DNA of 64,000 nt. It comes from Blautia sp. Marseille-P3087. Lineage in GTDB: Bacteria > Bacillota > Clostridia > Lachnospirales > Lachnospiraceae. The notes below the pieces were generated by a model. The model saw only the letters and a program-made list of their open reading frames with translations, did not search any database and was not told the DNA's origin. Below are positions 1 to 64,000 of the stretch, piece after piece (the stretch's first letter is position 1; every line of letters begins with the position of its first letter). A program made the position numbers and the translations under genes. The stretch lies in assembly GCF_900120195.1 (NCBI RefSeq), contig NZ_LT635539.1:564830-628829 (forward strand). Direction: 5' to 3'.

Positions 1-572
1 GAATCTTCCGGAGTGCATACTTTCAGTCCTCTCGGAAGTGACCCTGCCCATGGAAATTCACTGTAAAACCCGACAGATTCACCTGCCAGTATTGCCGCAG
101 ATACTTCTTTCGCGGCTTTCATATTAAAGATCGCACAGTGATTATTCTTTGCAAATACATCCACCGCAAATCGGTCATGGAGATCCGTTGCCGTTGTCAC
201 CACCGGCTCTGCCCCAAGTATTTCTGCTGTTTTAAGCGCAAGTGCATTTGCACCTCCAAGATGTCCGGACAAAAGTGAGATGACGAATTTTCCGCATTCA
301 TCGACCACTAACACTGCCGGATCTGATTTCTTACTTGCAACATAAGGGGCAATGCTGCGCACTGCGATTCCACATGCACCGACAAAAATAAGTCCGTCAT
401 CTGTCTTGAAATGATGTCCTGTCCAGACTGCTGTATTCTCTGCAATGGAATCTTCCAGATATTTACTTTTCTTAAAAAGATTGGTCGTAAACCCACACTG
501 CAGCAGTCCTTTTTGAAGCTGCTCTGCCGTAGTATAGCCAGTCAGACTGAAACAGATGATCGAAATTTGCAT
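1..572 (-). CDS. cbiG: Cobalt-precorrin-5A hydrolase CbiG, 5' part (cut by window edge)
   Basis: Enzyme of the oxygen-independent cobalamin pathway that opens the lactone ring of cobalt-precorrin-5A with loss of a two-carbon unit; cytoplasmic. About 190 codons are visible and the frame stays open to base 1, so the C-terminal part lies outside. Family signatures are clear: GACGIAVRSIAP at about residues 65-76 and SGHLGGANALA at about 102-112. The ATG at 570-572 follows an AAAGGAAAAGAAG stretch that can serve as ribosome-binding site. It lies 23 bases after cbiF and continues the cbiD-cbiF-cbiG order, so it is read from the same promoter. The product call is firm; only its end is unknown. Confidence 0.93.
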   Translation of the reverse strand, partial: MQISIICFSLTGYTTAEQLQKGLLQCGFTTNLFKKSKYLEDSIAENTAVWTGHHFKTDDGLIFVGACGIAVRSIAPYVASKKSDPAVLVVDECGKFVISLLSGHLGGANALALKTAEILGAEPVVTTATDLHDRFAVDVFAKNNHCAIFNMKAAKEVSAAILAGESVGFYSEFPWAGSLPRGLKVCTPED

Positions 573-595
573 CTTCTTTTCCTTTAGCTTAATTC

Positions 596-1354
596 TTATT
601 TTGTTGCTTCTCTGAATTCCGTCGTAAATCCCGGATCATACAGCTTAGAGCGGTCATAATGTGCCGCACTCACAGAATCTCCAATGATCATCAAAGCGGT
701 TTTCGTGATATTATTTTCTGCTGCTGTTTTTGCAAGTGTGCCTACTGTGCAGACAAATTTCTTTTCATCCGGCCATGTTGCCTTATAAACGATTGCAGCC
801 GGTGTGTCTTCCTTATATCCGCCCTCGATCAGTCTTCTGCTCAGTTCTTCCAGCATACCGGTACTTAAAAATACAACCATCGTTGCCTGATGTGCCGCAA
901 AAGACTGGATACTTTCCCTGGATGGAACCGGTGTACGGCCTTCCATTCTTGTAATGATCACACTCTGGGAAATATCCGGAAGTGTATATTCAAGATTCAG
1001 AGCACTGGCTGCCCCACAGAACGCACTGACACCCGGACAGTAATCATAGGCAATGCCTTTTTCATCCAGAATGTCCATCTGCTCTCTGATCGCGCCATAG
1101 ATACACGGATCTCCGGTATGAAGCCTTACTGTCATTTTGCCCTCTGCTTCAGCACGTTCCATAACTGCAATAACTTCTTCAAGTGTCATTTTTGCACTGT
1201 TATGAATTGTGCAGACATCTTTGCTGTATTCCAGAAGCTGCGGATTTACCAGAGATCCTGCATAAATAATCACATCTGCCTCTTCCAGATACTGTTTTCC
1301 TCTTACTGTGATAAGATCCGGTGATCCCGGTCCTGCTCCTACAAAATGAATCAT
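596..1354 (-). CDS. cbiF: Cobalt-precorrin-4 C11-methyltransferase
   Basis: SAM-dependent tetrapyrrole methylase that adds the C11 methyl group to cobalt-precorrin-4 in anaerobic B12 synthesis. The 252-residue length is normal for CbiF/CobM. Visible family motifs are GAGPGSPDLITVRG near the N-terminus (residues 6-19), GDPCIYGA at 81-88 (SAM-binding loop) and PGVSAF at about 107-112. The gene starts one base after the cbiD stop codon, with its AAGGAG ribosome-binding site inside the end of cbiD, so the two are translationally coupled. CobM of the aerobic route is the same fold; the neighbouring cbiD and cbiG favour the cobalt-early route. Confidence 0.95.
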   Translation of the reverse strand: MIHFVGAGPGSPDLITVRGKQYLEEADVIIYAGSLVNPQLLEYSKDVCTIHNSAKMTLEEVIAVMERAEAEGKMTVRLHTGDPCIYGAIREQMDILDEKGIAYDYCPGVSAFCGAASALNLEYTLPDISQSVIITRMEGRTPVPSRESIQSFAAHQATMVVFLSTGMLEELSRRLIEGGYKEDTPAAIVYKATWPDEKKFVCTVGTLAKTAAENNITKTALMIIGDSVSAAHYDRSKLYDPGFTTEFREATK

Positions 1355-1355
1355 A

Positions 1356-2516
1356 TTATTTTTCTCCTTTGCTTATCTTATTTATCAGTTCACCGGCATC
1401 TGCTGTCTGTCCCAGATATCCATATTCATTCGAAAAAACAACTGCTCCGAGCAATATCTGATGATAGGAATGATGATCAAGATAAAACTGGATCTGCCGC
1501 ATGATCTCCTCCATCGTTTTTTTCAGAATTTGATTACTGTCCAACACCTGCAGTGCCTCATCTGTCGTATTACAATCAAGAACTTCTCTCGCACACTCAA
1601 GTGTACATCCGCAACGGATTGCCGCTGCACAGAGTGTTTCCATTCTCGCATCCGCATTGTGAGAATGTGTATTCATGATTCCGGCAGCCACCTTGACAAA
1701 TTTTCCGATATGCGAGATAAAGAGAATTCCCTTTGCTCCCATATTGATTGCCATATCAATTGTTTCACCGACATAATTACTGCATTTCATATTTTTTTCA
1801 AAGGGAAGATCCATATGTGCTCTCAGATAATCCGCTCCATAATTTCCCGGTGTGACCAATAAGTAGTTTTCACCCTGTGCAAGACGCTGTGACATTTCTA
1901 CCCGTATACTGTCAACCAGTGCCTTCTCACTCATCGGCTCCACGATTCCAGAAGTTCCGAGAATCGAAATGCCTCCTTTTATTCCAAGCCGCGGATTAAA
2001 CGTCTTCGCCGCAATCTTCTCTCCATCCGGCACAGAGATTGTAGCTTTCAGATTGCCTTCATACTGGTATCTGTCCGCTGCTTCCTCCAGCACCCTGCAT
2101 ATCATGGAACGAGGAACCGGATTGATCGCCGCCTCGCCGACTTTTTGTGAAAGTCCCGGTTTTGTCACTCTGCCAACACCAATACCACCATCGACGATCC
2201 ATTCTCTCTTTCCTGAAACTTTCTCAACCTTTGCATATACAAGTACTCCATCCGTTGTGTCCGGATCATCCCCAGCCTGTTTGCGGACGGCACATGTCAC
2301 TGCATTATTCTCAATGGTAATATCATGTAATTCCAGATGAAGAAGTATTCCCTTTGGTGTCATAAGAGAAATTTCACGGATGATACTGCCGCCAAGAAGC
2401 ATTTCAGCTGCTCCTTTTGCGGCTCCTGCGGCACAGGAACCGGTCGTATAACCCATTCGGAGTTTTTTATTATTTTTGATTACATAAAAATCTTCCAGTC
2501 CTGTTTTGTGCTCCAT
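1356..2516 (-). CDS. cbiD: Cobalt-precorrin-5B C1-methyltransferase
   Basis: Methylates C1 of cobalt-precorrin-5B in the anaerobic corrin pathway, acting directly after CbiG. The 386-residue protein has the diagnostic N-terminal MGYTTGSCAAGAAKGA segment at about residues 21-36 and the conserved PG-NYGADYLRAH region in the middle. It is the first gene of the visible cbi operon, with AAGGAGG just before its ATG and a strong promoter only about 20-50 bases upstream. Downstream it abuts cbiF. Nothing unusual is seen in the protein itself. Confidence 0.95.
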   Translation of the reverse strand: MEHKTGLEDFYVIKNNKKLRMGYTTGSCAAGAAKGAAEMLLGGSIIREISLMTPKGILLHLELHDITIENNAVTCAVRKQAGDDPDTTDGVLVYAKVEKVSGKREWIVDGGIGVGRVTKPGLSQKVGEAAINPVPRSMICRVLEEAADRYQYEGNLKATISVPDGEKIAAKTFNPRLGIKGGISILGTSGIVEPMSEKALVDSIRVEMSQRLAQGENYLLVTPGNYGADYLRAHMDLPFEKNMKCSNYVGETIDMAINMGAKGILFISHIGKFVKVAAGIMNTHSHNADARMETLCAAAIRCGCTLECAREVLDCNTTDEALQVLDSNQILKKTMEEIMRQIQFYLDHHSYHQILLGAVVFSNEYGYLGQTADAGELINKISKGEK

Positions 2517-2543
2517 AAAATCCTCCTTATTACATACCTAATC

Positions 2544-2572
2544 ATTATATTATTTTGCCAAAAACTTGTCAA
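2544..2572 (-). promoter_or_regulatory. Vegetative promoter of the cbiDFG operon
   Basis: On the minus strand a perfect TTGACA (-35, bases 2567-2572) and a perfect TATAAT (-10, bases 2544-2549) are separated by 17 bases. Transcription would start near base 2537, about 20 bases before the cbiD ATG, so there is no space for a cobalamin riboswitch in this transcript. Confidence 0.85.
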
Positions 2573-2603
2573 TGAAAGGAAATCTTTGTGCGGCAGTATG
2601 ACG

Positions 2604-2634
2604 AAAAAGCTGAATCTTAAATAGACTCAGCTTT
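2604..2634 (-). terminator. Rho-independent terminator after the glycosyltransferase gene
   Basis: On the minus strand a 12-bp stem, AAAGCTGAGTCT with AGATTCAGCTTT (one G-U pair) around an ATTTA loop, runs into a short T tract. It lies about 30 bases past the stop of the gene at 2663-3382 and separates it from the cbi promoter. Confidence 0.8.
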
Positions 2635-2662
2635 CATTGCAAACATAAAATTTTCAGATGTT

Positions 2663-3382
2663 TTATACATCATTGATTTCTCTTCGAAGTTTGTGGAAAT
2701 CACCTACAGCTTTCCATCCAATCTTTACGATTTTCTTAATATTGATAGAGTTCACGCCGCCCTGTCTCGGCTTAAAAGTAATCGGAATAAATATGACTTT
2801 TTCATGATGATACACAAAATAGGTCGTAAACATGATATTCGGAATATTGAAATTTTTCGGAAGTTTTCCTATATATTTTTCAACCAGCGATGTCTTCATC
2901 AGCCGAAACGGTGCATTCGCATCTTCGATTTTTACGCCAAAAATCATCCGAAGAAGCAGACAGACAATATTCTCTACAAATTTGCGGTCTTTCCCATCTC
3001 CACGTTCAATACGGTTTCCGATCACTGCATCATACTTTTCCCTTGCTTCCCAGAACTCTTCAAATTCTGCCGGATCTGTTTGTCCGTCGGAATCTGTCTG
3101 AAAAATATAATCCGCATCGTGTCTGATTGCATATCGATAACCATACAGTACCGTATCTCCATGTCCGCCATTTGCTTTTGTCAATGGTGTAAACAGCGGT
3201 TTATCTTTCGCCAGTTTCTGCATAATCTCGTAAGTGTTGTCTTTGCTTCCATCGTTGATTATCACAAGTCTTGACTCACCATTTCCATTGTGTCTCTCAA
3301 CGATCGGATACCAGTCGTCTATACATTGTTCAATATTCATTCCCTCATTGTAGGCTGGAATGATCACATATAATTTTTCCAT
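2663..3382 (-). CDS. Family 2 glycosyltransferase (DPM1-like, soluble)
   Basis: A GT-A fold family 2 glycosyltransferase that transfers a sugar from an activated donor, probably to a lipid carrier or surface glycan. Motifs are IIPAYNEG at 7-14, INDGSKDNT at 42-50 and the metal-binding DSDG at 97-100. The protein has 239 residues, no membrane segment and no C-terminal extension, like the catalytic domain of dolichol- or polyprenyl-phosphate mannosyltransferases. The ATG follows GGGAGACTT. It sits downstream of an L,D-transpeptidase gene on the same strand, in a block of surface-glycan genes. The donor and acceptor cannot be read from sequence. Confidence 0.85.
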   Translation of the reverse strand: MEKLYVIIPAYNEGMNIEQCIDDWYPIVERHNGNGESRLVIINDGSKDNTYEIMQKLAKDKPLFTPLTKANGGHGDTVLYGYRYAIRHDADYIFQTDSDGQTDPAEFEEFWEAREKYDAVIGNRIERGDGKDRKFVENIVCLLLRMIFGVKIEDANAPFRLMKTSLVEKYIGKLPKNFNIPNIMFTTYFVYHHEKVIFIPITFKPRQGGVNSINIKKIVKIGWKAVGDFHKLRREINDV

Positions 3383-3437
3383 AAGTCTCCCAAACTAACC
3401 AAATATCATCAGATTTGATGATTCCTGACTGCCAAAA

Positions 3438-4880
3438 TTAATAAATAATGATCGGATATCCTCCGTCTATCGTATTGTAGATCAAAGCCGCCTGATCTGT
3501 AGGAAGATTGATGCAGCCATGGCTTCCTGCGCCGGATTTGTATCTGTTTCCGCCAAAAGAAGACTGCCAGGATGCATCATGAAGTCCCTGACCATATACA
3601 AAAGGCATCCAGTATTTTACGGTTACATTATAGCCATATTCCGAACTCGAAAGATTGTACGGGCTTGCCTTATATGCAATCGGCCATGCTCCACGGTAAG
3701 TTTCTCGTCCGGCTTTCGGTGCACCGCTTACAATATCTGTCTCTGTCACCAGTGCTCCATCCTTATAAAGCCAAAGATGCTGATTATCAAGGCTTACTTC
3801 TATGTAACTTCCGGCAAGATCATCACTGCCATTTCGCTGCATGGCACTGATGCTGTAAACCGGATCACGGCTTACTTTACTGCCACTGGCAATATCCTTC
3901 AGAAGCTGCTGTAGTTCTCCATCCTGATCGATCTGAAATCCATATTCATTGTCTGATACTGTCACATCATTTCCATAAGAAGTATGGAATGTACGAGGTA
4001 CATAGATCGTATTATATTTCGTTGCAAGATCCTGTACGTATGTCTTTACCGCATCCTGATCTACACTGATACTGTCAGAAGATATCTGAAGCCATGACTC
4101 GATCGTTGACGTATCAACCACCTGAGTTTCATTTCCAAGTGTATAGGTAACTGTCGAACTGCGGTATTTATTCAGCTTTTCATTTAGTCCAGAAAGCTTG
4201 TTCTGCATATCATCTGAAACTGTCACAGATGGCTGCTGATATACATCTGTTCCCATAACAAGCTTGATCTCGCCTCCAAGAAGCTGTGACGGAAAAAGAG
4301 ACTCCAGTGACTGGTCAACATATGCCAGCAAACGAGACTCATCAATCTGATTTCCCTGTACATCACTGATCAGGGTAAACTGCTTCTGATTCTCATTGTA
4401 CTGAATTGCTGCATCTACTGATGCAGTTCGTTCTTTATCCCCAAAATTTGATTCCTGAAGTGCTGTTTTTTCCTGTTCTTCATCCTTCTGGATTTCATAA
4501 GGAATCTTCTGATCTTCCTGTGTCGCAAACAGTTTTCGGTTGGCTTCTCTGGTCTTCTGAAGTTCAGTAAGCTGTGTTTTAAGCGCATCTTCATTCAGAT
4601 CATAACCAAGATTTCCAAGAGTCGTTTTATATACGACTTCACCATCTTCCTGAAAAGCAACTTTTCGTTCACGGAAATCTTTCAGAATCTTCTGCTCAGC
4701 TTTATCAACAGTGAGTGTGGAAACATCAAGACCATAGATGGAAATCTTCCTTCCAAGTGTATTCGTATCTGCAATATACAGGTAAATAAAAAGTCCTGCG
4801 ATCAGGATCACCATCGCACCGATGCATCCACCCAGTATGATCTTCTTTGTCTTCCTGCTTACCTTGAATTTCTTCCCCAT
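3438..4880 (-). CDS. L,D-transpeptidase (YkuD family) with N-terminal anchor
   Basis: Predicted cell-wall enzyme that forms 3-3 peptide cross-links or attaches proteins to peptidoglycan. The 480-residue protein has a basic N-terminus and one membrane segment (about residues 14-35), then two regions resembling the putative peptidoglycan-binding domain often found before YkuD (about 55-140 and 210-330), a Glu/Lys/Gln-rich stretch, and a C-terminal YkuD domain from about 355. The catalytic motif is SHGCINLP, with Cys at about 456 and His at about 454. It would act outside the membrane. GAGGAATAAATT precedes the ATG. The glycosyltransferase at 2663-3382 follows after 55 bases and is probably cotranscribed. 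Confidence 0.9.
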   Translation of the reverse strand: MGKKFKVSRKTKKIILGGCIGAMVILIAGLFIYLYIADTNTLGRKISIYGLDVSTLTVDKAEQKILKDFRERKVAFQEDGEVVYKTTLGNLGYDLNEDALKTQLTELQKTREANRKLFATQEDQKIPYEIQKDEEQEKTALQESNFGDKERTASVDAAIQYNENQKQFTLISDVQGNQIDESRLLAYVDQSLESLFPSQLLGGEIKLVMGTDVYQQPSVTVSDDMQNKLSGLNEKLNKYRSSTVTYTLGNETQVVDTSTIESWLQISSDSISVDQDAVKTYVQDLATKYNTIYVPRTFHTSYGNDVTVSDNEYGFQIDQDGELQQLLKDIASGSKVSRDPVYSISAMQRNGSDDLAGSYIEVSLDNQHLWLYKDGALVTETDIVSGAPKAGRETYRGAWPIAYKASPYNLSSSEYGYNVTVKYWMPFVYGQGLHDASWQSSFGGNRYKSGAGSHGCINLPTDQAALIYNTIDGGYPIIIY

Positions 4881-4974
4881 AATTTATTCCTCGTATCTGC
4901 TGTAGTGTAAATTTATGAATACATTTTGTGTTTTATTATAGCATCCATATAAAATCACACGTAATCTTGAATTT

Positions 4975-6123
4975 CTATTTTTTGCCAGTCATATGTTTCA
5001 GCTTCTTAGGAATATACAATAATGCTTTACCGGCTTTTAATGTTGTGCTGGATTTCAGTTTCTTAAGCTCTTTTTCTGCTTTTTTTGCTCTCGACTGCCA
5101 TTCTTTCATTTCCTGCGCCTGTCTGAAAAGATATTCCACCGCACTGCATTCTTTCATCTGCATATAAATCTGATATTTTGCAGCATTATAAGAGTAACAT
5201 TCTTCTTCCGTGAAATCATCCAGATCAAATTCTGCAAATATTTCATTATTCAGTCGCTCATAAATCTGGCAGAATGCTTCTCCTGCTTTAAGTGAACACA
5301 TATTGTAAATGCTCACTCCAAAAGCAAGGTTTTTAAAGCTCGTCTCTACAGTATCATACAAGTCCAGTTCTTTCAATTTATCACGGATTGCCTTTAATGC
5401 CTCATACCAGTCCCATGGAGTTTTCGTATTATTTGCCTGAAGGCTGGTGCTTCTCTGGCGATAATTGACAAGAACTTCCTGAATCATCGTGATTCTTTTT
5501 GCAAGGACAAGTGCCATATTTACAAAGTAAATATCATTCGAACGTGAAAGCGCCATAAATTCAAGCTTATTTTCATCGATCAGGCTCTTTTTAAACAAGC
5601 TTGTCCATGGGCATCCCGTACCAATATTGAAAACGTATGGAAATGACTTTCCTTCTACCGGCATCGTCTGCGGAATATATTCTTTCTTCTGTATAACATT
5701 ACTTTTTCTGTATTTTCCGGTATCACCAAAATAAAGCCTTGCATCATACATGCAGACATCTGCCTGATCTTCTTTGATCTTATTCAGACTGTGTTCCATA
5801 AGTTCCGATTCAAAGAAATCATCACTGTCCAGAAACAGCAGATATTCTCCCTTTGCTCTTTTGATCCCCTCATTTCTCATCAGTCCGGCTTTTCCGCAAT
5901 GATCCATTCCTACATATTGAAAACGTGGATCAGATACTGCATATTCCTTAATGATATCGACTGTTCTGTCATCCGAACCATCATCCACACAAAGAACTTC
6001 AAAATCTGTAAATGTCTGCTTTTTCAGACTTTCCAGACATTCTCCAATATACTCTTCTACATTATAAGAAGGGATAATGACTGTTATCTCTGGTTTTTTA
6101 TTATTATTTGTATATGTTTCCAT
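4975..6123 (-). CDS. Family 2 glycosyltransferase with C-terminal helical tail
   Basis: Catalytic GT-A domain in the first 240 residues: VIIPSYNVEEYIGECL at about 15-30, DDGSDDRT at 47-54 and DSDD at 99-102. The C-terminal third (to residue 382) is rich in Lys, Glu and Ala and probably helical, ending in a basic stretch (KAGKALLYIPKKLKHMTGKK) that could hold the enzyme to the membrane face. This layout is common in capsule or teichoic-acid-type glycosyltransferases. The start ATG follows GAGGG at a normal distance and a clear promoter lies just upstream. The substrate is unknown. Confidence 0.85.
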   Translation of the reverse strand: METYTNNNKKPEITVIIPSYNVEEYIGECLESLKKQTFTDFEVLCVDDGSDDRTVDIIKEYAVSDPRFQYVGMDHCGKAGLMRNEGIKRAKGEYLLFLDSDDFFESELMEHSLNKIKEDQADVCMYDARLYFGDTGKYRKSNVIQKKEYIPQTMPVEGKSFPYVFNIGTGCPWTSLFKKSLIDENKLEFMALSRSNDIYFVNMALVLAKRITMIQEVLVNYRQRSTSLQANNTKTPWDWYEALKAIRDKLKELDLYDTVETSFKNLAFGVSIYNMCSLKAGEAFCQIYERLNNEIFAEFDLDDFTEEECYSYNAAKYQIYMQMKECSAVEYLFRQAQEMKEWQSRAKKAEKELKKLKSSTTLKAGKALLYIPKKLKHMTGKK

Positions 6124-6154
6124 CCAAATACCCTCGATCAGATCTTTTTGTCTC

Positions 6155-6183
6155 AGTATAGCATAACCCCTGTTTTTCGTAAA
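6155..6183 (-). promoter_or_regulatory. Promoter of the glycosyltransferase at 4975-6123
   Basis: Minus-strand TTTACG (-35, 6178-6183), a 17-base spacer and TATACT (-10, 6155-6160) preceded by TGC, an extended -10. The start point would be near 6148, about 25 bases before the gene. It lies in the divergent gap shared with the plus-strand glycosyltransferase. Confidence 0.7.
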
Positions 6184-6256
6184 CAGATCAATAAAGACTT
6201 TCTGTCACTCCCTTTTTATGATATGATAAATACAATATCAGCAAAGGAGTATCGAT

Positions 6257-7810
6257 ATGAATCAGACAGTTTCTGACTATCGTTTTAAATTTTCTGTTGT
6301 CACAGCTGTTTATAATGTTGAACCATATCTTGCCGAAGCCATTGAAAGCATCCTGGCTCAGGATATCGGTTTTGAAGAATCCGTGGAAATGGTTCTTGTA
6401 GATGACGGTTCTACAGATGGATCCGGTGCAATCTGTGATGAATATCAGCAGAAATTTCCAAACAATATTAAAGTAATACACAAAAAAAACGGTGGCGCTG
6501 CATGTGCCCGCAATACCGGAATCAGCCATTGCGAAGGACAGTATATCAGTTTTATGGACGCTGATGACAGACTGACTTCCAGTACTTTATCCGATGTATA
6601 TGGCTTTTTCAACACCTGTGATGCAAATATTCCGTTTGTATCTGTACCTATTTATTTCTTTGAAAAAAGAGATTTCGGTCACCGTCTCAATTACAAATAC
6701 GAATGCGAAAGTTCCCGTATCATTGATCTTGCCCATGAATATTCATTTGTTCAAATGTCTGCCTCATCTGCGTTTTTCAGACACAAAATCCTTCAGGATC
6801 GTTCTTTTGACACAACTTTAAAATATGCAGAAGATGCAAAACTGATCATGGATATCCTCCTTGACTATCCACAATATGGAATCGTACCTTCCGGCCGTTA
6901 TATGTACCGTACCCGAAATGCGCTGGATTCTGCGTTAAATGTTTCCAAGCACCGTAAAGAATGGTATATTGACAGCCTTAAATATTACACATTCTGGGCA
7001 CTGGATGAATCTGAGCGTCGACTGGGATATATCCCGGATTTTGTTCAGTATACGATCATGTATGATCTTCTGGCACGTTTCCGGATGAAAAAATTTCCGG
7101 ATGGTGTAATGACTTCACATGAAAAAGAATCTTTTCTGAGTATGTTATTTCGTGCGTTACAGCGAATCGACGATCATATCGTCATGGAGCAGCATAATCT
7201 TTCTCCGGAATTATGTGATTACTTATTAAGTATAAAAAAAGCACCGGATTCCGGTACTTTTGTTTATGATGCGGATGCTGAAGATCAGTATTTTCATTAC
7301 AGTGATCTCGATTCACGCTCCAGCGGATCTTTTCCTGTAAACCTTGAAGCGCTTGACTTCGCAGAAAATGAACTGACTATACATGGTTTTTTTAAAGTCT
7401 ATACGCGTTTTCCGACCCCTTCTAAGTTATTTCTGCGACTTACCTCCGAGAAGGGAACACAGACTTTAGACTGTAATTTAGAGGAAGACCGCAGTAAAGG
7501 TGCCGCCTTTAATGAACACCAATTGTCTGTAACAGAATATTTTACAGCCTCTATTCCGTATAAGCTTCTCAAAACGAAAACAACAGTTGAATTGTGCATG
7601 CTTTCCGGAGACCATGTAATCAGGTTTCATAAACTGAAACGGAAACCAGAATTCCCAATTACCAAAAAAGAAAAGATTTTCCGCCTCGGCAAAAAATCCT
7701 ATTATCTTTCTCTCTCTCCACAGGCATTCTCTTTCAAACCTGCAACACCTGTGACTTATCTCAAACGACAGACAAAACGATGTATTAATGCTGTGCGTTG
7801 TCGTCTGTAA
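6257..7810 (+). CDS. Family 2 glycosyltransferase, large, with C-terminal accessory domain
   Basis: N-terminal GT-A domain with SVVTAVYNVEPYLAEA at about 13-28, DDGSTDGS at 49-56 and DADD at 101-104. The C-terminal half, from about residue 330, has a beta-rich look (ELTIHGFFKVYTRFP and following) and resembles accessory regions found in teichoic-acid-type (TagB/TarQ-like) glycosyltransferases. This resemblance is only a visual impression. The protein ends in a strongly basic tail. AAAGGAG is nine bases before the ATG. It is transcribed away from the gene at 4975-6123 and ends at a large bidirectional terminator. Substrate unknown. Confidence 0.82.
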   Translation: MNQTVSDYRFKFSVVTAVYNVEPYLAEAIESILAQDIGFEESVEMVLVDDGSTDGSGAICDEYQQKFPNNIKVIHKKNGGAACARNTGISHCEGQYISFMDADDRLTSSTLSDVYGFFNTCDANIPFVSVPIYFFEKRDFGHRLNYKYECESSRIIDLAHEYSFVQMSASSAFFRHKILQDRSFDTTLKYAEDAKLIMDILLDYPQYGIVPSGRYMYRTRNALDSALNVSKHRKEWYIDSLKYYTFWALDESERRLGYIPDFVQYTIMYDLLARFRMKKFPDGVMTSHEKESFLSMLFRALQRIDDHIVMEQHNLSPELCDYLLSIKKAPDSGTFVYDADAEDQYFHYSDLDSRSSGSFPVNLEALDFAENELTIHGFFKVYTRFPTPSKLFLRLTSEKGTQTLDCNLEEDRSKGAAFNEHQLSVTEYFTASIPYKLLKTKTTVELCMLSGDHVIRFHKLKRKPEFPITKKEKIFRLGKKSYYLSLSPQAFSFKPATPVTYLKRQTKRCINAVRCRL

Positions 7811-7824
7811 ACACAACTTATATC

Positions 7825-7894
7825 AAAAAAGCTCCCGGTATATGCCACACATCCAAAGTCCAATTTGGAATAAATGCCACATACCGGGAGTTTG
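7825..7894. terminator. Large bidirectional terminator
   Basis: Perfect 10-base arms CTCCCGGTAT (7832-7841) and ATACCGGGAG (7881-7890) enclose 39 bases that contain a second small hairpin, CCAAA/TTTGG. A tract of A on the left and T on the right lets it serve both the plus-strand gene ending at 7810 and the minus-strand gene ending at 7925. The loop also carries an 8-base direct repeat, ATGCCACA, at 7842 and 7874. Confidence 0.75.
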
Positions 7895-7924
7895 ATTGTA
7901 CCAGAATTACATTGCTATAGTTTT

Positions 7925-8866
7925 CTATTTTAATTTAATTGCCGACTCATCATTTGTCTCAGCTATAATGAAATGGGGTCTGTGTTTTGTCTCCAGATAC
8001 GTCTTGGATATGTACTGCCCCATAATTCCCAGGCATAAAAGCTGAATTCCTCCGATAAAAATAACTACACAGATGATAGAAGCCCAGCCTGCAACCGGGT
8101 CTCCGAATATCAGCCGACGGATAATGATGACCGCAAGCGCCAAAAACGAAAAGAATGTCATCGTTGTTCCAAACCAGGACGCTATGCTCAAAGGAACATG
8201 TGAAAAATTAATGATTCCATCAATCGCATATTTAAACAATTTCCAAAAATTCCATTTCGTTTCCCCAGCTACTCTCTCCACATTTTCATATGGCATCCAG
8301 TAAGTCCGAAATCCCACCCAGCCAAAAAGACCTTTGGAAAATCGGTTGTACTCACCCATGGCAACAATTGCCTCTACCATACTCTTTTTCATAAGACGGA
8401 AATCCCTGGCTCCATCCACAATATCTGATTCAGATATTCTGTTCATAATACTGTAAAATCTTCTTGCAAACCAGCTTCTTATAATTGGCTCGCCCTCGCG
8501 GCTCACCCTTCTCGTTGCCACGCTGTCATATTCGCCTGTTTTAAGTATCTTAAGCATTTCAGGCAACAGCGCCGGCGGATCCTGAAGATCTGCATCCATA
8601 ACCGCAATATAATCACCTTTTGCATTGCAAAAGCCTGCATACATCGCAGCTTCTTTTCCGAAATTACGTGAAAACGACAGATAAATCACGTGAGAATCTT
8701 TTGCAGAAAGTGCTTTCAGCTCTTTCAGTGTTTCATCTTTTGATCCGTCATTTACAAACAGCAGCTCATATTCCTCACCAATTTCCTGCAGGATACGTGT
8801 TGCTTCTTTGTGAAAAAGAGGAAGCGCCTCCTGTTCATTATAGCAGGGAACGATAATAGAAATCAT
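7925..8866 (-). CDS. Polyprenyl-phosphate glycosyltransferase, GtrB/ArnC-like
   Basis: Membrane-bound family 2 enzyme that transfers a sugar from a nucleotide donor to undecaprenyl phosphate. From the chosen start it has 313 residues: SIIVPCYNEQEA at 3-14, NDGS at 39-42, DADLQDPP at 91-98 (typical of GtrB-type enzymes), and two C-terminal membrane segments at about 225-250 and 260-285. The ATG at 8864-8866 is preceded by AAGGAGG at seven bases; an ATG 36 bases further upstream has no such site. It follows the UDP-glucose dehydrogenase gene by 53 bases and is probably in its operon, so a sugar derived from UDP-glucuronate is a reasonable but unproven donor. Confidence 0.88.
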   Translation of the reverse strand: MISIIVPCYNEQEALPLFHKEATRILQEIGEEYELLFVNDGSKDETLKELKALSAKDSHVIYLSFSRNFGKEAAMYAGFCNAKGDYIAVMDADLQDPPALLPEMLKILKTGEYDSVATRRVSREGEPIIRSWFARRFYSIMNRISESDIVDGARDFRLMKKSMVEAIVAMGEYNRFSKGLFGWVGFRTYWMPYENVERVAGETKWNFWKLFKYAIDGIINFSHVPLSIASWFGTTMTFFSFLALAVIIIRRLIFGDPVAGWASIICVVIFIGGIQLLCLGIMGQYISKTYLETKHRPHFIIAETNDESAIKLK

Positions 8867-8919
8867 AATAACCTCCTTAGTTAAATGATTTATGTTTACC
8901 ATTTTATCTCTTTTTGAAA

Positions 8920-10398
8920 TTAGTCACGTTTAAAAATATCACGAGTATATACTTTATCCTTCACATCATCGAGGCAGGAATCATATCTGTTTGCAATAAT
9001 TGCCTGACTCTTCTTTTTGAATTTCTTAAGATCATTTACCACAACTGAACCAAAGAATGTTTCACCATTTTCCAGAGTCGGTTCATAGATGATAACAGTA
9101 GCTCCCTTAGCTTTGATTCGTTTCATAACCCCCTGAATAGAGGATTGTCTGAAGTTATCTGAATTGGATTTCATAGTTAAGCGGTATACACCGATAACAC
9201 ATTCTTTCTCCTGATCCGGAGTAAAATCACCTCTATTATAATAGTCATAATATCCTGCCATATTTAATACCTGATCAGCAATAAAATCCTTTCTGGTTCT
9301 ATTACTTTCTACAATAGCAGAGATCATATTCTGTGGCACATCATTGAAATTGGCCAGAAGCTGCTTCGTATCCTTTGGCAGACAATATCCACCATATCCA
9401 AAGCTTGGATTATTATAATGAGAGCCAATACGTGGATCCAGACATACACCATTAATGATTTCCTGCGTATTTAACCCTTTTGATTCCGCATATGTGTCAA
9501 GCTCATTAAAATAAGATACTCGAAGCGCAAGGTATGTATTTGCAAAAAGTTTAACTGCCTCAGCTTCTGTAAAGCCCATAAATAATGTATCGATATTTTT
9601 TTTGATTGCTCCCTGCTGAAGAAGTTTTGCAAAAATTTCTGCTCTTTCTCTGGACTCTTCATCACATGACACAATAATTCTTGATGGATACAGATTATCA
9701 TAAAGCGCCTTTGATTCGCGAAGGAATTCAGGACTGAAAATAATATTTTTAGTGTTATATTTCTTCCTGACAGACTCTGTATATCCAACAGGAATCGTTG
9801 ATTTAATAATCATAGTAGCGTTCGGATTAACTTTTAAAGCTAACTCGATAACTGCTTCTACTGCAGAACAATCGAAAAAGTTTTTCTTACTGTCATAATT
9901 GGTCGGAGCTGCTATAACAATGAAATCCGCATTCTTATAAGCTGTTTCACCATCAAGCGTTGCTGTCAGATCAAGTGTCTTTTCTGCCAGATACTTTTCA
10001 ATATATTCATCCTGAATAGGTGATTTTCGGTTATTTATAAGATTCACCTTATCCGGAATAATATCAACTGCCATTACATGGTTGTGCTGAGACAGAAGCG
10101 TCGCAATGGATAATCCCACATAACCGGTACCGGCAACAGCAATATTATACTTTTTATCAATAACTGACTTTTGCAAATCCGCTTTATCATCTTCAAACAA
10201 ATCAACAACTTCAAAATTAAGTACTTCACCGATAGCCTGAAGTTGATCGATAGAAGGAGTATAATCACAGCTTTCCAGGCGGCTGATCATGCCTCTGTTA
10301 ATTCCGGTAGCTTCTGCAAGCTGAACCTGAGTCATTTTTAATTCTTTTCTTTTGCTGATTATAGTATCAGCCATTTTGGTCATAGATAATTTTTTCAT
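8920..10398 (-). CDS. HTH-type regulator fused to UDP-glucose 6-dehydrogenase
   Basis: The 492-residue protein joins an XRE-type helix-turn-helix (about residues 12-68, core [20 protein letters not shown]) to a full nucleotide-sugar dehydrogenase (about 83-492). The dehydrogenase has a NAD-binding GTGYVG at 90-95, SPEFLRES at about 222-229, and the catalytic Cys in [14 protein letters not shown] at about 339. It should oxidise UDP-glucose to UDP-glucuronate in two steps. The start at 10396-10398 follows TTGGAGGGCAGCT; an ATG 39 bases upstream has no ribosome-binding site and lies in a palindrome. Its promoter region carries a 19-base palindrome that the HTH domain may bind, suggesting self-regulation. 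It probably heads an operon with the glycosyltransferase at 7925-8866. A single polypeptide is clear from the unbroken frame. Confidence 0.9.
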
Positions 10399-10423
10399 AG
10401 CTGCCCTCCAAATGATATTATTT

Positions 10424-10442
10424 ATAACATTTTCCATGTTAT
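10424..10442. promoter_or_regulatory. Palindromic putative operator of the HTH-dehydrogenase gene
   Basis: ATAACAT and ATGTTAT, perfect 7-base arms around TTTCC, lie about 25-45 bases before the chosen start codon and just downstream of the promoter. The 11-base half GAAAATGTTAT of this site recurs exactly at 10541-10551. An XRE-type domain encoded by the adjacent gene is the obvious candidate binder; this is inference. Confidence 0.55.
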
Positions 10443-10470
10443 ATAATAGTTATTTATCTAAATTAATATA

Positions 10471-10499
10471 ATAATAACAAGTATAAATGACAATGTCAA
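10471..10499 (-). promoter_or_regulatory. Promoter of the HTH-dehydrogenase gene
   Basis: Minus-strand TTGACA (10494-10499), 17-base spacer, TATTAT (10471-10476). The -35 box sits inside a small palindrome, TGACA-T-TGTCA, and the 19-base palindrome lies about 30 bases downstream, so binding there could block initiation or clearance. Confidence 0.75.
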
Positions 10500-10680
10500 T
10501 CGCAAAAACATTTGGTCTGTAAATATTCAATATTTCATACGAAAATGTTATTTCAAATTACAAATATAAAAATATCAGGATTGCCACAAAATTAATTGTC
10601 TGTGTGAATCGTAGAATGGTTATCAGAACAGCCCGGGATAAAAGATGATGAATGAAAGTATCTGAAAAACTAGAAATTTA

Positions 10681-10721
10681 TAAAAATAAAAAATAACTTG
10701 TATTCAGTGTAGGAATACAAG
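10681..10721 (-). terminator. Terminator after the GGGtGRT gene
   Basis: On the minus strand perfect 9-base arms CTTGTATTC and GAATACAAG (10697-10721) with a 7-base loop are followed by a long T-rich run. The stem is A+T rich, but position and tail fit a terminator for the operon 10819-12555. Confidence 0.6.
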
Positions 10722-10749
10722 TGTAGAAGTAATGTACTAATAATGTACT

Positions 10750-10780
10750 AGCGGCTTACTTTCGAAAGATTTCAGCCGCT
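10750..10780 (-). terminator. G+C-rich hairpin just past the GGGtGRT gene
   Basis: Arms AGCGGCT (10750-10756) and AGCCGCT (10774-10780) enclose a CTTTCGAAAG self-complementary core, giving an almost fully paired structure 39 bases after the stop codon. It lacks a T run on the minus strand, so it may be an mRNA 3'-end stabiliser or part of a double terminator with the hairpin at 10697-10721. Confidence 0.45.
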
Positions 10781-10818
10781 TTGTACATCTGTTTAAACCC
10801 TTGATTTTACTGGATTAT

Positions 10819-11829
10819 TTAGAACTTGCCTGCATCTGCAGCTTCCTGTACCGCTACTGCAACAGCAACAGTCATACCAACCATCGGGTTGTTACCTGCG
10901 CCGATAAGACCCATCATCTCTACATGAGCCGGTACGGAAGAAGATCCTGCGAACTGAGCGTCAGAATGCATACGTCCAAGAGTATCTGTCATACCGTAGG
11001 AAGCAGGACCTGCTGCCATGTTGTCCGGGTGAAGTGTACGTCCTGTACCACCACCTGATGCAACAGAGAAGTATTTCTTGCCTTTTTCGTTACATTCTTT
11101 CTTGTATGTACCTGCAACCGGATGCTGGAAACGTGTCGGGTTTGTGGAGTTACCTGTGATAGAAACGTCAACGCCTTCTTTCCACATGATAGCAACACCT
11201 TCCGGAACGCTGTTTGCGCCGTAGCAGTTAACTTTTGCACGAAGTCCTTCAGAGTAGGATTTACGGAATACTTCTTTAACTTCGTTCTTGTACGGATCAT
11301 ACTCTGTCTCTACATATGTAAAGCCGTTGATACGGGAGATGATCTGTGCAGCGTCTTTTCCAAGACCGTTCAGGATAACACGAAGAGGTTTTTTACGAAC
11401 TTTGTTTGCTTTTTCTGCGATACCGATAGCACCCTCAGCAGCTGCGAAAGACTCATGTCCTGCAAGGAAGCAGAAGCAGTCTGTCTCTTCTTCAAGAAGC
11501 ATTTTACCAAGGTTACCATGTCCAAGACCTACTTTACGTGTATCAGCAACGGATCCAGGAATACAGAATGCCTGAAGACCTTCACCGATAGCTGCTGCAG
11601 CATCAGCTGCTCTTCTGCAGTCTTTTTTGATTGCGATAGCTGCACCTACGATGTATGCCCAGCAAGCGTTCTCAAAACAGATCGGCTGAATGCCTTTGAT
11701 CTGGTTGTATACGTCAAGACCTGCATCTTTAGTGATTTTTTCTGCTTCTTCGATAGAAGCGATTCCATAGCTGTTTAAAACTGAATTGATTTTGTCAATT
11801 CGTCTCTCATATGATTCAAATAAAGCCAT
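10819..11829 (-). CDS. GGGtGRT protein
   Basis: A 336-residue member of the family named after its GGGtGRT motif, here GGGTGRT at about residues 259-265. The family is conserved in Clostridia and some archaea, with no established function that I know of. The protein has several Gly-rich stretches (GHGNLGKML near 103, IGAGNNPMVG near 309), conserved Cys residues around 51-57 and near 140, and no signal peptide or clear membrane segment, so it is likely a cytoplasmic protein, perhaps nucleotide-binding. It lies 33 bases after a U-type Fe-S scaffold-like gene, the usual partner. Fe-S cluster or sulfur handling is inferred from that pairing only. Confidence 0.85.
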   Translation of the reverse strand: MALFESYERRIDKINSVLNSYGIASIEEAEKITKDAGLDVYNQIKGIQPICFENACWAYIVGAAIAIKKDCRRAADAAAAIGEGLQAFCIPGSVADTRKVGLGHGNLGKMLLEEETDCFCFLAGHESFAAAEGAIGIAEKANKVRKKPLRVILNGLGKDAAQIISRINGFTYVETEYDPYKNEVKEVFRKSYSEGLRAKVNCYGANSVPEGVAIMWKEGVDVSITGNSTNPTRFQHPVAGTYKKECNEKGKKYFSVASGGGTGRTLHPDNMAAGPASYGMTDTLGRMHSDAQFAGSSSVPAHVEMMGLIGAGNNPMVGMTVAVAVAVQEAADAGKF

Positions 11830-11862
11830 TTACTTATCCTCCTGAAATTATAATCGGTATAA

Positions 11863-12555
11863 TTATTCTTTACGTGGGTCGATGATCTTAACAGCATCTG
11901 CAACACGGCCATACTGACCTTTTGCTTTTTCCCATGCAGTGTTCGGATCGTCACCTTTTTTGATGAAATCAGTCATTTTGCCAAGGCTTACGAACTGATA
12001 ACCGATAATTTCATTATCTTCGTCAAGAGCGATACCTGTAACATAGCCTTCTGCCATTTCCAGATAACGAGGACCTTTTTTGAGTGTTCCGTACATTGTA
12101 CCAACCTGAGAACGAAGTCCTTTACCAAGGTCTTCAAGTCCTGCACCTACTGCAAGTCCGTCTTCAGAAAAAGCAGACTGAGAACGTCCATAAACAATCT
12201 GAAGGAACAGTTCTCTCATCGCTGTATTGATAGCATCACAAACAAGGTCTGTATTCAGAGCTTCCATAACAGTAAGTCCCGGAAGAATCTCAGAAGCCAT
12301 TGCTGCGGAATGAGTCATACCTGAACATCCGATTGTCTCAACCAGTGCTTCCTGGATGATACCTTCTTTTACGTTCAGGGACAGCTTACAAGCACCCTGC
12401 TGAGGAGCACACCAGCCTACACCATGTGTGAAACCGGAAATGTCCTTTACTTCCTTAGCCTGAACCCATTTTGCTTCTTCCGGAATCGGAGCAGCTCCGT
12501 GATGCACACCCTGTGCAACTGGGCACATTTCTTCTACTTCGCGTGAATAAATCAT
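11863..12555 (-). CDS. Iron-sulfur cluster assembly scaffold-like protein (NifU N-terminal/IscU type)
   Basis: A 230-residue protein whose middle resembles the U-type Fe-S scaffold fold: ETIGCSGMTHSAAMASEILPG at about 73-93 takes the place of the GCGAAIASSS segment of IscU/NifU. Candidate ligand Cys residues are at about 11, 49, 56 and 77. It is longer than IscU (about 130 residues), with extra N- and C-terminal parts. The ATG at 12553-12555 follows AAAGGAG; an upstream in-frame ATG has no such site. It is the first gene of a two-gene operon with GGGtGRT. No iscS-like desulfurase is nearby, so whether it builds clusters for general use or for its partner is open. Confidence 0.78.
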   Translation of the reverse strand: MIYSREVEEMCPVAQGVHHGAAPIPEEAKWVQAKEVKDISGFTHGVGWCAPQQGACKLSLNVKEGIIQEALVETIGCSGMTHSAAMASEILPGLTVMEALNTDLVCDAINTAMRELFLQIVYGRSQSAFSEDGLAVGAGLEDLGKGLRSQVGTMYGTLKKGPRYLEMAEGYVTGIALDEDNEIIGYQFVSLGKMTDFIKKGDDPNTAWEKAKGQYGRVADAVKIIDPRKE

Positions 12556-12764
12556 GTTAAAACTCCTTTCAAGTATAGATTTACTTATAATGTTGTTAAA
12601 AAGATAGACTACTAACAACCTGACAGTATTTTCTCACAAAGTCCTACTGTTAGTCCAGTCAAACTTAAATCAAAAATGCGAAGATTTGACATTATTATAC
12701 ACATAATTGCTGTTGTGACGTCTTTATGGTAAAATCAAAGAAAAAAGTCAAAGGAGCTTTAACG

Positions 12765-13508
12765 ATGTCCAGCAAACTTCCACCCAGCATTTTTCCGGCA
12801 CGTTTTCAGATCTTAAGCGGCAGTATGCTCAAAGTGATCGCATGTATCGCCATGCTGATCGACCATACCGGTGCTATTGTCCTCAGCCAATATCAGCCAG
12901 CTCTCACAAATCTATTTTATATTAATGGAAGGGGTATCTCCGCATACCGCATTGTACGCGATATCGGACGTTGCGCCTTTCCAATCTTTTGTTTCCTTAT
13001 TGTAGAAGGTTTCCTGCATACACATGACCGCCGGAAATACGGCAGAAATCTCCTGTTGTTCGCACTGATTTCCGAAATTCCGTGGAACTATATGTTTGCC
13101 AACTCCTGGCATTATACTGATAAACAAAATGTATTTTTTACACTCTTTCTCGGATATCTGGCATTCTGTGCGCTGGAATATTTCTGGGAAACACCATGGA
13201 TGCAGCTTGCCTCTCTTCTGGCACTGCTTGGCATCTCTATCGTACTCCATGCAGATTACGGCTGGCGTGGTTTTATCTTTCTTGTCCTGATGTATCTTCT
13301 CCGAAACGAAAAGGTCTCTCAGGCAATCGTCGGAAGCTGCTGGCTCAGCTATGAATGGAAGGCCTGTTTCGCGTTTATTTCTATTAACATGTATAATGGA
13401 AAACGCGGCTTTATCCATGGAAAAGCCGCGAAATATTTCTTCTATTTATTTTATCCTTTACATATCACGATTCTCGTGATCATAAGGAACCTGTATTTTC
13501 TTTCTTAA
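12765..13508 (+). CDS. TraX family membrane protein
   Basis: The 247-residue multi-spanning protein has the TraX start IACIAMLIDHTGAIVL at about residues 25-40 and RDIGRCAFPIFCFLIVEGFLHT near 72-95, typical of the TraX family. F-plasmid TraX acetylates pilin; chromosomal Firmicute members are of unknown role and may acylate a surface glycan. About seven to eight hydrophobic segments are seen. The ATG at 12765 follows AAAGGAG at nine bases, so the upstream in-frame ATG at 12726 is unlikely. No other conjugation gene is near, and it stands alone on the plus strand. Confidence 0.82.
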   Translation: MSSKLPPSIFPARFQILSGSMLKVIACIAMLIDHTGAIVLSQYQPALTNLFYINGRGISAYRIVRDIGRCAFPIFCFLIVEGFLHTHDRRKYGRNLLLFALISEIPWNYMFANSWHYTDKQNVFFTLFLGYLAFCALEYFWETPWMQLASLLALLGISIVLHADYGWRGFIFLVLMYLLRNEKVSQAIVGSCWLSYEWKACFAFISINMYNGKRGFIHGKAAKYFFYLFYPLHITILVIIRNLYFLS

Positions 13509-13524
13509 AGCAGATTCAATCTGT

Positions 13525-14193
13525 TTAATTTTTCTTAACAATCTCGGCTGCGTTTTTGTAGATACTGTCTGCCGGAATGCAGCCTCTTACCGGTGAAAGC
13601 GGATAAATATTGCTGTTTCTGCCGATCACAGTTCCCGGATTCAGTACAGAACCACAGCCGACCTCTACATGGTCACCCAGCATTGCACCGAATTTCTTAA
13701 GACCTGTCTCAATTTTTTCTTCTCCGTCTTTGACAACAACCAGTTTCTTGTCAGACTTCACATTTGAGCAGATAGAACCTGCACCCATATGAGATTTATA
13801 GCCAAGAACAGCATCACCGACATAATTGTAATGCGGAACCTGTACTTTATTAAAGAGTACGGCATTTTTAAGTTCTGTGGAATTTCCTACAACAGCTCCC
13901 TCTCCTACGATTGCATTTCCACGGATAAATGCACAGTGACGTACTTCTGCGTCTTTTCCGATGATCGCCGGTCCATGAATATAAGCAGTCGGTGCAACGG
14001 TTGCTGATCTTGCGATCCAGATATTGCCCTCACGGCACTCATACTCAGACGGGCTGAGTGTCGGACCAAGTTTCATGATAAATTCTCCGATCTCCGGAAG
14101 CACTTCCCACGGGTATGTTTTTCCTTCGAATAATTCTGCAGCAATTGTTTCATTCAGATCCAGAAGATTTGAAATTGTAAAATCTTTTAACAT
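13525..14193 (-). CDS. Left-handed beta-helix (hexapeptide repeat) protein
   Basis: The 222-residue protein is mostly hexapeptide repeats (IARSATVAPTAYIHGPAIIG and on to VIGRNSNIYPLSPV), forming a left-handed beta-helix like the C-terminal half of GlmU. Such proteins are often labelled UDP-N-acetylglucosamine pyrophosphorylase, but there is no nucleotidyltransferase domain here. An acyltransferase or sugar-nucleotide binding role is more likely; the substrate is unknown. It begins two bases after the topB stop codon, with GAGGAGG in the end of topB, and is the last gene of the fnt-topB operon. Confidence 0.75.
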   Translation of the reverse strand: MLKDFTISNLLDLNETIAAELFEGKTYPWEVLPEIGEFIMKLGPTLSPSEYECREGNIWIARSATVAPTAYIHGPAIIGKDAEVRHCAFIRGNAIVGEGAVVGNSTELKNAVLFNKVQVPHYNYVGDAVLGYKSHMGAGSICSNVKSDKKLVVVKDGEEKIETGLKKFGAMLGDHVEVGCGSVLNPGTVIGRNSNIYPLSPVRGCIPADSIYKNAAEIVKKN

Positions 14194-14195
14194 AA

Positions 14196-16238
14196 TTATG
14201 CTTTTCCTCCTCGTTTCGCAGTTGTCGGTTTCTTTGTATAATTGGCTGCCGCAGCATCAAAAAACTGCCGCAATGCATATTGATAATTGCTCTGCTCTAC
14301 CTGATTAGTACGCACCCTGACAAAATGTTCCAGCTTCTCCATATATTCCTGCGGAGTAATACTTCCCTCAGCAACATAAGTCAGCCCCTTTTCCCAGCTT
14401 GCCGTCAGCTCCGGATTCAGAAGGGAACGTATTGAACAGTTTACCACATCAAAGATCATCTCTCCCAGAAGTGTAGGTGTGATCACCTGTGTCTTTTTAT
14501 TGAGAGACAGATATTTAATAGAAACAAGTTTCTTAAGGATTTCCGCTCTTGTCGCACTGGTACCGATTCCGCTTCCTTTGATCTGCGCCCTCAGTTCTTC
14601 ATCCTCAATCAGCTGTCCGGCATTTTCCATCGCAAGGATCATAGATCCGGAATTGTAACGTTTCGGTGGTGAAGTCTCGCCTTCTTTGATATTCAGCGCA
14701 TCTACCGTCAGTATATCATTCTTTTTGAGTGCCTGCAATGCATTCAGCAGCTGTGAATCACATGACACATCTTCATCCTCATTTTTCTCTGCATCTTTCT
14801 CCGCCAGAGATTTCTTCGCAAAAGAATTGGTCGCATATTTCAGATAGCCTTCTTCCTGCAGCACCTTAAAACTGGAAAAAAATTTCTCACCCTGCATCTC
14901 CGTAGTCAGACTGACTTTCTGATAAACTGCCGGCGGACAAAATACACACAGAAAACGACGCACGATCGTCTCGTAAACTCTCTGTGACGTCAGAGAAAGT
15001 CCGTTCAGCGCGTTCAGCCCCTGTCCGGTCGGTATGATTGCATAGTGGTCTGTAATCTGTTTGTCATTGACATATCTGGTCTTTGCTATTGACTTATATG
15101 AACCCATCTGTAGAATTTCTTCGGCAGCGTTATCAATAGCCGGATAGCGGCGCAGACCGGAGATATTTTTGTAGATTTCTTTTGCTACTGCGCTCGATAA
15201 TACTCGCGCATCGGTTCGTGGATAGGTAACAAGTTTCTTTTCATACAGTTCCTGCGTGATCCGAAGTGTCTCATCCGGGCTGATCTTAAAAAGTTTGGAA
15301 CATACATTCTGAAGCTCCGCCAGATTGAATAAAAGCGGCGGATTTTTATTTTCTTTTTTGCGCTCGACCTTTTCGACACGACAGCTCAATGGATGCTGTG
15401 CCTGAAGCATACCAATCAGTTCTTCAGCATGCTTCTTTTCTTTAAATCCGTTTTCTTTGTACAGGTACGGAGACTGAAAATATCTGCTGCCGTCTACGGC
15501 TCTCCACTCTCCTTCAAAACGCTCTCCCTCCAGCACAATACTGGAAAGTACACGGTAAAACGGAGTCTTCACAAAAGATCGGATTTCCCGTTCTCTTCGC
15601 ACGACCATGCCAAGTACACAGGTCATTACCCTGCCGACGGAAATTGCCTGATGCTTACTGTTCAGATAATTGGAAACACTGTTCCCATAACGAAGCGTCA
15701 GTACTCTGGAAAAATTAATTCCCATCAGATAGTCTTCTTTTGCACGAAGATACGCAGAATCTGCCAGATTATCATAGGCCGAAAGTTCTTTTGCCTCGCG
15801 GATACCACGCAGGATTTCTTCTTCTGTCTGGGAATCGATCCAGACACGCCGCTGATCCTTATCTTTTACGCCTGCCATCTGAGCCACAAGGCGGTAGATA
15901 TACTCTCCTTCGCGCCCAGAGTCGGTACACACGTAGATTGTCTCTACATCCGGACGGTTCAGAAGCCCCTTAACAATGTTAAACTGTTTCTGAACTCCCG
16001 GAATCACTTCATATTTAAATTCACGCGGCAAAAAAGGCAGGGTATCTAAACTCCACCTTTTGTACTTGATATCATATTTCTCAGGATAGCTCATAGTGAC
16101 CAGATGCCCTACGCACCAGGTCACTACGGAATCTTCTGATTCCAGATAGCCATCCCTTCTCTGTCCATTAATTTTTAACGCCTTAGCAAATTCCTGAGCA
16201 ACACTTGGTTTCTCAGCTATGTATAAGGATTTACCCAT
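14196..16238 (-). CDS. topB: DNA topoisomerase III
   Basis: Type IA topoisomerase that passes single strands and resolves recombination or replication intermediates. The 680-residue protein has the TOPRIM start LYIAEKPSVAQEFAKAL at about 5-21, the acidic TDSGREGEY motif near 95, and the catalytic Tyr in LVTYPRTDARVL near 330. It ends in a short basic tail without zinc fingers, as usual for Firmicute TopB. The ATG at 16236-16238 lies one base past the stop codon of the channel gene, so the two are coupled; a GTG 15 bases upstream is an alternative start. Confidence 0.93.
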   Translation of the reverse strand: MGKSLYIAEKPSVAQEFAKALKINGQRRDGYLESEDSVVTWCVGHLVTMSYPEKYDIKYKRWSLDTLPFLPREFKYEVIPGVQKQFNIVKGLLNRPDVETIYVCTDSGREGEYIYRLVAQMAGVKDKDQRRVWIDSQTEEEILRGIREAKELSAYDNLADSAYLRAKEDYLMGINFSRVLTLRYGNSVSNYLNSKHQAISVGRVMTCVLGMVVRREREIRSFVKTPFYRVLSSIVLEGERFEGEWRAVDGSRYFQSPYLYKENGFKEKKHAEELIGMLQAQHPLSCRVEKVERKKENKNPPLLFNLAELQNVCSKLFKISPDETLRITQELYEKKLVTYPRTDARVLSSAVAKEIYKNISGLRRYPAIDNAAEEILQMGSYKSIAKTRYVNDKQITDHYAIIPTGQGLNALNGLSLTSQRVYETIVRRFLCVFCPPAVYQKVSLTTEMQGEKFFSSFKVLQEEGYLKYATNSFAKKSLAEKDAEKNEDEDVSCDSQLLNALQALKKNDILTVDALNIKEGETSPPKRYNSGSMILAMENAGQLIEDEELRAQIKGSGIGTSATRAEILKKLVSIKYLSLNKKTQVITPTLLGEMIFDVVNCSIRSLLNPELTASWEKGLTYVAEGSITPQEYMEKLEHFVRVRTNQVEQSNYQYALRQFFDAAAANYTKKPTTAKRGGKA

Positions 16239-16239
16239 A

Positions 16240-16998
16240 TTACTTATCTGCACTCATCTTTCTGAGAGGCCATGCAAGCAACACTGCACCGCCTACCATA
16301 TTTCCTAAAGTGACGATCACCATGCTCTTGATCATTGCCCCAATGGAAAGTCCCGGTACAAGGCACGCTGCGGTAACAAAAATACCCATATTTGCCACGC
16401 AGTGCTCGAATCCGCTGACAACGAATCCGGAAATACACATAACGATCATCAAAAATTTCGCTGCTTCACTTTTCAGTTTGATGCCACAAAGAACCCCTAA
16501 ACATACAAAGAAATTACATAAAACTGCACGGAAGAACATCTGTCCTGCCGGAATTGCAAGTTTGTTTCCGATAAATCCGGCAAAATAATCTCCCGTTCCT
16601 GATGCTCCCGCCCACACAAAAATCAGGGAAAGAATCAGACATCCGACAAAATTTCCAATGTAGCTGATCAGCCATACCTTGCCGGCTTCACCCCAGCTTA
16701 CTTTTTTGTCATAAGCTCCAAATGCCATAACAAGATTGTTTCCAGTAAACAATTCACCGCCTACCAGCGAGATCAGAAGAACTGCGATTGAAAACACCAG
16801 TGCCCCGAGGAATTTCCCCCATGCCGGTTCCTCAGCACCTGAAAAAACATTTCCGACCACATTGGAAAAGATCATGGCAACTACAATAAAAAAGCCCGCC
16901 ATGATTGCCCGCACAAAATACTTGAAGAAATTGTCCTTCAATAAAGTGCTCTTTGCGATTGCCGCATTTGACAGTTTTTCTACATCCTCATGATTCAT
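16240..16998 (-). CDS. Formate/nitrite transporter family channel
   Basis: A 252-residue membrane protein of the FNT family, forming pentameric channels for formate, nitrite or hydrosulfide. Six hydrophobic segments are visible, with the family-type GGELFTGNNLVMAFG at about 98-112 and NFVGCLIL near 135. The ATG at 16996-16998 follows GGGAGG at eight bases; an upstream GTG would add 19 residues without family similarity. It is the first gene of fnt-topB-hexapeptide protein. In a fermenter a formate or hydrosulfide role is likely, but the substrate is not fixed by sequence. Confidence 0.9.
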   Translation of the reverse strand: MNHEDVEKLSNAAIAKSTLLKDNFFKYFVRAIMAGFFIVVAMIFSNVVGNVFSGAEEPAWGKFLGALVFSIAVLLISLVGGELFTGNNLVMAFGAYDKKVSWGEAGKVWLISYIGNFVGCLILSLIFVWAGASGTGDYFAGFIGNKLAIPAGQMFFRAVLCNFFVCLGVLCGIKLKSEAAKFLMIVMCISGFVVSGFEHCVANMGIFVTAACLVPGLSIGAMIKSMVIVTLGNMVGGAVLLAWPLRKMSADK

Positions 16999-17070
16999 AA
17001 AAAAGACCTCCCTTTCCCGGGAACATCGTTTCTTGTATACGTTTGTCCCCTCCACATATTGTATTCTTGA

Positions 17071-17099
17071 ATTATATCATTTTCGATAAAAATTCTCAA
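17071..17099 (-). promoter_or_regulatory. Promoter of the formate/nitrite channel operon
   Basis: Minus-strand TTGAGA (17094-17099), 17-base spacer and perfect TATAAT (17071-17076). Transcription would start near 17064, giving a leader of about 65 bases. Confidence 0.8.
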
Positions 17100-17150
17100 T
17101 ACATATAGTATGAAGTTTGATATTTTTATGACAATTTTACATTCCTTTTT

Positions 17151-17167
17151 GATAACTGTCAGTTATC
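17151..17167. repeat. Near-contiguous palindrome at the selD stop codon
   Basis: GATAACTG and CAGTTATC meet around a single T, overlapping the selD stop codon. It has no T run on the minus strand, so it is not a good terminator; it could be a protein-binding site or a weak hairpin with a 5-base loop. Confidence 0.35.
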
Positions 17168-18194
17168 GAATCAGTAATGTATGCTTTTCCCTGTCAATTA
17201 CTTCCCCGATCACTGCACATGAAAGTGATAATTCTTTCAGTTCCCTCAGTATTTCATCTGCTTCTTCTGCCGGAACTGCTGCCAGAAGTCCGCCGGAAGT
17301 CTGTGGATCAAACACAAGGTCTTCGAGCCAGAGCTTCGCAGTACTTACATAGCCTGTTTTTGCTGCAAATTCTCTGTTACGATATGCGCCACCGGGTATC
17401 AGTCCCATAGATGCATATTCTTCCACATCCGGAAAAATCGGAAGCGCCTGTGAATCTATTACAAGCGTCTTGTCGCTGCCAGCTGCCATTTCTGTGCCAT
17501 GACCGCCAAGACCGAATCCGGTAATATCTGTACAGGCATGAATCGTATATTTCTTAAGGATCTCACATGCATACTTGTTTAAAGTCTTCATGGATTTCAG
17601 TACAGCTTCCCGTGCTCTCTCCGAAACAAGATCTGCTTTGATTGCTGTATTGATGATTCCGGCACCAAGCGGTTTTGTCAGGATCAGTTTATCACCGGTC
17701 TGTGCGCCATAATTTTTCCAGAATTTATCCGGATGAACAAAACCGGTCACACTCAGCCCGTATTTCGGTGTATCATCCTGTATCGTATGTCCTCCTGCAA
17801 GTACTGCTCCTGCCTCCAGAACTTTGTCTGCACCGCCCTTAAGGATTTCACCCAAAATTGCTGTGTCCATGTCCTTTGGAAACGCAACAATATTAAGTGC
17901 AGTCTTTGGTTCTCCGCCCATTGCATACACATCACTTAAAGCATTCGCCGCCGCAATCTGTCCGAAATCATAAGGATCATCCGCAACCGGTGTAAAGAAA
18001 TCCAGTGTCTGGATCATGGCAAGCTCATCTGAAATCTTATATACAGCCGCATCATCTGAAGTTTCAGTCCCAACCAGAAGATGAGAATCCTGAAATTTCG
18101 GCAGCCCGCAAAGTACACCGGCAAGCGTTCCCGGTCCGACTTTTGCGGCACAGCCACAGTTTGGCGCAAGTTTTGTAAGATATACCTTTTCCAT
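17163..18194 (-). CDS. selD: Selenide, water dikinase (selenophosphate synthase)
   Basis: Makes selenophosphate from selenide and ATP, the selenium donor for selenocysteine, selenouridine or labile-selenium enzymes. The 343-residue length is standard. The catalytic pair is in GCAAK, Cys15 and Lys18; the codon is TGT, so this is the Cys form, not the selenocysteine form common in clostridia. The ATP-binding part includes TLDFFTPVADDPYDFGQIAAANALSD-type sequence at about 85-110 and GGHTIQDD. The ATG at 18192-18194 follows AAAGGAAATTC. No selA, selB or tRNA-Sec is in the window. It is not clearly in an operon with the neighbouring genes. Confidence 0.94.
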   Translation of the reverse strand: MEKVYLTKLAPNCGCAAKVGPGTLAGVLCGLPKFQDSHLLVGTETSDDAAVYKISDELAMIQTLDFFTPVADDPYDFGQIAAANALSDVYAMGGEPKTALNIVAFPKDMDTAILGEILKGGADKVLEAGAVLAGGHTIQDDTPKYGLSVTGFVHPDKFWKNYGAQTGDKLILTKPLGAGIINTAIKADLVSERAREAVLKSMKTLNKYACEILKKYTIHACTDITGFGLGGHGTEMAAGSDKTLVIDSQALPIFPDVEEYASMGLIPGGAYRNREFAAKTGYVSTAKLWLEDLVFDPQTSGGLLAAVPAEEADEILRELKELSLSCAVIGEVIDREKHTLLIR

Positions 18195-18273
18195 TTTACC
18201 GAATTTCCTTTCTGTCTTAATCCTTTTCATCTATGATAACATAATTTTTCTTTTTTCTCCATGTCTTTTTTGA

Positions 18274-18313
18274 TAGAAAAACTGCCCGGGCGAATTCTAC
18301 CCGGGCAGTTTCT
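18274..18313 (-). terminator. Strong terminator after asd
   Basis: AAACTGCCCGGG (18279-18290) and CCCGGGCAGTTT (18300-18311) form a perfect 12-bp stem with a 9-base loop. On the minus strand it is followed by TTTTTC, fitting termination of asd. Confidence 0.92.
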
Positions 18314-18329
18314 TATTATTCAGAGCATA

Positions 18330-19415
18330 TTATTTCTTAGTGATGTAGCCTTTTGCTTTCAATGTTTCGGCACAGAGAACAGCTCCGCCTGCAGCACCTC
18401 TTACAGTGTTGTGGGAAAGTCCTACGAATTTGTAATCGTAAACTTTGTCCTCACGAAGACGTCCGATAGATACGCCCATGCCATTTTCATAGTTAACATC
18501 CTCGCTTACCTGCGGACGGTTGTCTTCTTCGAGATACTGAATAAAATGCTTCGGTGCACTCGGAAGTTCTAATTCCTGCGGAAGTCCCTTGAAGTTTCGG
18601 AGGGCTTCGATCAGCTGTTCTTTTGTAGGTTTCTTACGGAATTTTACAAATACAGCTGCTGTATGTCCGTTCAGTACCGGAACACGCAGACACTGGCATG
18701 TGATAACAGGTTCTGTAGCCGGTACGATCACACCGTCTTCAATCTTGCCCCACAGTCTCAGTGGCTCTTTTTCACTCTTTTCTTCTTCTCCGCCAATGTA
18801 CGGGATAATGTTGTGTTCCATTTCAGGCCAGTCTTTAAATGTCTTTCCTGCTCCGGAGATTGCCTGGTATGTAGTGGCAACTACTTCATATGGCTCAAAT
18901 TCTTTCCATGCAGTAAGGACCGGTGCATAGCTCTGGATGGAGCAGTTTGGTTTTACAGCGATGAAACCTTTCTTTGTGCCAAGACGTTTCTGCTGATATT
19001 TGATAACATCAAAGTGTTCCGGGTTGATTTCCGGTACTACCATCGGTACATCCGGTGTCCAGCGGTGAGCGCTGTTGTTGGATACGACCGGTGTCTCTGT
19101 CTTTGCATATTCTTCTTCAATTGCTTTGATCTCGTCTTTAGACATATCAACTGCGGAAAATACAAAATCTACAGTAGATGCAACTTTTTCTACTTCGTTG
19201 ACATTCATAACAACGATTTTCTTCACTGCTTCCGGCATCGGAGTATCCATTTTCCATCTGCCGCCTACAGCTTCTTCATATGTTTTTCCGGCACTTCTCG
19301 GGCTTGCAGCAAGGGTAACCACTTCAAACCACGGATGATTCTCCAGAAGAGAAATAAATCTCTGTCCTACCATACCTGTAGCGCCTAAAATGCCGACTCT
19401 CAGTTTTTCGCTCAT
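18330..19415 (-). CDS. asd: Aspartate-semialdehyde dehydrogenase
   Basis: Reduces aspartyl phosphate to aspartate semialdehyde with NADPH, the branch point to lysine/diaminopimelate, methionine and threonine. The 361-residue protein starts with VGILGATGMVGQRF at 7-20 and has the catalytic Cys in KPNCSIQSYAP near 157. Sequence and length match the archaeal/fungal-type branch of the family rather than the E. coli type, which is common in Clostridia. It is a single gene with its own terminator; GAGGAG lies before the ATG. No lysine riboswitch is seen, and the upstream gap of about 100 bases is too short for one. Confidence 0.93.
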   Translation of the reverse strand: MSEKLRVGILGATGMVGQRFISLLENHPWFEVVTLAASPRSAGKTYEEAVGGRWKMDTPMPEAVKKIVVMNVNEVEKVASTVDFVFSAVDMSKDEIKAIEEEYAKTETPVVSNNSAHRWTPDVPMVVPEINPEHFDVIKYQQKRLGTKKGFIAVKPNCSIQSYAPVLTAWKEFEPYEVVATTYQAISGAGKTFKDWPEMEHNIIPYIGGEEEKSEKEPLRLWGKIEDGVIVPATEPVITCQCLRVPVLNGHTAAVFVKFRKKPTKEQLIEALRNFKGLPQELELPSAPKHFIQYLEEDNRPQVSEDVNYENGMGVSIGRLREDKVYDYKFVGLSHNTVRGAAGGAVLCAETLKAKGYITKK

Positions 19416-19519
19416 AACAATGTTCTCCTCATTCTTTTATTTCGCATGTGTCTTTGTGTAGCACACATCTGTTTTCCTTGTACATACTATACCACTTCAT
19501 CAGAAATTGCAAGATGTTT

Positions 19520-20899
19520 TTAATTATTTTTCAGATATTCTTTATTTGCCGCAATAATCTGCTCCATAACCTTCGGTCCCGGAGCGCCATAAGTTTCACG
19601 CTTTTCGACACAGGTCTTCATGCTGATTGCTTCATAGATATCCTGTTCAAATACCGGTGAAATCTCTTTGTATTCTTCCAGGGAAAGCTCATCAAGAGAG
19701 ATTCCCTTATCAATACAGGTAAGTACCAGACGGCCTACGATGCCATGGGCATCACGGAACGGAACCCCGTGGTTTACCAGATAATCCGCTGCATCTGTCG
19801 CATTTGTGAAGCCGTTCTTTGCACTGGATTCCATTATATCTTTACGGAATTCCATAGTAGAAACCATTCCGGTAAACAATGCGATACATCCCTTTACAGT
19901 ATCAATTGCATCGAAAGTCAGCTCTTTGTCTTCCTGCATATCTTTGTTGTATGCAAGCGGAATGCCCTTCATTGTAGTAAGGATGGATGTCAGAGCACCA
20001 TACACACGACCGGTCTTTCCTCTTACAAGTTCGGCAATATCAGGATTCTTTTTCTGTGGCATGATACTGCTTCCGGTACTGTAAGCATCGTCAATCTCAA
20101 CAAAACGATATTCGTTGGAGTTCCAGAGAATGATCTCCTCACAGAAACGGCTCAGATGCATCATAACTGTCGACATTGCAGAAAGAAGTTCAATCACATA
20201 GTCTCTGTCAGATACTGAGTCCATGCTGTTTCTTGTCGGCTCATCAAATCCCAGAAGCTCTGCTGTATAAAATCTGTCAAGCGGATAAGTAGTTCCCGCA
20301 AGCGCTCCTGCACCAAGCGGACAGGTATTCATACGTTTGCGGATATCTGCCATACGGCTTCTGTCTCTGCGGAACATTTCAAAATATGCACCTACATGAT
20401 GTGCCAGTGTTACAGGCTGTGCTTTCTGCAAATGGGTAAATCCCGGCATGTATGTATGAACATTGTTTTCCATAATAGTCTGCAATGCTTCGAGAAGTTT
20501 CTTAAGTTCTGCATCGATTTCTTCAATTTCATCACGTACATAAAGTTTCATATCCAGTGCAACCTGGTCGTTACGGCTTCTTCCGGTATGAAGCTTCTTA
20601 CCCGGATCACCGATACGGTCGATCAGATTAGCCTCTACAAAACTGTGGATATCCTCATATTCTGCTGTGATCTCCAGCTTTCCGGATTCTACATCGGCAA
20701 GGATGCCATCCAGTCCTTCCAGGATCTGGTCTCTCTCTTCTTCTGTCAGTATTCCCTGCTTCGCAAGCATTCTTACATGCGCCTTGCTTCCGCGGATATC
20801 CTGTTTATAAAATTTCTGATCAAATGAAATTGACGCATTAAAATTGTATACCAGTTTGTCCGTTTCCTTTGTGAAACGTCCTCCCCATAACTGTGCCAT
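19520..20899 (-). CDS. argH: Argininosuccinate lyase
   Basis: Splits argininosuccinate to arginine and fumarate, the last step of arginine synthesis. The 459-residue protein has MAQLWGGRFTKETD at the start, HTGRSRNDQVALD near 110 and the family signature GSSIMPQKKNPD near 280. The ATG at 20897-20899 follows AAGGAGG; an in-frame ATG 33 bases upstream is not needed. argG is not adjacent. The upstream gap carries a 12-base near-identical direct repeat that may be a regulatory site. Confidence 0.95.
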   Translation of the reverse strand: MAQLWGGRFTKETDKLVYNFNASISFDQKFYKQDIRGSKAHVRMLAKQGILTEEERDQILEGLDGILADVESGKLEITAEYEDIHSFVEANLIDRIGDPGKKLHTGRSRNDQVALDMKLYVRDEIEEIDAELKKLLEALQTIMENNVHTYMPGFTHLQKAQPVTLAHHVGAYFEMFRRDRSRMADIRKRMNTCPLGAGALAGTTYPLDRFYTAELLGFDEPTRNSMDSVSDRDYVIELLSAMSTVMMHLSRFCEEIILWNSNEYRFVEIDDAYSTGSSIMPQKKNPDIAELVRGKTGRVYGALTSILTTMKGIPLAYNKDMQEDKELTFDAIDTVKGCIALFTGMVSTMEFRKDIMESSAKNGFTNATDAADYLVNHGVPFRDAHGIVGRLVLTCIDKGISLDELSLEEYKEISPVFEQDIYEAISMKTCVEKRETYGAPGPKVMEQIIAANKEYLKNN

Positions 20900-20929
20900 A
20901 ATTTCCTCCTTGTTGTACGGTAAAGTTTG

Positions 20930-20992
20930 CATTCCACTGAACTTTCGTCCAAAGATGCATAAGTTTCTATCAGTTTACCACATTCCAGTGAA
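20930..20992. repeat. Direct repeat flanking the argH promoter region
   Basis: CATTCCACTGAA (20930-20941) and CATTCCAGTGAA (20981-20992) match at 11 of 12 positions, 51 bases apart, on either side of a TGGTAAACT extended -10-like box on the minus strand. A paired operator is possible; the sequence does not match the arginine-repressor box I know. Confidence 0.4.
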
Positions 20993-20995
20993 AAA

Positions 20996-21655
20996 TCAAA
21001 TAGCCGAACTCTCTGAAATCTGTTTTTGTTTCATTTTTTCTTCCTGTTCCCGCTTTGAAAACACACAGCCGCAATAGTTTTGCCGGTACAGATCGTACTC
21101 ATGAGATAATTCGATGGAACGTTTGTAGCCGTTTTTCTTTTTGAAATCAGAAGGCAGATGCGGAACCTTATAGATTTCTGCCAGTTCTTCCCCGATCTCG
21201 TTGATCTTTTCGGCGTTCTTCAGCGGGCTGATGGAAAGTGTCGTAGTAAAGTAGTCATAATTGCCTTTCTGTGCCAGTCTGGCCGCTTCTTCCATACGGA
21301 GTCTATAACATTTGAAACAGCGCTCGCCGCCCTCCGGCACTTTTTCCAGCCCCTTTGCCATATCATAAAAAATCCGGGGATCGTAATTTCCCTCCTCAAT
21401 GTGTACCGGATGTGTAAAAGACATTTCTGATACAAGACGACGGATCTCTGCAACTCGCTTATGGTATTCCTCTTCTAATGAGATATTAGGATTGTAAAAA
21501 AATACAGTAATCTCAAAGTACTGAGATAAGTATTCCAGTACATAACTGCTGCATGGTGCACAACAGCTGTGCAAAAAAAGACGGGGGACTTTTTTTTCTT
21601 TTTTAATATTTTCGATAAGCTTATCCAGCTCTTTCTGATAATTTCGTTTATTCAA
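20996..21655 (-). CDS. queH: Epoxyqueuosine reductase QueH
   Basis: Reduces epoxyqueuosine to queuosine in tRNA, the last step of queuosine synthesis; QueH is the Fe-S alternative to QueG. Conserved Cys motifs are all present: HSCCAPCSSY near residues 19-28, ERCFKCYRLRM in the middle and NYCGCVFS near the C-terminus. I chose the TTG at 21653-21655, which follows AGAAGG at eight bases. The first in-frame ATG (21734-21736) has no ribosome-binding site and sits inside a likely -10 box. From the TTG the protein has 219 residues, normal for QueH. A tgt gene lies at 50539-51681. Confidence 0.88.
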   Translation of the reverse strand: MNKRNYQKELDKLIENIKKEKKVPRLFLHSCCAPCSSYVLEYLSQYFEITVFFYNPNISLEEEYHKRVAEIRRLVSEMSFTHPVHIEEGNYDPRIFYDMAKGLEKVPEGGERCFKCYRLRMEEAARLAQKGNYDYFTTTLSISPLKNAEKINEIGEELAEIYKVPHLPSDFKKKNGYKRSIELSHEYDLYRQNYCGCVFSKREQEEKMKQKQISESSAI

Positions 21656-21690
21656 TTCTGTTACCTTCTTTTCAATGATATCTGTAAATC

Positions 21691-21740
21691 GTAACTGTTC
21701 AGTACCCTCACAGTTACAAGTCCTGTCATATATCATAGCA
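21691..21740 (-). promoter_or_regulatory. Extended -10 promoter and inverted repeat before queH
   Basis: TGCTATGAT (21732-21740, minus strand) reads as an extended -10 box without a good -35. Just downstream GTAACTGT (21691-21698) and ACAGTTAC (21710-21717) form a perfect 8-base inverted repeat that would lie at the start of the transcript, as an operator or leader hairpin. Confidence 0.5.
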
Positions 21741-21791
21741 CATGAAATGTTTTTCGCATATCTTAAAATATAGATTCTCGGAGGTATATTT

Positions 21792-22559
21792 ATGAAACCC
21801 CTTCTGGAAATCAGAGACGTTTCGCTCTCTTATCATACATCTGCCGGAGAAACACCCGCACTTTCCCACCTGACATTTGATCTGATGCCCGGAGAATTTC
21901 TGGCGGTTGTCGGTCCGTCCGGCTGTGGAAAATCCACTCTTTTGAATCTGATCTGCGGACTTTTAAGTGCAGAAGAAGGCACTATACTGATGAATGATAC
22001 AGTTCCCTCTCCCGGTGATCCACGAATCGGATATATGCTTCAGAAAGATCATCTTCTCGAATGGCGTACAATCTATCAGAATGTAACCCTCGGTCTTGAG
22101 ATCCGTCGGGAACTCACTTCCGCAAAGCTGGAATATATTGAAGAAATGCTCTGCACTTATGGGCTTGACAAATTTCGAAATGCACGCCCTTCTCAGTTAT
22201 CTGGTGGCATGCGTCAGCGTGCGGCACTGATCCGCACGCTTGCCCTGAAGCCAGAACTTCTCCTGCTTGACGAGCCTTTTTCCGCTTTGGATTATCAGAC
22301 TCGCCTGAATGTCAGTGACGATATTGGACGGATTTTGAAGAAAGAGGGAAAACCTGCCATTCTGGTCACTCATGATATTTCTGAAGCAATCAGCATGGCA
22401 GACCGGGTGATCATCCTGACAAAACGTCCGGCAACTGTTGCTCGTATTGTGACCATCGATCTCGGTCTTACCGACCGGACACCACTTTCTTCCCGAAACG
22501 CTCCGCAATTCAAATCTTATTTTAATCTTATCTGGAAGGAGCTGAATCAATATGTCTGA
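21792..22559 (+). CDS. ABC transporter ATP-binding protein (nitrate/sulfonate/taurine type)
   Basis: Cytoplasmic ATPase of an SsuB/TauB/ThiZ-like importer. Walker A GPSGCGKST is at 41-49, the signature LSGGMRQRAAL near 136 and Walker B LLLLDEPFSAL near 155, followed by the switch His in VTHDISEA. Length 255 is typical. GGAGGT precedes the ATG. The permease gene overlaps its end by 8 bases, so both are made together. No substrate-binding protein gene is next to them, so the substrate cannot be guessed. Confidence 0.92.
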   Translation: MKPLLEIRDVSLSYHTSAGETPALSHLTFDLMPGEFLAVVGPSGCGKSTLLNLICGLLSAEEGTILMNDTVPSPGDPRIGYMLQKDHLLEWRTIYQNVTLGLEIRRELTSAKLEYIEEMLCTYGLDKFRNARPSQLSGGMRQRAALIRTLALKPELLLLDEPFSALDYQTRLNVSDDIGRILKKEGKPAILVTHDISEAISMADRVIILTKRPATVARIVTIDLGLTDRTPLSSRNAPQFKSYFNLIWKELNQYV

Positions 22560-23346
22560 GCATTCACCTGCACAAAAGCAGTATCTTCTCCGTGTAAAAC
22601 GTGAAAAAAATCTGATTCACGTGTCCAGAATCCTTCTGTTTCTGGGCTTTCTGATTTTATGGGAGATTTCCGCCCGTTTCGGATGGATTGATTCCTTTAT
22701 TTTCAGCAGTCCGTCGGAGATCTGGATAACTTTTCTTAAGATGCTGAAAGACCAGTCTCTGTTTACACATATTGGGATCACACTTGCCGAAACGCTCGTC
22801 AGTTTTGTATTCACGGTTCTTCTTGGTATCGGCACAGCCGTCCTTCTCTGGACATGTCCCAGACTTTCACATGTTCTTGAACCATATCTGGTGGTACTGA
22901 ACAGTCTTCCGAAATCTGCACTTGCTCCTCTCCTCATCGTATGGCTGGGTGCAAATATACGAACGATCATCGTCGCCGGAATCTCCGTTGCAATCTTTGG
23001 CTCCATCATTAATCTTTATACAGGATTCCGTGAAGTCGATCCCGAAAAGCAGAAGCTCATCCAAACGCTCGGTGGCAGTAAAAAAGACGAACTGACAAAA
23101 ATTGTCCTTCCGTCTTCTGTTCCACTTATTTTAAGCGTAATGAAAGTAAATATCGGTCTTTGCCTGGTTGGTGTGATCATCGGAGAATTTATCGGTGCAA
23201 GACAGGGACTCGGTTACCTGATCATCTACGGTTCGCAGACATTTAAACTCACCTGGGTGCTCATGTCCATCGTGATCCTGTGCATGATCGCAATGGGGCT
23301 GTATGCCGCACTGGATCTCATCGAAAAACACGTCCGAAAGAGATAA
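22552..23346 (+). CDS. ABC transporter permease (SsuC/TauC type)
   Basis: A 264-residue inner-membrane permease with about six hydrophobic segments and the EAA-like loop near residues 160-190 (DPEKQKLIQTLGGSKKDELTK), which contacts the ATPase. The N-terminal 20 residues are basic and cytoplasmic. It overlaps the ATPase gene by 8 bases and ends at a terminator, so the operon has only two genes. A periplasmic-type binding protein must be encoded elsewhere, if it is used at all. Confidence 0.92.
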   Translation: MSEHSPAQKQYLLRVKREKNLIHVSRILLFLGFLILWEISARFGWIDSFIFSSPSEIWITFLKMLKDQSLFTHIGITLAETLVSFVFTVLLGIGTAVLLWTCPRLSHVLEPYLVVLNSLPKSALAPLLIVWLGANIRTIIVAGISVAIFGSIINLYTGFREVDPEKQKLIQTLGGSKKDELTKIVLPSSVPLILSVMKVNIGLCLVGVIIGEFIGARQGLGYLIIYGSQTFKLTWVLMSIVILCMIAMGLYAALDLIEKHVRKR

Positions 23347-23353
23347 ATTGAAG

Positions 23354-23412
23354 TTCAGGTCATCCATTTTCAGTACAATGCTTCATTTTGGCTGACCTGA
23401 ATTGATTTTTTT
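23354..23412 (+). terminator. Terminator after the ABC permease gene
   Basis: TTCAGGTCA (23354-23362) and TGACCTGAA (23393-23401) form a 9-bp stem with a 30-base loop, followed by TTGATTTTTTT. Confidence 0.7.
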
Positions 23413-23425
23413 ACCACACCCTCTC

Positions 23426-23872
23426 TCACATCCACCGCTGGCGGTATTTCCAGCTCCAGGCCATCCGAAAGAGAATCGTCGTCAGTGTCATTCCTGCTGC
23501 CATACTTGCCGCAAAAAGAATTGTATAGGTTCCATCTGCGCAGAACTTATCCCACTCCTGCATCATCATCCAGTTCATGGTCCGGTACAGGGCAGCTCCC
23601 GGAATCAGCGGAATCGTTGCCGAGACAAGAAACACTGTAACCGGAGTCTTGTGAATCCGTGCCATACATTCTGCATACAAAGTAATTGTCACCGTTGACC
23701 AGAAACCACAGATATATGGACTGGATGTCCATATCCCGACTATAAGATAAACTGCCCATGACAGGCACCCGCCAAGAGCCGCAAACCAGAGTTTTTTTCC
23801 ATGTATATTAAATAATACTGCAAATCCAAGCGATCCCGTAAAGGAAACCAGCAATTGTATCATCTCATGCAT
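23426..23872 (-). CDS. Threonine/serine exporter subunit, ThrE_2 (YjjB-like)
   Basis: The 148-residue membrane protein has four to five hydrophobic segments and matches the short half of split ThrE exporters (family sequence FLVSATIPLIPGAALYRTM near 84-102). Together with the YjjP-like half encoded just upstream it should form one exporter for threonine, serine or a small acid. The ATG follows AAAGGAG and lies 15 bases after the larger subunit gene. Confidence 0.88.
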   Translation of the reverse strand: MHEMIQLLVSFTGSLGFAVLFNIHGKKLWFAALGGCLSWAVYLIVGIWTSSPYICGFWSTVTITLYAECMARIHKTPVTVFLVSATIPLIPGAALYRTMNWMMMQEWDKFCADGTYTILFAASMAAGMTLTTILFRMAWSWKYRQRWM

Positions 23873-23887
23873 AATTTTCTCCTTTGT

Positions 23888-24640
23888 CTAAAACAAAAGA
23901 TTCGCCGCCGTGAATCCCAGCCCAACCACAAATGCCAGCAATACGGATTCCATACAGCGTATCAATCCTGTGATCGTATCACCTGAAAACAGATCTCGCA
24001 GAGAATTCGTAAATGCAATTCCCGGTATCAAAAGCATGATATTTCCGATACTGATCAGATCTGCACGATGTCCCAGGCCGATAAGAACCGCGAAGTTAGC
24101 CAGAATGCCACCCACTCCGCAGCACAAAAATACCGTTATCAGCGAATTCAGCGAACTCTTTTTCAGAAATGATTCCAAAAGTTTCAGAACGATTCCAATC
24201 AAAGCCGACGCAATCATATCCTGAAAGTCTCCCCCGAAAAACACAGAAAAAGATCCGGAAATAACAGCATAAATAAGAATCTGCATCCGCAAAGAATATG
24301 TCGGTCTCCGGTCTATCTCACTCAACCGTGAACCGATTTCCGCCGGTTCCGGCCTGTATTCACAGATATATCTCGAAAGCTGATTCAGATCTTCCAGTCT
24401 GCCAAGATCATTCGCCATTCCACGCACGCGCCTTGTCTGCGTACAGATGCCAAAATTGCCATACATCGTTGTCACAATACTGGAAGTAATAGAAAATACA
24501 TCTACCCTCTCTGCCCCATATGCCATACAGATACGCCGTATGGTATCTTCTACACGACCAACCTCTGCACCACTGATCAGAAGCTGTTCTCCAATTGTCA
24601 TTGCATAGTACAGATACTGTTCTGCTTCCTCACACCTCAT
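23888..24640 (-). CDS. Threonine/serine exporter subunit, ThrE N-terminal type (YjjP-like)
   Basis: The 250-residue protein has a cytoplasmic N-terminal part with the family motif GEQLLISGAEVGRVEDTI at 17-34 and SITSSIVTTM near 51-60, then five C-terminal membrane segments. It pairs with the ThrE_2 subunit at 23426-23872. Family members export threonine, serine or succinate; the substrate here is not determined. AAGGAGG precedes the ATG. The DUF3786 gene ends 16 bases upstream, so three genes form one operon. Confidence 0.9.
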   Translation of the reverse strand: MRCEEAEQYLYYAMTIGEQLLISGAEVGRVEDTIRRICMAYGAERVDVFSITSSIVTTMYGNFGICTQTRRVRGMANDLGRLEDLNQLSRYICEYRPEPAEIGSRLSEIDRRPTYSLRMQILIYAVISGSFSVFFGGDFQDMIASALIGIVLKLLESFLKKSSLNSLITVFLCCGVGGILANFAVLIGLGHRADLISIGNIMLLIPGIAFTNSLRDLFSGDTITGLIRCMESVLLAFVVGLGFTAANLLF

Positions 24641-24656
24641 TCGGCCTTTCCTCCTT

Positions 24657-25310
24657 TCAGTTCATTCCAAACGATTTTCCTTTAAGTGGAAGTCCCGCAA
24701 CTTCTGCGAGCCGTCGCACTCCCATCTCTGCTGTTGATACATCGCTTTCTACATGATTATAATCGGTTGCACTGTAATCAAACAAAATATTTCCCTGTGC
24801 TTCAAATTCCTCATCTCTGTCCCAGAAATAAAAACGCATCGGTTCACATGCAAACGCATTGATCTGATAGCCTACATCGCCCTGCGGAAGTTCTGTCCCG
24901 TTCAACTTCATAAACGCTTTCCGAAGTTCCTCTGCATGTCCGGAAAAAGTCTCTGCAAACACATCCGTCACACCAATCTTATATGCCGGTGCAAACGGCC
25001 TCGCATTTCGAAGATCCGCAAACGGCACCCATTTATCCATAAAAAAAGCCTGTTCTTTTACATAGCCGAACAATGTATAAATATTCAGCATTTCCGTCGC
25101 ATTGGCCTCGGTCTTTCCATCCAGCCGTTCAATTTTGCCGTCTGATTCCCGGACTCCAAAAGGCACGCCAAAATGCACAATTTTCAGATAGCCGTCCTCC
25201 TGCTTCAGTTCCGGAAGTTTTTTCATCAGCTCCGCTTTATCCATCCGGAGAAATTTTTCTGCCCATTCATCGCAGAGTTTTATATAATTAGATACTCTTT
25301 CCTCTTTCAA
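24657..25310 (-). CDS. DUF3786 domain protein
   Basis: A 217-residue cytoplasmic protein resembling DUF3786: MLNIYTLFGY near 73-82 and KWVPFADLRNARPFAPAYK near 93-111 match the family's leucine-rich and W-x-F-x-D-L pattern. The protein ends with RRLAEVAGLPLKG. No catalytic motif is recognised. The start is a TTG at 25308-25310, with AAGGAG eight bases upstream and no nearby ATG in frame. It leads the operon with the split ThrE exporter. Some DUF3786 proteins occur near corrinoid or Fe-S genes; nothing here supports a specific role. Confidence 0.7.
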   Translation of the reverse strand: MKEERVSNYIKLCDEWAEKFLRMDKAELMKKLPELKQEDGYLKIVHFGVPFGVRESDGKIERLDGKTEANATEMLNIYTLFGYVKEQAFFMDKWVPFADLRNARPFAPAYKIGVTDVFAETFSGHAEELRKAFMKLNGTELPQGDVGYQINAFACEPMRFYFWDRDEEFEAQGNILFDYSATDYNHVESDVSTAEMGVRRLAEVAGLPLKGKSFGMN

Positions 25311-25383
25311 AATTTTTCTCCTTACATAATTTCATCATCAGACTTTTGTCCTTTGCATGATACCCCTGGCAGATATTTTTCTG

Positions 25384-25425
25384 CACCAAAAGACTTTCCA
25401 CAGAAATATTTTCTATAGAAAGTCT
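25384..25425 (-). terminator. Terminator after the potCD fusion gene
   Basis: AGACTTTC (25391-25398) and GAAAGTCT (25418-25425) form an outer stem, with AGAAA and TTTCT nested inside. On the minus strand it is followed by a short TTTT tract, 10 bases past the potCD stop. Confidence 0.6.
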
Positions 25426-25435
25426 CTTACATACA

Positions 25436-27316
25436 TTACGATGATTTTACTTTATTCCAGAGATCACCGTATACCTGATCTGCCTCGGTACCAAGATACT
25501 GGAATGTTTCCAGATTATCATACCTGGACAGATCCGGGAAGGCGATTTCGCTGTTACGGATAGATTCATCCTCAATCAGCTCTCTTGCGGCCTCATTCGG
25601 TGTAGAATAAGTGATATATTCAAAGTTTTTGAGTGCAATGTCCGGTCTGCAGAGGAAATTGATGAATTTTTCCGCATTTTCCTTATGCTCTGCATTCTTC
25701 GGGATTACCCAGGAATCGATCCAGATATTGGAACCTTCCTTCGGAATCACATATTCAAGATTTGGATTCTCTTTCTGTGTATAAATTGCTTCACCGGAAT
25801 AAATAACACCCAGAGCCGCCTCGTTTCCAATCATCTTGTCACGCACCTGATCAATAACATACGCCTGCACCAGCGGTTTCTGCTCGATTAGCAGATTTTT
25901 CGCCTCATTCAGCTCATCAAGATCCGTAGAATTCAGTGAATAACCAAGATATTTCAGCGTCGCGCCAAACGCATCACGCACAGAATCCTGCATCAGGATA
26001 TTATCTTTGTATTTCGGATTCCAGAGGATAGACCAGCTGTCGACTGGTTCATCAACCATTGTCTTATTGTACAGAATACCAACGGTTCCCCAGCAGTATG
26101 GCACGGAATATTTATTTTCCGGATCAAACTGTCTGGACTGTTCAAGGTACTGCTTGCCGATATTTTTCAGATTCGGAATGTTATCAAAGTTAATCTCGGA
26201 AAGCAGATCATTCTCTATCATTCGCTGGATCATATAATCGCTCGGGCAGACCACATCATATGCGATTGCGCCGGAGCTTACCTTCGGATAAAGGATCTCG
26301 TTTGTCTCAAATTCCTCATAAACTACATGGATGCCGGTTTCTTCTTCAAACATCGTCAGGACATCCGGATCGATATACTCACCCCAGTTATAAACGATCA
26401 GTTCCTCGCCACCCATGACGCCGCCTTCTTTTGCATAGTAGAAACCGCCGCCGATAAATACGATACAGATTACTACCGGGATCACACGCTGAATAAGTAC
26501 TTTTTTGATTTTGGATGGTCTGCGCACTTTCTTTCGAACCGGAACTTCCTCTTCTTCCTTCGGAGAATAGTTTACCAGAAGCAGAAGGACAAGAACTGTC
26601 ACGAACATAATCGTAGACAGTGCATAGATTTCCGGCTTGATGCCTTTTCGTACCTCAGTATAAATTTTGGTAGAAAGTGTATCAATACCCGGACCCTTCG
26701 TAAAATGTGTGATAACAAAATCATCCAGTGACATGGTAAATGCCATCATAAATCCGGAAAAAACGCCTGGTACAATATCAGGAAAAACGACCTTAAAAAA
26801 CGCTTTCAACGGAGAAGCACCGAGATCCAGTGCCGCTTCATAAGTATAGCGATTTGTCTGCTTCAGCTTCGGAGCCACACTTAAAATCACGTACGGAATA
26901 TTAAATGTGATATGTGCAATCAGAATTGTTCCGAATCCAAGTGTCATACGAAACGCGATAAAAAGAAGCATCAGGGAAACCCCCATAACGATCTCTGCAT
27001 TCATCATCGGAATATTGGTAAGTCCCATATACATAGTCTTCCATTTCTGCTTCATACCCTGAATCGCAATCGCCGCAGCCGTTCCGATAAGTGTTGCAAC
27101 TGCTGCCGAAATAAATGCAATGATCAGCGTCGTATAGAATGCACTCATGATCTGTTCATTCTGGAACAATTCCTTATACCATTTCAGGGTAAAGCCGCCC
27201 CACTTAGCCCTCGTCTTTGACTGGTTAAAAGAAAGTACGACAAGCGTAACGATCGGTGCATATAACAAAATAAAAATCAGGGTCAGATATATCTTCTGTA
27301 AATATTTTCTGATCAA
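25436..27316 (-). CDS. Spermidine/putrescine ABC permease fused to substrate-binding protein (PotC-PotD)
   Basis: One unbroken frame of 626 codons carries both parts. Residues 1-250 are a PotC-type permease with six hydrophobic segments and the EAA loop EAALDLGASPLKAFFKVVFP at 160-179. A charged linker (KEEEEVPVRKKVRRPSKIKK) and an extra membrane segment (about 276-296) follow, and residues 305-626 are a PotD-type binding protein starting ELIVYNWGEYIDPDVL. The seventh segment would place the binding domain outside and tether it to the permease, replacing the lipid anchor of a free PotD. The ATG overlaps the potB stop by four bases. Polyamine specificity is by family. Confidence 0.92.
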   Translation of the reverse strand: MIRKYLQKIYLTLIFILLYAPIVTLVVLSFNQSKTRAKWGGFTLKWYKELFQNEQIMSAFYTTLIIAFISAAVATLIGTAAAIAIQGMKQKWKTMYMGLTNIPMMNAEIVMGVSLMLLFIAFRMTLGFGTILIAHITFNIPYVILSVAPKLKQTNRYTYEAALDLGASPLKAFFKVVFPDIVPGVFSGFMMAFTMSLDDFVITHFTKGPGIDTLSTKIYTEVRKGIKPEIYALSTIMFVTVLVLLLLVNYSPKEEEEVPVRKKVRRPSKIKKVLIQRVIPVVICIVFIGGGFYYAKEGGVMGGEELIVYNWGEYIDPDVLTMFEEETGIHVVYEEFETNEILYPKVSSGAIAYDVVCPSDYMIQRMIENDLLSEINFDNIPNLKNIGKQYLEQSRQFDPENKYSVPYCWGTVGILYNKTMVDEPVDSWSILWNPKYKDNILMQDSVRDAFGATLKYLGYSLNSTDLDELNEAKNLLIEQKPLVQAYVIDQVRDKMIGNEAALGVIYSGEAIYTQKENPNLEYVIPKEGSNIWIDSWVIPKNAEHKENAEKFINFLCRPDIALKNFEYITYSTPNEAARELIEDESIRNSEIAFPDLSRYDNLETFQYLGTEADQVYGDLWNKVKSS

Positions 27317-28128
27317 AATGCTGACCCTCCTTCTTCTTTATCGTATTTTGCAACAAGTGCCATACTTGCAATGATAAATACCATCAGTACAAGAGACAGT
27401 CCGCTTCCTACATGCCAGTTACTGTTCTGCTTGAAGGACTGCTCGATCACGTTTCCGATCAGCAGAATCTTGCCGCCCCCCAGAAGGTCGGAAATAACAA
27501 ATGTTGTCAGCGCCGGTACAAATACCATCGTAATACCGCTGATCACACCCGGAATACTCAATGGAAAAATAACCTTGCAAAATGTCTGTACTGAGTTTGC
27601 TCCCAGATCACGCGCTGCATTGATCACGTTTCGGTCAATCTTGATAAGAACATTGTAGATCGGAAGCACCATAAATGGCAGGAAGTTATAAACCATACCG
27701 AGAATAATGGCATACGGTGTATTGATGATCTCAAGTGCCGGCAAATGCAAAAATCCAAGTACACTGTTGATGACACCGTTTTTTTCAAGCAGTGTCTGCC
27801 ATGCCAGTGTACGGAGAAGAAAGTTCATCCACATCGGTAAAATAAAAATCAGAACGATAAAACTTGTCTGATTGACCTGCTTCTGGCTCAGGATCATTGC
27901 AAGTGGATACGCAAGAACCAGACAGATCAGTGTACTCAAAAATGACAGAAGCAGGGACATTCCCAGAGCCTTCAGATTTTCCGGTGTCGTAATCTGGGCA
28001 AGATTCGAAAAGGTAAATGTCCCCTCATCACTCGTAAACGCATAATACACGATCACCAGCAATGGAATCACGACAAAGGATACTGACCAGAACAGATAAG
28101 GTCCGGCAAGCATACGCTTATTCTTCAA
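27313..28128 (-). CDS. potB: Spermidine/putrescine ABC transporter permease PotB, first locus
   Basis: A 271-residue membrane protein with six hydrophobic segments and the EAA-type loop [22 protein letters not shown] near 188-209, forming the second half of the channel with the PotC part of the fusion. It overlaps potA upstream by 11 bases and potCD downstream by four, so the three are translationally coupled. Sequence and order match PotB of polyamine importers. Confidence 0.9.
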
Positions 28129-29191
28129 TATTTACCGCCTCCTCATCTTCGGATTCCGGTTTTTTCATAATCTGTATGTCAAACGGGTCTACATGGATAC
28201 TGACTTCCGTTCCTACCGGAAACATATCTGTGCTGTGTACCAGCCACTCGTAATTATTCGCCATGACCTCCATCTCATAATGGACACCCTTGAAGATCAT
28301 ATGTGTGACAACACCATCAATACTTCCCTGTCCCGGTTTCAAAAGATCAATATCTTCCGGACGGATGACTACATCGACCGGTTTGTTCTGACCGAATCCT
28401 TCATCCACGCACGGAAAATTAACGCCAAGTATCTTGACCAGACGATCTTGCACCATAGTCGCGGAGATGATATTACTTTCTCCGATGAAATCTGCAACAA
28501 AAGCGTTTTCCGGTTCATTATAGATTTTTTCCGGGGTACCGATTTGCTGGATGTATCCCTGGTTCATGACCACAATCGTATCAGACATAGTAAGCGCCTC
28601 TTCCTGATCATGTGTAACGTACAGAAATGTGATTCCAAGCTCATTTTTAAGCCTGATCAGCTCATACTGCATATCCTGCCGAAGTTTCAGATCAAGTGCT
28701 CCAAGCGGCTCATCAAGAAGCAGCACTTTCGGCTCATTTACAATAGCTCTTGCAATCGCAATACGCTGCTGCTGGCCTCCGCTCAAAGAATCCGGCATAC
28801 GATTTTCGAATCCGTCCAGATTGACAAGCTTCAGCGCATATTTGATCTTGTCATAAATATACTGCTTGCTTTTATTTTTTATCTTTAATCCAAAGGCAAT
28901 ATTATCTGCAATATTCATATGAGTGAATAATGCATATTTCTGAAATACGGTATTAAGCTGACGTTTATTAGGCGGAAGATTCGTAATGTCCTGTCCATCA
29001 AAGATCACACGTCCCTTATCAGGTGTCTCAAATCCGCCTAAAATACGAAGTGTAGTTGTTTTTCCGCATCCACTCGGCCCAAGAAGCGTCAGGAATTCGT
29101 TTTCTCTGATGTACAGATTCAACTCATCCAGGACGGTCTGCATTCCATAAGATTTAGAAATGTCGATCAAGTCGATCAGCTTATTGCTCAT
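28118..29191 (-). CDS. potA: Spermidine/putrescine ABC transporter ATP-binding protein PotA, first locus
   Basis: The 357-residue ATPase has Walker [10 protein letters not shown] at 38-46, the signature [14 protein letters not shown] near 135, Walker [14 protein letters not shown] near 158, and a C-terminal TOBE-like regulatory domain (from about 240). The ATG at 29189-29191 follows GGGAGG; the frame extends 30 codons further upstream without family similarity or a binding site. It is the first gene of potA-potB-potCD, and polyamine uptake is the likely role. Confidence 0.92.
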
Positions 29192-29310
29192 TGGCTGTTC
29201 CTCCCTAAAAATCCCCTCTTTTGTAAAAAAACATATGAATAGTAGCTTTACTTTTGTATCACAAAAATCTCCTGATTTCAATATGTTTTATGATATTTAA
29301 CATAAATTTA

Positions 29311-30051
29311 TCATGGATGGAGCCAGCTACTGTGTATTTTTGCCAGAAGTCTTGCATTATGATATGCCATTTTTAATGTCAGGCATGTCCTTCCAAGATA
29401 TTTTCTACCGTCTTCTGTCTTTACACAGGCAAGTGCAAGATCGGCGTTTGCAGGATTCTGCAGACACACCGGTACCAGAAACTGAATGCTGTGATTATAA
29501 TATTGCGGAACAGCCGTACGATAATCTGCTTCCAGCATATGTTTCGTCTGGCGAAGTGCTCCATCAAAAATCTGTACCTTCATCCCACTGTTGCGGATAC
29601 ATTCCGGAAGCCGCATATTGTTTTCTGCCTCTTCAAAGATATGCTCGTACTGCGGAAGAATATCCAATGTTGTATCAAAGACAAGTTCCGCGGGATCTTT
29701 GACATATTCCGCCCGCTTCGGAAGACTGACAATTCCTGATTTCAGTAAATAATACTCCGTATAAAATCCCTCCAGATACCATCTCTGCCTGTCCGGGACG
29801 AGATTCGGGATAAAATATGCATATACCGGCTGATAATATCGGTTAAATAATCCGGTATTAAAAATCGCATATTCAGCTGTTTCCAGTATTTTTCCTTCTT
29901 CATAAACTCTCTGAAAAGTGTGTTCCAGATATCCTTTCAGTATGCCATTATCATCTGCACCGTCAAAACTCCATTTCTCCGGAACGACCCGGGAAAGATT
30001 TTGTATCTGCCGGTTATAATTTCCGCAGTACGTATAATCAAACAAATTCAA
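29311..30051 (-). CDS. DUF3825-like protein of unknown function
   Basis: About 246 residues. Conserved-looking features are LNLFDYTYCGNYNRQIQNLS at the start, ILKGYLEHTFQRV near 38-50 and AIFNTGLFNR near 62-71, which resemble DUF3825. The C-terminal part has a KMAYHNARLLAKIHSSWL segment. No signal peptide or membrane segment is present. GGAGGT lies seven bases before the TTG at 30049-30051, which I prefer; an ATG at 30070-30072 lacks such a site. It stands alone between the first pot operon and the homocysteine methyltransferase. The function is unknown; a stress or RNA-linked role would be guesswork. Confidence 0.6.
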   Translation of the reverse strand: MNLFDYTYCGNYNRQIQNLSRVVPEKWSFDGADDNGILKGYLEHTFQRVYEEGKILETAEYAIFNTGLFNRYYQPVYAYFIPNLVPDRQRWYLEGFYTEYYLLKSGIVSLPKRAEYVKDPAELVFDTTLDILPQYEHIFEEAENNMRLPECIRNSGMKVQIFDGALRQTKHMLEADYRTAVPQYYNHSIQFLVPVCLQNPANADLALACVKTEDGRKYLGRTCLTLKMAYHNARLLAKIHSSWLHP

Positions 30052-30218
30052 TTCATCTACCTCCTGCACCATAAAATTAACTACTTATATAAATATTGTA
30101 TTTGGGAAATCATCCGACAGAACCGCCGGTATAGAATATACATTAAAAATAGCACAGATCCACCCAAAGTGCAATTTCGAGTTTTGGCGAATCCTGTCTT
30201 CCATTGCAGATGGCGACA

Positions 30219-30227
30219 TGTTATAAT
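30219..30227 (+). promoter_or_regulatory. Extended -10 promoter of the homocysteine methyltransferase gene
   Basis: TGTTATAAT is an extended -10 box with a perfect TATAAT at 30222-30227; the -35 region (TTCCAT at about 30199-30204) is poor. Transcription would start near 30234, leaving about 87 bases of leader before the ATG at 30321. Confidence 0.65.
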
Positions 30228-30233
30228 AAAGAA

Positions 30234-30320
30234 CTGAAATAAGCACTTTCCGACAGGAATGCGGAGCTTACAGGCAAGTTGCTTATGTATTTTATTTTTC
30301 ATCAAGGAGGCAACTATCTA
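30234..30320 (+). promoter_or_regulatory. Structured 5' leader with competing pairings at the ribosome-binding site
   Basis: TAAGCA (30240-30245) pairs with TGCTTA (30280-30285), enclosing a TTCC-GACA-GGAA hairpin (30248-30259) and a CTT/AAG pairing. The segment AGTTGC (30277-30282), which overlaps the closing stem, can instead pair with GCAACT (30310-30315), next to the AAGGAGG ribosome-binding site (30304-30310). The two states exclude each other, as in a translational riboswitch or thermosensor. It matches no riboswitch class whose core I can recall, including SAM-I, SAM-III, THF and cobalamin. Confidence 0.4.
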
Positions 30321-31190
30321 ATGACAAAAGAAGAATTTCGAAAGCTGACTGAACAAACGCTTATTCTGGACGGGGCAACCGGATCCAATCTGATGGCGAG
30401 CGGTATGCCTCGAGGTATCTGCACAGAGACATGGGTCATTGATCATAAAGATATCATTCAGAATCTGCAGCGTGCTTATATAAAGGCTGGCAGTCAGGTG
30501 ATTTATGCTCCGACATTTGGCGGAAATCGTCTTAACCTCGAAAAACATGGTCTCGCTGACCGTATTGAAGAAATCAACCGTACACTTGTAGGTTATTCTA
30601 AGGAACTTGCCGGAAACGGTGTCTATGTAGCCGGTGATATTACAACCTCCGGTTCCTTTATCACAGCAGATGGTGATTATACCTACGCAGAGGCTTTTGA
30701 TATGTATCAGGAGCAGATTCGTATTCTGGCTGATTCCGGCATCGACCTGATTGCAGCAGAAACCATGATTAACATCGAAGAAACTCTTGCAGCCGTGGAC
30801 GCTGCTGCTTCTGTCTGCGATCTTCCGATCATGTGCACCATGACTGTTGAAGCTGACGGAAGTATCTTCAGTGGCGGAAATGCAATTGAAGCAGCCATTT
30901 CTCTGGAAGCCGCCGGTGCAGATGCAGTCGGTATTAACTGCTCTGTCGGACCAGATCAGCTTGTATCTGTCGTTCGAAACATCCAGGAGAATGTATCAAT
31001 TCCGGTTATTGCCAAACCAAACGCAGGTATGCCGGTCATCGACGACAGCGGCAATGCAGTCTACAGCATGCATGCTGAGGACTTCGCCTGCCACATGAAG
31101 GTTCTGGTTGAAAACGGAGCTTCCGTAGTCGGTGGATGCTGCGGCACCACTCCTGCATTCATCAAGGCTCTGCACGATGCGATAAGATAA
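30321..31190 (+). CDS. Homocysteine S-methyltransferase family protein
   Basis: Zinc-dependent methyltransferase domain like the N-terminal module of MetH and like betaine-homocysteine methyltransferase; it would move a methyl group to homocysteine or another thiol, giving methionine. The 289 residues form one TIM barrel with the three zinc Cys at about 207 (NCSVGP), 273 and 274 (GGCCGTTP). There is no folate, cobalamin or activation domain, so the methyl donor must be S-methylmethionine, a betaine-like compound or a partner corrinoid protein. AAGGAGG is ten bases before the ATG. It is a single-gene unit with a terminator and the structured leader described at 30234-30320. Confidence 0.88.
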   Translation: MTKEEFRKLTEQTLILDGATGSNLMASGMPRGICTETWVIDHKDIIQNLQRAYIKAGSQVIYAPTFGGNRLNLEKHGLADRIEEINRTLVGYSKELAGNGVYVAGDITTSGSFITADGDYTYAEAFDMYQEQIRILADSGIDLIAAETMINIEETLAAVDAAASVCDLPIMCTMTVEADGSIFSGGNAIEAAISLEAAGADAVGINCSVGPDQLVSVVRNIQENVSIPVIAKPNAGMPVIDDSGNAVYSMHAEDFACHMKVLVENGASVVGGCCGTTPAFIKALHDAIR

Positions 31191-31203
31191 GCCTCACATT
31201 TAA

Positions 31204-31257
31204 AGGGCATTGCTTCATGGTTGTACGATCACCCGTGAAACAATGCCCTGGTTTTTT
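31204..31257 (+). terminator. Terminator after the homocysteine methyltransferase gene
   Basis: AGGGCATTG (31204-31212) and CAATGCCCT (31241-31249) form the outer stem, TTCATGG with CCGTGAA extends it inside, and GGTTTTTT follows. It may also stop transcripts arriving from the DUF362 gene on the other strand. Confidence 0.85.
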
Positions 31258-31260
31258 ATA

Positions 31261-32400
31261 TTATTTTACTTTTATTGCCTTCTCCGGGCACATTTCCTGG
31301 CAGCAGAAACACCGGATACATTTCCTGTAATCGTAAACTGGTGGATTTTCTCTGCCCTTTCGGAAATCCACAGCCTTATCCGGTACAGGACAGCTCTTTA
31401 CGCAAATTCCGCAACGAATGCATCGCTCCGGCTCAATGTACGGTTTCTTCTGGAAAATATTCAGCGCTTTTGCAAGCCGCTCCCACATACCCGAACACGC
31501 CACACGCCGATCTACATCAAAATACGGATTTCCATACTGGGCAACAGCATCTTCCATACTGATCATTCCGGCAGGAGTCATGATCTCTATCTCTTCTTTT
31601 TTCCAGGTACCAAGTCCCATCTTTTCGCCATGATAATTGGTCGGTACCATTTCCGGCTTAAGATGTATCAGGTTACAAAACACACTGTCCAGTGCTACAG
31701 GGTCCTGCGACATCAACATCACATTCATTGGTGCCGGATCTCCGGAACCTGGTCCGTTCCCTTCCATCGCAACAATGCCATCCATAATATAAAGCCTTGG
31801 CTTTACATACTGATTCAGATCGACAAGCATTCTCGCAAAACTATCTGCACTCGGATAAAGGGTATGTCCTTTCGCCTTATGGAATCCATAGATAAAGCCA
31901 TAACTGTTTTTTACTGCGCCGGTAATTCTCTCCAACGCATGCGTCTTCATCTTGCAAAGAGAAATCACACAGTCTTTTTCCAGAAGTTCTTTCGGCAGGA
32001 TAAATTCTTTTGCCTGAATCCCCTCCGGATATTCTACACGTATTCCCTTCGAATAATCAATTGCCGTAATCCCATACTTTTCCAGATACCTGTCGATTCC
32101 GGTACCATGAATCACTCTGGTTGTCGTACCATTACCACAGGAATCAGCAAGTGAAAGATCCTGATATCCCTTTTCTCTCATCAATCTGGCAAACATACCG
32201 ACTACAGACGGATGCGTGATGACTGCTTTGTCAACTTCTGCTTTTTTGAGCAGATTGGGTTTCAGCAGAATAGACTCTTCTTTCTTTACAATCTTCTCGA
32301 TTCCGCCCAGAAGCTCCAGGCCGATTTCAAGATTCTCATAAACAATTTCTTCCCTGTATGAACTACAGGGAAGAAGAATTACTTTACTTTTTTTATTCAT
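31261..32400 (-). CDS. DUF362 domain protein with two 4Fe-4S ferredoxin motifs
   Basis: The 379-residue protein has an N-terminal DUF362 domain (about 1-300, with LKPNLLKKAEVDKAVITHP near 45-63) and a C-terminal bacterial ferredoxin domain with CIRCGICVKSCPV and CIRCFCCQEMCPEKA, eight Cys for two [4Fe-4S] clusters. It is probably an electron carrier or an unknown oxidoreductase; DUF362 itself has no settled function. The ATG at 32398-32400 overlaps the end of ptsI by eight bases, following GAGG, so the two are coupled. It ends the long minus-strand operon that begins with the M20 amidohydrolase. Confidence 0.85.
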   Translation of the reverse strand: MNKKSKVILLPCSSYREEIVYENLEIGLELLGGIEKIVKKEESILLKPNLLKKAEVDKAVITHPSVVGMFARLMREKGYQDLSLADSCGNGTTTRVIHGTGIDRYLEKYGITAIDYSKGIRVEYPEGIQAKEFILPKELLEKDCVISLCKMKTHALERITGAVKNSYGFIYGFHKAKGHTLYPSADSFARMLVDLNQYVKPRLYIMDGIVAMEGNGPGSGDPAPMNVMLMSQDPVALDSVFCNLIHLKPEMVPTNYHGEKMGLGTWKKEEIEIMTPAGMISMEDAVAQYGNPYFDVDRRVACSGMWERLAKALNIFQKKPYIEPERCIRCGICVKSCPVPDKAVDFRKGRENPPVYDYRKCIRCFCCQEMCPEKAIKVK

Positions 32401-34048
32401 TATTATCCTCATTTACTTCCGGTGCAGATACTCCACTAAGATCTGTTTCCCGAATTGCTTTACGGACAGGAAGTACGCACGCCGGTACAACTGAAAGAAA
32501 ATCAACTCCCATTTCAAGGAATTTACCGGTAAGAGCTGTATCCGCAGCAAGCTCCCCACAAATTCCAACGCGCTTTCCTTCTTTATGTGCCGATTCCACC
32601 ACCATTCGCACCATACGAAGGACGGCCGGATGATGGTCATTGTACTTGTCCTTCAAAAGCGGATTCTGACGGTCCATCGCCAGCGTATACTGTGTAAGAT
32701 CATTCGTTCCGATGCTCAGAAAATCTACTCTGATTGCAAGTTCACGGCTGATCATAACTGCTGCCGGTGTCTCGATCATGATTCCTGTCATGATATCCTT
32801 AAATGGAATATCTTTCTCGCGCAGGCCTTCCTTCACTTCCCCGATAATCATCTCAATCTCATCCATTTCTTCTTCGGAATCGATCATTGGAAACATCATC
32901 GCGAGATTGCCGTAAGCACTGGCACGATAGATTGCGCGAAGCTGTGCCTTAAACATTCTTCTTCGATCCAGACAGAGACGGATTCCGCGGTTACCCATGA
33001 TCGGATTGGTCTCCTGCGGAATGTCCAGATAAGGTGCCTGCTTATCTGCGCCAAGATCTGCAGTACGAATCACAGCCAGCCGTTCTCCCATCGTCTCAGC
33101 CACTTTTTTATACGCACGGAACAACTCGTTTTCTCTCGGATAATTCTCACGACCGAGGTACTGGAATTCACTTCGAAGAAGTCCGATACCCTTCGCACCG
33201 TAATAAAGCACGCTGCTCAGGTCACTCATGTTGCCGATATTTGCATAAAGTCCGATCTTTCTTCCATCTTTTGTCTCATCCTTCTGGGCTTTTAATTCAA
33301 GAAGAGCCTCTCGCTCCCTGTGGTCTGCCTCGAGGCGAATTTCATATTCCCGTCGGATCTCCGCATCCGGATTCAGATAAAATGTGCCGGTATATCCGTC
33401 TACAATTGCAGTCATTCCATCCCACTCATCATCAGCGGCAATGTCAACCAGCGTCGGGATTTCCATTGTCTTCGCCATGATCGATGCATGCGAAACGGTA
33501 GAACCATGGTGCATGACCACTGCGAGAAGTTTATCTTTATCCATTTCCATGATTTCCGTCGGAGACAGCGCCTCCGCCACAAGGATCACCGGCTCATCCC
33601 CGAGGTTGATGCGGATTGCCGCACCACCAAGGATCTGAATCAGGCGATTGGAAATCTCCTGCATATCGTTGATTCGTCTGCGAATGACCGGTTCTTCCAG
33701 ATTACGGAATGTCTCAACAAGCTCATCTCTATTGATCATAACTGCATAAGCAGCATTCACCTTTTCATGGGCAATGCTGCTTTCGATTGCATTCTGATAA
33801 CTTTCTGATTCCAGAAGTTTGATCTGTCTTAAGAAAACATGTGCCTCCTGCTCATTGAGGAGCCGGCTGGCTTCATACAGTTCGTGTAATTTATGAACTG
33901 CCTGAAGCCTTGCTTCCTGAAAATCGCTGATTTCTTTTTTAATGTTGCTGACCAGACACTGACGTATCTGGTACTCCCCTCTGCTGTAATACAGTACTTT
34001 GCCGATGGCTATTCCTGAAAAGGTAGCAATACCTTTATAGATTTCCAT
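32393..34048 (-). CDS. ptsI: Phosphoenolpyruvate-protein phosphotransferase (PTS enzyme I)
   Basis: First component of sugar phosphotransfer: takes phosphate from PEP to a His and passes it to HPr. The 551-residue protein has an HPr-binding helical part (about 30-140), the phospho-His domain with STVSHASIMA (His about 187), and the PEP-binding barrel with SIGTNDLTQYTLAMDR and the Cys in GICGELAAD. All catalytic parts look intact. No ptsH is nearby; instead the gene lies 21 bases after potD in the second polyamine locus. It could be the general enzyme I or a dedicated paralogue, which this window cannot decide. Confidence 0.9.
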   Translation of the reverse strand: MEIYKGIATFSGIAIGKVLYYSRGEYQIRQCLVSNIKKEISDFQEARLQAVHKLHELYEASRLLNEQEAHVFLRQIKLLESESYQNAIESSIAHEKVNAAYAVMINRDELVETFRNLEEPVIRRRINDMQEISNRLIQILGGAAIRINLGDEPVILVAEALSPTEIMEMDKDKLLAVVMHHGSTVSHASIMAKTMEIPTLVDIAADDEWDGMTAIVDGYTGTFYLNPDAEIRREYEIRLEADHREREALLELKAQKDETKDGRKIGLYANIGNMSDLSSVLYYGAKGIGLLRSEFQYLGRENYPRENELFRAYKKVAETMGERLAVIRTADLGADKQAPYLDIPQETNPIMGNRGIRLCLDRRRMFKAQLRAIYRASAYGNLAMMFPMIDSEEEMDEIEMIIGEVKEGLREKDIPFKDIMTGIMIETPAAVMISRELAIRVDFLSIGTNDLTQYTLAMDRQNPLLKDKYNDHHPAVLRMVRMVVESAHKEGKRVGICGELAADTALTGKFLEMGVDFLSVVPACVLPVRKAIRETDLSGVSAPEVNEDNNE

Positions 34049-34069
34049 CCTGCTTCCCCCTTGTTCTTA

Positions 34070-35101
34070 TCAGTCGCAGGCTGCCTTAAATTCTGTCCAG
34101 TTCTTATTGTAAGCTTCTTCTGCTTCTGCGCTGATATTTTCTACTGCGGAACCTTCTGTTACAGAATCCGGTACAACGAGATTCTGGTTTTCCAGAAGTG
34201 AATCTGCTGCTTTATTTGTACAGTAGTATCCAATGTAATCAAAGCATTTTGCTGCATTTTCCGGCTGAAGGATGTAATCCATAAACTGATATGCTTCATC
34301 CTTATCCGGTGCTTCACTCGGAATGAACATACCCATTACACCAAATCCAAGACCCTCTTCCGGATATACGACCTTAAGGTCCGGGTTTTCCTGAAGGGCT
34401 GCAGTTACCTGTGATGTATAAAGGAATGCCACACTTGCTTCTCCATTAAGGAGAGAATCCTGTGTATTGTCATCCTGGATCAGACGAACATTCGGAGCAA
34501 GCTCGAGAAGTTTTTTGCCTGTTTTTGCAATATCATCCAGGTTCTGATCGTTGAAATCCTGACCAAGCGCCAAATTTGTAATACCATTGATAACACGATA
34601 GTTTGCTGTCAGTGCAATGCTGTCCTCAAGAGATTCATCCCAGAGATCTCCATAACCTTTGATGTCAATGTCTACCATATCCGGATCATAAACGATCAGC
34701 GGAATTCCTGCGCCGTACGGAGCGGTATATTCATCATTCGGATCATAGAACTGGCCCTGATACAATGGATTGATGTTGTCCCATCCGGATAATTTGGAAG
34801 TATCAAGTTTTTCTACAAGTCCTTCCTGGATTGCTGTTTCGATAATATAGTCATCTGCAACAACGACGTCATAATCTCCGCCTTTTGCCATGGAAAGCTT
34901 CTCCAGCATGTTTTCATCTGTATCAAAGTTGGAATATACCACTTTTATTCCAGTTTCTTCTTCGAAGCCATCCAGTACTTCCTGCGGAAACATGTTTTCC
35001 CATGTGTAAAGTACCAGTTCCTTGGAATCTGCGCTTACAGATACGCTGAATGCAGGAACTACCATTGCTGCACATAATGCACATACTAACAATTTTTTCA
35101 T
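34070..35101 (-). CDS. potD: Spermidine/putrescine-binding protein PotD, second locus
   Basis: Extracellular solute-binding protein with a Sec signal peptide (about 1-24, ending SVSVSA). The mature part starts DSKELVLYTWENMFP and has the PotD-like FEEETGIKVVYSNFDTDENML segment and YDVVVADDYII near 80. Length 343 is normal. I see no lipobox before the likely cleavage site, which is odd for a Gram-positive binding protein, so retention at the surface needs another explanation. It follows potC by 102 bases and has its own possible promoter there. Confidence 0.9.
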   Translation of the reverse strand: MKKLLVCALCAAMVVPAFSVSVSADSKELVLYTWENMFPQEVLDGFEEETGIKVVYSNFDTDENMLEKLSMAKGGDYDVVVADDYIIETAIQEGLVEKLDTSKLSGWDNINPLYQGQFYDPNDEYTAPYGAGIPLIVYDPDMVDIDIKGYGDLWDESLEDSIALTANYRVINGITNLALGQDFNDQNLDDIAKTGKKLLELAPNVRLIQDDNTQDSLLNGEASVAFLYTSQVTAALQENPDLKVVYPEEGLGFGVMGMFIPSEAPDKDEAYQFMDYILQPENAAKCFDYIGYYCTNKAADSLLENQNLVVPDSVTEGSAVENISAEAEEAYNKNWTEFKAACD

Positions 35102-35167
35102 ATTCGTCTCTCCTCTTCTAGTCTTTCTTGTCTCTAGATAACCTCTTTACAAAGTCCAGACATGTTC

Positions 35168-35196
35168 AGTATAACTTACTTTGCCCTTATTGAAAA
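35168..35196 (-). promoter_or_regulatory. Possible internal promoter before potD
   Basis: Minus-strand TTTTCA (35191-35196), 17 bases, TATACT (35168-35173) in the only sizeable gap of the operon. Extra transcription of the binding protein is common in ABC importers; the -35 match is weak. Confidence 0.45.
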
Positions 35197-35203
35197 GAGT
35201 TTA

Positions 35204-35998
35204 TTAGCTGTTTTTGTTGTTTCCCTTTGTCACCTTGCCTATCATTGTATAAACGAATAAAATCAGAACCGTAAAGACAAGCATGATTGTACATAGGGCA
35301 TTTACCTCCGGTGTAACTCCTGTCTTGATCTGCGTATACACTTTAATCGGCAGAGTTGCCAGACGTGGTCCGTTAATAAAAATGCTGATTACGACATCAT
35401 CCATGGACATAGCAAATGCCAGAAGTGATCCGGACATAACTGCCGGCATAATAAGCGGAAGAATGATGTCCCAGAAAGCCCGAAACGGTCCGGCTCCAAG
35501 ATCTCTGGCCGCCTCTTCAAGCGAAGGATCCATACCCGCAAGTCTTGCCTTGACCTCCATCAGAATATACGGCACACAGAATACCGTATGGCCGATCAAC
35601 AGTGTCAGCATACCAAACGGCAGATTCATCATATAGAAAAATGCCATCAGTACCATACCGAGAATGATTTCCGGAATCATGAGCGGAAGAATGGAAATAT
35701 ATTCCAAAATGCCTTTTGTTTTCCAGTGGATTCTGGAAAGGCCGACCGCACCCAGAGTTCCGATCACTGCGGAGACAAAGCAGCTTATCACACCAAGGAA
35801 TAAACTGTTGCCCAGTGCTTCCAGCATCGCATCATCATGAATCAGTTCCTGATACCATTTCAGTGAAAATCCGGTAAATCTTACAGGGAGTTTTGATTCA
35901 TTAAATGAAAATACAATGACGACCGCGATCGGCAGATACATCAGTACAAAAATCAGACCCAGATAAAATCCGGAGAGTTTTGAATTTTTCTTTTTCAT
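35204..35998 (-). CDS. potC: Spermidine/putrescine ABC transporter permease PotC, second locus
   Basis: The 264-residue membrane protein has six hydrophobic segments and the EAA loop EEAARDLGAGPFRAFWDIILP near 158-178. It resembles the permease half of the PotC-PotD fusion at 25436-27316 throughout (for example SFNESKLPVRFTGFSLKWY against SFNQSKTRAKWGGFTLKWY), so the two are paralogues, but here the frame ends after the permease. The ATG overlaps the potB stop by four bases. Confidence 0.91.
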   Translation of the reverse strand: MKKKNSKLSGFYLGLIFVLMYLPIAVVIVFSFNESKLPVRFTGFSLKWYQELIHDDAMLEALGNSLFLGVISCFVSAVIGTLGAVGLSRIHWKTKGILEYISILPLMIPEIILGMVLMAFFYMMNLPFGMLTLLIGHTVFCVPYILMEVKARLAGMDPSLEEAARDLGAGPFRAFWDIILPLIMPAVMSGSLLAFAMSMDDVVISIFINGPRLATLPIKVYTQIKTGVTPEVNALCTIMLVFTVLILFVYTMIGKVTKGNNKNS

Positions 35999-36849
35999 CC
36001 CACACCCTCCAATTCTTTTGCATTTGTTATTTTACGATACAACATGATCATAAGAGTTGTCAGAACCATCAGAACAACTGCCAGCGCTGCTGCAAACGGC
36101 CAGTTATTTCCTTTTGTCATCTGCTCCTGAATCAGACTTCCGACAAGGACGATTTTGTTGCCACCGAGGATATCTGCAATAAAAAACAGTCCCATGGACG
36201 GAATAAATGTCAGGATCACCCCGGATAAAAGCCCCGGAAGTGTCAGTTTAAAAGACACCGTCCAAAAAGCCTTCATCGGACTTGCGCCGAGATCTCTTGC
36301 TGCTTCTACAAGTGACCAGTCCAGTTTCTCTGCACTCGAATATACAGAAAGGATCATAAACGGCAAAAGTACATAAGTCATACCGATTACGATTGCGGGA
36401 TAACTGTACAAGATCCTCAGAGGCTTTTCAATCAGTCCCAGACTTTTTAATACGTGATTTAAAAGTCCTTTTGTCTGCAGGATTATCATCCATCCATAAA
36501 GACGTATCAGTGAATTTACCCAGAACGGCAGCATCAGAAAGATCATCGCACGTTTTTTCCATTTATCAGACAGCTTTGCCATAAAATATCCAAACGGATA
36601 ACCGAGCAGACAAATGATGAGTGTACTGGTTACCGCCAGCTGAAAGGATCCTGTAAATGTCTTCATATATACCGGATCAAGGATTTTACGATAATTATCA
36701 AGGGTAAAAATCCATTCTACACCATGTCCTGCCTTCGGCTGTGCAAAACTTAAGGCAACCATATAAAGCAGAGGACCCGCAACAAAGATCAGTGTAAAAA
36801 TATACAGTGGCAGGATCATCCAGACAGAGCCGGATTTCTGTTTTTTCAT
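35995..36849 (-). CDS. potB: Spermidine/putrescine ABC transporter permease PotB, second locus
   Basis: The 284-residue permease has six hydrophobic segments and the EAA loop VEAARDLGASPMKAFWTVSF near 180-199. It is paralogous to the PotB at 27313-28128. It overlaps potA and potC by four bases at each end, giving strict coupling. With PotA, PotC and PotD it makes a complete importer. Confidence 0.91.
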   Translation of the reverse strand: MKKQKSGSVWMILPLYIFTLIFVAGPLLYMVALSFAQPKAGHGVEWIFTLDNYRKILDPVYMKTFTGSFQLAVTSTLIICLLGYPFGYFMAKLSDKWKKRAMIFLMLPFWVNSLIRLYGWMIILQTKGLLNHVLKSLGLIEKPLRILYSYPAIVIGMTYVLLPFMILSVYSSAEKLDWSLVEAARDLGASPMKAFWTVSFKLTLPGLLSGVILTFIPSMGLFFIADILGGNKIVLVGSLIQEQMTKGNNWPFAAALAVVLMVLTTLMIMLYRKITNAKELEGVG

Positions 36850-37943
36850 ACTTCTGCCCCTCTTTCTGCTTCGTCCGGAAGATCAACCAGAACCGCATTT
36901 TCTGCTGCAAAGGAACAGGTTACTTTCTGTCCCGGCTCCACACCTGCATCAATGCCATGTCTGTTTGCAACAACTTCTGTTCCGTCTGCAAGTTTCAGTA
37001 CGACACGAAGAAGACCACCTGCAAAACTTTTTTCAATAACTTCTGCCGGAAGGCCCTCTCCGCAGTTTTCATCAAAGATCAGATTTTCGCTTCGGACAGC
37101 CAGAGTAACTGGCTTACCCACCTTAAGTTCTCTGCCTTCAGATACAACAAGAACGCTGCCTCCGGCAATGGCAATCTTAAGGTCTGCACCTTCTCTTCCT
37201 TCCACTGTACCTTTCAGGATATTGGCATTTCCAACGAATGTCGCTACATAGCTCGTTTGGGGATGATTATAAATCTCATCCGGTGTTCCGATCTGCTCGA
37301 AAGTACCCTGATTCATAACTGCGATACGATCAGACATATTGATGGCCTCTTCCTGATCATGCGTGATATAGATAAAAGTAATACCAAGTTTTTTCTGTAA
37401 TTTCTTCAGTTCAAGCTGCATGGCACGGCGAAGCTGGAGATCCAGAGCGCCAAGAGGTTCATCGAGAAGAAGGACCTTCGGATTATTGACCAGTGCTCTT
37501 GCGATTGCCACACGCTGTCTCTGTCCTCCGGATAGCTCGGACGGCTTTCTTTTCTCAAATCCCGGAAGCTGCACGAGATCCAACATCTCCGATACACGTT
37601 TCTTAATCTCCGCTTTCGGTGTTTTTTTCAGTTTCAGTCCATATCCGATATTGTCTGCAACTGTCATATGCGGAAAGAGTGCATAATTCTGAAATACTGT
37701 ATTGACATCACGCGCCTCCGGTGCCAGGCCGGTCACATCTCTGCCATCAAGGAATACTCTCCCGGAATCCGGTGTTTCAAGTCCTGCTATAATACGCAGT
37801 GTTGTCGTCTTTCCGCAGCCGGAAGATCCAAGGAGCGTGATAAACTCTCCTTTATCAATCGAAAGACTGATCTCCTTCAATACGGTCTCTTCTTTTGAAA
37901 ACGACTTTTTTATCTCTTTTAATTCCAAACATTTTTCTGTCAT
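36846..37943 (-). CDS. potA: Spermidine/putrescine ABC transporter ATP-binding protein PotA, second locus
   Basis: The 365-residue ATPase has Walker A GSSGCGKTT at 38-46, the signature LSGGQRQRVAIARA near 134 and Walker [14 protein letters not shown] near 158, with a C-terminal TOBE domain from about 280. The M20 amidohydrolase gene ends 39 bases upstream, so potABCD is probably read from the promoter of that gene. AGGAGG is about 15 bases before the ATG, somewhat far. Confidence 0.92.
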   Translation of the reverse strand: MTEKCLELKEIKKSFSKEETVLKEISLSIDKGEFITLLGSSGCGKTTTLRIIAGLETPDSGRVFLDGRDVTGLAPEARDVNTVFQNYALFPHMTVADNIGYGLKLKKTPKAEIKKRVSEMLDLVQLPGFEKRKPSELSGGQRQRVAIARALVNNPKVLLLDEPLGALDLQLRRAMQLELKKLQKKLGITFIYITHDQEEAINMSDRIAVMNQGTFEQIGTPDEIYNHPQTSYVATFVGNANILKGTVEGREGADLKIAIAGGSVLVVSEGRELKVGKPVTLAVRSENLIFDENCGEGLPAEVIEKSFAGGLLRVVLKLADGTEVVANRHGIDAGVEPGQKVTCSFAAENAVLVDLPDEAERGAEV

Positions 37944-37982
37944 TTTTCTTCTGTCTGTCCTCCTGCTGTTTTTCTTATTATA

Positions 37983-39296
37983 TTAATCAGCCTTTTTCTC
38001 TGTGATTTTCTTTACATATTGTATGTAGCTGTCTTTATCAAAAAACGGTGTGTAGCTGTCTTTGATTTCTTTTGCCTCTTCTCCGCCATTTCGAAGGAGC
38101 TTATATGCAGTCAGTGCCAGAAGCTTCGCCGGCAAAATATAAGCTTTTTCCGGATCGGTGATCTTAAAGTCAGCCCCGTGTAGTTTACCTTCAAATCCTT
38201 TAAAAGTAAAATTAACGATCGGAAGAAGGTGACTCAGATCCCCTACATCGGTACAGGCATTATTGAAATCGCCTTTTTGTACTGTGCGATAATCGAGTCC
38301 CAGATCATTTGCCGCCTCAATCAGCGCTTCATCTGCCTCACGAGGAAGAATCGGCATATAGCCTTGAAGGACTTCTCTTTCTATTTTCCCACCAAAAGCA
38401 TAGGCTGAACCGGCATACGCACGGTTTACCATCTCCATAACCTGCTCGATCCGCTCCAATGATGCCGCACGTACCTTCGTCTCAATGACTGCCTCATCCG
38501 GCACACTGTTGATCACATCGCCTGCCTTACGGATCACATTGTGAAGTCTCACATGATCTTCCTCCCGGAAAGTCTCTCTCATCAGCCCCATCATCTGGAT
38601 TGCACTGGTCGTGATGCTTAAGGCATTTACTCCATTCCACGGATCAATCGCCCCATGTGCTGCCTTTCCCCGTACTGTCACTTGCTCTGCCGTATAGCCG
38701 TTGCATGGAGGATTTCCAAGGTAAAAATCTTCTTTTACCGGGACCATATGCACATGTGTCGTAAGTGCAATATCTGTATCATCAAATACCCCTGTTCGGA
38801 TCATCTCACTCTTACCACAACAAAATTCGATTCCTTGTTCTTTCAGGCGGGTACGCTTATCTGCATCAATATATTCTTCTGCCGGAACCGCAAGAAAATT
38901 CACATTGCCATCCAGCTCTTCCTGTATTTCCGGATCAGCCATTGCAATCGCGCAGCCGATCATCGCTGCCATCTGTGCATGGTGTCCGCAGGCATGAGCA
39001 ACCCCGGTCTGTCTGTCAGCCATCGGATGAGAATGGCATCCGATCGCATCCAGCTCGCCAATCACAGTCAGCGTCGGACCGTCTTTTCGCCTCGTCTCAC
39101 CTTTTACCCCGGTAAAGGCAAGGTTCTCTGTCAATTTATAACCGAGAGATTTCAAAAACTCTGCCGTTTTTCCGGCCGTCCGTACTTCTTCAAACCCTGG
39201 CTCCGGATGTGCAGCAATATCCTCTGCAAATGCAATAATCTGTTCTCTGTGCGCATCTATTCGTTCGAGAATACATTTCTCGGTTTCATCTATCAT
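37983..39296 (-). CDS. M20 family amidohydrolase (AbgB/aminoacylase-like)
   Basis: Metal-dependent hydrolase of amide bonds in N-acyl amino acids or small peptides. The 437-residue protein has the M20D start EDIAAHPEPGFEEVRTAGKTAEFLKSLG, metal-binding ACGHHAQMAAMIG near 97-109 and VPAEE near 132, and a dimerisation domain (VTVRGKAAHGAIDPWNGVNALS). No signal peptide is seen, so it acts in the cytoplasm. It is the first gene of the operon with potABCD, which suggests its substrate or product is linked to what that importer brings in, for example an acylated amine; this is inference. It has a clear promoter. Confidence 0.88.
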   Translation of the reverse strand: MIDETEKCILERIDAHREQIIAFAEDIAAHPEPGFEEVRTAGKTAEFLKSLGYKLTENLAFTGVKGETRRKDGPTLTVIGELDAIGCHSHPMADRQTGVAHACGHHAQMAAMIGCAIAMADPEIQEELDGNVNFLAVPAEEYIDADKRTRLKEQGIEFCCGKSEMIRTGVFDDTDIALTTHVHMVPVKEDFYLGNPPCNGYTAEQVTVRGKAAHGAIDPWNGVNALSITTSAIQMMGLMRETFREEDHVRLHNVIRKAGDVINSVPDEAVIETKVRAASLERIEQVMEMVNRAYAGSAYAFGGKIEREVLQGYMPILPREADEALIEAANDLGLDYRTVQKGDFNNACTDVGDLSHLLPIVNFTFKGFEGKLHGADFKITDPEKAYILPAKLLALTAYKLLRNGGEEAKEIKDSYTPFFDKDSYIQYVKKITEKKAD

Positions 39297-39384
39297 TCAA
39301 CTCATCTCCCTCTGTAGATGCTTCTCATTTCGCAACGCTTTTATGAGTTAATACGTTATATAAATAATATATTCATATTCTCCT

Positions 39385-39412
39385 ATCATAACATAAATTT
39401 TACTCATTGCAA
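39385..39412 (-). promoter_or_regulatory. Promoter of the amidohydrolase-potABCD operon
   Basis: Minus-strand TTGCAA (39407-39412), 16-base spacer and TATGAT (39385-39390) preceded by TGT, an extended -10. The leader before the amidohydrolase would be about 80 bases. Confidence 0.65.
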
Positions 39413-39450
39413 GCACTGAAAAAAATGCATGCCCACTGAAAAACTTTTTC

Positions 39451-39478
39451 TTGCAATTTTGCTGAAATACGGTATAAT
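39451..39478 (+). promoter_or_regulatory. Promoter of the tRNA-Thr gene
   Basis: TTGCAA (39451-39456), 16-base spacer, perfect TATAAT (39473-39478), ending 21 bases before the mature tRNA. Confidence 0.75.
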
Positions 39479-39499
39479 ATATTTTGTGTCTAAACATAA

Positions 39500-39572
39500 G
39501 CTGAAATAGCTCAGTTGGTAGAGCACTTCACTCGTAATGAAGGGGTCGTGGGTTCGAGTCCCATTTTCAGCT
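39500..39572 (+). tRNA. tRNA-Thr (anticodon CGU)
   Basis: A full cloverleaf is readable: acceptor GCTGAAA (39500-39506) with TTTCAGC (39565-39571) and discriminator T; D arm GCTC/GAGC; anticodon stem CTTCA/TGAAG with loop CTCGTAA, anticodon CGT at 39533-39535; T arm GTGGG/CCCAT with loop TTCGAGT. The anticodon reads ACG, threonine. CCA is not encoded. It has its own promoter and terminator and no other tRNA beside it. Confidence 0.97.
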
Positions 39573-39581
39573 TTATTTTTT

Positions 39582-39622
39582 TTCCAAAAACAGCCGCCAG
39601 TTTCAAACTGACGGCTGTTTTA
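39582..39622. terminator. Bidirectional terminator between tRNA-Thr and the branching-enzyme homologue
   Basis: AAAACAGCCG-C-CAGTTT and AAACTG-A-CGGCTGTTTT pair over 16 positions with one mismatch and a single-base centre, flanked by A and T tracts on both sides. It serves the tRNA and the convergent gene at 39623-41911. Confidence 0.88.
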
Positions 39623-41911
39623 TTATACTGCAATATCTTTTTTTATGTTCTTTTTCGCTGTTGTTTTTTGGGCTGTTGTTGTCTTTTTTGCCGGTATTTT
39701 CTTCGCAGCAACCTTCTTTGCGGCTGCTTTCTTTGTGCTGTCTTTCTTCGCGGCTATTTTTCGGGTTGTTTTCTTTGCCGTTTCCGGCTTCTTCGCAGCT
39801 ACTGCAAGCTTCTCTGGTTTCTTTCCCGGTGTGCAGGAAAATACAGCTACACCAAGTGCCGGGATCTTGAAGGTAACGGAATACTCTCTTTCATCGCACT
39901 CTGCCTGCTTGCAGGTCTTTGCACGCAGATTAACGATTCCCTGTCCGCCATATTCTTTGCGGTCACTGTTGAAGATTTCTTTATATTTTCCATAGAAAGG
40001 AACTCCCACCTGATAATTTTCATATGGAACTGCCGCAAAGTTGCAAACTGCCAGAAGTGTTTCATCCGGGTTTTCCGTCTTACGAAGGAATGTCAGGACA
40101 TTTTCTTCATATTTCATAAGCTGGATCCATTCAAATCCCTCATAATCATCATCCATCTGATACATAGCCGGCTGTGAAACGTACAGTTCATTCAGATCAT
40201 GAATAAATTTCTGAAGTTCTTCCGGTGCCTCTTTATCCGGTGCCATCATCTTACATCCCGGATGAAGCATCATATAAGAATATGCCGCACGGATCTGACT
40301 CATCTTTTGCGCATCATCCCCAGGAAGTTTCGCCATAAAGCTTTCCTGGTCGCCGGTCTGGCGGCTTCCAAGTGGAAGCACAAAGTGCTCACAGTACGTG
40401 TACAGCATAGACAATGTCAGCTGGTCATGGACATACTGGCGCTCAATCGGATCTTTCGACAGATAATTCAGGAAATCTCCAGCCCAGTTGTTGTTCCATT
40501 TATAAGAAAAACCAATATTATCATCCTCCACGCTTCCTGTCAGTTCTGACCAGAGACCGTCCTCCTGCGCGATAGTCATCGTTCCCGGCAGTTTTTTCTG
40601 TAGTATGGAATTCAGATGTTTCAGAAATTCTACTGCTTCAAGATTTTCATTTGTTCCGTAGATATTCGGTCTCCACTGTCCATATTCTCTGCCAAAATCA
40701 AGATACAGCATAGAATCGACATCGTCCAGCCTCAGACCATCTGCATGATAAAATTCCATCCAGTAAAACGCATTGGAAAGAAGGAAATCCTTAACCATAG
40801 GGCTGTCAAAATTAAATAACAGAGTTCCCCACATCGGATGAATTGCCATGGACGGATCTGGATTTTCGTAAAGCGGTGTACCATCAAAAAGTTCGAGTCC
40901 GCCTTCCTCACGTGGGAAGTGTGACGGTGTCCAGTCCAGAATTACACCGATATTCTCTTTGTGAAGTGCATTGACCAGCTGCTGAAAATCTTCCGGCATT
41001 CCGAACCGACGATCCGGTGCATAATAAGCAAAGGTGCTGTACTCTCCGGAATCCTCATTCAGATATTCCATCACCGGATGAAGTTCCACATGGGTATATT
41101 TCAGTTTTTTTACATAATCGACCAGTTCCTGCGGATTTTCCCAGGCAGTCAGGCTTGTCTCATAAATAGATACTGGCTGATGACGATCCTTGTATTTCTC
41201 ACGTGCATCCATCCACGCAGCATCATCCCACACATAATTACGCAGGTCTTTGACAACAGATGCTGATGCCGGCGGGAGTTCCGTACATACTGCATACGGA
41301 TCCGATTTCAGTTGGATCGTACCACCTTTTAGTTTCATTTCGTATTTATAAACTGCACCATCCCCAACTCCGGGAATAAACAGTTCGTAGATTCCTGACA
41401 TCGGCATACGGTGCATCATATGGCATCTGCCATCCCAGTTATTAAAGTCTCCGACTACACTGACACGAAGTGCATTCGGTGCCCATACAGCAAAGCTGGT
41501 TCCGGTCACTCCGTCTATCTCTTTCGGATGCGCTCCCAGTTTTTCATATGCATGGTAATACACACCGGCACAGAAAGCCTTTTCTTCGTCCTCGGTAATC
41601 TGTACAGGAAATGCATATGGATCTGCCACCGTACGGACTTCTTTGCTTTTCGTGATGCGGTACTGGTATGACGGAATCTTGCGCATAGGAAGCATTACTG
41701 CAAAATATCCCGCCTCATCCTGTTTTTCCATCTTGTAGGTCTTTGTATCTACAAGTACTTCCACACTGTCTGCATCCGGAAAGAATCCCTGTACCAATAC
41801 TCCATCAGCTGTCATTCGCGGTGCCATCAGATCACGCGGTGCTGCCTCTTCCCCGTAAACAACCGCTTCAATCTCTGGCCAATCCATATATTTATATACT
41901 TTGCTTTCCAT
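39623..41911 (-). CDS. glgB: Glycogen branching enzyme homologue (GH13) with Lys/Ala-rich C-terminal tail
   Basis: The 762-residue protein has an N-terminal carbohydrate-binding part (about 1-110), a CBM48-like domain near 115-225 (TSFAVWAPNALRVSVVGDFNNWDG), a GH13 barrel and a C-terminal beta domain. Catalytic region I (LDWTPSHF), region II with the nucleophile Asp (GLRLDDVDSML) and region III with the Glu (TIAQEDGLW) are present. Region IV, normally LPLSHDEVVHGK, reads LPLGSRQTGDQES, so the usual His-Asp pair is missing. From about 690 the tail is built of AKK/AAKK units, like histone H1. Function as a 1,4-alpha-glucan branching enzyme is therefore only probable. CAGGAGGGAC precedes the ATG. 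The divergent fructokinase gene lies 196 bases upstream. Confidence 0.85.
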   Translation of the reverse strand: MESKVYKYMDWPEIEAVVYGEEAAPRDLMAPRMTADGVLVQGFFPDADSVEVLVDTKTYKMEKQDEAGYFAVMLPMRKIPSYQYRITKSKEVRTVADPYAFPVQITEDEEKAFCAGVYYHAYEKLGAHPKEIDGVTGTSFAVWAPNALRVSVVGDFNNWDGRCHMMHRMPMSGIYELFIPGVGDGAVYKYEMKLKGGTIQLKSDPYAVCTELPPASASVVKDLRNYVWDDAAWMDAREKYKDRHQPVSIYETSLTAWENPQELVDYVKKLKYTHVELHPVMEYLNEDSGEYSTFAYYAPDRRFGMPEDFQQLVNALHKENIGVILDWTPSHFPREEGGLELFDGTPLYENPDPSMAIHPMWGTLLFNFDSPMVKDFLLSNAFYWMEFYHADGLRLDDVDSMLYLDFGREYGQWRPNIYGTNENLEAVEFLKHLNSILQKKLPGTMTIAQEDGLWSELTGSVEDDNIGFSYKWNNNWAGDFLNYLSKDPIERQYVHDQLTLSMLYTYCEHFVLPLGSRQTGDQESFMAKLPGDDAQKMSQIRAAYSYMMLHPGCKMMAPDKEAPEELQKFIHDLNELYVSQPAMYQMDDDYEGFEWIQLMKYEENVLTFLRKTENPDETLLAVCNFAAVPYENYQVGVPFYGKYKEIFNSDRKEYGGQGIVNLRAKTCKQAECDEREYSVTFKIPALGVAVFSCTPGKKPEKLAVAAKKPETAKKTTRKIAAKKDSTKKAAAKKVAAKKIPAKKTTTAQKTTAKKNIKKDIAV

Positions 41912-42017
41912 AAAGTCCCTCCTGTCTCTATTTCATCAGGATTTTCTCCCGAATTGTAATCCTCTGTTTTAGTTTAGCATTTTTTTTGTAAAAAATAAAG
42001 AAAAGAACGAAATTAGT

Positions 42018-42046
42018 TTGACAAAACAACCTTACTACGATAAATT
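42018..42046 (+). promoter_or_regulatory. Promoter of the fructokinase gene
   Basis: TTGACA (42018-42023), 17-base spacer and TAAATT (42041-42046). The transcript leader would be about 55 bases and includes a weak TTTCTTT/AAAGAAA hairpin. Confidence 0.7.
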
Positions 42047-42107
42047 GATGATAGTATCTTTCTTTCTAAAAAGAAAAACTACAGCTACTTAAGGAGGTTT
42101 TAATCCT

Positions 42108-43079
42108 ATGAAAAAAAAACAGTTTGACGTAACAGCTCTCGGTGAGTTGCTGATCGATTTTACAGAAAATGGAGAAAGTTCTCAGGGAAATCCTCTGATG
42201 GAAGCCAATCCGGGCGGTGCACCCTGCAACGTACTTGCCATGCTGGAGCGTCTTGGCAAAAAAACAGCTTTCATCGGCAAAGTCGGTAAAGATATGTTTG
42301 GTAATCAGTTAAAATCGGCGGTGGAGGAAGTCGGTATCGATACGCGTAATCTGATTCTTGACGAAAACTACCACACAACGCTCGCTTTCGTTCATACATA
42401 TCCGGACGGTGACCGCGACTTTTCTTTCTACCGTGATCCGGGTGCCGATATGATGCTTACAAAAGAGGAAGTACAGAGAGATCTGATCCAGTCCTCCCGT
42501 ATTTTCCATTTCGGTACACTTTCTTCAACTCATGAAGGTGTGCGCGCGGCTACACGCCATGCCATCGAACTAGCAAAAGATGCCGGATGCATCATCACTT
42601 TTGATCCAAATCTGCGTCCGCCACTCTGGAAATCTCTGGATGATGCAAAAGCAGAGATTGAATATGGCATGTCCAAATGCGACGTCTTAAAAATTTCCGA
42701 TAACGAAGTGGAATTTATGTGCGGAACCACAGACTACGACAAAGGCGCTGCCATGATTCAGGAAAAATACAACATTCCACTTATTCTTGTCACTATGGGA
42801 AAAGACGGAAGCCGTGCTTATTACAAAAATATGCGTGTAGAAGTTGCTCCGTTCCTTCAGGAAAACACGATTGAAACGACCGGTGCAGGTGATACCTTCT
42901 GCGCAAGCACTTTAAATTATGTACTTGACCACGGCCTTGAGGATCTGACCGAAGAAAACTTAAAAGAGCTGCTTACCTTTGCAAACGCTGCTGCTTCTCT
43001 GATCACCACACGTAAAGGTGCTCTGAGAGTCATGCCGACACGCGAAGAAGTCGAAAACTTTATTGCAAGCCGTAAGTAA
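42108..43079 (+). CDS. Fructokinase (PfkB family carbohydrate kinase)
   Basis: Phosphorylates fructose or a related sugar with ATP in the cytoplasm. The 323-residue protein has the PfkB start ALGELLIDFTENG near 10-22, the first signature NPGGAPCNVLAMLERLGKKTAFIG near 34-57, and the second signature TTGAGDTFCASTL with catalytic Asp near 261-273. Sequence is close to the bacterial fructokinase (ScrK/FrkB) group. AAGGAGG precedes the ATG and a terminator follows, so it is a single-gene unit. No PTS or sucrose hydrolase gene is nearby, so free fructose from elsewhere would be its substrate. Confidence 0.92.
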   Translation: MKKKQFDVTALGELLIDFTENGESSQGNPLMEANPGGAPCNVLAMLERLGKKTAFIGKVGKDMFGNQLKSAVEEVGIDTRNLILDENYHTTLAFVHTYPDGDRDFSFYRDPGADMMLTKEEVQRDLIQSSRIFHFGTLSSTHEGVRAATRHAIELAKDAGCIITFDPNLRPPLWKSLDDAKAEIEYGMSKCDVLKISDNEVEFMCGTTDYDKGAAMIQEKYNIPLILVTMGKDGSRAYYKNMRVEVAPFLQENTIETTGAGDTFCASTLNYVLDHGLEDLTEENLKELLTFANAAASLITTRKGALRVMPTREEVENFIASRK

Positions 43080-43094
43080 AACTTATATAGACAG

Positions 43095-43131
43095 CAAAAA
43101 AGCCCCGGACAATTATGTCCGGGACTTTTTA
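43095..43131. terminator. Bidirectional terminator between fructokinase and serA
   Basis: AAGCCCCGGAC and GTCCGGGACTT form an 11-bp stem with one mismatch around AATTAT, flanked by an A tract and a T tract. Confidence 0.9.
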
Positions 43132-43154
43132 TGGCTACGGGGTACTCCTCTTTA

Positions 43155-44318
43155 TTATTTAATCACACGTACTTTGGATACACCTTCGATTGCTCTCAGT
43201 TCATCCAGTGCCTCTTTGGATGCTGCACTTTCCAGATCAATGATGGTATATGCATATCCGCCACGGCTCTTGTTGGTCATGTCGGCAATGTTCAGACCTT
43301 CACTTCCGAGAATCTTTGTGAACTGACTGATCATGTTCGGGATATTTTTGTGAGCAATGGTAATACGTCCGACTGCTACACAGGTTCCCATATCGCAGTT
43401 CGGGAAGTTTACAGAGTTTTTGATATTTCCGTTTTCAAGGAAATCTCTTACTTCTTTCACTGCCATTACTGCACAGTTTTCTTCGGATTCCTCTGTAGAT
43501 GCACCAAGATGTGGTGTTACAAGGATTCCCTGTCTTCCTGCAACCAGCGGGTTTGCAAAGTCTGTTACATATTTCTTAACCTTTCCGCTGTCAAGTGCTT
43601 CGATCAATGCTTCTTCATCTACAAGAAGATCTCTCGCAAAGTTCAAAAGTACAACACCGTCTTTCATCTTTGTGAAAGCCTCTCTGTCTATCATCTTGCG
43701 AGTATTATCGGTAAGCGGTACATGGATGGTGATGTAATCGCACTGGCTGTAGATCTCATCCAGAGATTTGCTGTGTTTGATGGTTCTGGAAAGGTTCCAC
43801 GCTGCATCAATGGATATAAAAGGGTCATATCCGTAAACTTCCATACCAAGATGTGTTGCAGAGTTTGCAACCATTGCTCCGATTGCACCGAGACCGATGA
43901 TACCAAGCTTTTTACCGCTGATCTCGCATCCTGCAAACTGTTTTTTCTGTTTTTCAGCCAGTTTGTCAATATGTTCTTTATCTTCTTCATGTGCTACCCA
44001 TTCGATACCGCCAACGATATCACGTGAAGCAAGAAGCATACCTGCAAGGACAAGCTCTTTGACTCCGTTTGCATTTGCTCCCGGTGTATTAAATACAACA
44101 ATACCTTTTTCTGCACACGCGTCAACAGGAATGTTGTTGACACCAGCACCTGCACGTGCGATGACTTTGACATGCTCCGGAAGTTCCATGTCATGCATTT
44201 TTGCACTTCTTACCAAAACTGCATCGGCATTGTTCAGGTCTTCTGTCTGTTTGTATTCTTCTCCAAATAGTCCGAGACCTGTCTGGGAAATTGGATTGAG
44301 GCATTTATACTGGAACAT
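43155..44318 (-). CDS. serA: D-3-phosphoglycerate dehydrogenase
   Basis: First step of serine synthesis from glycolysis: oxidises 3-phosphoglycerate to phosphohydroxypyruvate with NAD. The 387-residue protein has the catalytic domain, NAD-binding GIIGLGAIGAMVA near 141-153, the Arg-Glu-His set of D-2-hydroxyacid dehydrogenases (with VTPHLGAS near 274), and a C-terminal ACT-type domain (from about 315) that may sense serine. Its ATG overlaps the serC stop by one base (TAATG). It is the last gene of leuB-ilvD-ilvB-serC-serA. Confidence 0.95.
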   Translation of the reverse strand: MFQYKCLNPISQTGLGLFGEEYKQTEDLNNADAVLVRSAKMHDMELPEHVKVIARAGAGVNNIPVDACAEKGIVVFNTPGANANGVKELVLAGMLLASRDIVGGIEWVAHEEDKEHIDKLAEKQKKQFAGCEISGKKLGIIGLGAIGAMVANSATHLGMEVYGYDPFISIDAAWNLSRTIKHSKSLDEIYSQCDYITIHVPLTDNTRKMIDREAFTKMKDGVVLLNFARDLLVDEEALIEALDSGKVKKYVTDFANPLVAGRQGILVTPHLGASTEESEENCAVMAVKEVRDFLENGNIKNSVNFPNCDMGTCVAVGRITIAHKNIPNMISQFTKILGSEGLNIADMTNKSRGGYAYTIIDLESAASKEALDELRAIEGVSKVRVIK

Positions 44319-45400
44319 TATGCATTTTCCTCCTCGAATTTTTTCATGAATGCAACGAGAGCTTCTACGCCTTCTTTTGGCATTGCATTATAGATACTTG
44401 CACGCATACCGCCTACTGTTCTGTGTCCTTTGAGGTTTACAAGACCTGCTGCCTTTGCTTCTTTTACGAATTTGGCATCCATGTCTTTGTCACCTGTAAC
44501 AAAAGGAACGTTCATCAGAGAACGGGAAGCCGGCTCTACTGTGCCTTTGAAGAGTTTGCTCTGATCAAGGAAATTATAGAGAATTTTTGCTTTCTCAATA
44601 TTTCTTCTCTGCATTTCTTCCAGACCGCCCATAGCTTTCAGCCATTTGAAGACTTTGCCACATACATAAATGCAGTAAGCATTCGGGGTATTGTAAAGGG
44701 AGCCTGCATCTGCATGCGTTTTGTATGTAAGCATGGTTGGTGTTCCCGGAAGAACATCCTCTGTGATGAGGTCTTCACGGATGATTGCGATAACCATACC
44801 TGCAGGTCCGATATTTTTCTGAACGCCACCATAGATAATGCCATATTTGCTTACATCTACAGGCTCAGATAAGAAGCAGGAAGAAACATCTGCTACCAGA
44901 GTTTTGCCTTTTGTGTTCGGAAGTGTTTTGAATTTTGTTCCGTAAATTGTATTATTTTCACAAATGTATACATAATCTGCATCCGGGCTGATCGGAAGAT
45001 CGCTGCAGTCCGGAATATAGGAGAAGGTTTTGTCCTCGGAAGATGCAATTTTGTTTACTTTTCCGTATTTCTGTGCTTCCTGGTAAGCTTTTTTGGCCCA
45101 CTGACCGGTAACGATATAGTCAGCAACTCCATTTTTCATAAGGTTCATCGGAATCATGGCAAACTGCTGTGATGCACCGCCCTGAAGGAATAATACCTTA
45201 TAGTTGTCCGGAATGTTCATCAGATCTCTTAAATCCTGCTCTGCATCATCGATGATTTTCTGGAACTCAGGGCTTCTGTGACTCATTTCCATAACGGACA
45301 TGCCGCTTCCCTGGTAATCCATCATTTCTGCTGCGACTTCTTTCAGCACAGGTTCCGGCAGTACGGCCGGTCCTGCAGAAAAATTATACACTCTGCTCAT
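44318..45400 (-). CDS. serC: Phosphoserine aminotransferase
   Basis: Second step of serine synthesis, and the matching step in pyridoxal phosphate synthesis. The 360-residue PLP enzyme starts YNFSAGPAVLPEPVL, has the PLP-Lys in GGVQKNIGPAGM near 190-200, and ends with the family segment GHRTVGGMRASIYNAMPKEG. Its start codon lies inside the end of ilvB (17-base overlap), with GAGGAT just upstream, so translation is coupled. Placed between ilvB and serA in one operon. Confidence 0.95.
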   Translation of the reverse strand: MSRVYNFSAGPAVLPEPVLKEVAAEMMDYQGSGMSVMEMSHRSPEFQKIIDDAEQDLRDLMNIPDNYKVLFLQGGASQQFAMIPMNLMKNGVADYIVTGQWAKKAYQEAQKYGKVNKIASSEDKTFSYIPDCSDLPISPDADYVYICENNTIYGTKFKTLPNTKGKTLVADVSSCFLSEPVDVSKYGIIYGGVQKNIGPAGMVIAIIREDLITEDVLPGTPTMLTYKTHADAGSLYNTPNAYCIYVCGKVFKWLKAMGGLEEMQRRNIEKAKILYNFLDQSKLFKGTVEPASRSLMNVPFVTGDKDMDAKFVKEAKAAGLVNLKGHRTVGGMRASIYNAMPKEGVEALVAFMKKFEEENA

Positions 45401-47075
45401 TGTTCTTCATATCCTCCTCGTCAAATACATCATTAAGACTTGCACCTGCCGGCACCATCGGGAACACGCTGAGATCCTGATCGATCCAGCAGTCCAGTAC
45501 CACAGGTCCTTCTGTAGCCAGCGCCTCGCGGATCGCCGGTTCTACTTCTTCCATCTTCGTAACACGGATTGCCTTCGCACCCATGCCCTCAGATATTTTC
45601 ACAAAATCCACTGCGTCGTCAAGAACGGTATGTGAATATCTGTGGTCATAGAATAAGGTCTGCCACTGACGAACCATACCAAGTACATGATTGTTCAAAA
45701 CAATCTGTAACAGCTGTTTACGGCATCGTACTGCGGTTGCGATCTCATTCATATTCATTCGAAAACAGCCGTCTCCTGCAATGTTGACCACTGTTTTGTC
45801 CGGCCTGCCCATTTTTGCGCCGATTGCAGCTCCAAGTCCGTATCCCATTGTTCCGAGACCACCGGAAGTCAGGAAAGTACGTGGTTCTTTGTACTTGAAG
45901 TACTGTGCAGCCCACATCTGATGCTGACCGACATCTGTTGAAATAATTGCATCGCCATTGGTGATTTCATAAAGTTTCTCTATAATGTATGGTCCGGTAA
46001 GCTGTGAATGATCATAATTCAGTGGATATTTTGCTTTCATCTCCTGAATATGTTCGATCCACTCCGGATGCTTTTCTTCCGGAATCATTTCCAGAAGTCT
46101 GCGGAGAACTTCTCTTACATCTCCGATCACAGACGCATCTACCACAACATTCTTATTGATTTCTGCCGCATCAACATCAATCTGAAGAATCTTTGCCTGA
46201 TTTGCAAAAGTCTTCGCATTACCTGTTACACGATCACTGAAACGAGCGCCGAGTACGATCAGAAGGTCGCACTGTGTCACGCCAAGGTCGGAAGTCTTTG
46301 TTCCATGCATACCAAGCATACCGGTATACAGAGGATCTTCTCCTGAAAACGCTCCCTTACCCATCAGACTGTCGCAAACCGGTGCCTGAATCTTGTGCGC
46401 CAGTTCACTGATTTCTTTTGATGCTCCGGAAATAACAGAACCGCCTCCGACAAAGATATACGGTTTCTGTGCTTCCTCGATCATCTGTGCTGCAACCTCA
46501 AGGTCTTCTTTGCGAATCGTCTCGACTTCTCGATTAATCGTAGCCGGACGGCGAACGGAATACTCATAAGTGGCTGCTGTCACGTCTTTTGTTACATCTA
46601 CCAGTACCGGACCCGGACGTCCGCTTTTGGCAATATAAAAAGCCTTGCGAATCGTATCAGCCAGCATGGAAATGTCTTTTACGATAAAACTGTGTTTTGT
46701 GATCGGCATTACGATACCGGCAATATCAACCTCCTGGAAGGAATCTCTTCCAAGAAGTGGTTTTCCTACGTTCGCGGTGATTGCCACCACCGGAACAGAA
46801 TCCATGTATGCGGTCGCAATACCTGTAACCAGATTTGTGGCCCCAGGGCCGGAGGTTGCCAGACATACTCCGACTTTTCCTGTAGCACGGGCATAACCAT
46901 CTGCGGCATGAGAAGCACCCTGTTCATGAGATGTCAGAACATGATGGATCTCATCACTGTGTTTATAGAGAGCATCATAGACATTGAGGATCGCACCTCC
47001 CGGATAACCAAAAACAGTATCTACTTTCTGTTCTTTCAGGCATTCAATGATAATCTCTGCACCTGTAAGCTGCAT
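45384..47075 (-). CDS. ilvB: Acetolactate synthase large subunit
   Basis: ThDP- and FAD-dependent enzyme that condenses two pyruvates, or pyruvate and 2-oxobutyrate, at the start of valine, leucine and isoleucine synthesis. The 563-residue protein has the catalytic Glu in TSHEQGASHAADGYARATG near 46-64 and the ThDP motif GDGCFRMNMNEIATAVR near 430-446. A regulatory subunit gene (ilvN/ilvH) is not adjacent, nor is ilvC. AGGAGG precedes the ATG. The biosynthetic form is favoured over catabolic AlsS because of ilvD and leuB in the same operon. Confidence 0.94.
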   Translation of the reverse strand: MQLTGAEIIIECLKEQKVDTVFGYPGGAILNVYDALYKHSDEIHHVLTSHEQGASHAADGYARATGKVGVCLATSGPGATNLVTGIATAYMDSVPVVAITANVGKPLLGRDSFQEVDIAGIVMPITKHSFIVKDISMLADTIRKAFYIAKSGRPGPVLVDVTKDVTAATYEYSVRRPATINREVETIRKEDLEVAAQMIEEAQKPYIFVGGGSVISGASKEISELAHKIQAPVCDSLMGKGAFSGEDPLYTGMLGMHGTKTSDLGVTQCDLLIVLGARFSDRVTGNAKTFANQAKILQIDVDAAEINKNVVVDASVIGDVREVLRRLLEMIPEEKHPEWIEHIQEMKAKYPLNYDHSQLTGPYIIEKLYEITNGDAIISTDVGQHQMWAAQYFKYKEPRTFLTSGGLGTMGYGLGAAIGAKMGRPDKTVVNIAGDGCFRMNMNEIATAVRCRKQLLQIVLNNHVLGMVRQWQTLFYDHRYSHTVLDDAVDFVKISEGMGAKAIRVTKMEEVEPAIREALATEGPVVLDCWIDQDLSVFPMVPAGASLNDVFDEEDMKNNEQSV

Positions 47076-47108
47076 TGTATTTCCTCCTGTATGAATCTTT
47101 ACTTTATA

Positions 47109-48782
47109 TTATTTTGCTTTCGGAACTTCAAGGATTGCTCCTCTGTTTCCTGAGGTAACCATTGCAGCATATCTTGCAAGATATCCGGTTGTAACTCGTG
47201 GCTCACGTGGCTGCCATTTTGCTTTTCTTGCTTCCATTTCTTCATCAGAAACTTTAACTTCCAGTTTCAGTTCCGGAATATTGATGCTGATAATGTCGCC
47301 TTCTTCGATCAGAGCGATCGGACCGCCTACAGCTGCTTCTGGTGAAACGTGTCCGATAGAAGCACCACGGGATGCACCGCTGAAACGTCCGTCTGTAATA
47401 AGAGCTACAGAAGAACCAAGTCCCATTCCTGCAATTGCCGAAGTCGGGTTCAGCATCTCTCTCATTCCGGGGCCGCCTTTCGGTCCTTCATAACGGATAA
47501 CAACAACATCTCCTGCTACGATCTTGCCGCCTTTAATCGCTGCGATCGCATCTTCTTCACAGTCAAAGACTCTTGCCGGACCTTCATGTACCATCATCTC
47601 TTCTACAACTGCGGAACGTTTAACAACACCACCGTCCGGAGCAATATTTCCTTTAAGTACTGCAAGGCCGCCTGTCTGACTGTACGGGTTTTCAATCGGG
47701 CGGATAACTTCCGGATTGAGGTTTACACAGTCTTTGATGTTTTCGCCTACTGTTTTGCCTGTTACTGTCATGCATTCTGTATAAAGAAGTCCTTTTTTGT
47801 TCAGCTCGTTCATAACTGCATAAACACCACCTGCTTCATTCAGATCTTCCATATAAGTCGGGCCTGCTGGTGCTAGGTGACAGAGGTTTGGCGTCTTTGC
47901 ACTGATCTCATTTGCAAAGCTGATATCAAAATCCATACCGACTTCATGAGCGATTGCCGGAAGATGAAGCATACTGTTGGTAGAACATCCAAGTGCCATA
48001 TCTACTGTCAGTGCGTTCAGAATGGCTTCTTTTGTCATGATGTCGCGCGGACGGATATTTCTGCGATACATTTCCATAACCTGCATACCCGCATGTTTTG
48101 CAAGACGAATACGCTCGGAATATACAGCAGGAATGGTTCCATTTCCACGAAGTCCCATACCAAGAACCTCTGTCAGACAGTTCATAGAGTTTGCAGTATA
48201 CATACCGGAACAGGATCCACATGTAGGACATGTTTTGTTCTCAAATTCTGTAAGTTCGTCTTCTGTGATCTTACCTGCTGCATAAGATCCGACAGCTTCG
48301 AACATACTGGAAAGGCTTGTCTTATGTCCGTGTATATGGCCCGCCATCATCGGACCGCCGCTTACGAAAACGGTGGGAACGTTCAGTCTGGCAGCAGCCA
48401 TCAGAAGTCCAGGTACATTTTTGTCACAGTTCGGGACCATAACAAGGGCATCAAACTGATGAGCCATTGCCATTGCCTCTGTAGAATCAGCGATCAGATC
48501 TCTTGTTACCAGAGAATATTTCATTCCGACATGTCCCATTGCAATACCGTCACAGACAGCGATTGCCGGGAATACAATTGGTGTACCGCCAGCCATTGCA
48601 ACGCCCTGTTTCACAGCTGCAACAATCTTGTCAAGATTCATATGACCCGGTACGATCTCATTATAGGAACTTACAATACCTACTAAAGGACGTTCCATTT
48701 CTTCTTTTGTTAATCCAAGGGCATTAAACAGGGAACGGTGAGGTGCCTGCTGTGAACCCGTCTTTACTGAATCACTTCTCAT
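47109..48782 (-). CDS. ilvD: Dihydroxy-acid dehydratase
   Basis: Fe-S enzyme that dehydrates dihydroxy acids to the oxo acids of valine and isoleucine. The 557-residue protein has the family segments [16 protein letters not shown] near 118-133 and [20 protein letters not shown] near 186-205; the Cys residues of these bind the cluster. Length and motifs are complete. GAGGAGACAG precedes the ATG; it lies 31 bases after leuB and 33 before ilvB. Confidence 0.96.
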
Positions 48783-48813
48783 TTTTCTGTCTCCTCTTTA
48801 TTTAAAACTCTCG

Positions 48814-49899
48814 TTATAAGGCTGCTGCGATCAGATCGCCCATCTCTTTTGTTCCAACTGCCTTGCATCCTTCTGACATGATATCACCTGTACGATATCC
48901 GTCTGTCAGAACTTTCTGTACAGCCGCTTCTACTGCATCTGCTTCCTCATCAAGATTCAGTGAGTACCGGAGTAACATTGCTGCGGAAAGGATCGTAGCA
49001 ATCGGGTTTGCCTTATTCTGTCCTGCAATATCCGGCGCAGATCCGTGACTTGGCTCATACAGACCGAATTTTGTTTCATTCAGACTTGCGGAAGAAAGCA
49101 TTCCGATGGAACCAGTTACCATACTGGCCTCGTCAGATAAGATATCACCGAACATGTTCTCTGTAAGAATAACATCGAACTGTCCCGGATCATGTACAAG
49201 CTGCATTGCACAGTTGTCAACCAGCATATGTTCCAGTGTTACTTCCGGATAATCCTTTGCGACTTCTTCTACAACTTTTCTCCAGAGTCTGGAAGAATCC
49301 AGTACGTTTGCCTTGTCAACGCTTGTGACTTTCTTTCTTCTCTTCATTGCAATGTCAAATGCCTTGATGGCAATACGACGGATCTCATTTTCATTATAGG
49401 AAAGTGTATCGATTGCTTTCTTTACACCATCTTCTTCAATTGTTTTTCTTTCTCCGAAATAAAGACCGCCGGTAAGCTCACGGACAATGATCATATCAAA
49501 TCCGTCTTCCCCTATCACTTCTTTCTTGATCGGGCAGGCTTCCTCGAGTTCTTTATACAGGTATGCCGGACGAAGGTTTGCAAAAAGATTCAATGCTTTA
49601 CGAATTGCAAGAAGTCCTGCTTCCGGACGTTTGGACGGCTCAAGTTTGTACCACGGAGATGTCCTGGCATCACCACCGATAGAACCCATCAGAACTGCAT
49701 CAGAAGCTTTTGCTGTTGCAATTGCTTCATCTGTAAGCGGTACGCCGTGAACGTCAATAGAAGCTCCGCCGAGAAGCACCTCTGAATATGTAAATGTATG
49801 ATGATATTTTTCACATACTTTATCAAGAACTTTTTTTGCTTCATTTACGATTTCCGGACCGATACCGTCTCCTCGAATTAATGCGATCTTGTATTCCAT
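48814..49899 (-). CDS. leuB: 3-isopropylmalate dehydrogenase
   Basis: NAD-dependent oxidative decarboxylation of 3-isopropylmalate in leucine synthesis. The 361-residue protein starts [16 protein letters not shown], has the substrate-binding [10 protein letters not shown] near 132-141 and the metal and NAD region [19 protein letters not shown] near 245-263, and [14 protein letters not shown]. The ATG at 49897-49899 is preceded by GAGAGG; the frame runs 26 codons further upstream without similarity. leuA, leuC and leuD are not in the window. It heads the five-gene operon. Confidence 0.95.
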
Positions 49900-49914
49900 T
49901 TCTTCATTTCCTCT

Positions 49915-49940
49915 CTCTGCACCACACGAAAACCGCAGAG
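49915..49940 (-). promoter_or_regulatory. Stem-loop in the leuB leader
   Basis: CTCTGC and GCAGAG arms around a 14-base loop lie directly before the leuB ribosome-binding site, 20-45 bases into the transcript. It could slow translation; it is too small for a T-box. Confidence 0.4.
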
Positions 49941-49965
49941 TCCTTTCCTTCTGGATATTGTTATT

Positions 49966-49994
49966 ATAATAACGCACTTTTTTACACTTTTCAA
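49966..49994 (-). promoter_or_regulatory. Promoter of the leuB-ilvD-ilvB-serC-serA operon
   Basis: Minus-strand TTGAAA (49989-49994), 17-base spacer, TATTAT (49966-49971). The start point near 49959 leaves a 60-base leader, so control by a classical T-box leader is excluded for this promoter. Confidence 0.75.
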
Positions 49995-50069
49995 CCCTTT
50001 ACTACGTAAAAGTTTGAACGTGTTACAAATGCGAATAATTCCTATACCCCATTTCAACGGAATTTTGAA

Positions 50070-50101
50070 AAAAAAGAAGTGCCGCATCTTACGCAGCACT
50101 T
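50070..50101 (-). terminator. Terminator after yajC
   Basis: On the minus strand AAGTGCTGC and GCGGCACTT (50077-50101, one wobble) around GTAAGAT are followed by CTTTTTTTT. It separates yajC from the leuB operon. Confidence 0.92.
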
Positions 50102-50117
50102 ACTTTCTTATTTGCAG

Positions 50118-50414
50118 TTATGCGGATGCCTGTTCTGCCTTCTCCACTTCTGCAATAGCCTGTTTTCTCATTGGGATACGGCAGTTCTTGTTATTGCCGA
50201 ATTCTACGATGACATCTTCTTCTGTCATATCGATGATCACTCCATAGAAGCCGCTTGTAGTAACGATGCTGTCACCGACTTCCATACTGTTGAGCATTGC
50301 CTGAAGTCTCTTCTGCTCTTTCTTCTGAGGACGGATCATCAGGAAATACATAACTCCAAAGATAACTACCATCCATAAAATCATCATACCCATACTCGCG
50401 GTACTTTCGTTCAT
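50118..50414 (-). CDS. yajC: Preprotein translocase subunit YajC
   Basis: Small accessory membrane protein of the Sec/SecDF/YidC translocation complex. The 98-residue protein has one N-terminal membrane segment (about 8-26), the family sequence FLMIRPQKKEQKRLQAMLNSMEVGD near 25-49 and the VVTTSGFYGVI-type strand region, here IVTTSGFYGVIIDM. It is followed by a terminator and preceded by its own promoter. The usual neighbours tgt (upstream here) support the call; secD and secF are not in the window. Confidence 0.95.
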   Translation of the reverse strand: MNESTASMGMMILWMVVIFGVMYFLMIRPQKKEQKRLQAMLNSMEVGDSIVTTSGFYGVIIDMTEEDVIVEFGNNKNCRIPMRKQAIAEVEKAEQASA

Positions 50415-50471
50415 TTCAGATTCCTCCTGTCTGCTGACTTACATTCCTGCTGTTCAGGAACACTATATATC

Positions 50472-50500
50472 ATCATACACAAAAAAGCCCGTAACTTCAA
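50472..50500 (-). promoter_or_regulatory. Promoter of yajC
   Basis: Minus-strand TTGAAG (50495-50500), 17-base spacer and TATGAT (50472-50477), in the gap between tgt and yajC. Confidence 0.7.
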
Positions 50501-50538
50501 GTGTTTTTCGATTTTTTATACGATTTAAAGCTTTTCGC

Positions 50539-51681
50539 TTATTTCTGCTCTCCTGCTGCAAATCCTTCCAGACGCATTTTCTTATATTCAGCAAATCTTC
50601 CCTCATCCAGCGCATCACGGATTTCTTCCATCATATGGTTATAGAAATATAGATTATGCAGCACACAGAGACGCATACCAAGCATTTCTTTTGCCTTCAA
50701 AAGGTGACGAATATAAGCTCTGCTGTAATGACGGCATGCCGGACAGCCACAGCCTTCTTCGATCGGACGGCTATCCAGTTCATATTTGGCATTGAACATA
50801 TTCATCTTGCCATGGTTGGTATATACATGTCCGTGGCGTCCATTACGACTCGGATATACGCAGTCAAAGAAATCAATACCTCTCTCAACACCTTCCAGAA
50901 TGTTTGCCGGGGTTCCGACACCCATAAGATAGGTTGGCTTATCCTGCGGAAGATACGGAACGACTGCATCAAGGATACGATACATTTCTTCATGTGTCTC
51001 ACCAACTGCAAGCCCGCCAACTGCATAGCCATCCAGGTCCATCTTTGCAATCTCTTTTGCATGTTCAATACGGATATCTTCATAAATAGCTCCCTGATTG
51101 ATACCAAACAGAAGCTGTTCTTTATTAATGGTGTCCGGCAGGCTGTTGAGACGTGCCATCTCTTTTTTGCATCGTGCAAGCCAGCGTGTCGTACGCTCTA
51201 CAGATTTCTGTACATAATCTTTCTCTGCCACACTGCTCGGACATTCATCAAAAGCCATCGCGATGGTAGAGCCGAGATTAGACTGGATCTGCATGCTTTC
51301 TTCCGGTCCCATAAAAATCTTGTGGCCGTCAATGTGCGACTGGAAATGCACACCTTCTTCTTTTATCTTGCGTAGTTTTGCAAGGGAAAACACCTGGAAT
51401 CCGCCGGAATCTGTCAATATCGGTCTCTCCCAGTTCATAAACTTATGCAGGCCGCCAAGCTGTTTGACGATCTTATCGCCTGGGCGGACATGCAAATGAT
51501 ACGTATTAGAAAGCTCCACCTGTGTTCCGATCTCATAAAGATCCTGTGTAGAAACCGCACCTTTGATTGCGCCAATTGTTCCTACATTCATAAACACAGG
51601 AGTCTGAATCGTGCCATGCACAGTCTCAAACTGCGCACGCTTCGCACGACCCTCAGTCTTCATTAATGTATATTTTGCCAT
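50539..51681 (-). CDS. tgt: tRNA-guanine transglycosylase
   Basis: Exchanges guanine 34 in GUN-anticodon tRNAs for the queuosine precursor preQ1 (bacterial type). The 380-residue protein has the catalytic DSGGFQVFSLAK near 92-103, the second Asp region FDCVYPSRNGRHG near 264-276, and zinc ligands in GCGCPACRHYSRAYIRHL plus a C-terminal His. Together with queH at 20996-21655 it shows that the organism makes queuosine. It begins one base after the large activase-like gene, with AGAGGT upstream, and is cotranscribed with it. Confidence 0.97.
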   Translation of the reverse strand: MAKYTLMKTEGRAKRAQFETVHGTIQTPVFMNVGTIGAIKGAVSTQDLYEIGTQVELSNTYHLHVRPGDKIVKQLGGLHKFMNWERPILTDSGGFQVFSLAKLRKIKEEGVHFQSHIDGHKIFMGPEESMQIQSNLGSTIAMAFDECPSSVAEKDYVQKSVERTTRWLARCKKEMARLNSLPDTINKEQLLFGINQGAIYEDIRIEHAKEIAKMDLDGYAVGGLAVGETHEEMYRILDAVVPYLPQDKPTYLMGVGTPANILEGVERGIDFFDCVYPSRNGRHGHVYTNHGKMNMFNAKYELDSRPIEEGCGCPACRHYSRAYIRHLLKAKEMLGMRLCVLHNLYFYNHMMEEIRDALDEGRFAEYKKMRLEGFAAGEQK

Positions 51682-51682
51682 A

Positions 51683-54600
51683 TTAAACCTCTTTATTCAG
51701 ATTCTTCTGTGCTGTGGACAGCATCAGTTTGATTCGGTTCAGCTGATTTACTTCACTTGCACCCGGATCATAATCGATCGCAACGATATTTGCTCCCGGA
51801 TGTTCCCTGCGGATTGCCTTGATAACTCCCTTTCCTACGATATGGTTCGGAAGGCATGCAAATGGCTGGATGCAGACGATGTTCGGTACACCACCGTGAA
51901 TCAGCTCCATCATTTCACCGGTCAGGAACCATCCTTCACCAGTCTGGTTACCCGGTGATACGATCGGCTCTGCCAGTTTTGCCAGATCTGCAATATTTGC
52001 AGACGGTGTAAAATGACGGCTCTGTGCAAGTGCTTCATTTGCGGTTCCTCTTAGCCACTCGATAGCTTTGATTCCCCAGTTTGCGATCGTTGCTTTATTT
52101 TTCTTAAATCCAAGGAACTCAGATTTAAAGTTCTGATTATAAAAACAGTAATTGATAAAGTCTATCAGATCCGGGCACACTGCCTCGGCACCCTCTGCTT
52201 CCAGAAGTTCTGCCAGATGATTGTTTGCTGCCGGAAGGAATTTGACAAGAATCTCTCCGACGATACCAACTCTTGGCTTCTTCTCTCCGGTGATCGGGAT
52301 CATATCAAACTCATGTACCATCTCACGGCACATCTTCTTAAACTGACCATGGCTGACACTGCTTCCTTGCAGGAAAGAGATTACCCTCTGTTCCCAGATT
52401 TTATGTTTACGGTTGACAATTCCCGGCTCTGCCTCATATGGACGCATACGATAAACACATTTCATCAGAATGTCACCAAATACTGCTCCATAGCAGATAC
52501 GCTTGATAAGCGGAAGTGTCAGTTTGAATCCCGGATTGCTTTCCAGACCACTTAAGTTGATGGAAATAACCGGAACCTGTTCCATACCGGTTTTCTTTAA
52601 TGCACGGCGGATAAACGCAATATAGTTGGATGCACGGCATCCGCCGCCTGTCTGTGACATGATGACAGCTGTCTTATTCAAATCATATTTGCCGGAAAGA
52701 AGGGCATCCATAACCTGGCCGACTACCATCAAAGAAGGATAGCATGCATCATTGTTTACATATTTCAGTCCGACATCTACCGCATGTTTGTTGTCATTAG
52801 GAAGGACTTCCAGGTGATAACCGCAGGTATTAAATGCCGCCTGTAAGATTCCGAAGTGGAACGGAGACATCTGCGGGCAAAGGATCGTATAATCCTTACG
52901 CATCTGTTTGGTAAATACAACTTTTTCGATAGAGGACGGTCTGATCTCACGCTCTTTGTGCTGTGCATCTTTTGCACGGAGTGCAGCCAGCAGGGAACGT
53001 ACACGGATTCGTGCCGCACCGAGATTATTAACCTCATCGATTTTTAAGCATGTATAGATCTTACCGCTTCTTTCAAGAATCTCATAAACCTCGTCTGTAG
53101 TAACAGCGTCCAGACCACAACCAAAGGAGTTCAGCTGGATCAGATCAAGATTATCCTGTGTTTTGACATAGTTTGCTGCCGCATACAGACGTGAATGATA
53201 CATCCACTGGTCATTGACACGAATCGGGCGTTCTACTTCCCCGAGGTGAGAAACAGAATCTTCAGTCAGTACCGCAATACCGTAGCTGTTGATCAGATCC
53301 GGAATACCATGATGAATTTCCGGGTCGATGTGATACGGACGACCTGCAAGTACGATACCGCGTCTTCCTGTCTCTTTCATATACTGAATGGTCTCTTCGC
53401 CCTTTTTCTGAACATCTTTACGCGCCTGCGCAAGTTCTTCCCATGCAGCATGGGCTGCTGCTTTGACTTCTTCTGCCGGAATATCTTTAAATACTTCAAC
53501 CAGACGGTCTGTAAGGATTGCTTCCGTCGTAAATGCCATGAACGGATTCATGAATTTAATGCTCGGATCTTTCAGCTCATCTACATTGTTCTTGATGTTC
53601 TCTGCATAAGAAGTGACAATCGGGCAGTTGTAATGATTGACTGCATCAGGGAACTCATTACGTTCATATGGTACACAGGGATAGAAAATAAATTTCACAC
53701 CTTTTTTGATCAGCCAGCTCACATGCCCGTGTGCCAGTTTTGCCGGATAACATTCAGATTCACTCGGAATGGACTCAATACCCAGCTCATAGATCTTACG
53801 TGTGGAAGTCGGCGAAAGTATGACTTCGTATTTCAGCTTCGTAAAGAAAGTGAACCAGAACGGATAGTTTTCAAACATATTCAGAACACGCGGGATACCC
53901 ACCTGGCCTCTGGTCGCCTGATCTGCACTGAGCGGCTCATAGGAAAACAGTCTTTTGTATTTATATTCATAAAGATTCGGAACATGATCTTTGTTCTTTT
54001 CTTTACCGATGCCTCGTTCACAGCGGTTTCCGCTGACAAACTGACGTCCGCCAGTGAATTTGTTGATTGTCAGACGGCAGTTGTTTGTACATCCGCGACA
54101 ATTTGCCATAGATGTTGTATATTTCAGTTCATTGATCTTGTCAATGGAAAGCATTGTGGTTTCTTTGCCTTCCTCATAACGCTCTCTCGCAATCAGTGCA
54201 GCACCGAAAGCTCCCATAATACCGGCAATATCCGGACGAATAGCTTCACAGTTGGCAATACGTTCAAAGCTTCGAAGAACAGCGTCATTGTAGAAGGTAC
54301 CACCCTGTACAACGATATGTCTGCCAAGTTCAGTCGCATCGGAAACTTTGATAACTTTGTAAAGAGCATTCTTAATAACAGAATAAGCCAGACCTGCTGA
54401 AATATCTGATACCTCTGCGCCTTCCTTCTGTGCCTGTTTTACCTTTGAGTTCATAAATACGGTACAACGTGTTCCCAGATCAATCGGATGTTTTGCATAA
54501 AGAGCAGCTTTTGCAAAATCCTGTACACTGTAGTTCAGGGATTTCGCAAATGTCTCAATAAAGGAACCGCAGCCGGAGGAGCATGCTTCATTAAGCTGTA

Positions 54601-55912
54601 CACTGTCTACGGTCTGGTTCTTGATCTTGATACATTTCATATCCTGACCACCGATGTCGAGGATACAGTCTACTTCCGGATCAAAAAATGCAGCAGCATA
54701 ATAATGGGAAACCGTCTCAACCTCGCCCTCATCAAGAAGAAGTGCAGCCTTGATCAGTGCCTCGCCGTAACCGGTAGAACATGCATAGGCGATCTTTGCA
54801 CCTTCAGGAAGTATCGAATAGATTTCCTGAATGGAACGGATTGCAGTCTTGAGCGGACTTCCGTTGTTGTTGCTGTAAAATGAATACAGAAGACTTCCGT
54901 CCTCTCCTACCAGTGCAGTCTTTGTCGTCGTTGATCCTGCATCAATACCAAGGTAACAGTTTCCTTTATAGGAAGCCAGATCTCCAGTCGTAACCTTGTA
55001 GGAAGACTGTCTCTTATTAAATTCTTCATAATCTTGTTCTGTCGCAAACAGCGGCTCCATACGCTCTACTTCAAAGTCAAGCTTAATAGAATGACGAAGT
55101 CTGTCTTTCAATTCAATAAGAGAAACTTTGACATCCTCTTTTGCATTCAGTGCAGAACCGATTGCTGCAAACAGATGAGAGTTCTCCGGCACGATCGTAT
55201 GCTCATCGTCCAGTTTCAAAGTACGGATAAACGCAGTTTTTAACTCAGAAAGGAAATGCAGCGGACCGCCCAGAAATGCTACATGTCCACGGATTGGCTT
55301 ACCACAGGCCAGACCGGAAATCGTCTGATTGACAACTGCCTGAAAAATAGATGCTGAAAGGTCTTCCTTCGTTGCGCCTTCATTTATCAGCGGCTGTATA
55401 TCTGTCTTTGCAAATACGCCGCATCGTGCAGCGATCGGATAAAGTGCCTTGTAATTCTTTGCATATTCATTCAAACCGGTAGCATCTGTCTGTAGAAGTG
55501 ATGCCATCTGGTCGATAAAGGAACCTGTACCACCGGCACAGATACCATTCATTCGCTGCTCGATATTTCCGCCTTCAAAATAAATAATCTTTGCATCCTC
55601 ACCACCAAGCTCGATTGCAACGTCTGTCTGCGGTGCAATCTTCTGTAAGGATGTAGATACAGCGATTACCTCCTGCACAAATGGAATCTCCAGATGATTT
55701 GCCAGCGTCAGTCCGCCGGAGCCAGTAATTACCGGACTGAGTGTCATCTCTCCCAGCTGTGCATGTGCTTTTTCCAGAAGATCTGCCAGTGTCTCCTGAA
55801 TATTTGCAAAATGTCGTTCGTAATCTGCAAATAACAGCTTTTCATTTTCATCAAGAATCGCGATCTTTACTGTCGTAGATCCGATGTCAATTCCCAATGT
55901 GTATGTATTCAA
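51683..55912 (-). CDS. Giant 2-hydroxyacyl-CoA dehydratase activase/dehydratase-like protein
   Basis: The 1409-residue protein has two ASKHA-type activase domains: [17 protein letters not shown] at 6-22 and [19 protein letters not shown] near 319-337. These resemble the ATP-driven activators (HgdC, BadF/BcrA) that inject electrons into dehydratases and reductases. Next come a Cys-rich [10 protein letters not shown] segment near 605, a DUF2229 region ([14 protein letters not shown], near 665-900), and a C-terminal HgdB-like dehydratase part ([17 protein letters not shown] near 1195). Such fused proteins are widespread in anaerobes; their substrate is unknown. The start is a TTG at 55910-55912 with AGGAGGT at seven bases. 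tgt follows after one base. Confidence 0.88.
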
Positions 55913-56106
55913 TAAATCGACCTCCTCGTCATAAATCTGTATCTTCAGATATGAATATAACGTGTTTCTTCTTATTAAAAGTATTTTTCAAAATCCAATT
56001 CCGTAACATTATACGACAAAGTTTTACAAATGACAATGACCAACTTTCACAATTTGTCTCACATCCCACGGCATAACTTTGTTTGATTATCAAACTTTAT
56101 AAATAA
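55913..56106. other. Intergenic gap upstream of the activase-like gene
   Basis: No gene is seen. The part next to the gene holds its ribosome-binding site and a small ATCTG/CAGAT inverted repeat. The rest is A+T rich and should contain the promoter, but I see no clear -35/-10 pair. Confidence 0.5.
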
Positions 56107-56150
56107 AAAGAATATCTGCCCTCTGTTCAGCAGATATTCCTTATTTTTTC
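56104..56150 (-). terminator. Terminator after the flippase gene
   Basis: GAATATCTGC (56110-56119) and GCAGATATTC (56130-56139) form a perfect 10-bp stem with a 10-base loop. On the minus strand TTTTTATTT follows; on the plus strand there is also a T-rich run. Confidence 0.9.
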
Positions 56151-56172
56151 TTATTATCAGGTCATCTTCCAC

Positions 56173-57789
56173 CTATCGTCTGATCTTCTGGGCAATTCTG
56201 ACGAGATAAGCGCCACCCGGCATTCTGGAAAGTCTCTCGGATGCTGTTTTGTCCACGAGAATATATACCAGAAAATATGCCATAGCTGCCAGAATGATTG
56301 CCACACCAAGACAGATGACATTTGACGGAAGCAGTGCATACAGTCCATAATACACACCAGCTGCCACAACACCCATCACGGCAGATGCAATGATCGGACT
56401 TACGTATGCCGCTTTCCACGGATTCTTATAATCCAGATATTTTTTCATAAAGAAATCGTTCAGCACACATACCACGATTGCATAAACGATCATCGCAACC
56501 AGCAGTGCATAAATCCCAAGGTTCGTAAACATCAGAAGTGCTACCACGACAACTACATCAACCACAAGTGCCACAGCTGCTGTTATCATCGGAATCTTCG
56601 GTTTACCGATTCCCTGAAGGACACCGTTTGAAATGTTGGACATACCATTCAAAAGAATAGTAAATGAACCCAGCATAAGAAGCTGTCCTGCCACACCATT
56701 CGTTCCATGAAAAAGAAGTGACACAATCGGCTGTGCCAATACAGCAAGACCTACCGCACATGGGATAGAAATGAACATAGAAAGCTGTACTGTCTGATCT
56801 ACTCTTCTGCTTGTCTCATCGATATCCCCGGTCGCATACAATGCAGAAACTTCCGGAATCATGGAAGTCGGTGCCGCACTGGAAAGTGTCAGCGGGATAT
56901 TGATAATGCTCATAAAATATGTCGCATATTCTGCATATAACATACTGATCGTATCTGCATCCATACCATGATTGCCCATAATCTCGGAATACAGGACGCC
57001 ATTCAGATATCCGTTAATATTGTAAATAAAAGAGCTTAAGATGATCGGGGAAACAATAAGAATGATCAGTTTCAGAATTTCTCCATAAGATTCTTCTTTA
57101 TGGACACGGTCTCTGTCTACTCTTCTTCTTATTGCCCTTCGGTTAACACCATATACCATCAACATGAACAAAAGCGCAATAACAACGCCCGCAGTCGTAC
57201 CTACTGTCGAACCGGCTGCACCCCATTTTGCCACACTTCCGTCACTGCCGTCTGTAAAATATCTGATAAACAGCCATGCAGCGATCAGGCTGACTGCCGC
57301 ATTAAATATCTGCTCCAGAATCTGTGAGATCGAGGTCGGCATCATATTACGATATGCCTGAAAATATCCTCTGTACACTCCAAGTATACCGGACAGAAAG
57401 ATTGTCGGTGATAAAATCTGAAGTGCAAGTATCGCATTTGGCTGATTACTTGGGATAATAAATCTCGCCCCAAACAGGCACACCAGCGCCACAATTCCGC
57501 CTACGATTGCTGCATAGATCAGGGAACCGTGAAAAATCTTCTGTGCATTTTTGTAATCTTTTAAAGCTATTCGTTCTGAAATCAATTTGGACACCGCCTG
57601 CGGAATACTGAAAGAGGCGATCATCAGAAGAATCATATAGGCATTTTGGGCAAGACTGATATATCCCATTCCCATATTGCCTACGATCGATGAAAGCGGA
57701 CTCTTATAGAGAAGACCAATGACCTTCGAGATCATCGCCGCAATCATCAGAAAAGATGCATTTTTTACAAGATTATTCTTCTGACCCAT
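56173..57789 (-). CDS. Polysaccharide/lipid II flippase family protein (SpoVB/MurJ-like)
   Basis: A 538-residue membrane protein with about 14 hydrophobic segments. The N-terminus, NASFLMIAAMISKVIGLLYKSPLSSIVG, and the ISQILEQIFNAAVSL segment near 155-170 are typical of the MOP exporter superfamily members SpoVB and YtgP (the MurJ of Bacillus). It probably flips lipid-linked peptidoglycan or another polysaccharide precursor across the membrane. Basic residues 210-225 mark a cytoplasmic loop. AAGGAG precedes the ATG, two bases after ung. It closes the hisH-hisF-ung operon. Confidence 0.85.
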   Translation of the reverse strand: MGQKNNLVKNASFLMIAAMISKVIGLLYKSPLSSIVGNMGMGYISLAQNAYMILLMIASFSIPQAVSKLISERIALKDYKNAQKIFHGSLIYAAIVGGIVALVCLFGARFIIPSNQPNAILALQILSPTIFLSGILGVYRGYFQAYRNMMPTSISQILEQIFNAAVSLIAAWLFIRYFTDGSDGSVAKWGAAGSTVGTTAGVVIALLFMLMVYGVNRRAIRRRVDRDRVHKEESYGEILKLIILIVSPIILSSFIYNINGYLNGVLYSEIMGNHGMDADTISMLYAEYATYFMSIINIPLTLSSAAPTSMIPEVSALYATGDIDETSRRVDQTVQLSMFISIPCAVGLAVLAQPIVSLLFHGTNGVAGQLLMLGSFTILLNGMSNISNGVLQGIGKPKIPMITAAVALVVDVVVVVALLMFTNLGIYALLVAMIVYAIVVCVLNDFFMKKYLDYKNPWKAAYVSPIIASAVMGVVAAGVYYGLYALLPSNVICLGVAIILAAMAYFLVYILVDKTASERLSRMPGGAYLVRIAQKIRR

Positions 57790-57791
57790 GT

Positions 57792-58487
57792 TTACTCCTT
57801 GATTTCCTGTTGTGTTTTATTTTCGATCTGCCAGTCAATCGGCTCCAGACCGTTCTGAACTAAAAATTCATTTGTCTTGCTGAAATGTCTGCATCCGAAA
57901 AAACCTCTGTATGCAGAAAGCGGGCTCGGATGAGGTGCTTCCAGGATCAGATGTTTCGGGTTATTGAGCATGGATTTTTTCATCTGTGCCGGGCGTCCCC
58001 ACAGAAGAAATACAATCGGTCTGTCCTGCTCATTGAGGATACGGATTGCCGCGTCTGTAAACTGCTCCCATCCGATTCCTCTGTGTGAATTGGCCTGATG
58101 TGCGCGTACTGTCAGTACCGTGTTCAGCATCAGCACGCCCTGTCTCGCCCATTTTTCCAGATAACCGTTATCCGGGATATAACAGCCAAGATCATCATGA
58201 AGCTCCTGATAAATGTTCACCAGTGACGGCGGGATCTCTACATCCTTTTTTACAGAAAAACAAAGTCCATGTGCCTGTCCGTCATTGTGATACGGATCCT
58301 GTCCAAGTATCACGACCTTGACCTGGCTTAACGGTGTAAAATGAAATGCATTGAACATATCATCTGCCGGAGGAAAAATCTTCCGTGTCTGATACTCCTG
58401 CATGACGGTTTTATATAATTTTGTGTAATATGGCTGATGAAATTCACCTTTTAATGCTTCCAGCCATTCTCCTGATAAAGGAGCCAT
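57792..58487 (-). CDS. ung: Uracil-DNA glycosylase
   Basis: Removes uracil from DNA to start base-excision repair. The 231-residue family 1 enzyme has the water-activating loop VVILGQDPYHNDGQAHGLCFSV near 58-79 and the Leu-intercalation loop EAPHPSPLSAYRGFFGCRHFS near 187-207, both complete. GAGGTGAAGG precedes the ATG. It lies 13 bases after hisF and two before the flippase gene, so all are in one transcript. Confidence 0.97.
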   Translation of the reverse strand: MAPLSGEWLEALKGEFHQPYYTKLYKTVMQEYQTRKIFPPADDMFNAFHFTPLSQVKVVILGQDPYHNDGQAHGLCFSVKKDVEIPPSLVNIYQELHDDLGCYIPDNGYLEKWARQGVLMLNTVLTVRAHQANSHRGIGWEQFTDAAIRILNEQDRPIVFLLWGRPAQMKKSMLNNPKHLILEAPHPSPLSAYRGFFGCRHFSKTNEFLVQNGLEPIDWQIENKTQQEIKE

Positions 58488-58500
58488 TTTCCTTCACCTC

Positions 58501-59259
58501 TTATCTTCTTACGGAGATTCCCCTCTCTGCCAGATAATCTTTTACCTGACGGATCTCCAGTTCTTTATAATGGAATAAAGACGCTGCCAACGCCGCATCC
58601 GCACCACCTTCTGTCAGTGCATCATAAAAGTGTTTGAGTGTTCCTGCACCGCCGGAAGCAATGACAGGAATGCTGACTGCATCCGCGATCGCACGTGTAA
58701 GCTCGATATCATAACCGGCTTTTGTTCCGTCACAGTCCATACTGGTAAGAAGGATTTCACCGGCACCGAGTGCTTCGGCTTTCTTTGCCCATTCTACGGC
58801 ATCCAGACCGGTATCCAGACGTCCGCCATGTTTATAAATATTCCAGCCTCCATCCGGTCTTCTCTTTGCATCAATCGCAAGCACTACGCACTGACTGCCG
58901 AATTTCTCCGCCGCTTCACGGATCAGTTCCGGACGGTCTATTGCTGCGGAGTTTACCGAGATCTTGTCTGCACCTTCACGGAGAAGCATCTTAAAATCAT
59001 CAACCGTGCGAATCCCGCCGCCTACTGTAAATGGGATAAATACACAGGCAGCAACTTTGCGTACCATATCAACTACCGTCTCACGCTGCTCACAGGATGC
59101 AGTAATGTCAAGAAAAACAAGTTCATCTGCACCGGCAGCATCATATGCTTTTGCAATCTCAACCGGATCACCGGCATCCCTAAGATCTACGAAATTTACT
59201 CCCTTCACGACACGGCCCTTGTTGACATCCAGGCAGGGAATGATTCTCTTTGTAAACAT
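58501..59259 (-). CDS. hisF: Imidazole glycerol phosphate synthase subunit HisF
   Basis: Cyclase subunit that uses ammonia from HisH to close the imidazole ring in histidine synthesis. The 252-residue TIM barrel starts [20 protein letters not shown] with the first catalytic Asp at about 11, and the second in [14 protein letters not shown] near 130. The ATG at 59257-59259 follows GGAGGGG located in the end of hisH, and lies one base after the hisH stop. Other his genes are not in the window. Confidence 0.97.
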
Positions 59260-59260
59260 C

Positions 59261-59881
59261 TCAGTTCCCCTCCTTTTCAAGCTTTGCAAAATTTTCCAGT
59301 ATTTTCAGTCCGTATTTACTGCTCTTTTCCGGATGGAACTGACATGCAAATACATTGTCTTTTTCTACAGATGCATGGATCGTTGTACTGTAATCTGTCA
59401 CCGCTTTGACAATCTGCGGCTCTTCTGCATGTAAATAATAAGAATGTACAAAATATACATACGTCTCTTCCGGAATACCACGAAACAGTCTGCCATCATT
59501 CTGAAGATGAAGTGAATTCCATCCCATATGCGGAATCTTAAGCCCCTCAGACGGAGGAATCCTTAATATACGACCTTTAAGGATACCAAGCCCCTCTACT
59601 CCCGGAGTCTCTTCACTGCTCTCAAAAAGGAGCTGCAGTCCCAGGCAGATTCCCAGGAACGGTGTGTTATTTTTTACCATTTCTTTAATTACAGGTACCA
59701 GATTATATCTATGAAGATTCTCCATTGCCTGTCCGAAGCTTCCGACACCCGGAAGGATCACTTTGTCTGCTTTTAAAAGCACCTGCGGATCTCTGGAAAC
59801 AACAGTCTCCTCTCCAAGATATGAAAGTGCCTTTTCCACACTGCGAATATTGCCTGCGTCATAATCAATAATTCCAATCAT
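59261..59881 (-). CDS. hisH: Imidazole glycerol phosphate synthase subunit HisH
   Basis: Glutaminase subunit that feeds ammonia to HisF. The 206-residue class I amidotransferase has the nucleophile Cys in [13 protein letters not shown] near 77-89 and the His-Glu pair in CQFHPEKS near 186-193. It starts [11 protein letters not shown]. It is the first gene of hisH-hisF-ung-flippase and has its own promoter. The pair standing apart from the other his genes suggests the histidine genes are split. Confidence 0.96.
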
Positions 59882-59916
59882 TGTCTCTCACATCCTGTCT
59901 TTATCGAATATCTTCA

Positions 59917-59945
59917 AGTATAACCCAAAAAAAGACAGATGCAAA
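59917..59945 (-). promoter_or_regulatory. Promoter of the hisH operon, overlapping a terminator
   Basis: Minus-strand TTTGCA (59940-59945), 17-base spacer, TATACT (59917-59922). The -35 box lies inside the terminator hairpin of the upstream kinase gene, so the two signals share sequence. Confidence 0.6.
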
Positions 59946-59965
59946 GCTATTTCTTCACATCTGTC
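59927..59965 (-). terminator. Terminator after the histidine kinase gene
   Basis: GACAGATG and CATCTGTC (59934-59965) form an 8-bp stem with a 16-base loop; on the minus strand TTTTTTT follows. Confidence 0.85.
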
Positions 59966-59980
59966 CTATTTTGTATGGTT

Positions 59981-61510
59981 TTACTGATTCTTCTTATCTA
60001 ATGTGAACCAGAATTCAACGCCATTGTCGTAGTTTTTGACACCGTATTGCTGATGGAGTCCTTCCATGATTGCCTTGACAATCGACAGACCAATGCCGCT
60101 TCCGCCGTACTCTCTCGTTCTCGCCTTATCTACCTTATAGAATTTGTTCCAGAGATTCGGAACATCTGCTTCTGGTATAGGTTTACCGGTATTAAATACA
60201 GTAACTTTCACATGGTCATCTTCCGTAAGTACACGGATCTCGATTTCCCTGTCTCCCTCCAGATGATTCAGTGCATTACTTGTATAGTTCGTTACAACTT
60301 CTTCAATCTTGAATTCATCTGCCCACACATAAACCGGTTTATCAGCATTGAAACTTACTTTTGCTTCTTTTTGCTGAATCATGATATCCATCGACTGCAG
60401 GACCCCTCGGATCACACTGACAATATCAAAACGTTCTACTGTCATCTCATCCCTTCCGGATTCCAGCTGATTCAAAGTGAGAAGATTACGGACAAGCTTG
60501 TTCATCTTACCGGCTTCATCCATAATGACATCACAGTAAAACTCCCTGCTCTCCGGATCTTCGGAAATATTTTCTTTCAGACCTTCTGCATAGCCCTGTA
60601 CCAGTGCGATCGGCGTCTTCAACTCATGAGATACATTATTCAGGAACTCCTGTCTCATCTGATCGATCCGTTCTTTGTTCTCAATATCTTTCTGGAGCTG
60701 ATTATTGACAGATTTCAATTCAGAGATTGTCTTTTCAAGCTGTTCTGACATCCGGTTAAAATTCTCACCCAGTTCATCGATCTCATTGCCGGAATGGCTC
60801 TGGTATTTTGCCTCAAAATCCAGATCACTCATCTTTGTAGAAAGAAGCGTCAGTTCACTGATCGGACGCGTGATACGTTTCGTCACAAACCAGATTACAA
60901 GGCCGCTGATAACGATGATCATAATGCCGACATAGAAATAGAATTTATTGGATATGGAGACGCTCTCACGAATGCTTTCCAGAGGTGTACGGATCAGGAA
61001 ATAACAACCGTTATCCATCTCTCCCCAGCTCTCCACGTATTCCATGCCTGCAAAGCGGTCACTCACCTGCTGGATAACATAATTGTCATTCTGCTGGATA
61101 ACTTTTGCATGGTCGTTCTTCTTATCAAGATCATACACATATCCTACCAGCCGCGCCTCCAGAAGATCTTCGTTACTTCCTACCGCACATACAGTCTGTC
61201 CGTCCGCAGTAATCACGATCCAGGTCAGGTTATTCTCTGAACTGTCCTTAAACATTGCATCTGAAACTTCTGCACTGCAGCTTCCATCCGATGTAGTCTC
61301 GACTTTAAGATCCTCCAGATTCTCGACCGCTTCCTGCAGCACCTCCGTTTTTTTGCTGATGTAATAATGCTCCAGAAACAGACCATTGATCACAGTCGTT
61401 ATGACCATGGAAAGAAGTAAAAGCCCGATAAACCAGACCGAGATCTGCAGACGCAGTGGGTGAAATTTTTTCTTTTTTACTTTCACGCCAGATCTCTGTG
61501 GTTTTTTCAT
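59981..61510 (-). CDS. Sensor histidine kinase
   Basis: Membrane kinase of a two-component system. The 509-residue protein has a basic N-terminus, membrane segments at about 22-45 and 191-210, an extracellular sensor domain of about 145 residues between them, a HAMP linker (about 210-265), a coiled-coil, and the phospho-His in NVSHELKTPIALVQGYAEG (His about 295). The ATPase boxes are present (VVTNYTSNALNHL and YGGSGIGLSIVKAIMEGL). The sensed signal is unknown. Its ATG overlaps the stop of the response-regulator gene by four bases. Confidence 0.94.
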   Translation of the reverse strand: MKKPQRSGVKVKKKKFHPLRLQISVWFIGLLLLSMVITTVINGLFLEHYYISKKTEVLQEAVENLEDLKVETTSDGSCSAEVSDAMFKDSSENNLTWIVITADGQTVCAVGSNEDLLEARLVGYVYDLDKKNDHAKVIQQNDNYVIQQVSDRFAGMEYVESWGEMDNGCYFLIRTPLESIRESVSISNKFYFYVGIMIIVISGLVIWFVTKRITRPISELTLLSTKMSDLDFEAKYQSHSGNEIDELGENFNRMSEQLEKTISELKSVNNQLQKDIENKERIDQMRQEFLNNVSHELKTPIALVQGYAEGLKENISEDPESREFYCDVIMDEAGKMNKLVRNLLTLNQLESGRDEMTVERFDIVSVIRGVLQSMDIMIQQKEAKVSFNADKPVYVWADEFKIEEVVTNYTSNALNHLEGDREIEIRVLTEDDHVKVTVFNTGKPIPEADVPNLWNKFYKVDKARTREYGGSGIGLSIVKAIMEGLHQQYGVKNYDNGVEFWFTLDKKNQ

Positions 61511-62190
61511 TGTGCATCTACCTCAAATTTGTATCCCATTCCCCAGACAGTCTTAATGTATTCTCCTTTATCGCCCATTTTGCTTCGCAGTTTCTTGACA
61601 TGGGTGTCAATGGTACGTGCATCACCAAAATAATCATAGTTCCACACAGAATTTAAGATTTTCTCTCTGGAAAGGGCAATTCCCTGATTTTCAAGGAAAT
61701 ATGTCAGAAGTTCAAATTCTTTAAAACTGAGTTCCATAGGTTTTCCATCCACCGTCGCCTGGTGTGCAGATTTGTCGATTACGATTCCACCGGCGGCAAG
61801 TACATCATTACCGGCATCCTGACCGGTTCTTCGAAGGATTGCCTCCACGCGTGCAACAAGGATTTTCGGACTGAACGGCTTTGAAATATATTCATCCACG
61901 CCCAGGTCAAACCCGAGAAGTTCATCACGCTCATCTCCTCTGGCTGTCAGCATAATGATCGGCACTTTAGAGTTTTTGCGGATCTCACGGCACACTTCCC
62001 ACCCATCCATCTTCGGCATCATTACATCAAGTATCAACAGCGCAATATCTTTTTCTTCATAAAAAATGTCCATTGCCTCTTCACCGTCACCGGCTTCCAG
62101 TACGTGGAAATTTTTCTTCTCAAGGAAATCCTTTACAAGCTTGCGCATACGGCTTTCATCATCTACTACAAGAATCTTCGGGGCTTCCAT
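61507..62190 (-). CDS. OmpR/PhoB-type response regulator
   Basis: The 227-residue protein has a receiver domain with phospho-acceptor Asp at about 55 (LLILDVMMPKMDG), the acidic pair near 10-11 and the conserved Lys in ISKPFSPKILVARVEA near 105, then a winged-helix DNA-binding domain (LSFKEFELLTYFLENQG and RTIDTHVKKLRSKMG). The ATG at 62188-62190 is preceded by GGAGGT at seven bases; a start 18 bases upstream is less likely. It is the first gene of the pair with the kinase. The regulon is unknown. Confidence 0.95.
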   Translation of the reverse strand: MEAPKILVVDDESRMRKLVKDFLEKKNFHVLEAGDGEEAMDIFYEEKDIALLILDVMMPKMDGWEVCREIRKNSKVPIIMLTARGDERDELLGFDLGVDEYISKPFSPKILVARVEAILRRTGQDAGNDVLAAGGIVIDKSAHQATVDGKPMELSFKEFELLTYFLENQGIALSREKILNSVWNYDYFGDARTIDTHVKKLRSKMGDKGEYIKTVWGMGYKFEVDAQ

Positions 62191-62282
62191 TATTCTTACC
62201 TCCATCAATAGTTTTACATTTTCTTTATCTTAGCAGAGATTTATGTAGGTTTTGTGAACGTATTACGGAAATTTCAGGTAAA

Positions 62283-62323
62283 TCGTCAAAAAGTCGGAAA
62301 CCAGATACCGGTTCCCGACTTCT
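62283..62323 (-). terminator. Terminator after the flavodoxin gene
   Basis: On the minus strand AAGTCGGGAACC and GGTTTCCGACTT form a 12-bp stem (one wobble) with a 7-base loop, followed by TTTTGA. Confidence 0.88.
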
Positions 62324-62353
62324 TTTCGCATCGTTATATTCAATTTTATAAGA

Positions 62354-62776
62354 TTATGCAAGTGCTTTGCCAAGTGCTTTGCAGCTTTCTACTGCATCGT
62401 CATCCGGCTCATCCTGGCAAATGACACCGTCGGATACAAGAACTGCACCGTCTTCTTTGCATTTGTCTTCCCAATTATGCATCCATTCTCCGTCTCCCCA
62501 TCCATATGAACCGAAAAGTCCGAGTTTTTTGCCGGAAAGCTTTGCTTCGCAGGAGCTGAACATTGGTTCAAATTCGTCTTCCTCAAGAACTTCATCGCCC
62601 ATAGCCGGACAGCCAAATGCGATTGCATCAAATTCATCTACTTTATCAGTGGAAAAATCGGACGTTTCAAAAGTTGTCACTTCTGCGCCTGCTGCCTTTG
62701 CACCTTCTGCCACTGCATTTGCCATAGATTCTGTGTTTCCTGTGGAGCTCCAATAAACTACTGCTACTTTACTCAT
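62354..62776 (-). CDS. Flavodoxin
   Basis: Small FMN electron carrier that can replace ferredoxin under iron limitation. The 140-residue protein has the phosphate-binding loop VVYWSSTGNTESMANAV near 6-22, the FMN-flanking FGCPAMGDEVLEEDEFEPM near 54-72 and FGSYGWGDGEWM near 88-99. It is acidic, as is usual. It lies 24 bases after the DUF3793 gene and ends at a strong terminator, so the operon has two genes. Its control by the palindromes at 63371-63454 fits a metal-responsive electron carrier. Confidence 0.95.
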   Translation of the reverse strand: MSKVAVVYWSSTGNTESMANAVAEGAKAAGAEVTTFETSDFSTDKVDEFDAIAFGCPAMGDEVLEEDEFEPMFSSCEAKLSGKKLGLFGSYGWGDGEWMHNWEDKCKEDGAVLVSDGVICQDEPDDDAVESCKALGKALA

Positions 62777-62800
62777 CTTACTTTACCTTATCCTTTCTAT

Positions 62801-63352
62801 TTATGCTGCAACAGTCAACTGAAGGATTGAACGTCCATCTGCAAACAAACGTCTGTAGATTTCTGAACATTTCTTCAGTTTACGGAAAAGGATCCGGGTC
62901 TGCTGTTCATCCCCGTATACTTTCCAGATTCCGCAACACTTATAATTTTTACCCTTCTGTTCGATAAAACCAGTTACATCATCCAACGGATATCCAAGGA
63001 ACAGCCCCACTTCATGAGGGAAACAGTCGTTTTCAAAGAAGCGCTCCTGAAGCTTTCTGATACAGCAGTCAGCTTCCTGACACTCATAGCCACAGTTATT
63101 CAGCAATGTGCAGGCACCTTCACAGCTTAAATCCTGTTGCAGTTTTTTCTTGCGGTATACATAAACAAGAGCTTTGTACTCACTCATTCTAAGTACTTCC
63201 ACAAAAACACCTCTGCTATTCAGCTTATTATTTTCCTCTTCAATTTCTTTATAAAAGCCATCCCTGTTCTCAGGTGTGTAAGTAAACATGTTTGCAGTTT
63301 TGATTCCTGCCAGCGTAGGCGCGCAGTGTGCTATGATTTCAGCTTCTAACAT
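62801..63352 (-). CDS. DUF3793 family protein
   Basis: A 183-residue cytoplasmic protein with the family segments HCAPTLAGIKTANMF near 9-23 and FPHEVGLFLGYPLDDVTGFIE near 111-131, GIWKVYGDE near 141 and RKLKKCSEIYRRLFADGRSI near 157-176. Cys residues are frequent in the middle (CEGACTLLNNCGYECQEADCC), suggesting metal or redox chemistry. The function is unknown. In Clostridia the family is often found beside flavodoxin and ferrous iron transport genes; here it heads the operon with flavodoxin behind a likely metal-regulated promoter. Confidence 0.85.
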   Translation of the reverse strand: MLEAEIIAHCAPTLAGIKTANMFTYTPENRDGFYKEIEEENNKLNSRGVFVEVLRMSEYKALVYVYRKKKLQQDLSCEGACTLLNNCGYECQEADCCIRKLQERFFENDCFPHEVGLFLGYPLDDVTGFIEQKGKNYKCCGIWKVYGDEQQTRILFRKLKKCSEIYRRLFADGRSILQLTVAA

Positions 63353-63370
63353 CCTCAGATCCCCTTGTGA

Positions 63371-63387
63371 ATTAGTTTTATCTAACT
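63371..63387. promoter_or_regulatory. Palindromic operator-like site B, DUF3793-flavodoxin leader
   Basis: ATTAGTTTTATCTAACT, with TTAG/CTAA arms, matches site A (63438-63454) at 14 of 17 positions. It lies inside the transcribed leader, 19 bases before the DUF3793 start. Confidence 0.55.
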
Positions 63388-63396
63388 ATCGGTTTT

Positions 63397-63430
63397 AAAT
63401 TTACGGATATGTTTCCATACCCGTAAATTT
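63397..63430 (-). promoter_or_regulatory. 15-bp leader hairpin with a GAAA loop
   Basis: On the minus strand AAATTTACGGGTATG and CATATCCGTAAATTT pair over 15 positions (one G-U) around GAAA. It lies between operator-like sites A and B, within the DUF3793 transcript. No T run follows, so it does not look like a terminator; it may be an mRNA-stability or protein-binding element. Confidence 0.6.
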
Positions 63431-63437
63431 ATTATCT

Positions 63438-63454
63438 GTTAGTTATTTCTAACT
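63438..63454. promoter_or_regulatory. Palindromic operator-like site A at the transcription start
   Basis: GTTAG-TTATTT-CTAAC lies seven to twenty-three bases past the -10 box, at the expected start point. The TTAG/CTAA arms recall DtxR/IdeR/MntR-type operators; iron or manganese control is inferred from this and from the flavodoxin gene. Confidence 0.6.
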
Positions 63455-63460
63455 GGTATG

Positions 63461-63489
63461 ATAGTACAATATTTTCCGCGTGCTGTCAA
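63461..63489 (-). promoter_or_regulatory. Promoter of the DUF3793-flavodoxin operon
   Basis: Minus-strand perfect TTGACA (63484-63489), 17-base spacer, TACTAT (63461-63466). The start near 63454 falls on operator-like site A. Confidence 0.85.
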
Positions 63490-63528
63490 GAGTTTTTTGT
63501 GATTAACTTTTTATAGTTTATTATCGGA

Positions 63529-64000
63529 TCAAAGTACAGATTTCATGGAATCCATGCCAATCAAAAGCGTTGATGTATTATGAAGCAATGCAGACATTGT
63601 CGGCTGGATCACTCCGGTCACACCAAGCGCGATCAGACTTCCGTTGATGCCAACGATACGCCTGTAATTCTTGTGGATCTTGTCCATCAGACCATTACTG
63701 ATTTCTTTGAGTGTTACCATAACACTCAGATCATCTGCACCGATCGTGATATCTGCAATTTCTCTTGCAAGTTCTGCCCCGTCACTGATTGCAATACCGA
63801 CATCGGCTGCTGACAGAGCCGGTGAATCATTGATACCATCCCCTACCATCAACACTTTGCGGCCCTGTGCTTTTGCTTCTTCTACAAATTTTGCCTTATC
63901 CTCAGGAAGAACTTCTGAATAATATTTGTCGACACCAACTTTCGCTGCGATTGCTTTTGCAGTACGATCACTGTCGCCGGTCATCATAACGATCTGGGTA
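63529..64000 (-). CDS. P-type metal-transporting ATPase, C-terminal part (cut by window edge)
   Basis: The last 156 codons of a P1B-type heavy-metal ATPase are visible and the frame is open to the right edge, so the gene starts outside; it is not a broken gene. Seen are the TGDS motif at the P domain, the hinge MVGDGINDSPALSAADVGIAI, and the two C-terminal membrane segments ending HNTSTLLIGMDSMKSVL. The metal-binding HNxST sequence in the last segment differs from the Cu (NxxxYN/MxxSS) and Zn/Cd types I know, so the metal is not assigned. The DUF3793-flavodoxin promoter follows after 40 bases. Confidence 0.92.
   Translation of the reverse strand, partial: TQIVMMTGDSDRTAKAIAAKVGVDKYYSEVLPEDKAKFVEEAKAQGRKVLMVGDGINDSPALSAADVGIAISDGAELAREIADITIGADDLSVMVTLKEISNGLMDKIHKNYRRIVGINGSLIALGVTGVIQPTMSALLHNTSTLLIGMDSMKSVL

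Follow-up and report, generated by a model that had tools for sequence, protein, structure and literature searches.

The DUF3793–flavodoxin locus

The window analysed here is a 64,000-nucleotide stretch of the genome of Blautia sp. Marseille-P3087 (contig NZ_LT635539.1). It contains, on the minus strand, a gene for a DUF3793 protein followed by a gene for a short-chain flavodoxin (Table 1), the two probably being carried on one transcript. The same-strand gene upstream of DUF3793 encodes a P-type ATPase (L010:4359-6431), upstream of which lies a gene whose product partially matches the Fur family (L010:6983-7576; L051). A PhoR/PhoB-like two-component system (59981-62208) is encoded on the same strand behind the flavodoxin gene.

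The DUF3793 protein has a near relative in Blautia sp. MSJ-19, to which it is 91% identical. An AlphaFold2 model, built from 7 sequences with a mean pLDDT of 67.6, had no match in the PDB at E <= 0.001 and gave no indication of function, and no paper on the function of DUF3793 was found in a literature search that took in few subscription journals and preprints.

Table 1. Genes and leader elements of the DUF3793–flavodoxin locus, in window coordinates
Feature	Position	Strand	Basis
-35 hexamer, TTGACA	63484..63489	-	sequence
-10 hexamer, TACTAT; 17-bp spacer	63461..63466	-	sequence
Operator 1 (op1), GTTAGAAATAACTAAC, at about the transcription start	63438..63453	-	exact palindrome, also present at feoA, ZIP and other promoters
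Leader hairpin, 15-bp arms and GAAA loop	63397..63430	-	sequence, folding
Hairpin arms; GAAA loop	63430-63416 and 63411-63397; 63415-63412	-	sequence
U-tract position in relatives (-17..-10 from op2), here degenerate, TAAATTTA, 4 T of 8	63396..63403	-	
Operator 2 (op2), GTTAGATAAAACTAAT, within the transcribed leader	63371..63386	-	sequence
RBS-like element, AAGGGGAT	63359..63366	-	sequence
DUF3793 protein, 183 aa, start at 63352	62801..63352	-	PF12672, E 1.2e-58, 198.2 bits (cut-off 25.1)
Short-chain flavodoxin, 140 aa	62354..62776	-	PF00258, E 1.9e-20; TIGR01753, 157.5 bits (cut-off 123)

An initial annotation of this DNA had described a promoter, two similar operators and a leader hairpin ahead of the two genes, and all of these elements are found on the minus strand. 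The two 17-mers that it compared are indeed identical at 14 of 17 positions; its palindrome of 17 bases is in fact a 16-bp dyad, GTTAG-N6-CTAAC. A TTAG-N9-CTAA pattern was dropped because its spacing is wrong, N6 being correct. The second operator sits between the promoter and the ribosome-binding site. This location within the transcribed region, as expected of a roadblock site, recurs in the 78 leaders described below.

The hairpin of the window comprises 15 pairs, one of them a G.U that is a mismatch in DNA. Its predicted pairing probability is 0.999 at positions -22 to -19 relative to op2, and its GC-containing core stops at 63404, which is exactly -18 from op2. It thus forms the stable, GC-containing stem-loop of an intrinsic terminator; the U-tract directly behind the stem is degenerate, and because the corresponding stretch holds only four T in eight positions, the hairpin is not classed as a canonical terminator. 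The leader therefore retains the register described below with a poor U-tract, as does that of its closest relative (L076).

An operator shared with metal-transport genes

When the spacer of GTTAG-N3..10-CTAAC was left free, the motif was found eight times in the 3.3-Mb genome, in every case with a spacing of six. The same spacing was seen in 64 of the 75 matches listed for eight relatives (78 matches in total). The constancy of the spacing in this genome, its prevalence in the relatives, and the large excess of the paired pattern over a reversed control (see below) all argue that the operator is not a chance sequence.

In this genome, sites lie in the DUF3793 leader and at two ZIP transporter genes (ZIP1, L011; ZIP2, L014), an ABC exporter pair (L013) and a DUF2325 gene (L016), and at feoA (L015) the operator overlaps the -10 element. 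A single operator is thus common to metal-uptake genes (feoA, two ZIP genes and others), as would be expected of a DtxR regulon, and the recurrence at feo or other metal genes anticipated in the initial annotation is borne out by the sites at feoA and both ZIP genes. Two further operators flank the promoter of a gene for a secreted Tp47/Big_2 protein of 1281 aa (L012:1274-5219; PF14888, PF14889), which, judged from these sites, looks iron-regulated. The Tp47-type gene of one relative (L126) has a leader in the order op1, terminator, op2. General membership of ZIP genes in the regulon was rejected: among 30 loci with ZIP homologues, the operator was present within 220 nt upstream of the gene at eight and absent from this interval at 22.

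Paired operators in other genomes

Genomes were searched for two operators in tandem (GTTAG-N6-CTAA N28-58 GTTAG-N6-CTAA), with the reversed pattern as control. The paired pattern occurred in 81 of the 396 genomes of the family to which Blautia belongs, compared to one of 396 for the control, and in 44 of 393 genomes of the class, again compared to one. Among the matches listed, 86 family loci (L104-L189) were inspected, and 66 leaders were kept in which the next gene matched a regulon protein of the Blautia genome by blastp, a comparison on which both leader orientation and gene assignment depend. Addition of 18 leaders from the genus gave 84, and removal of near-duplicates left 78. The 66 assigned family leaders precede genes for DUF3793 (22), FeoA (17), DUF2325 (14), ABC proteins (9), flavodoxin (2), a Tp47-type protein (1) and a 101-aa protein (1). 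Beyond the family, 24 loci from the class search were inspected and 19 leaders counted, 17 assigned by blastp and two, with NifH-like genes, by eye; five FeoB leaders among these 19 are near-identical.

The DUF3793 and DUF2325 genes of relatives, which are often adjacent and in one operon, share the order op1, hairpin, op2, with hairpins that are unrelated and in many cases followed by a T-run. As read from the sequence, several ABC leaders use op1 as the 5' arm of the stem, and many feoA leaders place one operator in the -35/-10 spacer and a further one inside the middle hairpin. The idea that the hairpin is a third operator was set aside, as it holds only for the feoA-type leaders and one ABC leader.

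The hairpin and the second operator keep a fixed register

A scorer based on stems ran into the A-U pairs of the U-tract and mixed different stem-to-op2 distances, and was replaced by a profile in which the first base of op2 served as the sole alignment point for the 78 leaders, with the hairpins ignored. Pairing probability in this alignment is 0.89-0.90 at -19 to -22, drops to 0.27 at -27, in the loop, and is about 0.7 at -31 to -37. T frequency at -17 to -10 is 0.58-0.77 on the sense strand compared to 0.23-0.33 on the antisense strand in the same alignment. The profile is that of a terminator, with the stem ending at -18 and a U-tract from about -17 to -10 relative to op2. Stem pairing of at least 0.5 was found in 69 of the 78 leaders and a U-tract in 58. 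Both were present in 52, compared to four on the antisense strand and to a mean of 2.33 and a maximum of 7 of 78 in 100 dinucleotide-shuffled sets. The 26 leaders that fail this joint measure include that of the window and both in which flavodoxin is the first gene.

The register is equally apparent when T-rich windows, defined as 8 nt with at least 6 T, are located independently of stems. Such windows occur in 53 leaders and start between -21 and -16 in 52 of them, 45 falling at -18 to -16, whereas on the antisense strand 30 leaders contain one, at scattered positions. In 200 mononucleotide-shuffled sets of the 78 leaders, a mean of 3.0 and a maximum of 8 were in register. A strict set of 64 leaders or clusters with stems less than 50% identical, which removes shared ancestry in part only, had 41 of 42 T-rich windows in register. 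Windows starting at -21 to -16 were seen for most gene classes: DUF3793 (20/27), DUF2325 (17/21), FeoA (9/17), ABC (5/9) and Tp47 (1/1), with none for the 101-aa protein (0/1) or the flavodoxin-first leaders (0/2). Outside the family, a T-rich window is present in 17 of the 19 leaders and starts at -19 to -16 in 15 of those 17; 10 of the 17 assigned leaders pass the joint stem-plus-T measure. In two leaders outside the family, the gene that follows encodes a NifH-like ATPase (MIKIALYGKGGIGKSTT...; L196, L197), and the order op1, terminator, op2 is found in the same register.

The distance from op1 to the U-tract ranges from 10 to 87 and that from op2 to the start codon from 7 to 170. The stretch of about eight bases between U-tract and op2 is nearly constant in length and unconserved in sequence, which argues for a constraint on distance. 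An RNA-level step had been proposed in the initial annotation, and the comparison supports it insofar as the hairpin of the relatives belongs to an intrinsic terminator whose position relative to op2 is fixed; that annotation did not notice the register, which is the unexpected feature. DNA looping between op1 and op2 was also considered and is not favoured, as the operator centres lie between 43 and 120 apart and these distances show no clear periodicity of 10.5 bp (Rayleigh p about 0.054).

Variations on the arrangement

Two leaders of the same genome are cleaner examples than that of the window. In the DUF2325 leader (L016), the stem ends at -17/-18 and is followed by about 6 T in 8, as counted by eye. 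In the ZIP2 leader (L014), a promoter-like TTGTTA-17-TATACT, assigned by eye and lacking any operator match, is followed by a terminator with its T-window at -18 and then by the operator. The ZIP2 gene and its leader are immediately preceded by CRISPR-like repeats (L014: about 4500-4760). The ZIP2-like order is retained in relatives (L069, L073, L219, L220), with different stems in some, and three ZIP leaders (L218, L219, L220) combine a terminator and op2, the T-window at -18, with no op1 match within the 220 nt examined.

Conversely, seven DUF3793 leaders with a single operator (L101-L103, L034, L035, L037, L040) carry it at the start site, 16-17 nt from the start codon, and have no terminator; ZIP1 of this genome likewise has its operator at the start site without a terminator. 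Since ZIP2-type leaders have both elements and these single-operator leaders lack the terminator, the terminator tends to accompany the downstream operator. The feoA leader of this genome is an exception (L015:4890-5120), with a terminator-like hairpin and T6 downstream of the operator at -10 and no op2. Two leaders (L054, L055) have a hairpin near the usual register and an A-run in place of the T-run ahead of op2.

A roadblock model and its main rival

The operators and their regulon, the linkage to DtxR homologues (see below), the terminator and its register to op2 are established at the level of sequence. From these we infer the identity of the repressor and its metal, the occupancy of op2 and a step in which polymerase is stalled and released. 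A fairly probable model is that the DUF3793–flavodoxin genes form an iron-starvation operon under a DtxR-type repressor, in which op1 would stop initiation and a roadblock at op2 would drive a terminator at its U-tract. With plentiful iron, the metal-loaded repressor would bind op1 over the start site and block initiation, and would also occupy op2 inside the transcribed leader. A polymerase that escaped op1 would make the terminator hairpin immediately ahead of op2, and at the point where its active site lay in the U-tract, its front edge would meet the repressor bound there. The roadblock would hold the polymerase while the hairpin closed, and the transcript would be released in a roadblock-assisted form of intrinsic termination. 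Without iron, the repressor would leave, and polymerase would pass the U-tract fast enough for read-through.

More generally, the chances seem slightly better than even that this is a widespread switch of the Clostridia, in which a DNA-bound metal repressor gates an intrinsic terminator and op2 parks polymerase on the U-tract, some ZIP-type genes using terminator and op2 alone. According to PMC3913778, a DNA-bound, cleavage-dead EcoRI mutant halts B. subtilis RNA polymerase when the active site is 12-13 nt short of the EcoRI site. The same distance ahead of op2 falls within the U-tract, so the proposed repressor, by slowing polymerase there, would raise termination, although the stall distance of EcoRI may not be transferable to a DtxR-type dimer. 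Because its U-tract is weak, the leader of the window may act by roadblocking with little true termination, and the A-run leaders are explained by the model only as roadblocking with weaker release. Counted against the model are these A-run leaders, the 26 of 78 leaders that fail the joint measure, feoA without op2, ZIP1 with an operator only, and the operator-less ZIP homologues (22/30).

The main rival, which we regard as unlikely, holds that two layers act independently: the operators would repress by occlusion or roadblock, and the terminator would be a constitutive, repressor-independent damper on leaky transcription. Many leaders do have stem-loops of usable predicted strength irrespective of a repressor, and roadblocks by PurR, GalR, CcpA, CodY and LacI are described without a terminator in the parts of PMC10310618 and PMC4132739 available to us. 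Independent layers, however, give no reason why the distance between U-tract and op2 should vary by only about 1-2 nt among unrelated stems and genes when that to op1 varies widely, and a strong constitutive terminator would silence the gene under iron shortage as well.

The candidate regulator and its metal

The initial annotation had pointed to a metal regulator of the DtxR/MntR type, and a DtxR-family gene (L015:4220-4594, 124 aa) indeed lies divergent from feoA, its product matching PF01325 (Fe_dep_repress, 43.0 bits, cut-off 26) and PF02742 (Fe_dep_repr_C, 46.4 bits, cut-off 27). There are two clear members of the DtxR family in the genome, along with five matches to the Fur family. Across 110 loci with paired operators, a DtxR homologue is present at 15 and a Fur-family homologue at none. 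The metal ligands of DtxR are Met10, Cys102, Glu105 and His106; a corresponding C-x-x-E-H motif is found in 14 of the 15 linked homologues and in the protein of this genome. The position equivalent to Met10 is Asn in the latter and Met in several relatives.

These data suggest a DtxR-type repressor as the regulator of the operators. Because C-x-x-E-H is as in DtxR and the targets include FeoAB and flavodoxin, the metal would be iron rather than manganese, an assignment that the Asn at the Met10 position makes uncertain. A C-x-x-E-H motif is taken as a sign of an iron-type regulator. Regulation of the operators by a member of the Fur family, or by an MntR of the manganese type, is improbable. 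The five Fur-family matches would provide candidates, and among solved structures MntR (2h09, E 4.7e-12) is closest to the DtxR-type protein, followed by DtxR and IdeR; the distribution of homologues among the paired-operator loci opposes a Fur protein, and the ligand motif and target genes favour iron.

Other roles for the hairpin

With an iron-responsive DtxR-type repressor as the preferred regulator, the hairpin itself could still have other roles. It might mainly stabilize the 5' end of the mRNA or act in RNase or translation control, op2 being simply a second DNA operator. The lack of a good U-tract in the window and the A-runs in some relatives would fit such a role, which is nevertheless very improbable, as the sense-strand T enrichment right behind the stem marks a terminator and the register refers to a DNA site rather than to the start codon, from which op2 lies at variable distance. 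Least likely is a signal-sensing attenuator or riboswitch-like RNA with an incidental op2 register: leader terminator hairpins are typical of attenuators and an alternative hairpin can be read in one leader (L081), but the leaders are short, have no conserved aptamer (64 stem clusters below 50% identity among 78) and, at the 14 loci searched, matched no Rfam family.

Relation to known systems

The proposed terminator gated by a DNA-bound repressor combines features of several known systems. With DtxR/IdeR and MntR it shares the DNA- and metal-binding Pfam domains, a regulator gene divergent from feoA and a palindromic operator of the TTAG/CTAA type, as in the DtxR consensus; it differs in the shortness of the protein (124 aa), in the 16-bp GTTAG-N6-CTAAC site and in the second leader operator behind a terminator. 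As is proposed here, flavodoxin operons of the iron-starvation type yield flavodoxin under iron shortage, with an iron repressor in control. Unlike such operons, the one described here has DUF3793 adjacent, on one probable transcript, and would be under DtxR-type rather than Fur control.

The trp operon has a promoter operator together with an attenuator. The combination of initiation control and a leader terminator in one operon is common to this type of system, the TRAP leader among them (PMC3913778), and to the present one. In contrast to these, there are here no conserved competing RNA structures or ligand-binding RNA, and switching is proposed to depend on a protein bound to the DNA in front of the polymerase.

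Attenuation and roadblock repression have each been described before, as separate mechanisms. C.Kpn2I, the Kpn2I controller, is reportedly a roadblock repressor (PMC6237814) in addition to LacI, PurR, GalR, CcpA and CodY. Roadblock repression shares with the present system a repressor site in the transcribed leader, beyond the start site, and release of the roadblocked polymerase by Mfd or Rho is described for such repressors; the available parts of PMC4132739 and PMC10310618 describe no intrinsic terminator in fixed register ahead of the site. No description of an operator-terminator-operator architecture was found in the literature covered, most subscription journals and preprints lying outside it.

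If the model is correct, the point at which the repressor stops RNA polymerase is tuned so that release occurs at the terminator, across stems, gene families and bacterial families. Such leaders would be compact switches that turn genes off in two steps with little leakage, would follow a simple design rule, namely a stem that ends 18 nt ahead of the operator, and would make it possible to test directly how intrinsic termination is altered by a protein in front of RNA polymerase. The operators would also define an iron regulon of common gut bacteria and place DUF3793 and DUF2325, both of unknown function, in the iron-starvation response. Enolase-like genes, assigned by eye, likewise occur next to these operators: that of the present genome has one operator about 100 bp upstream (L011:8161), and operator pairs precede such genes in two relatives (L124, L131).
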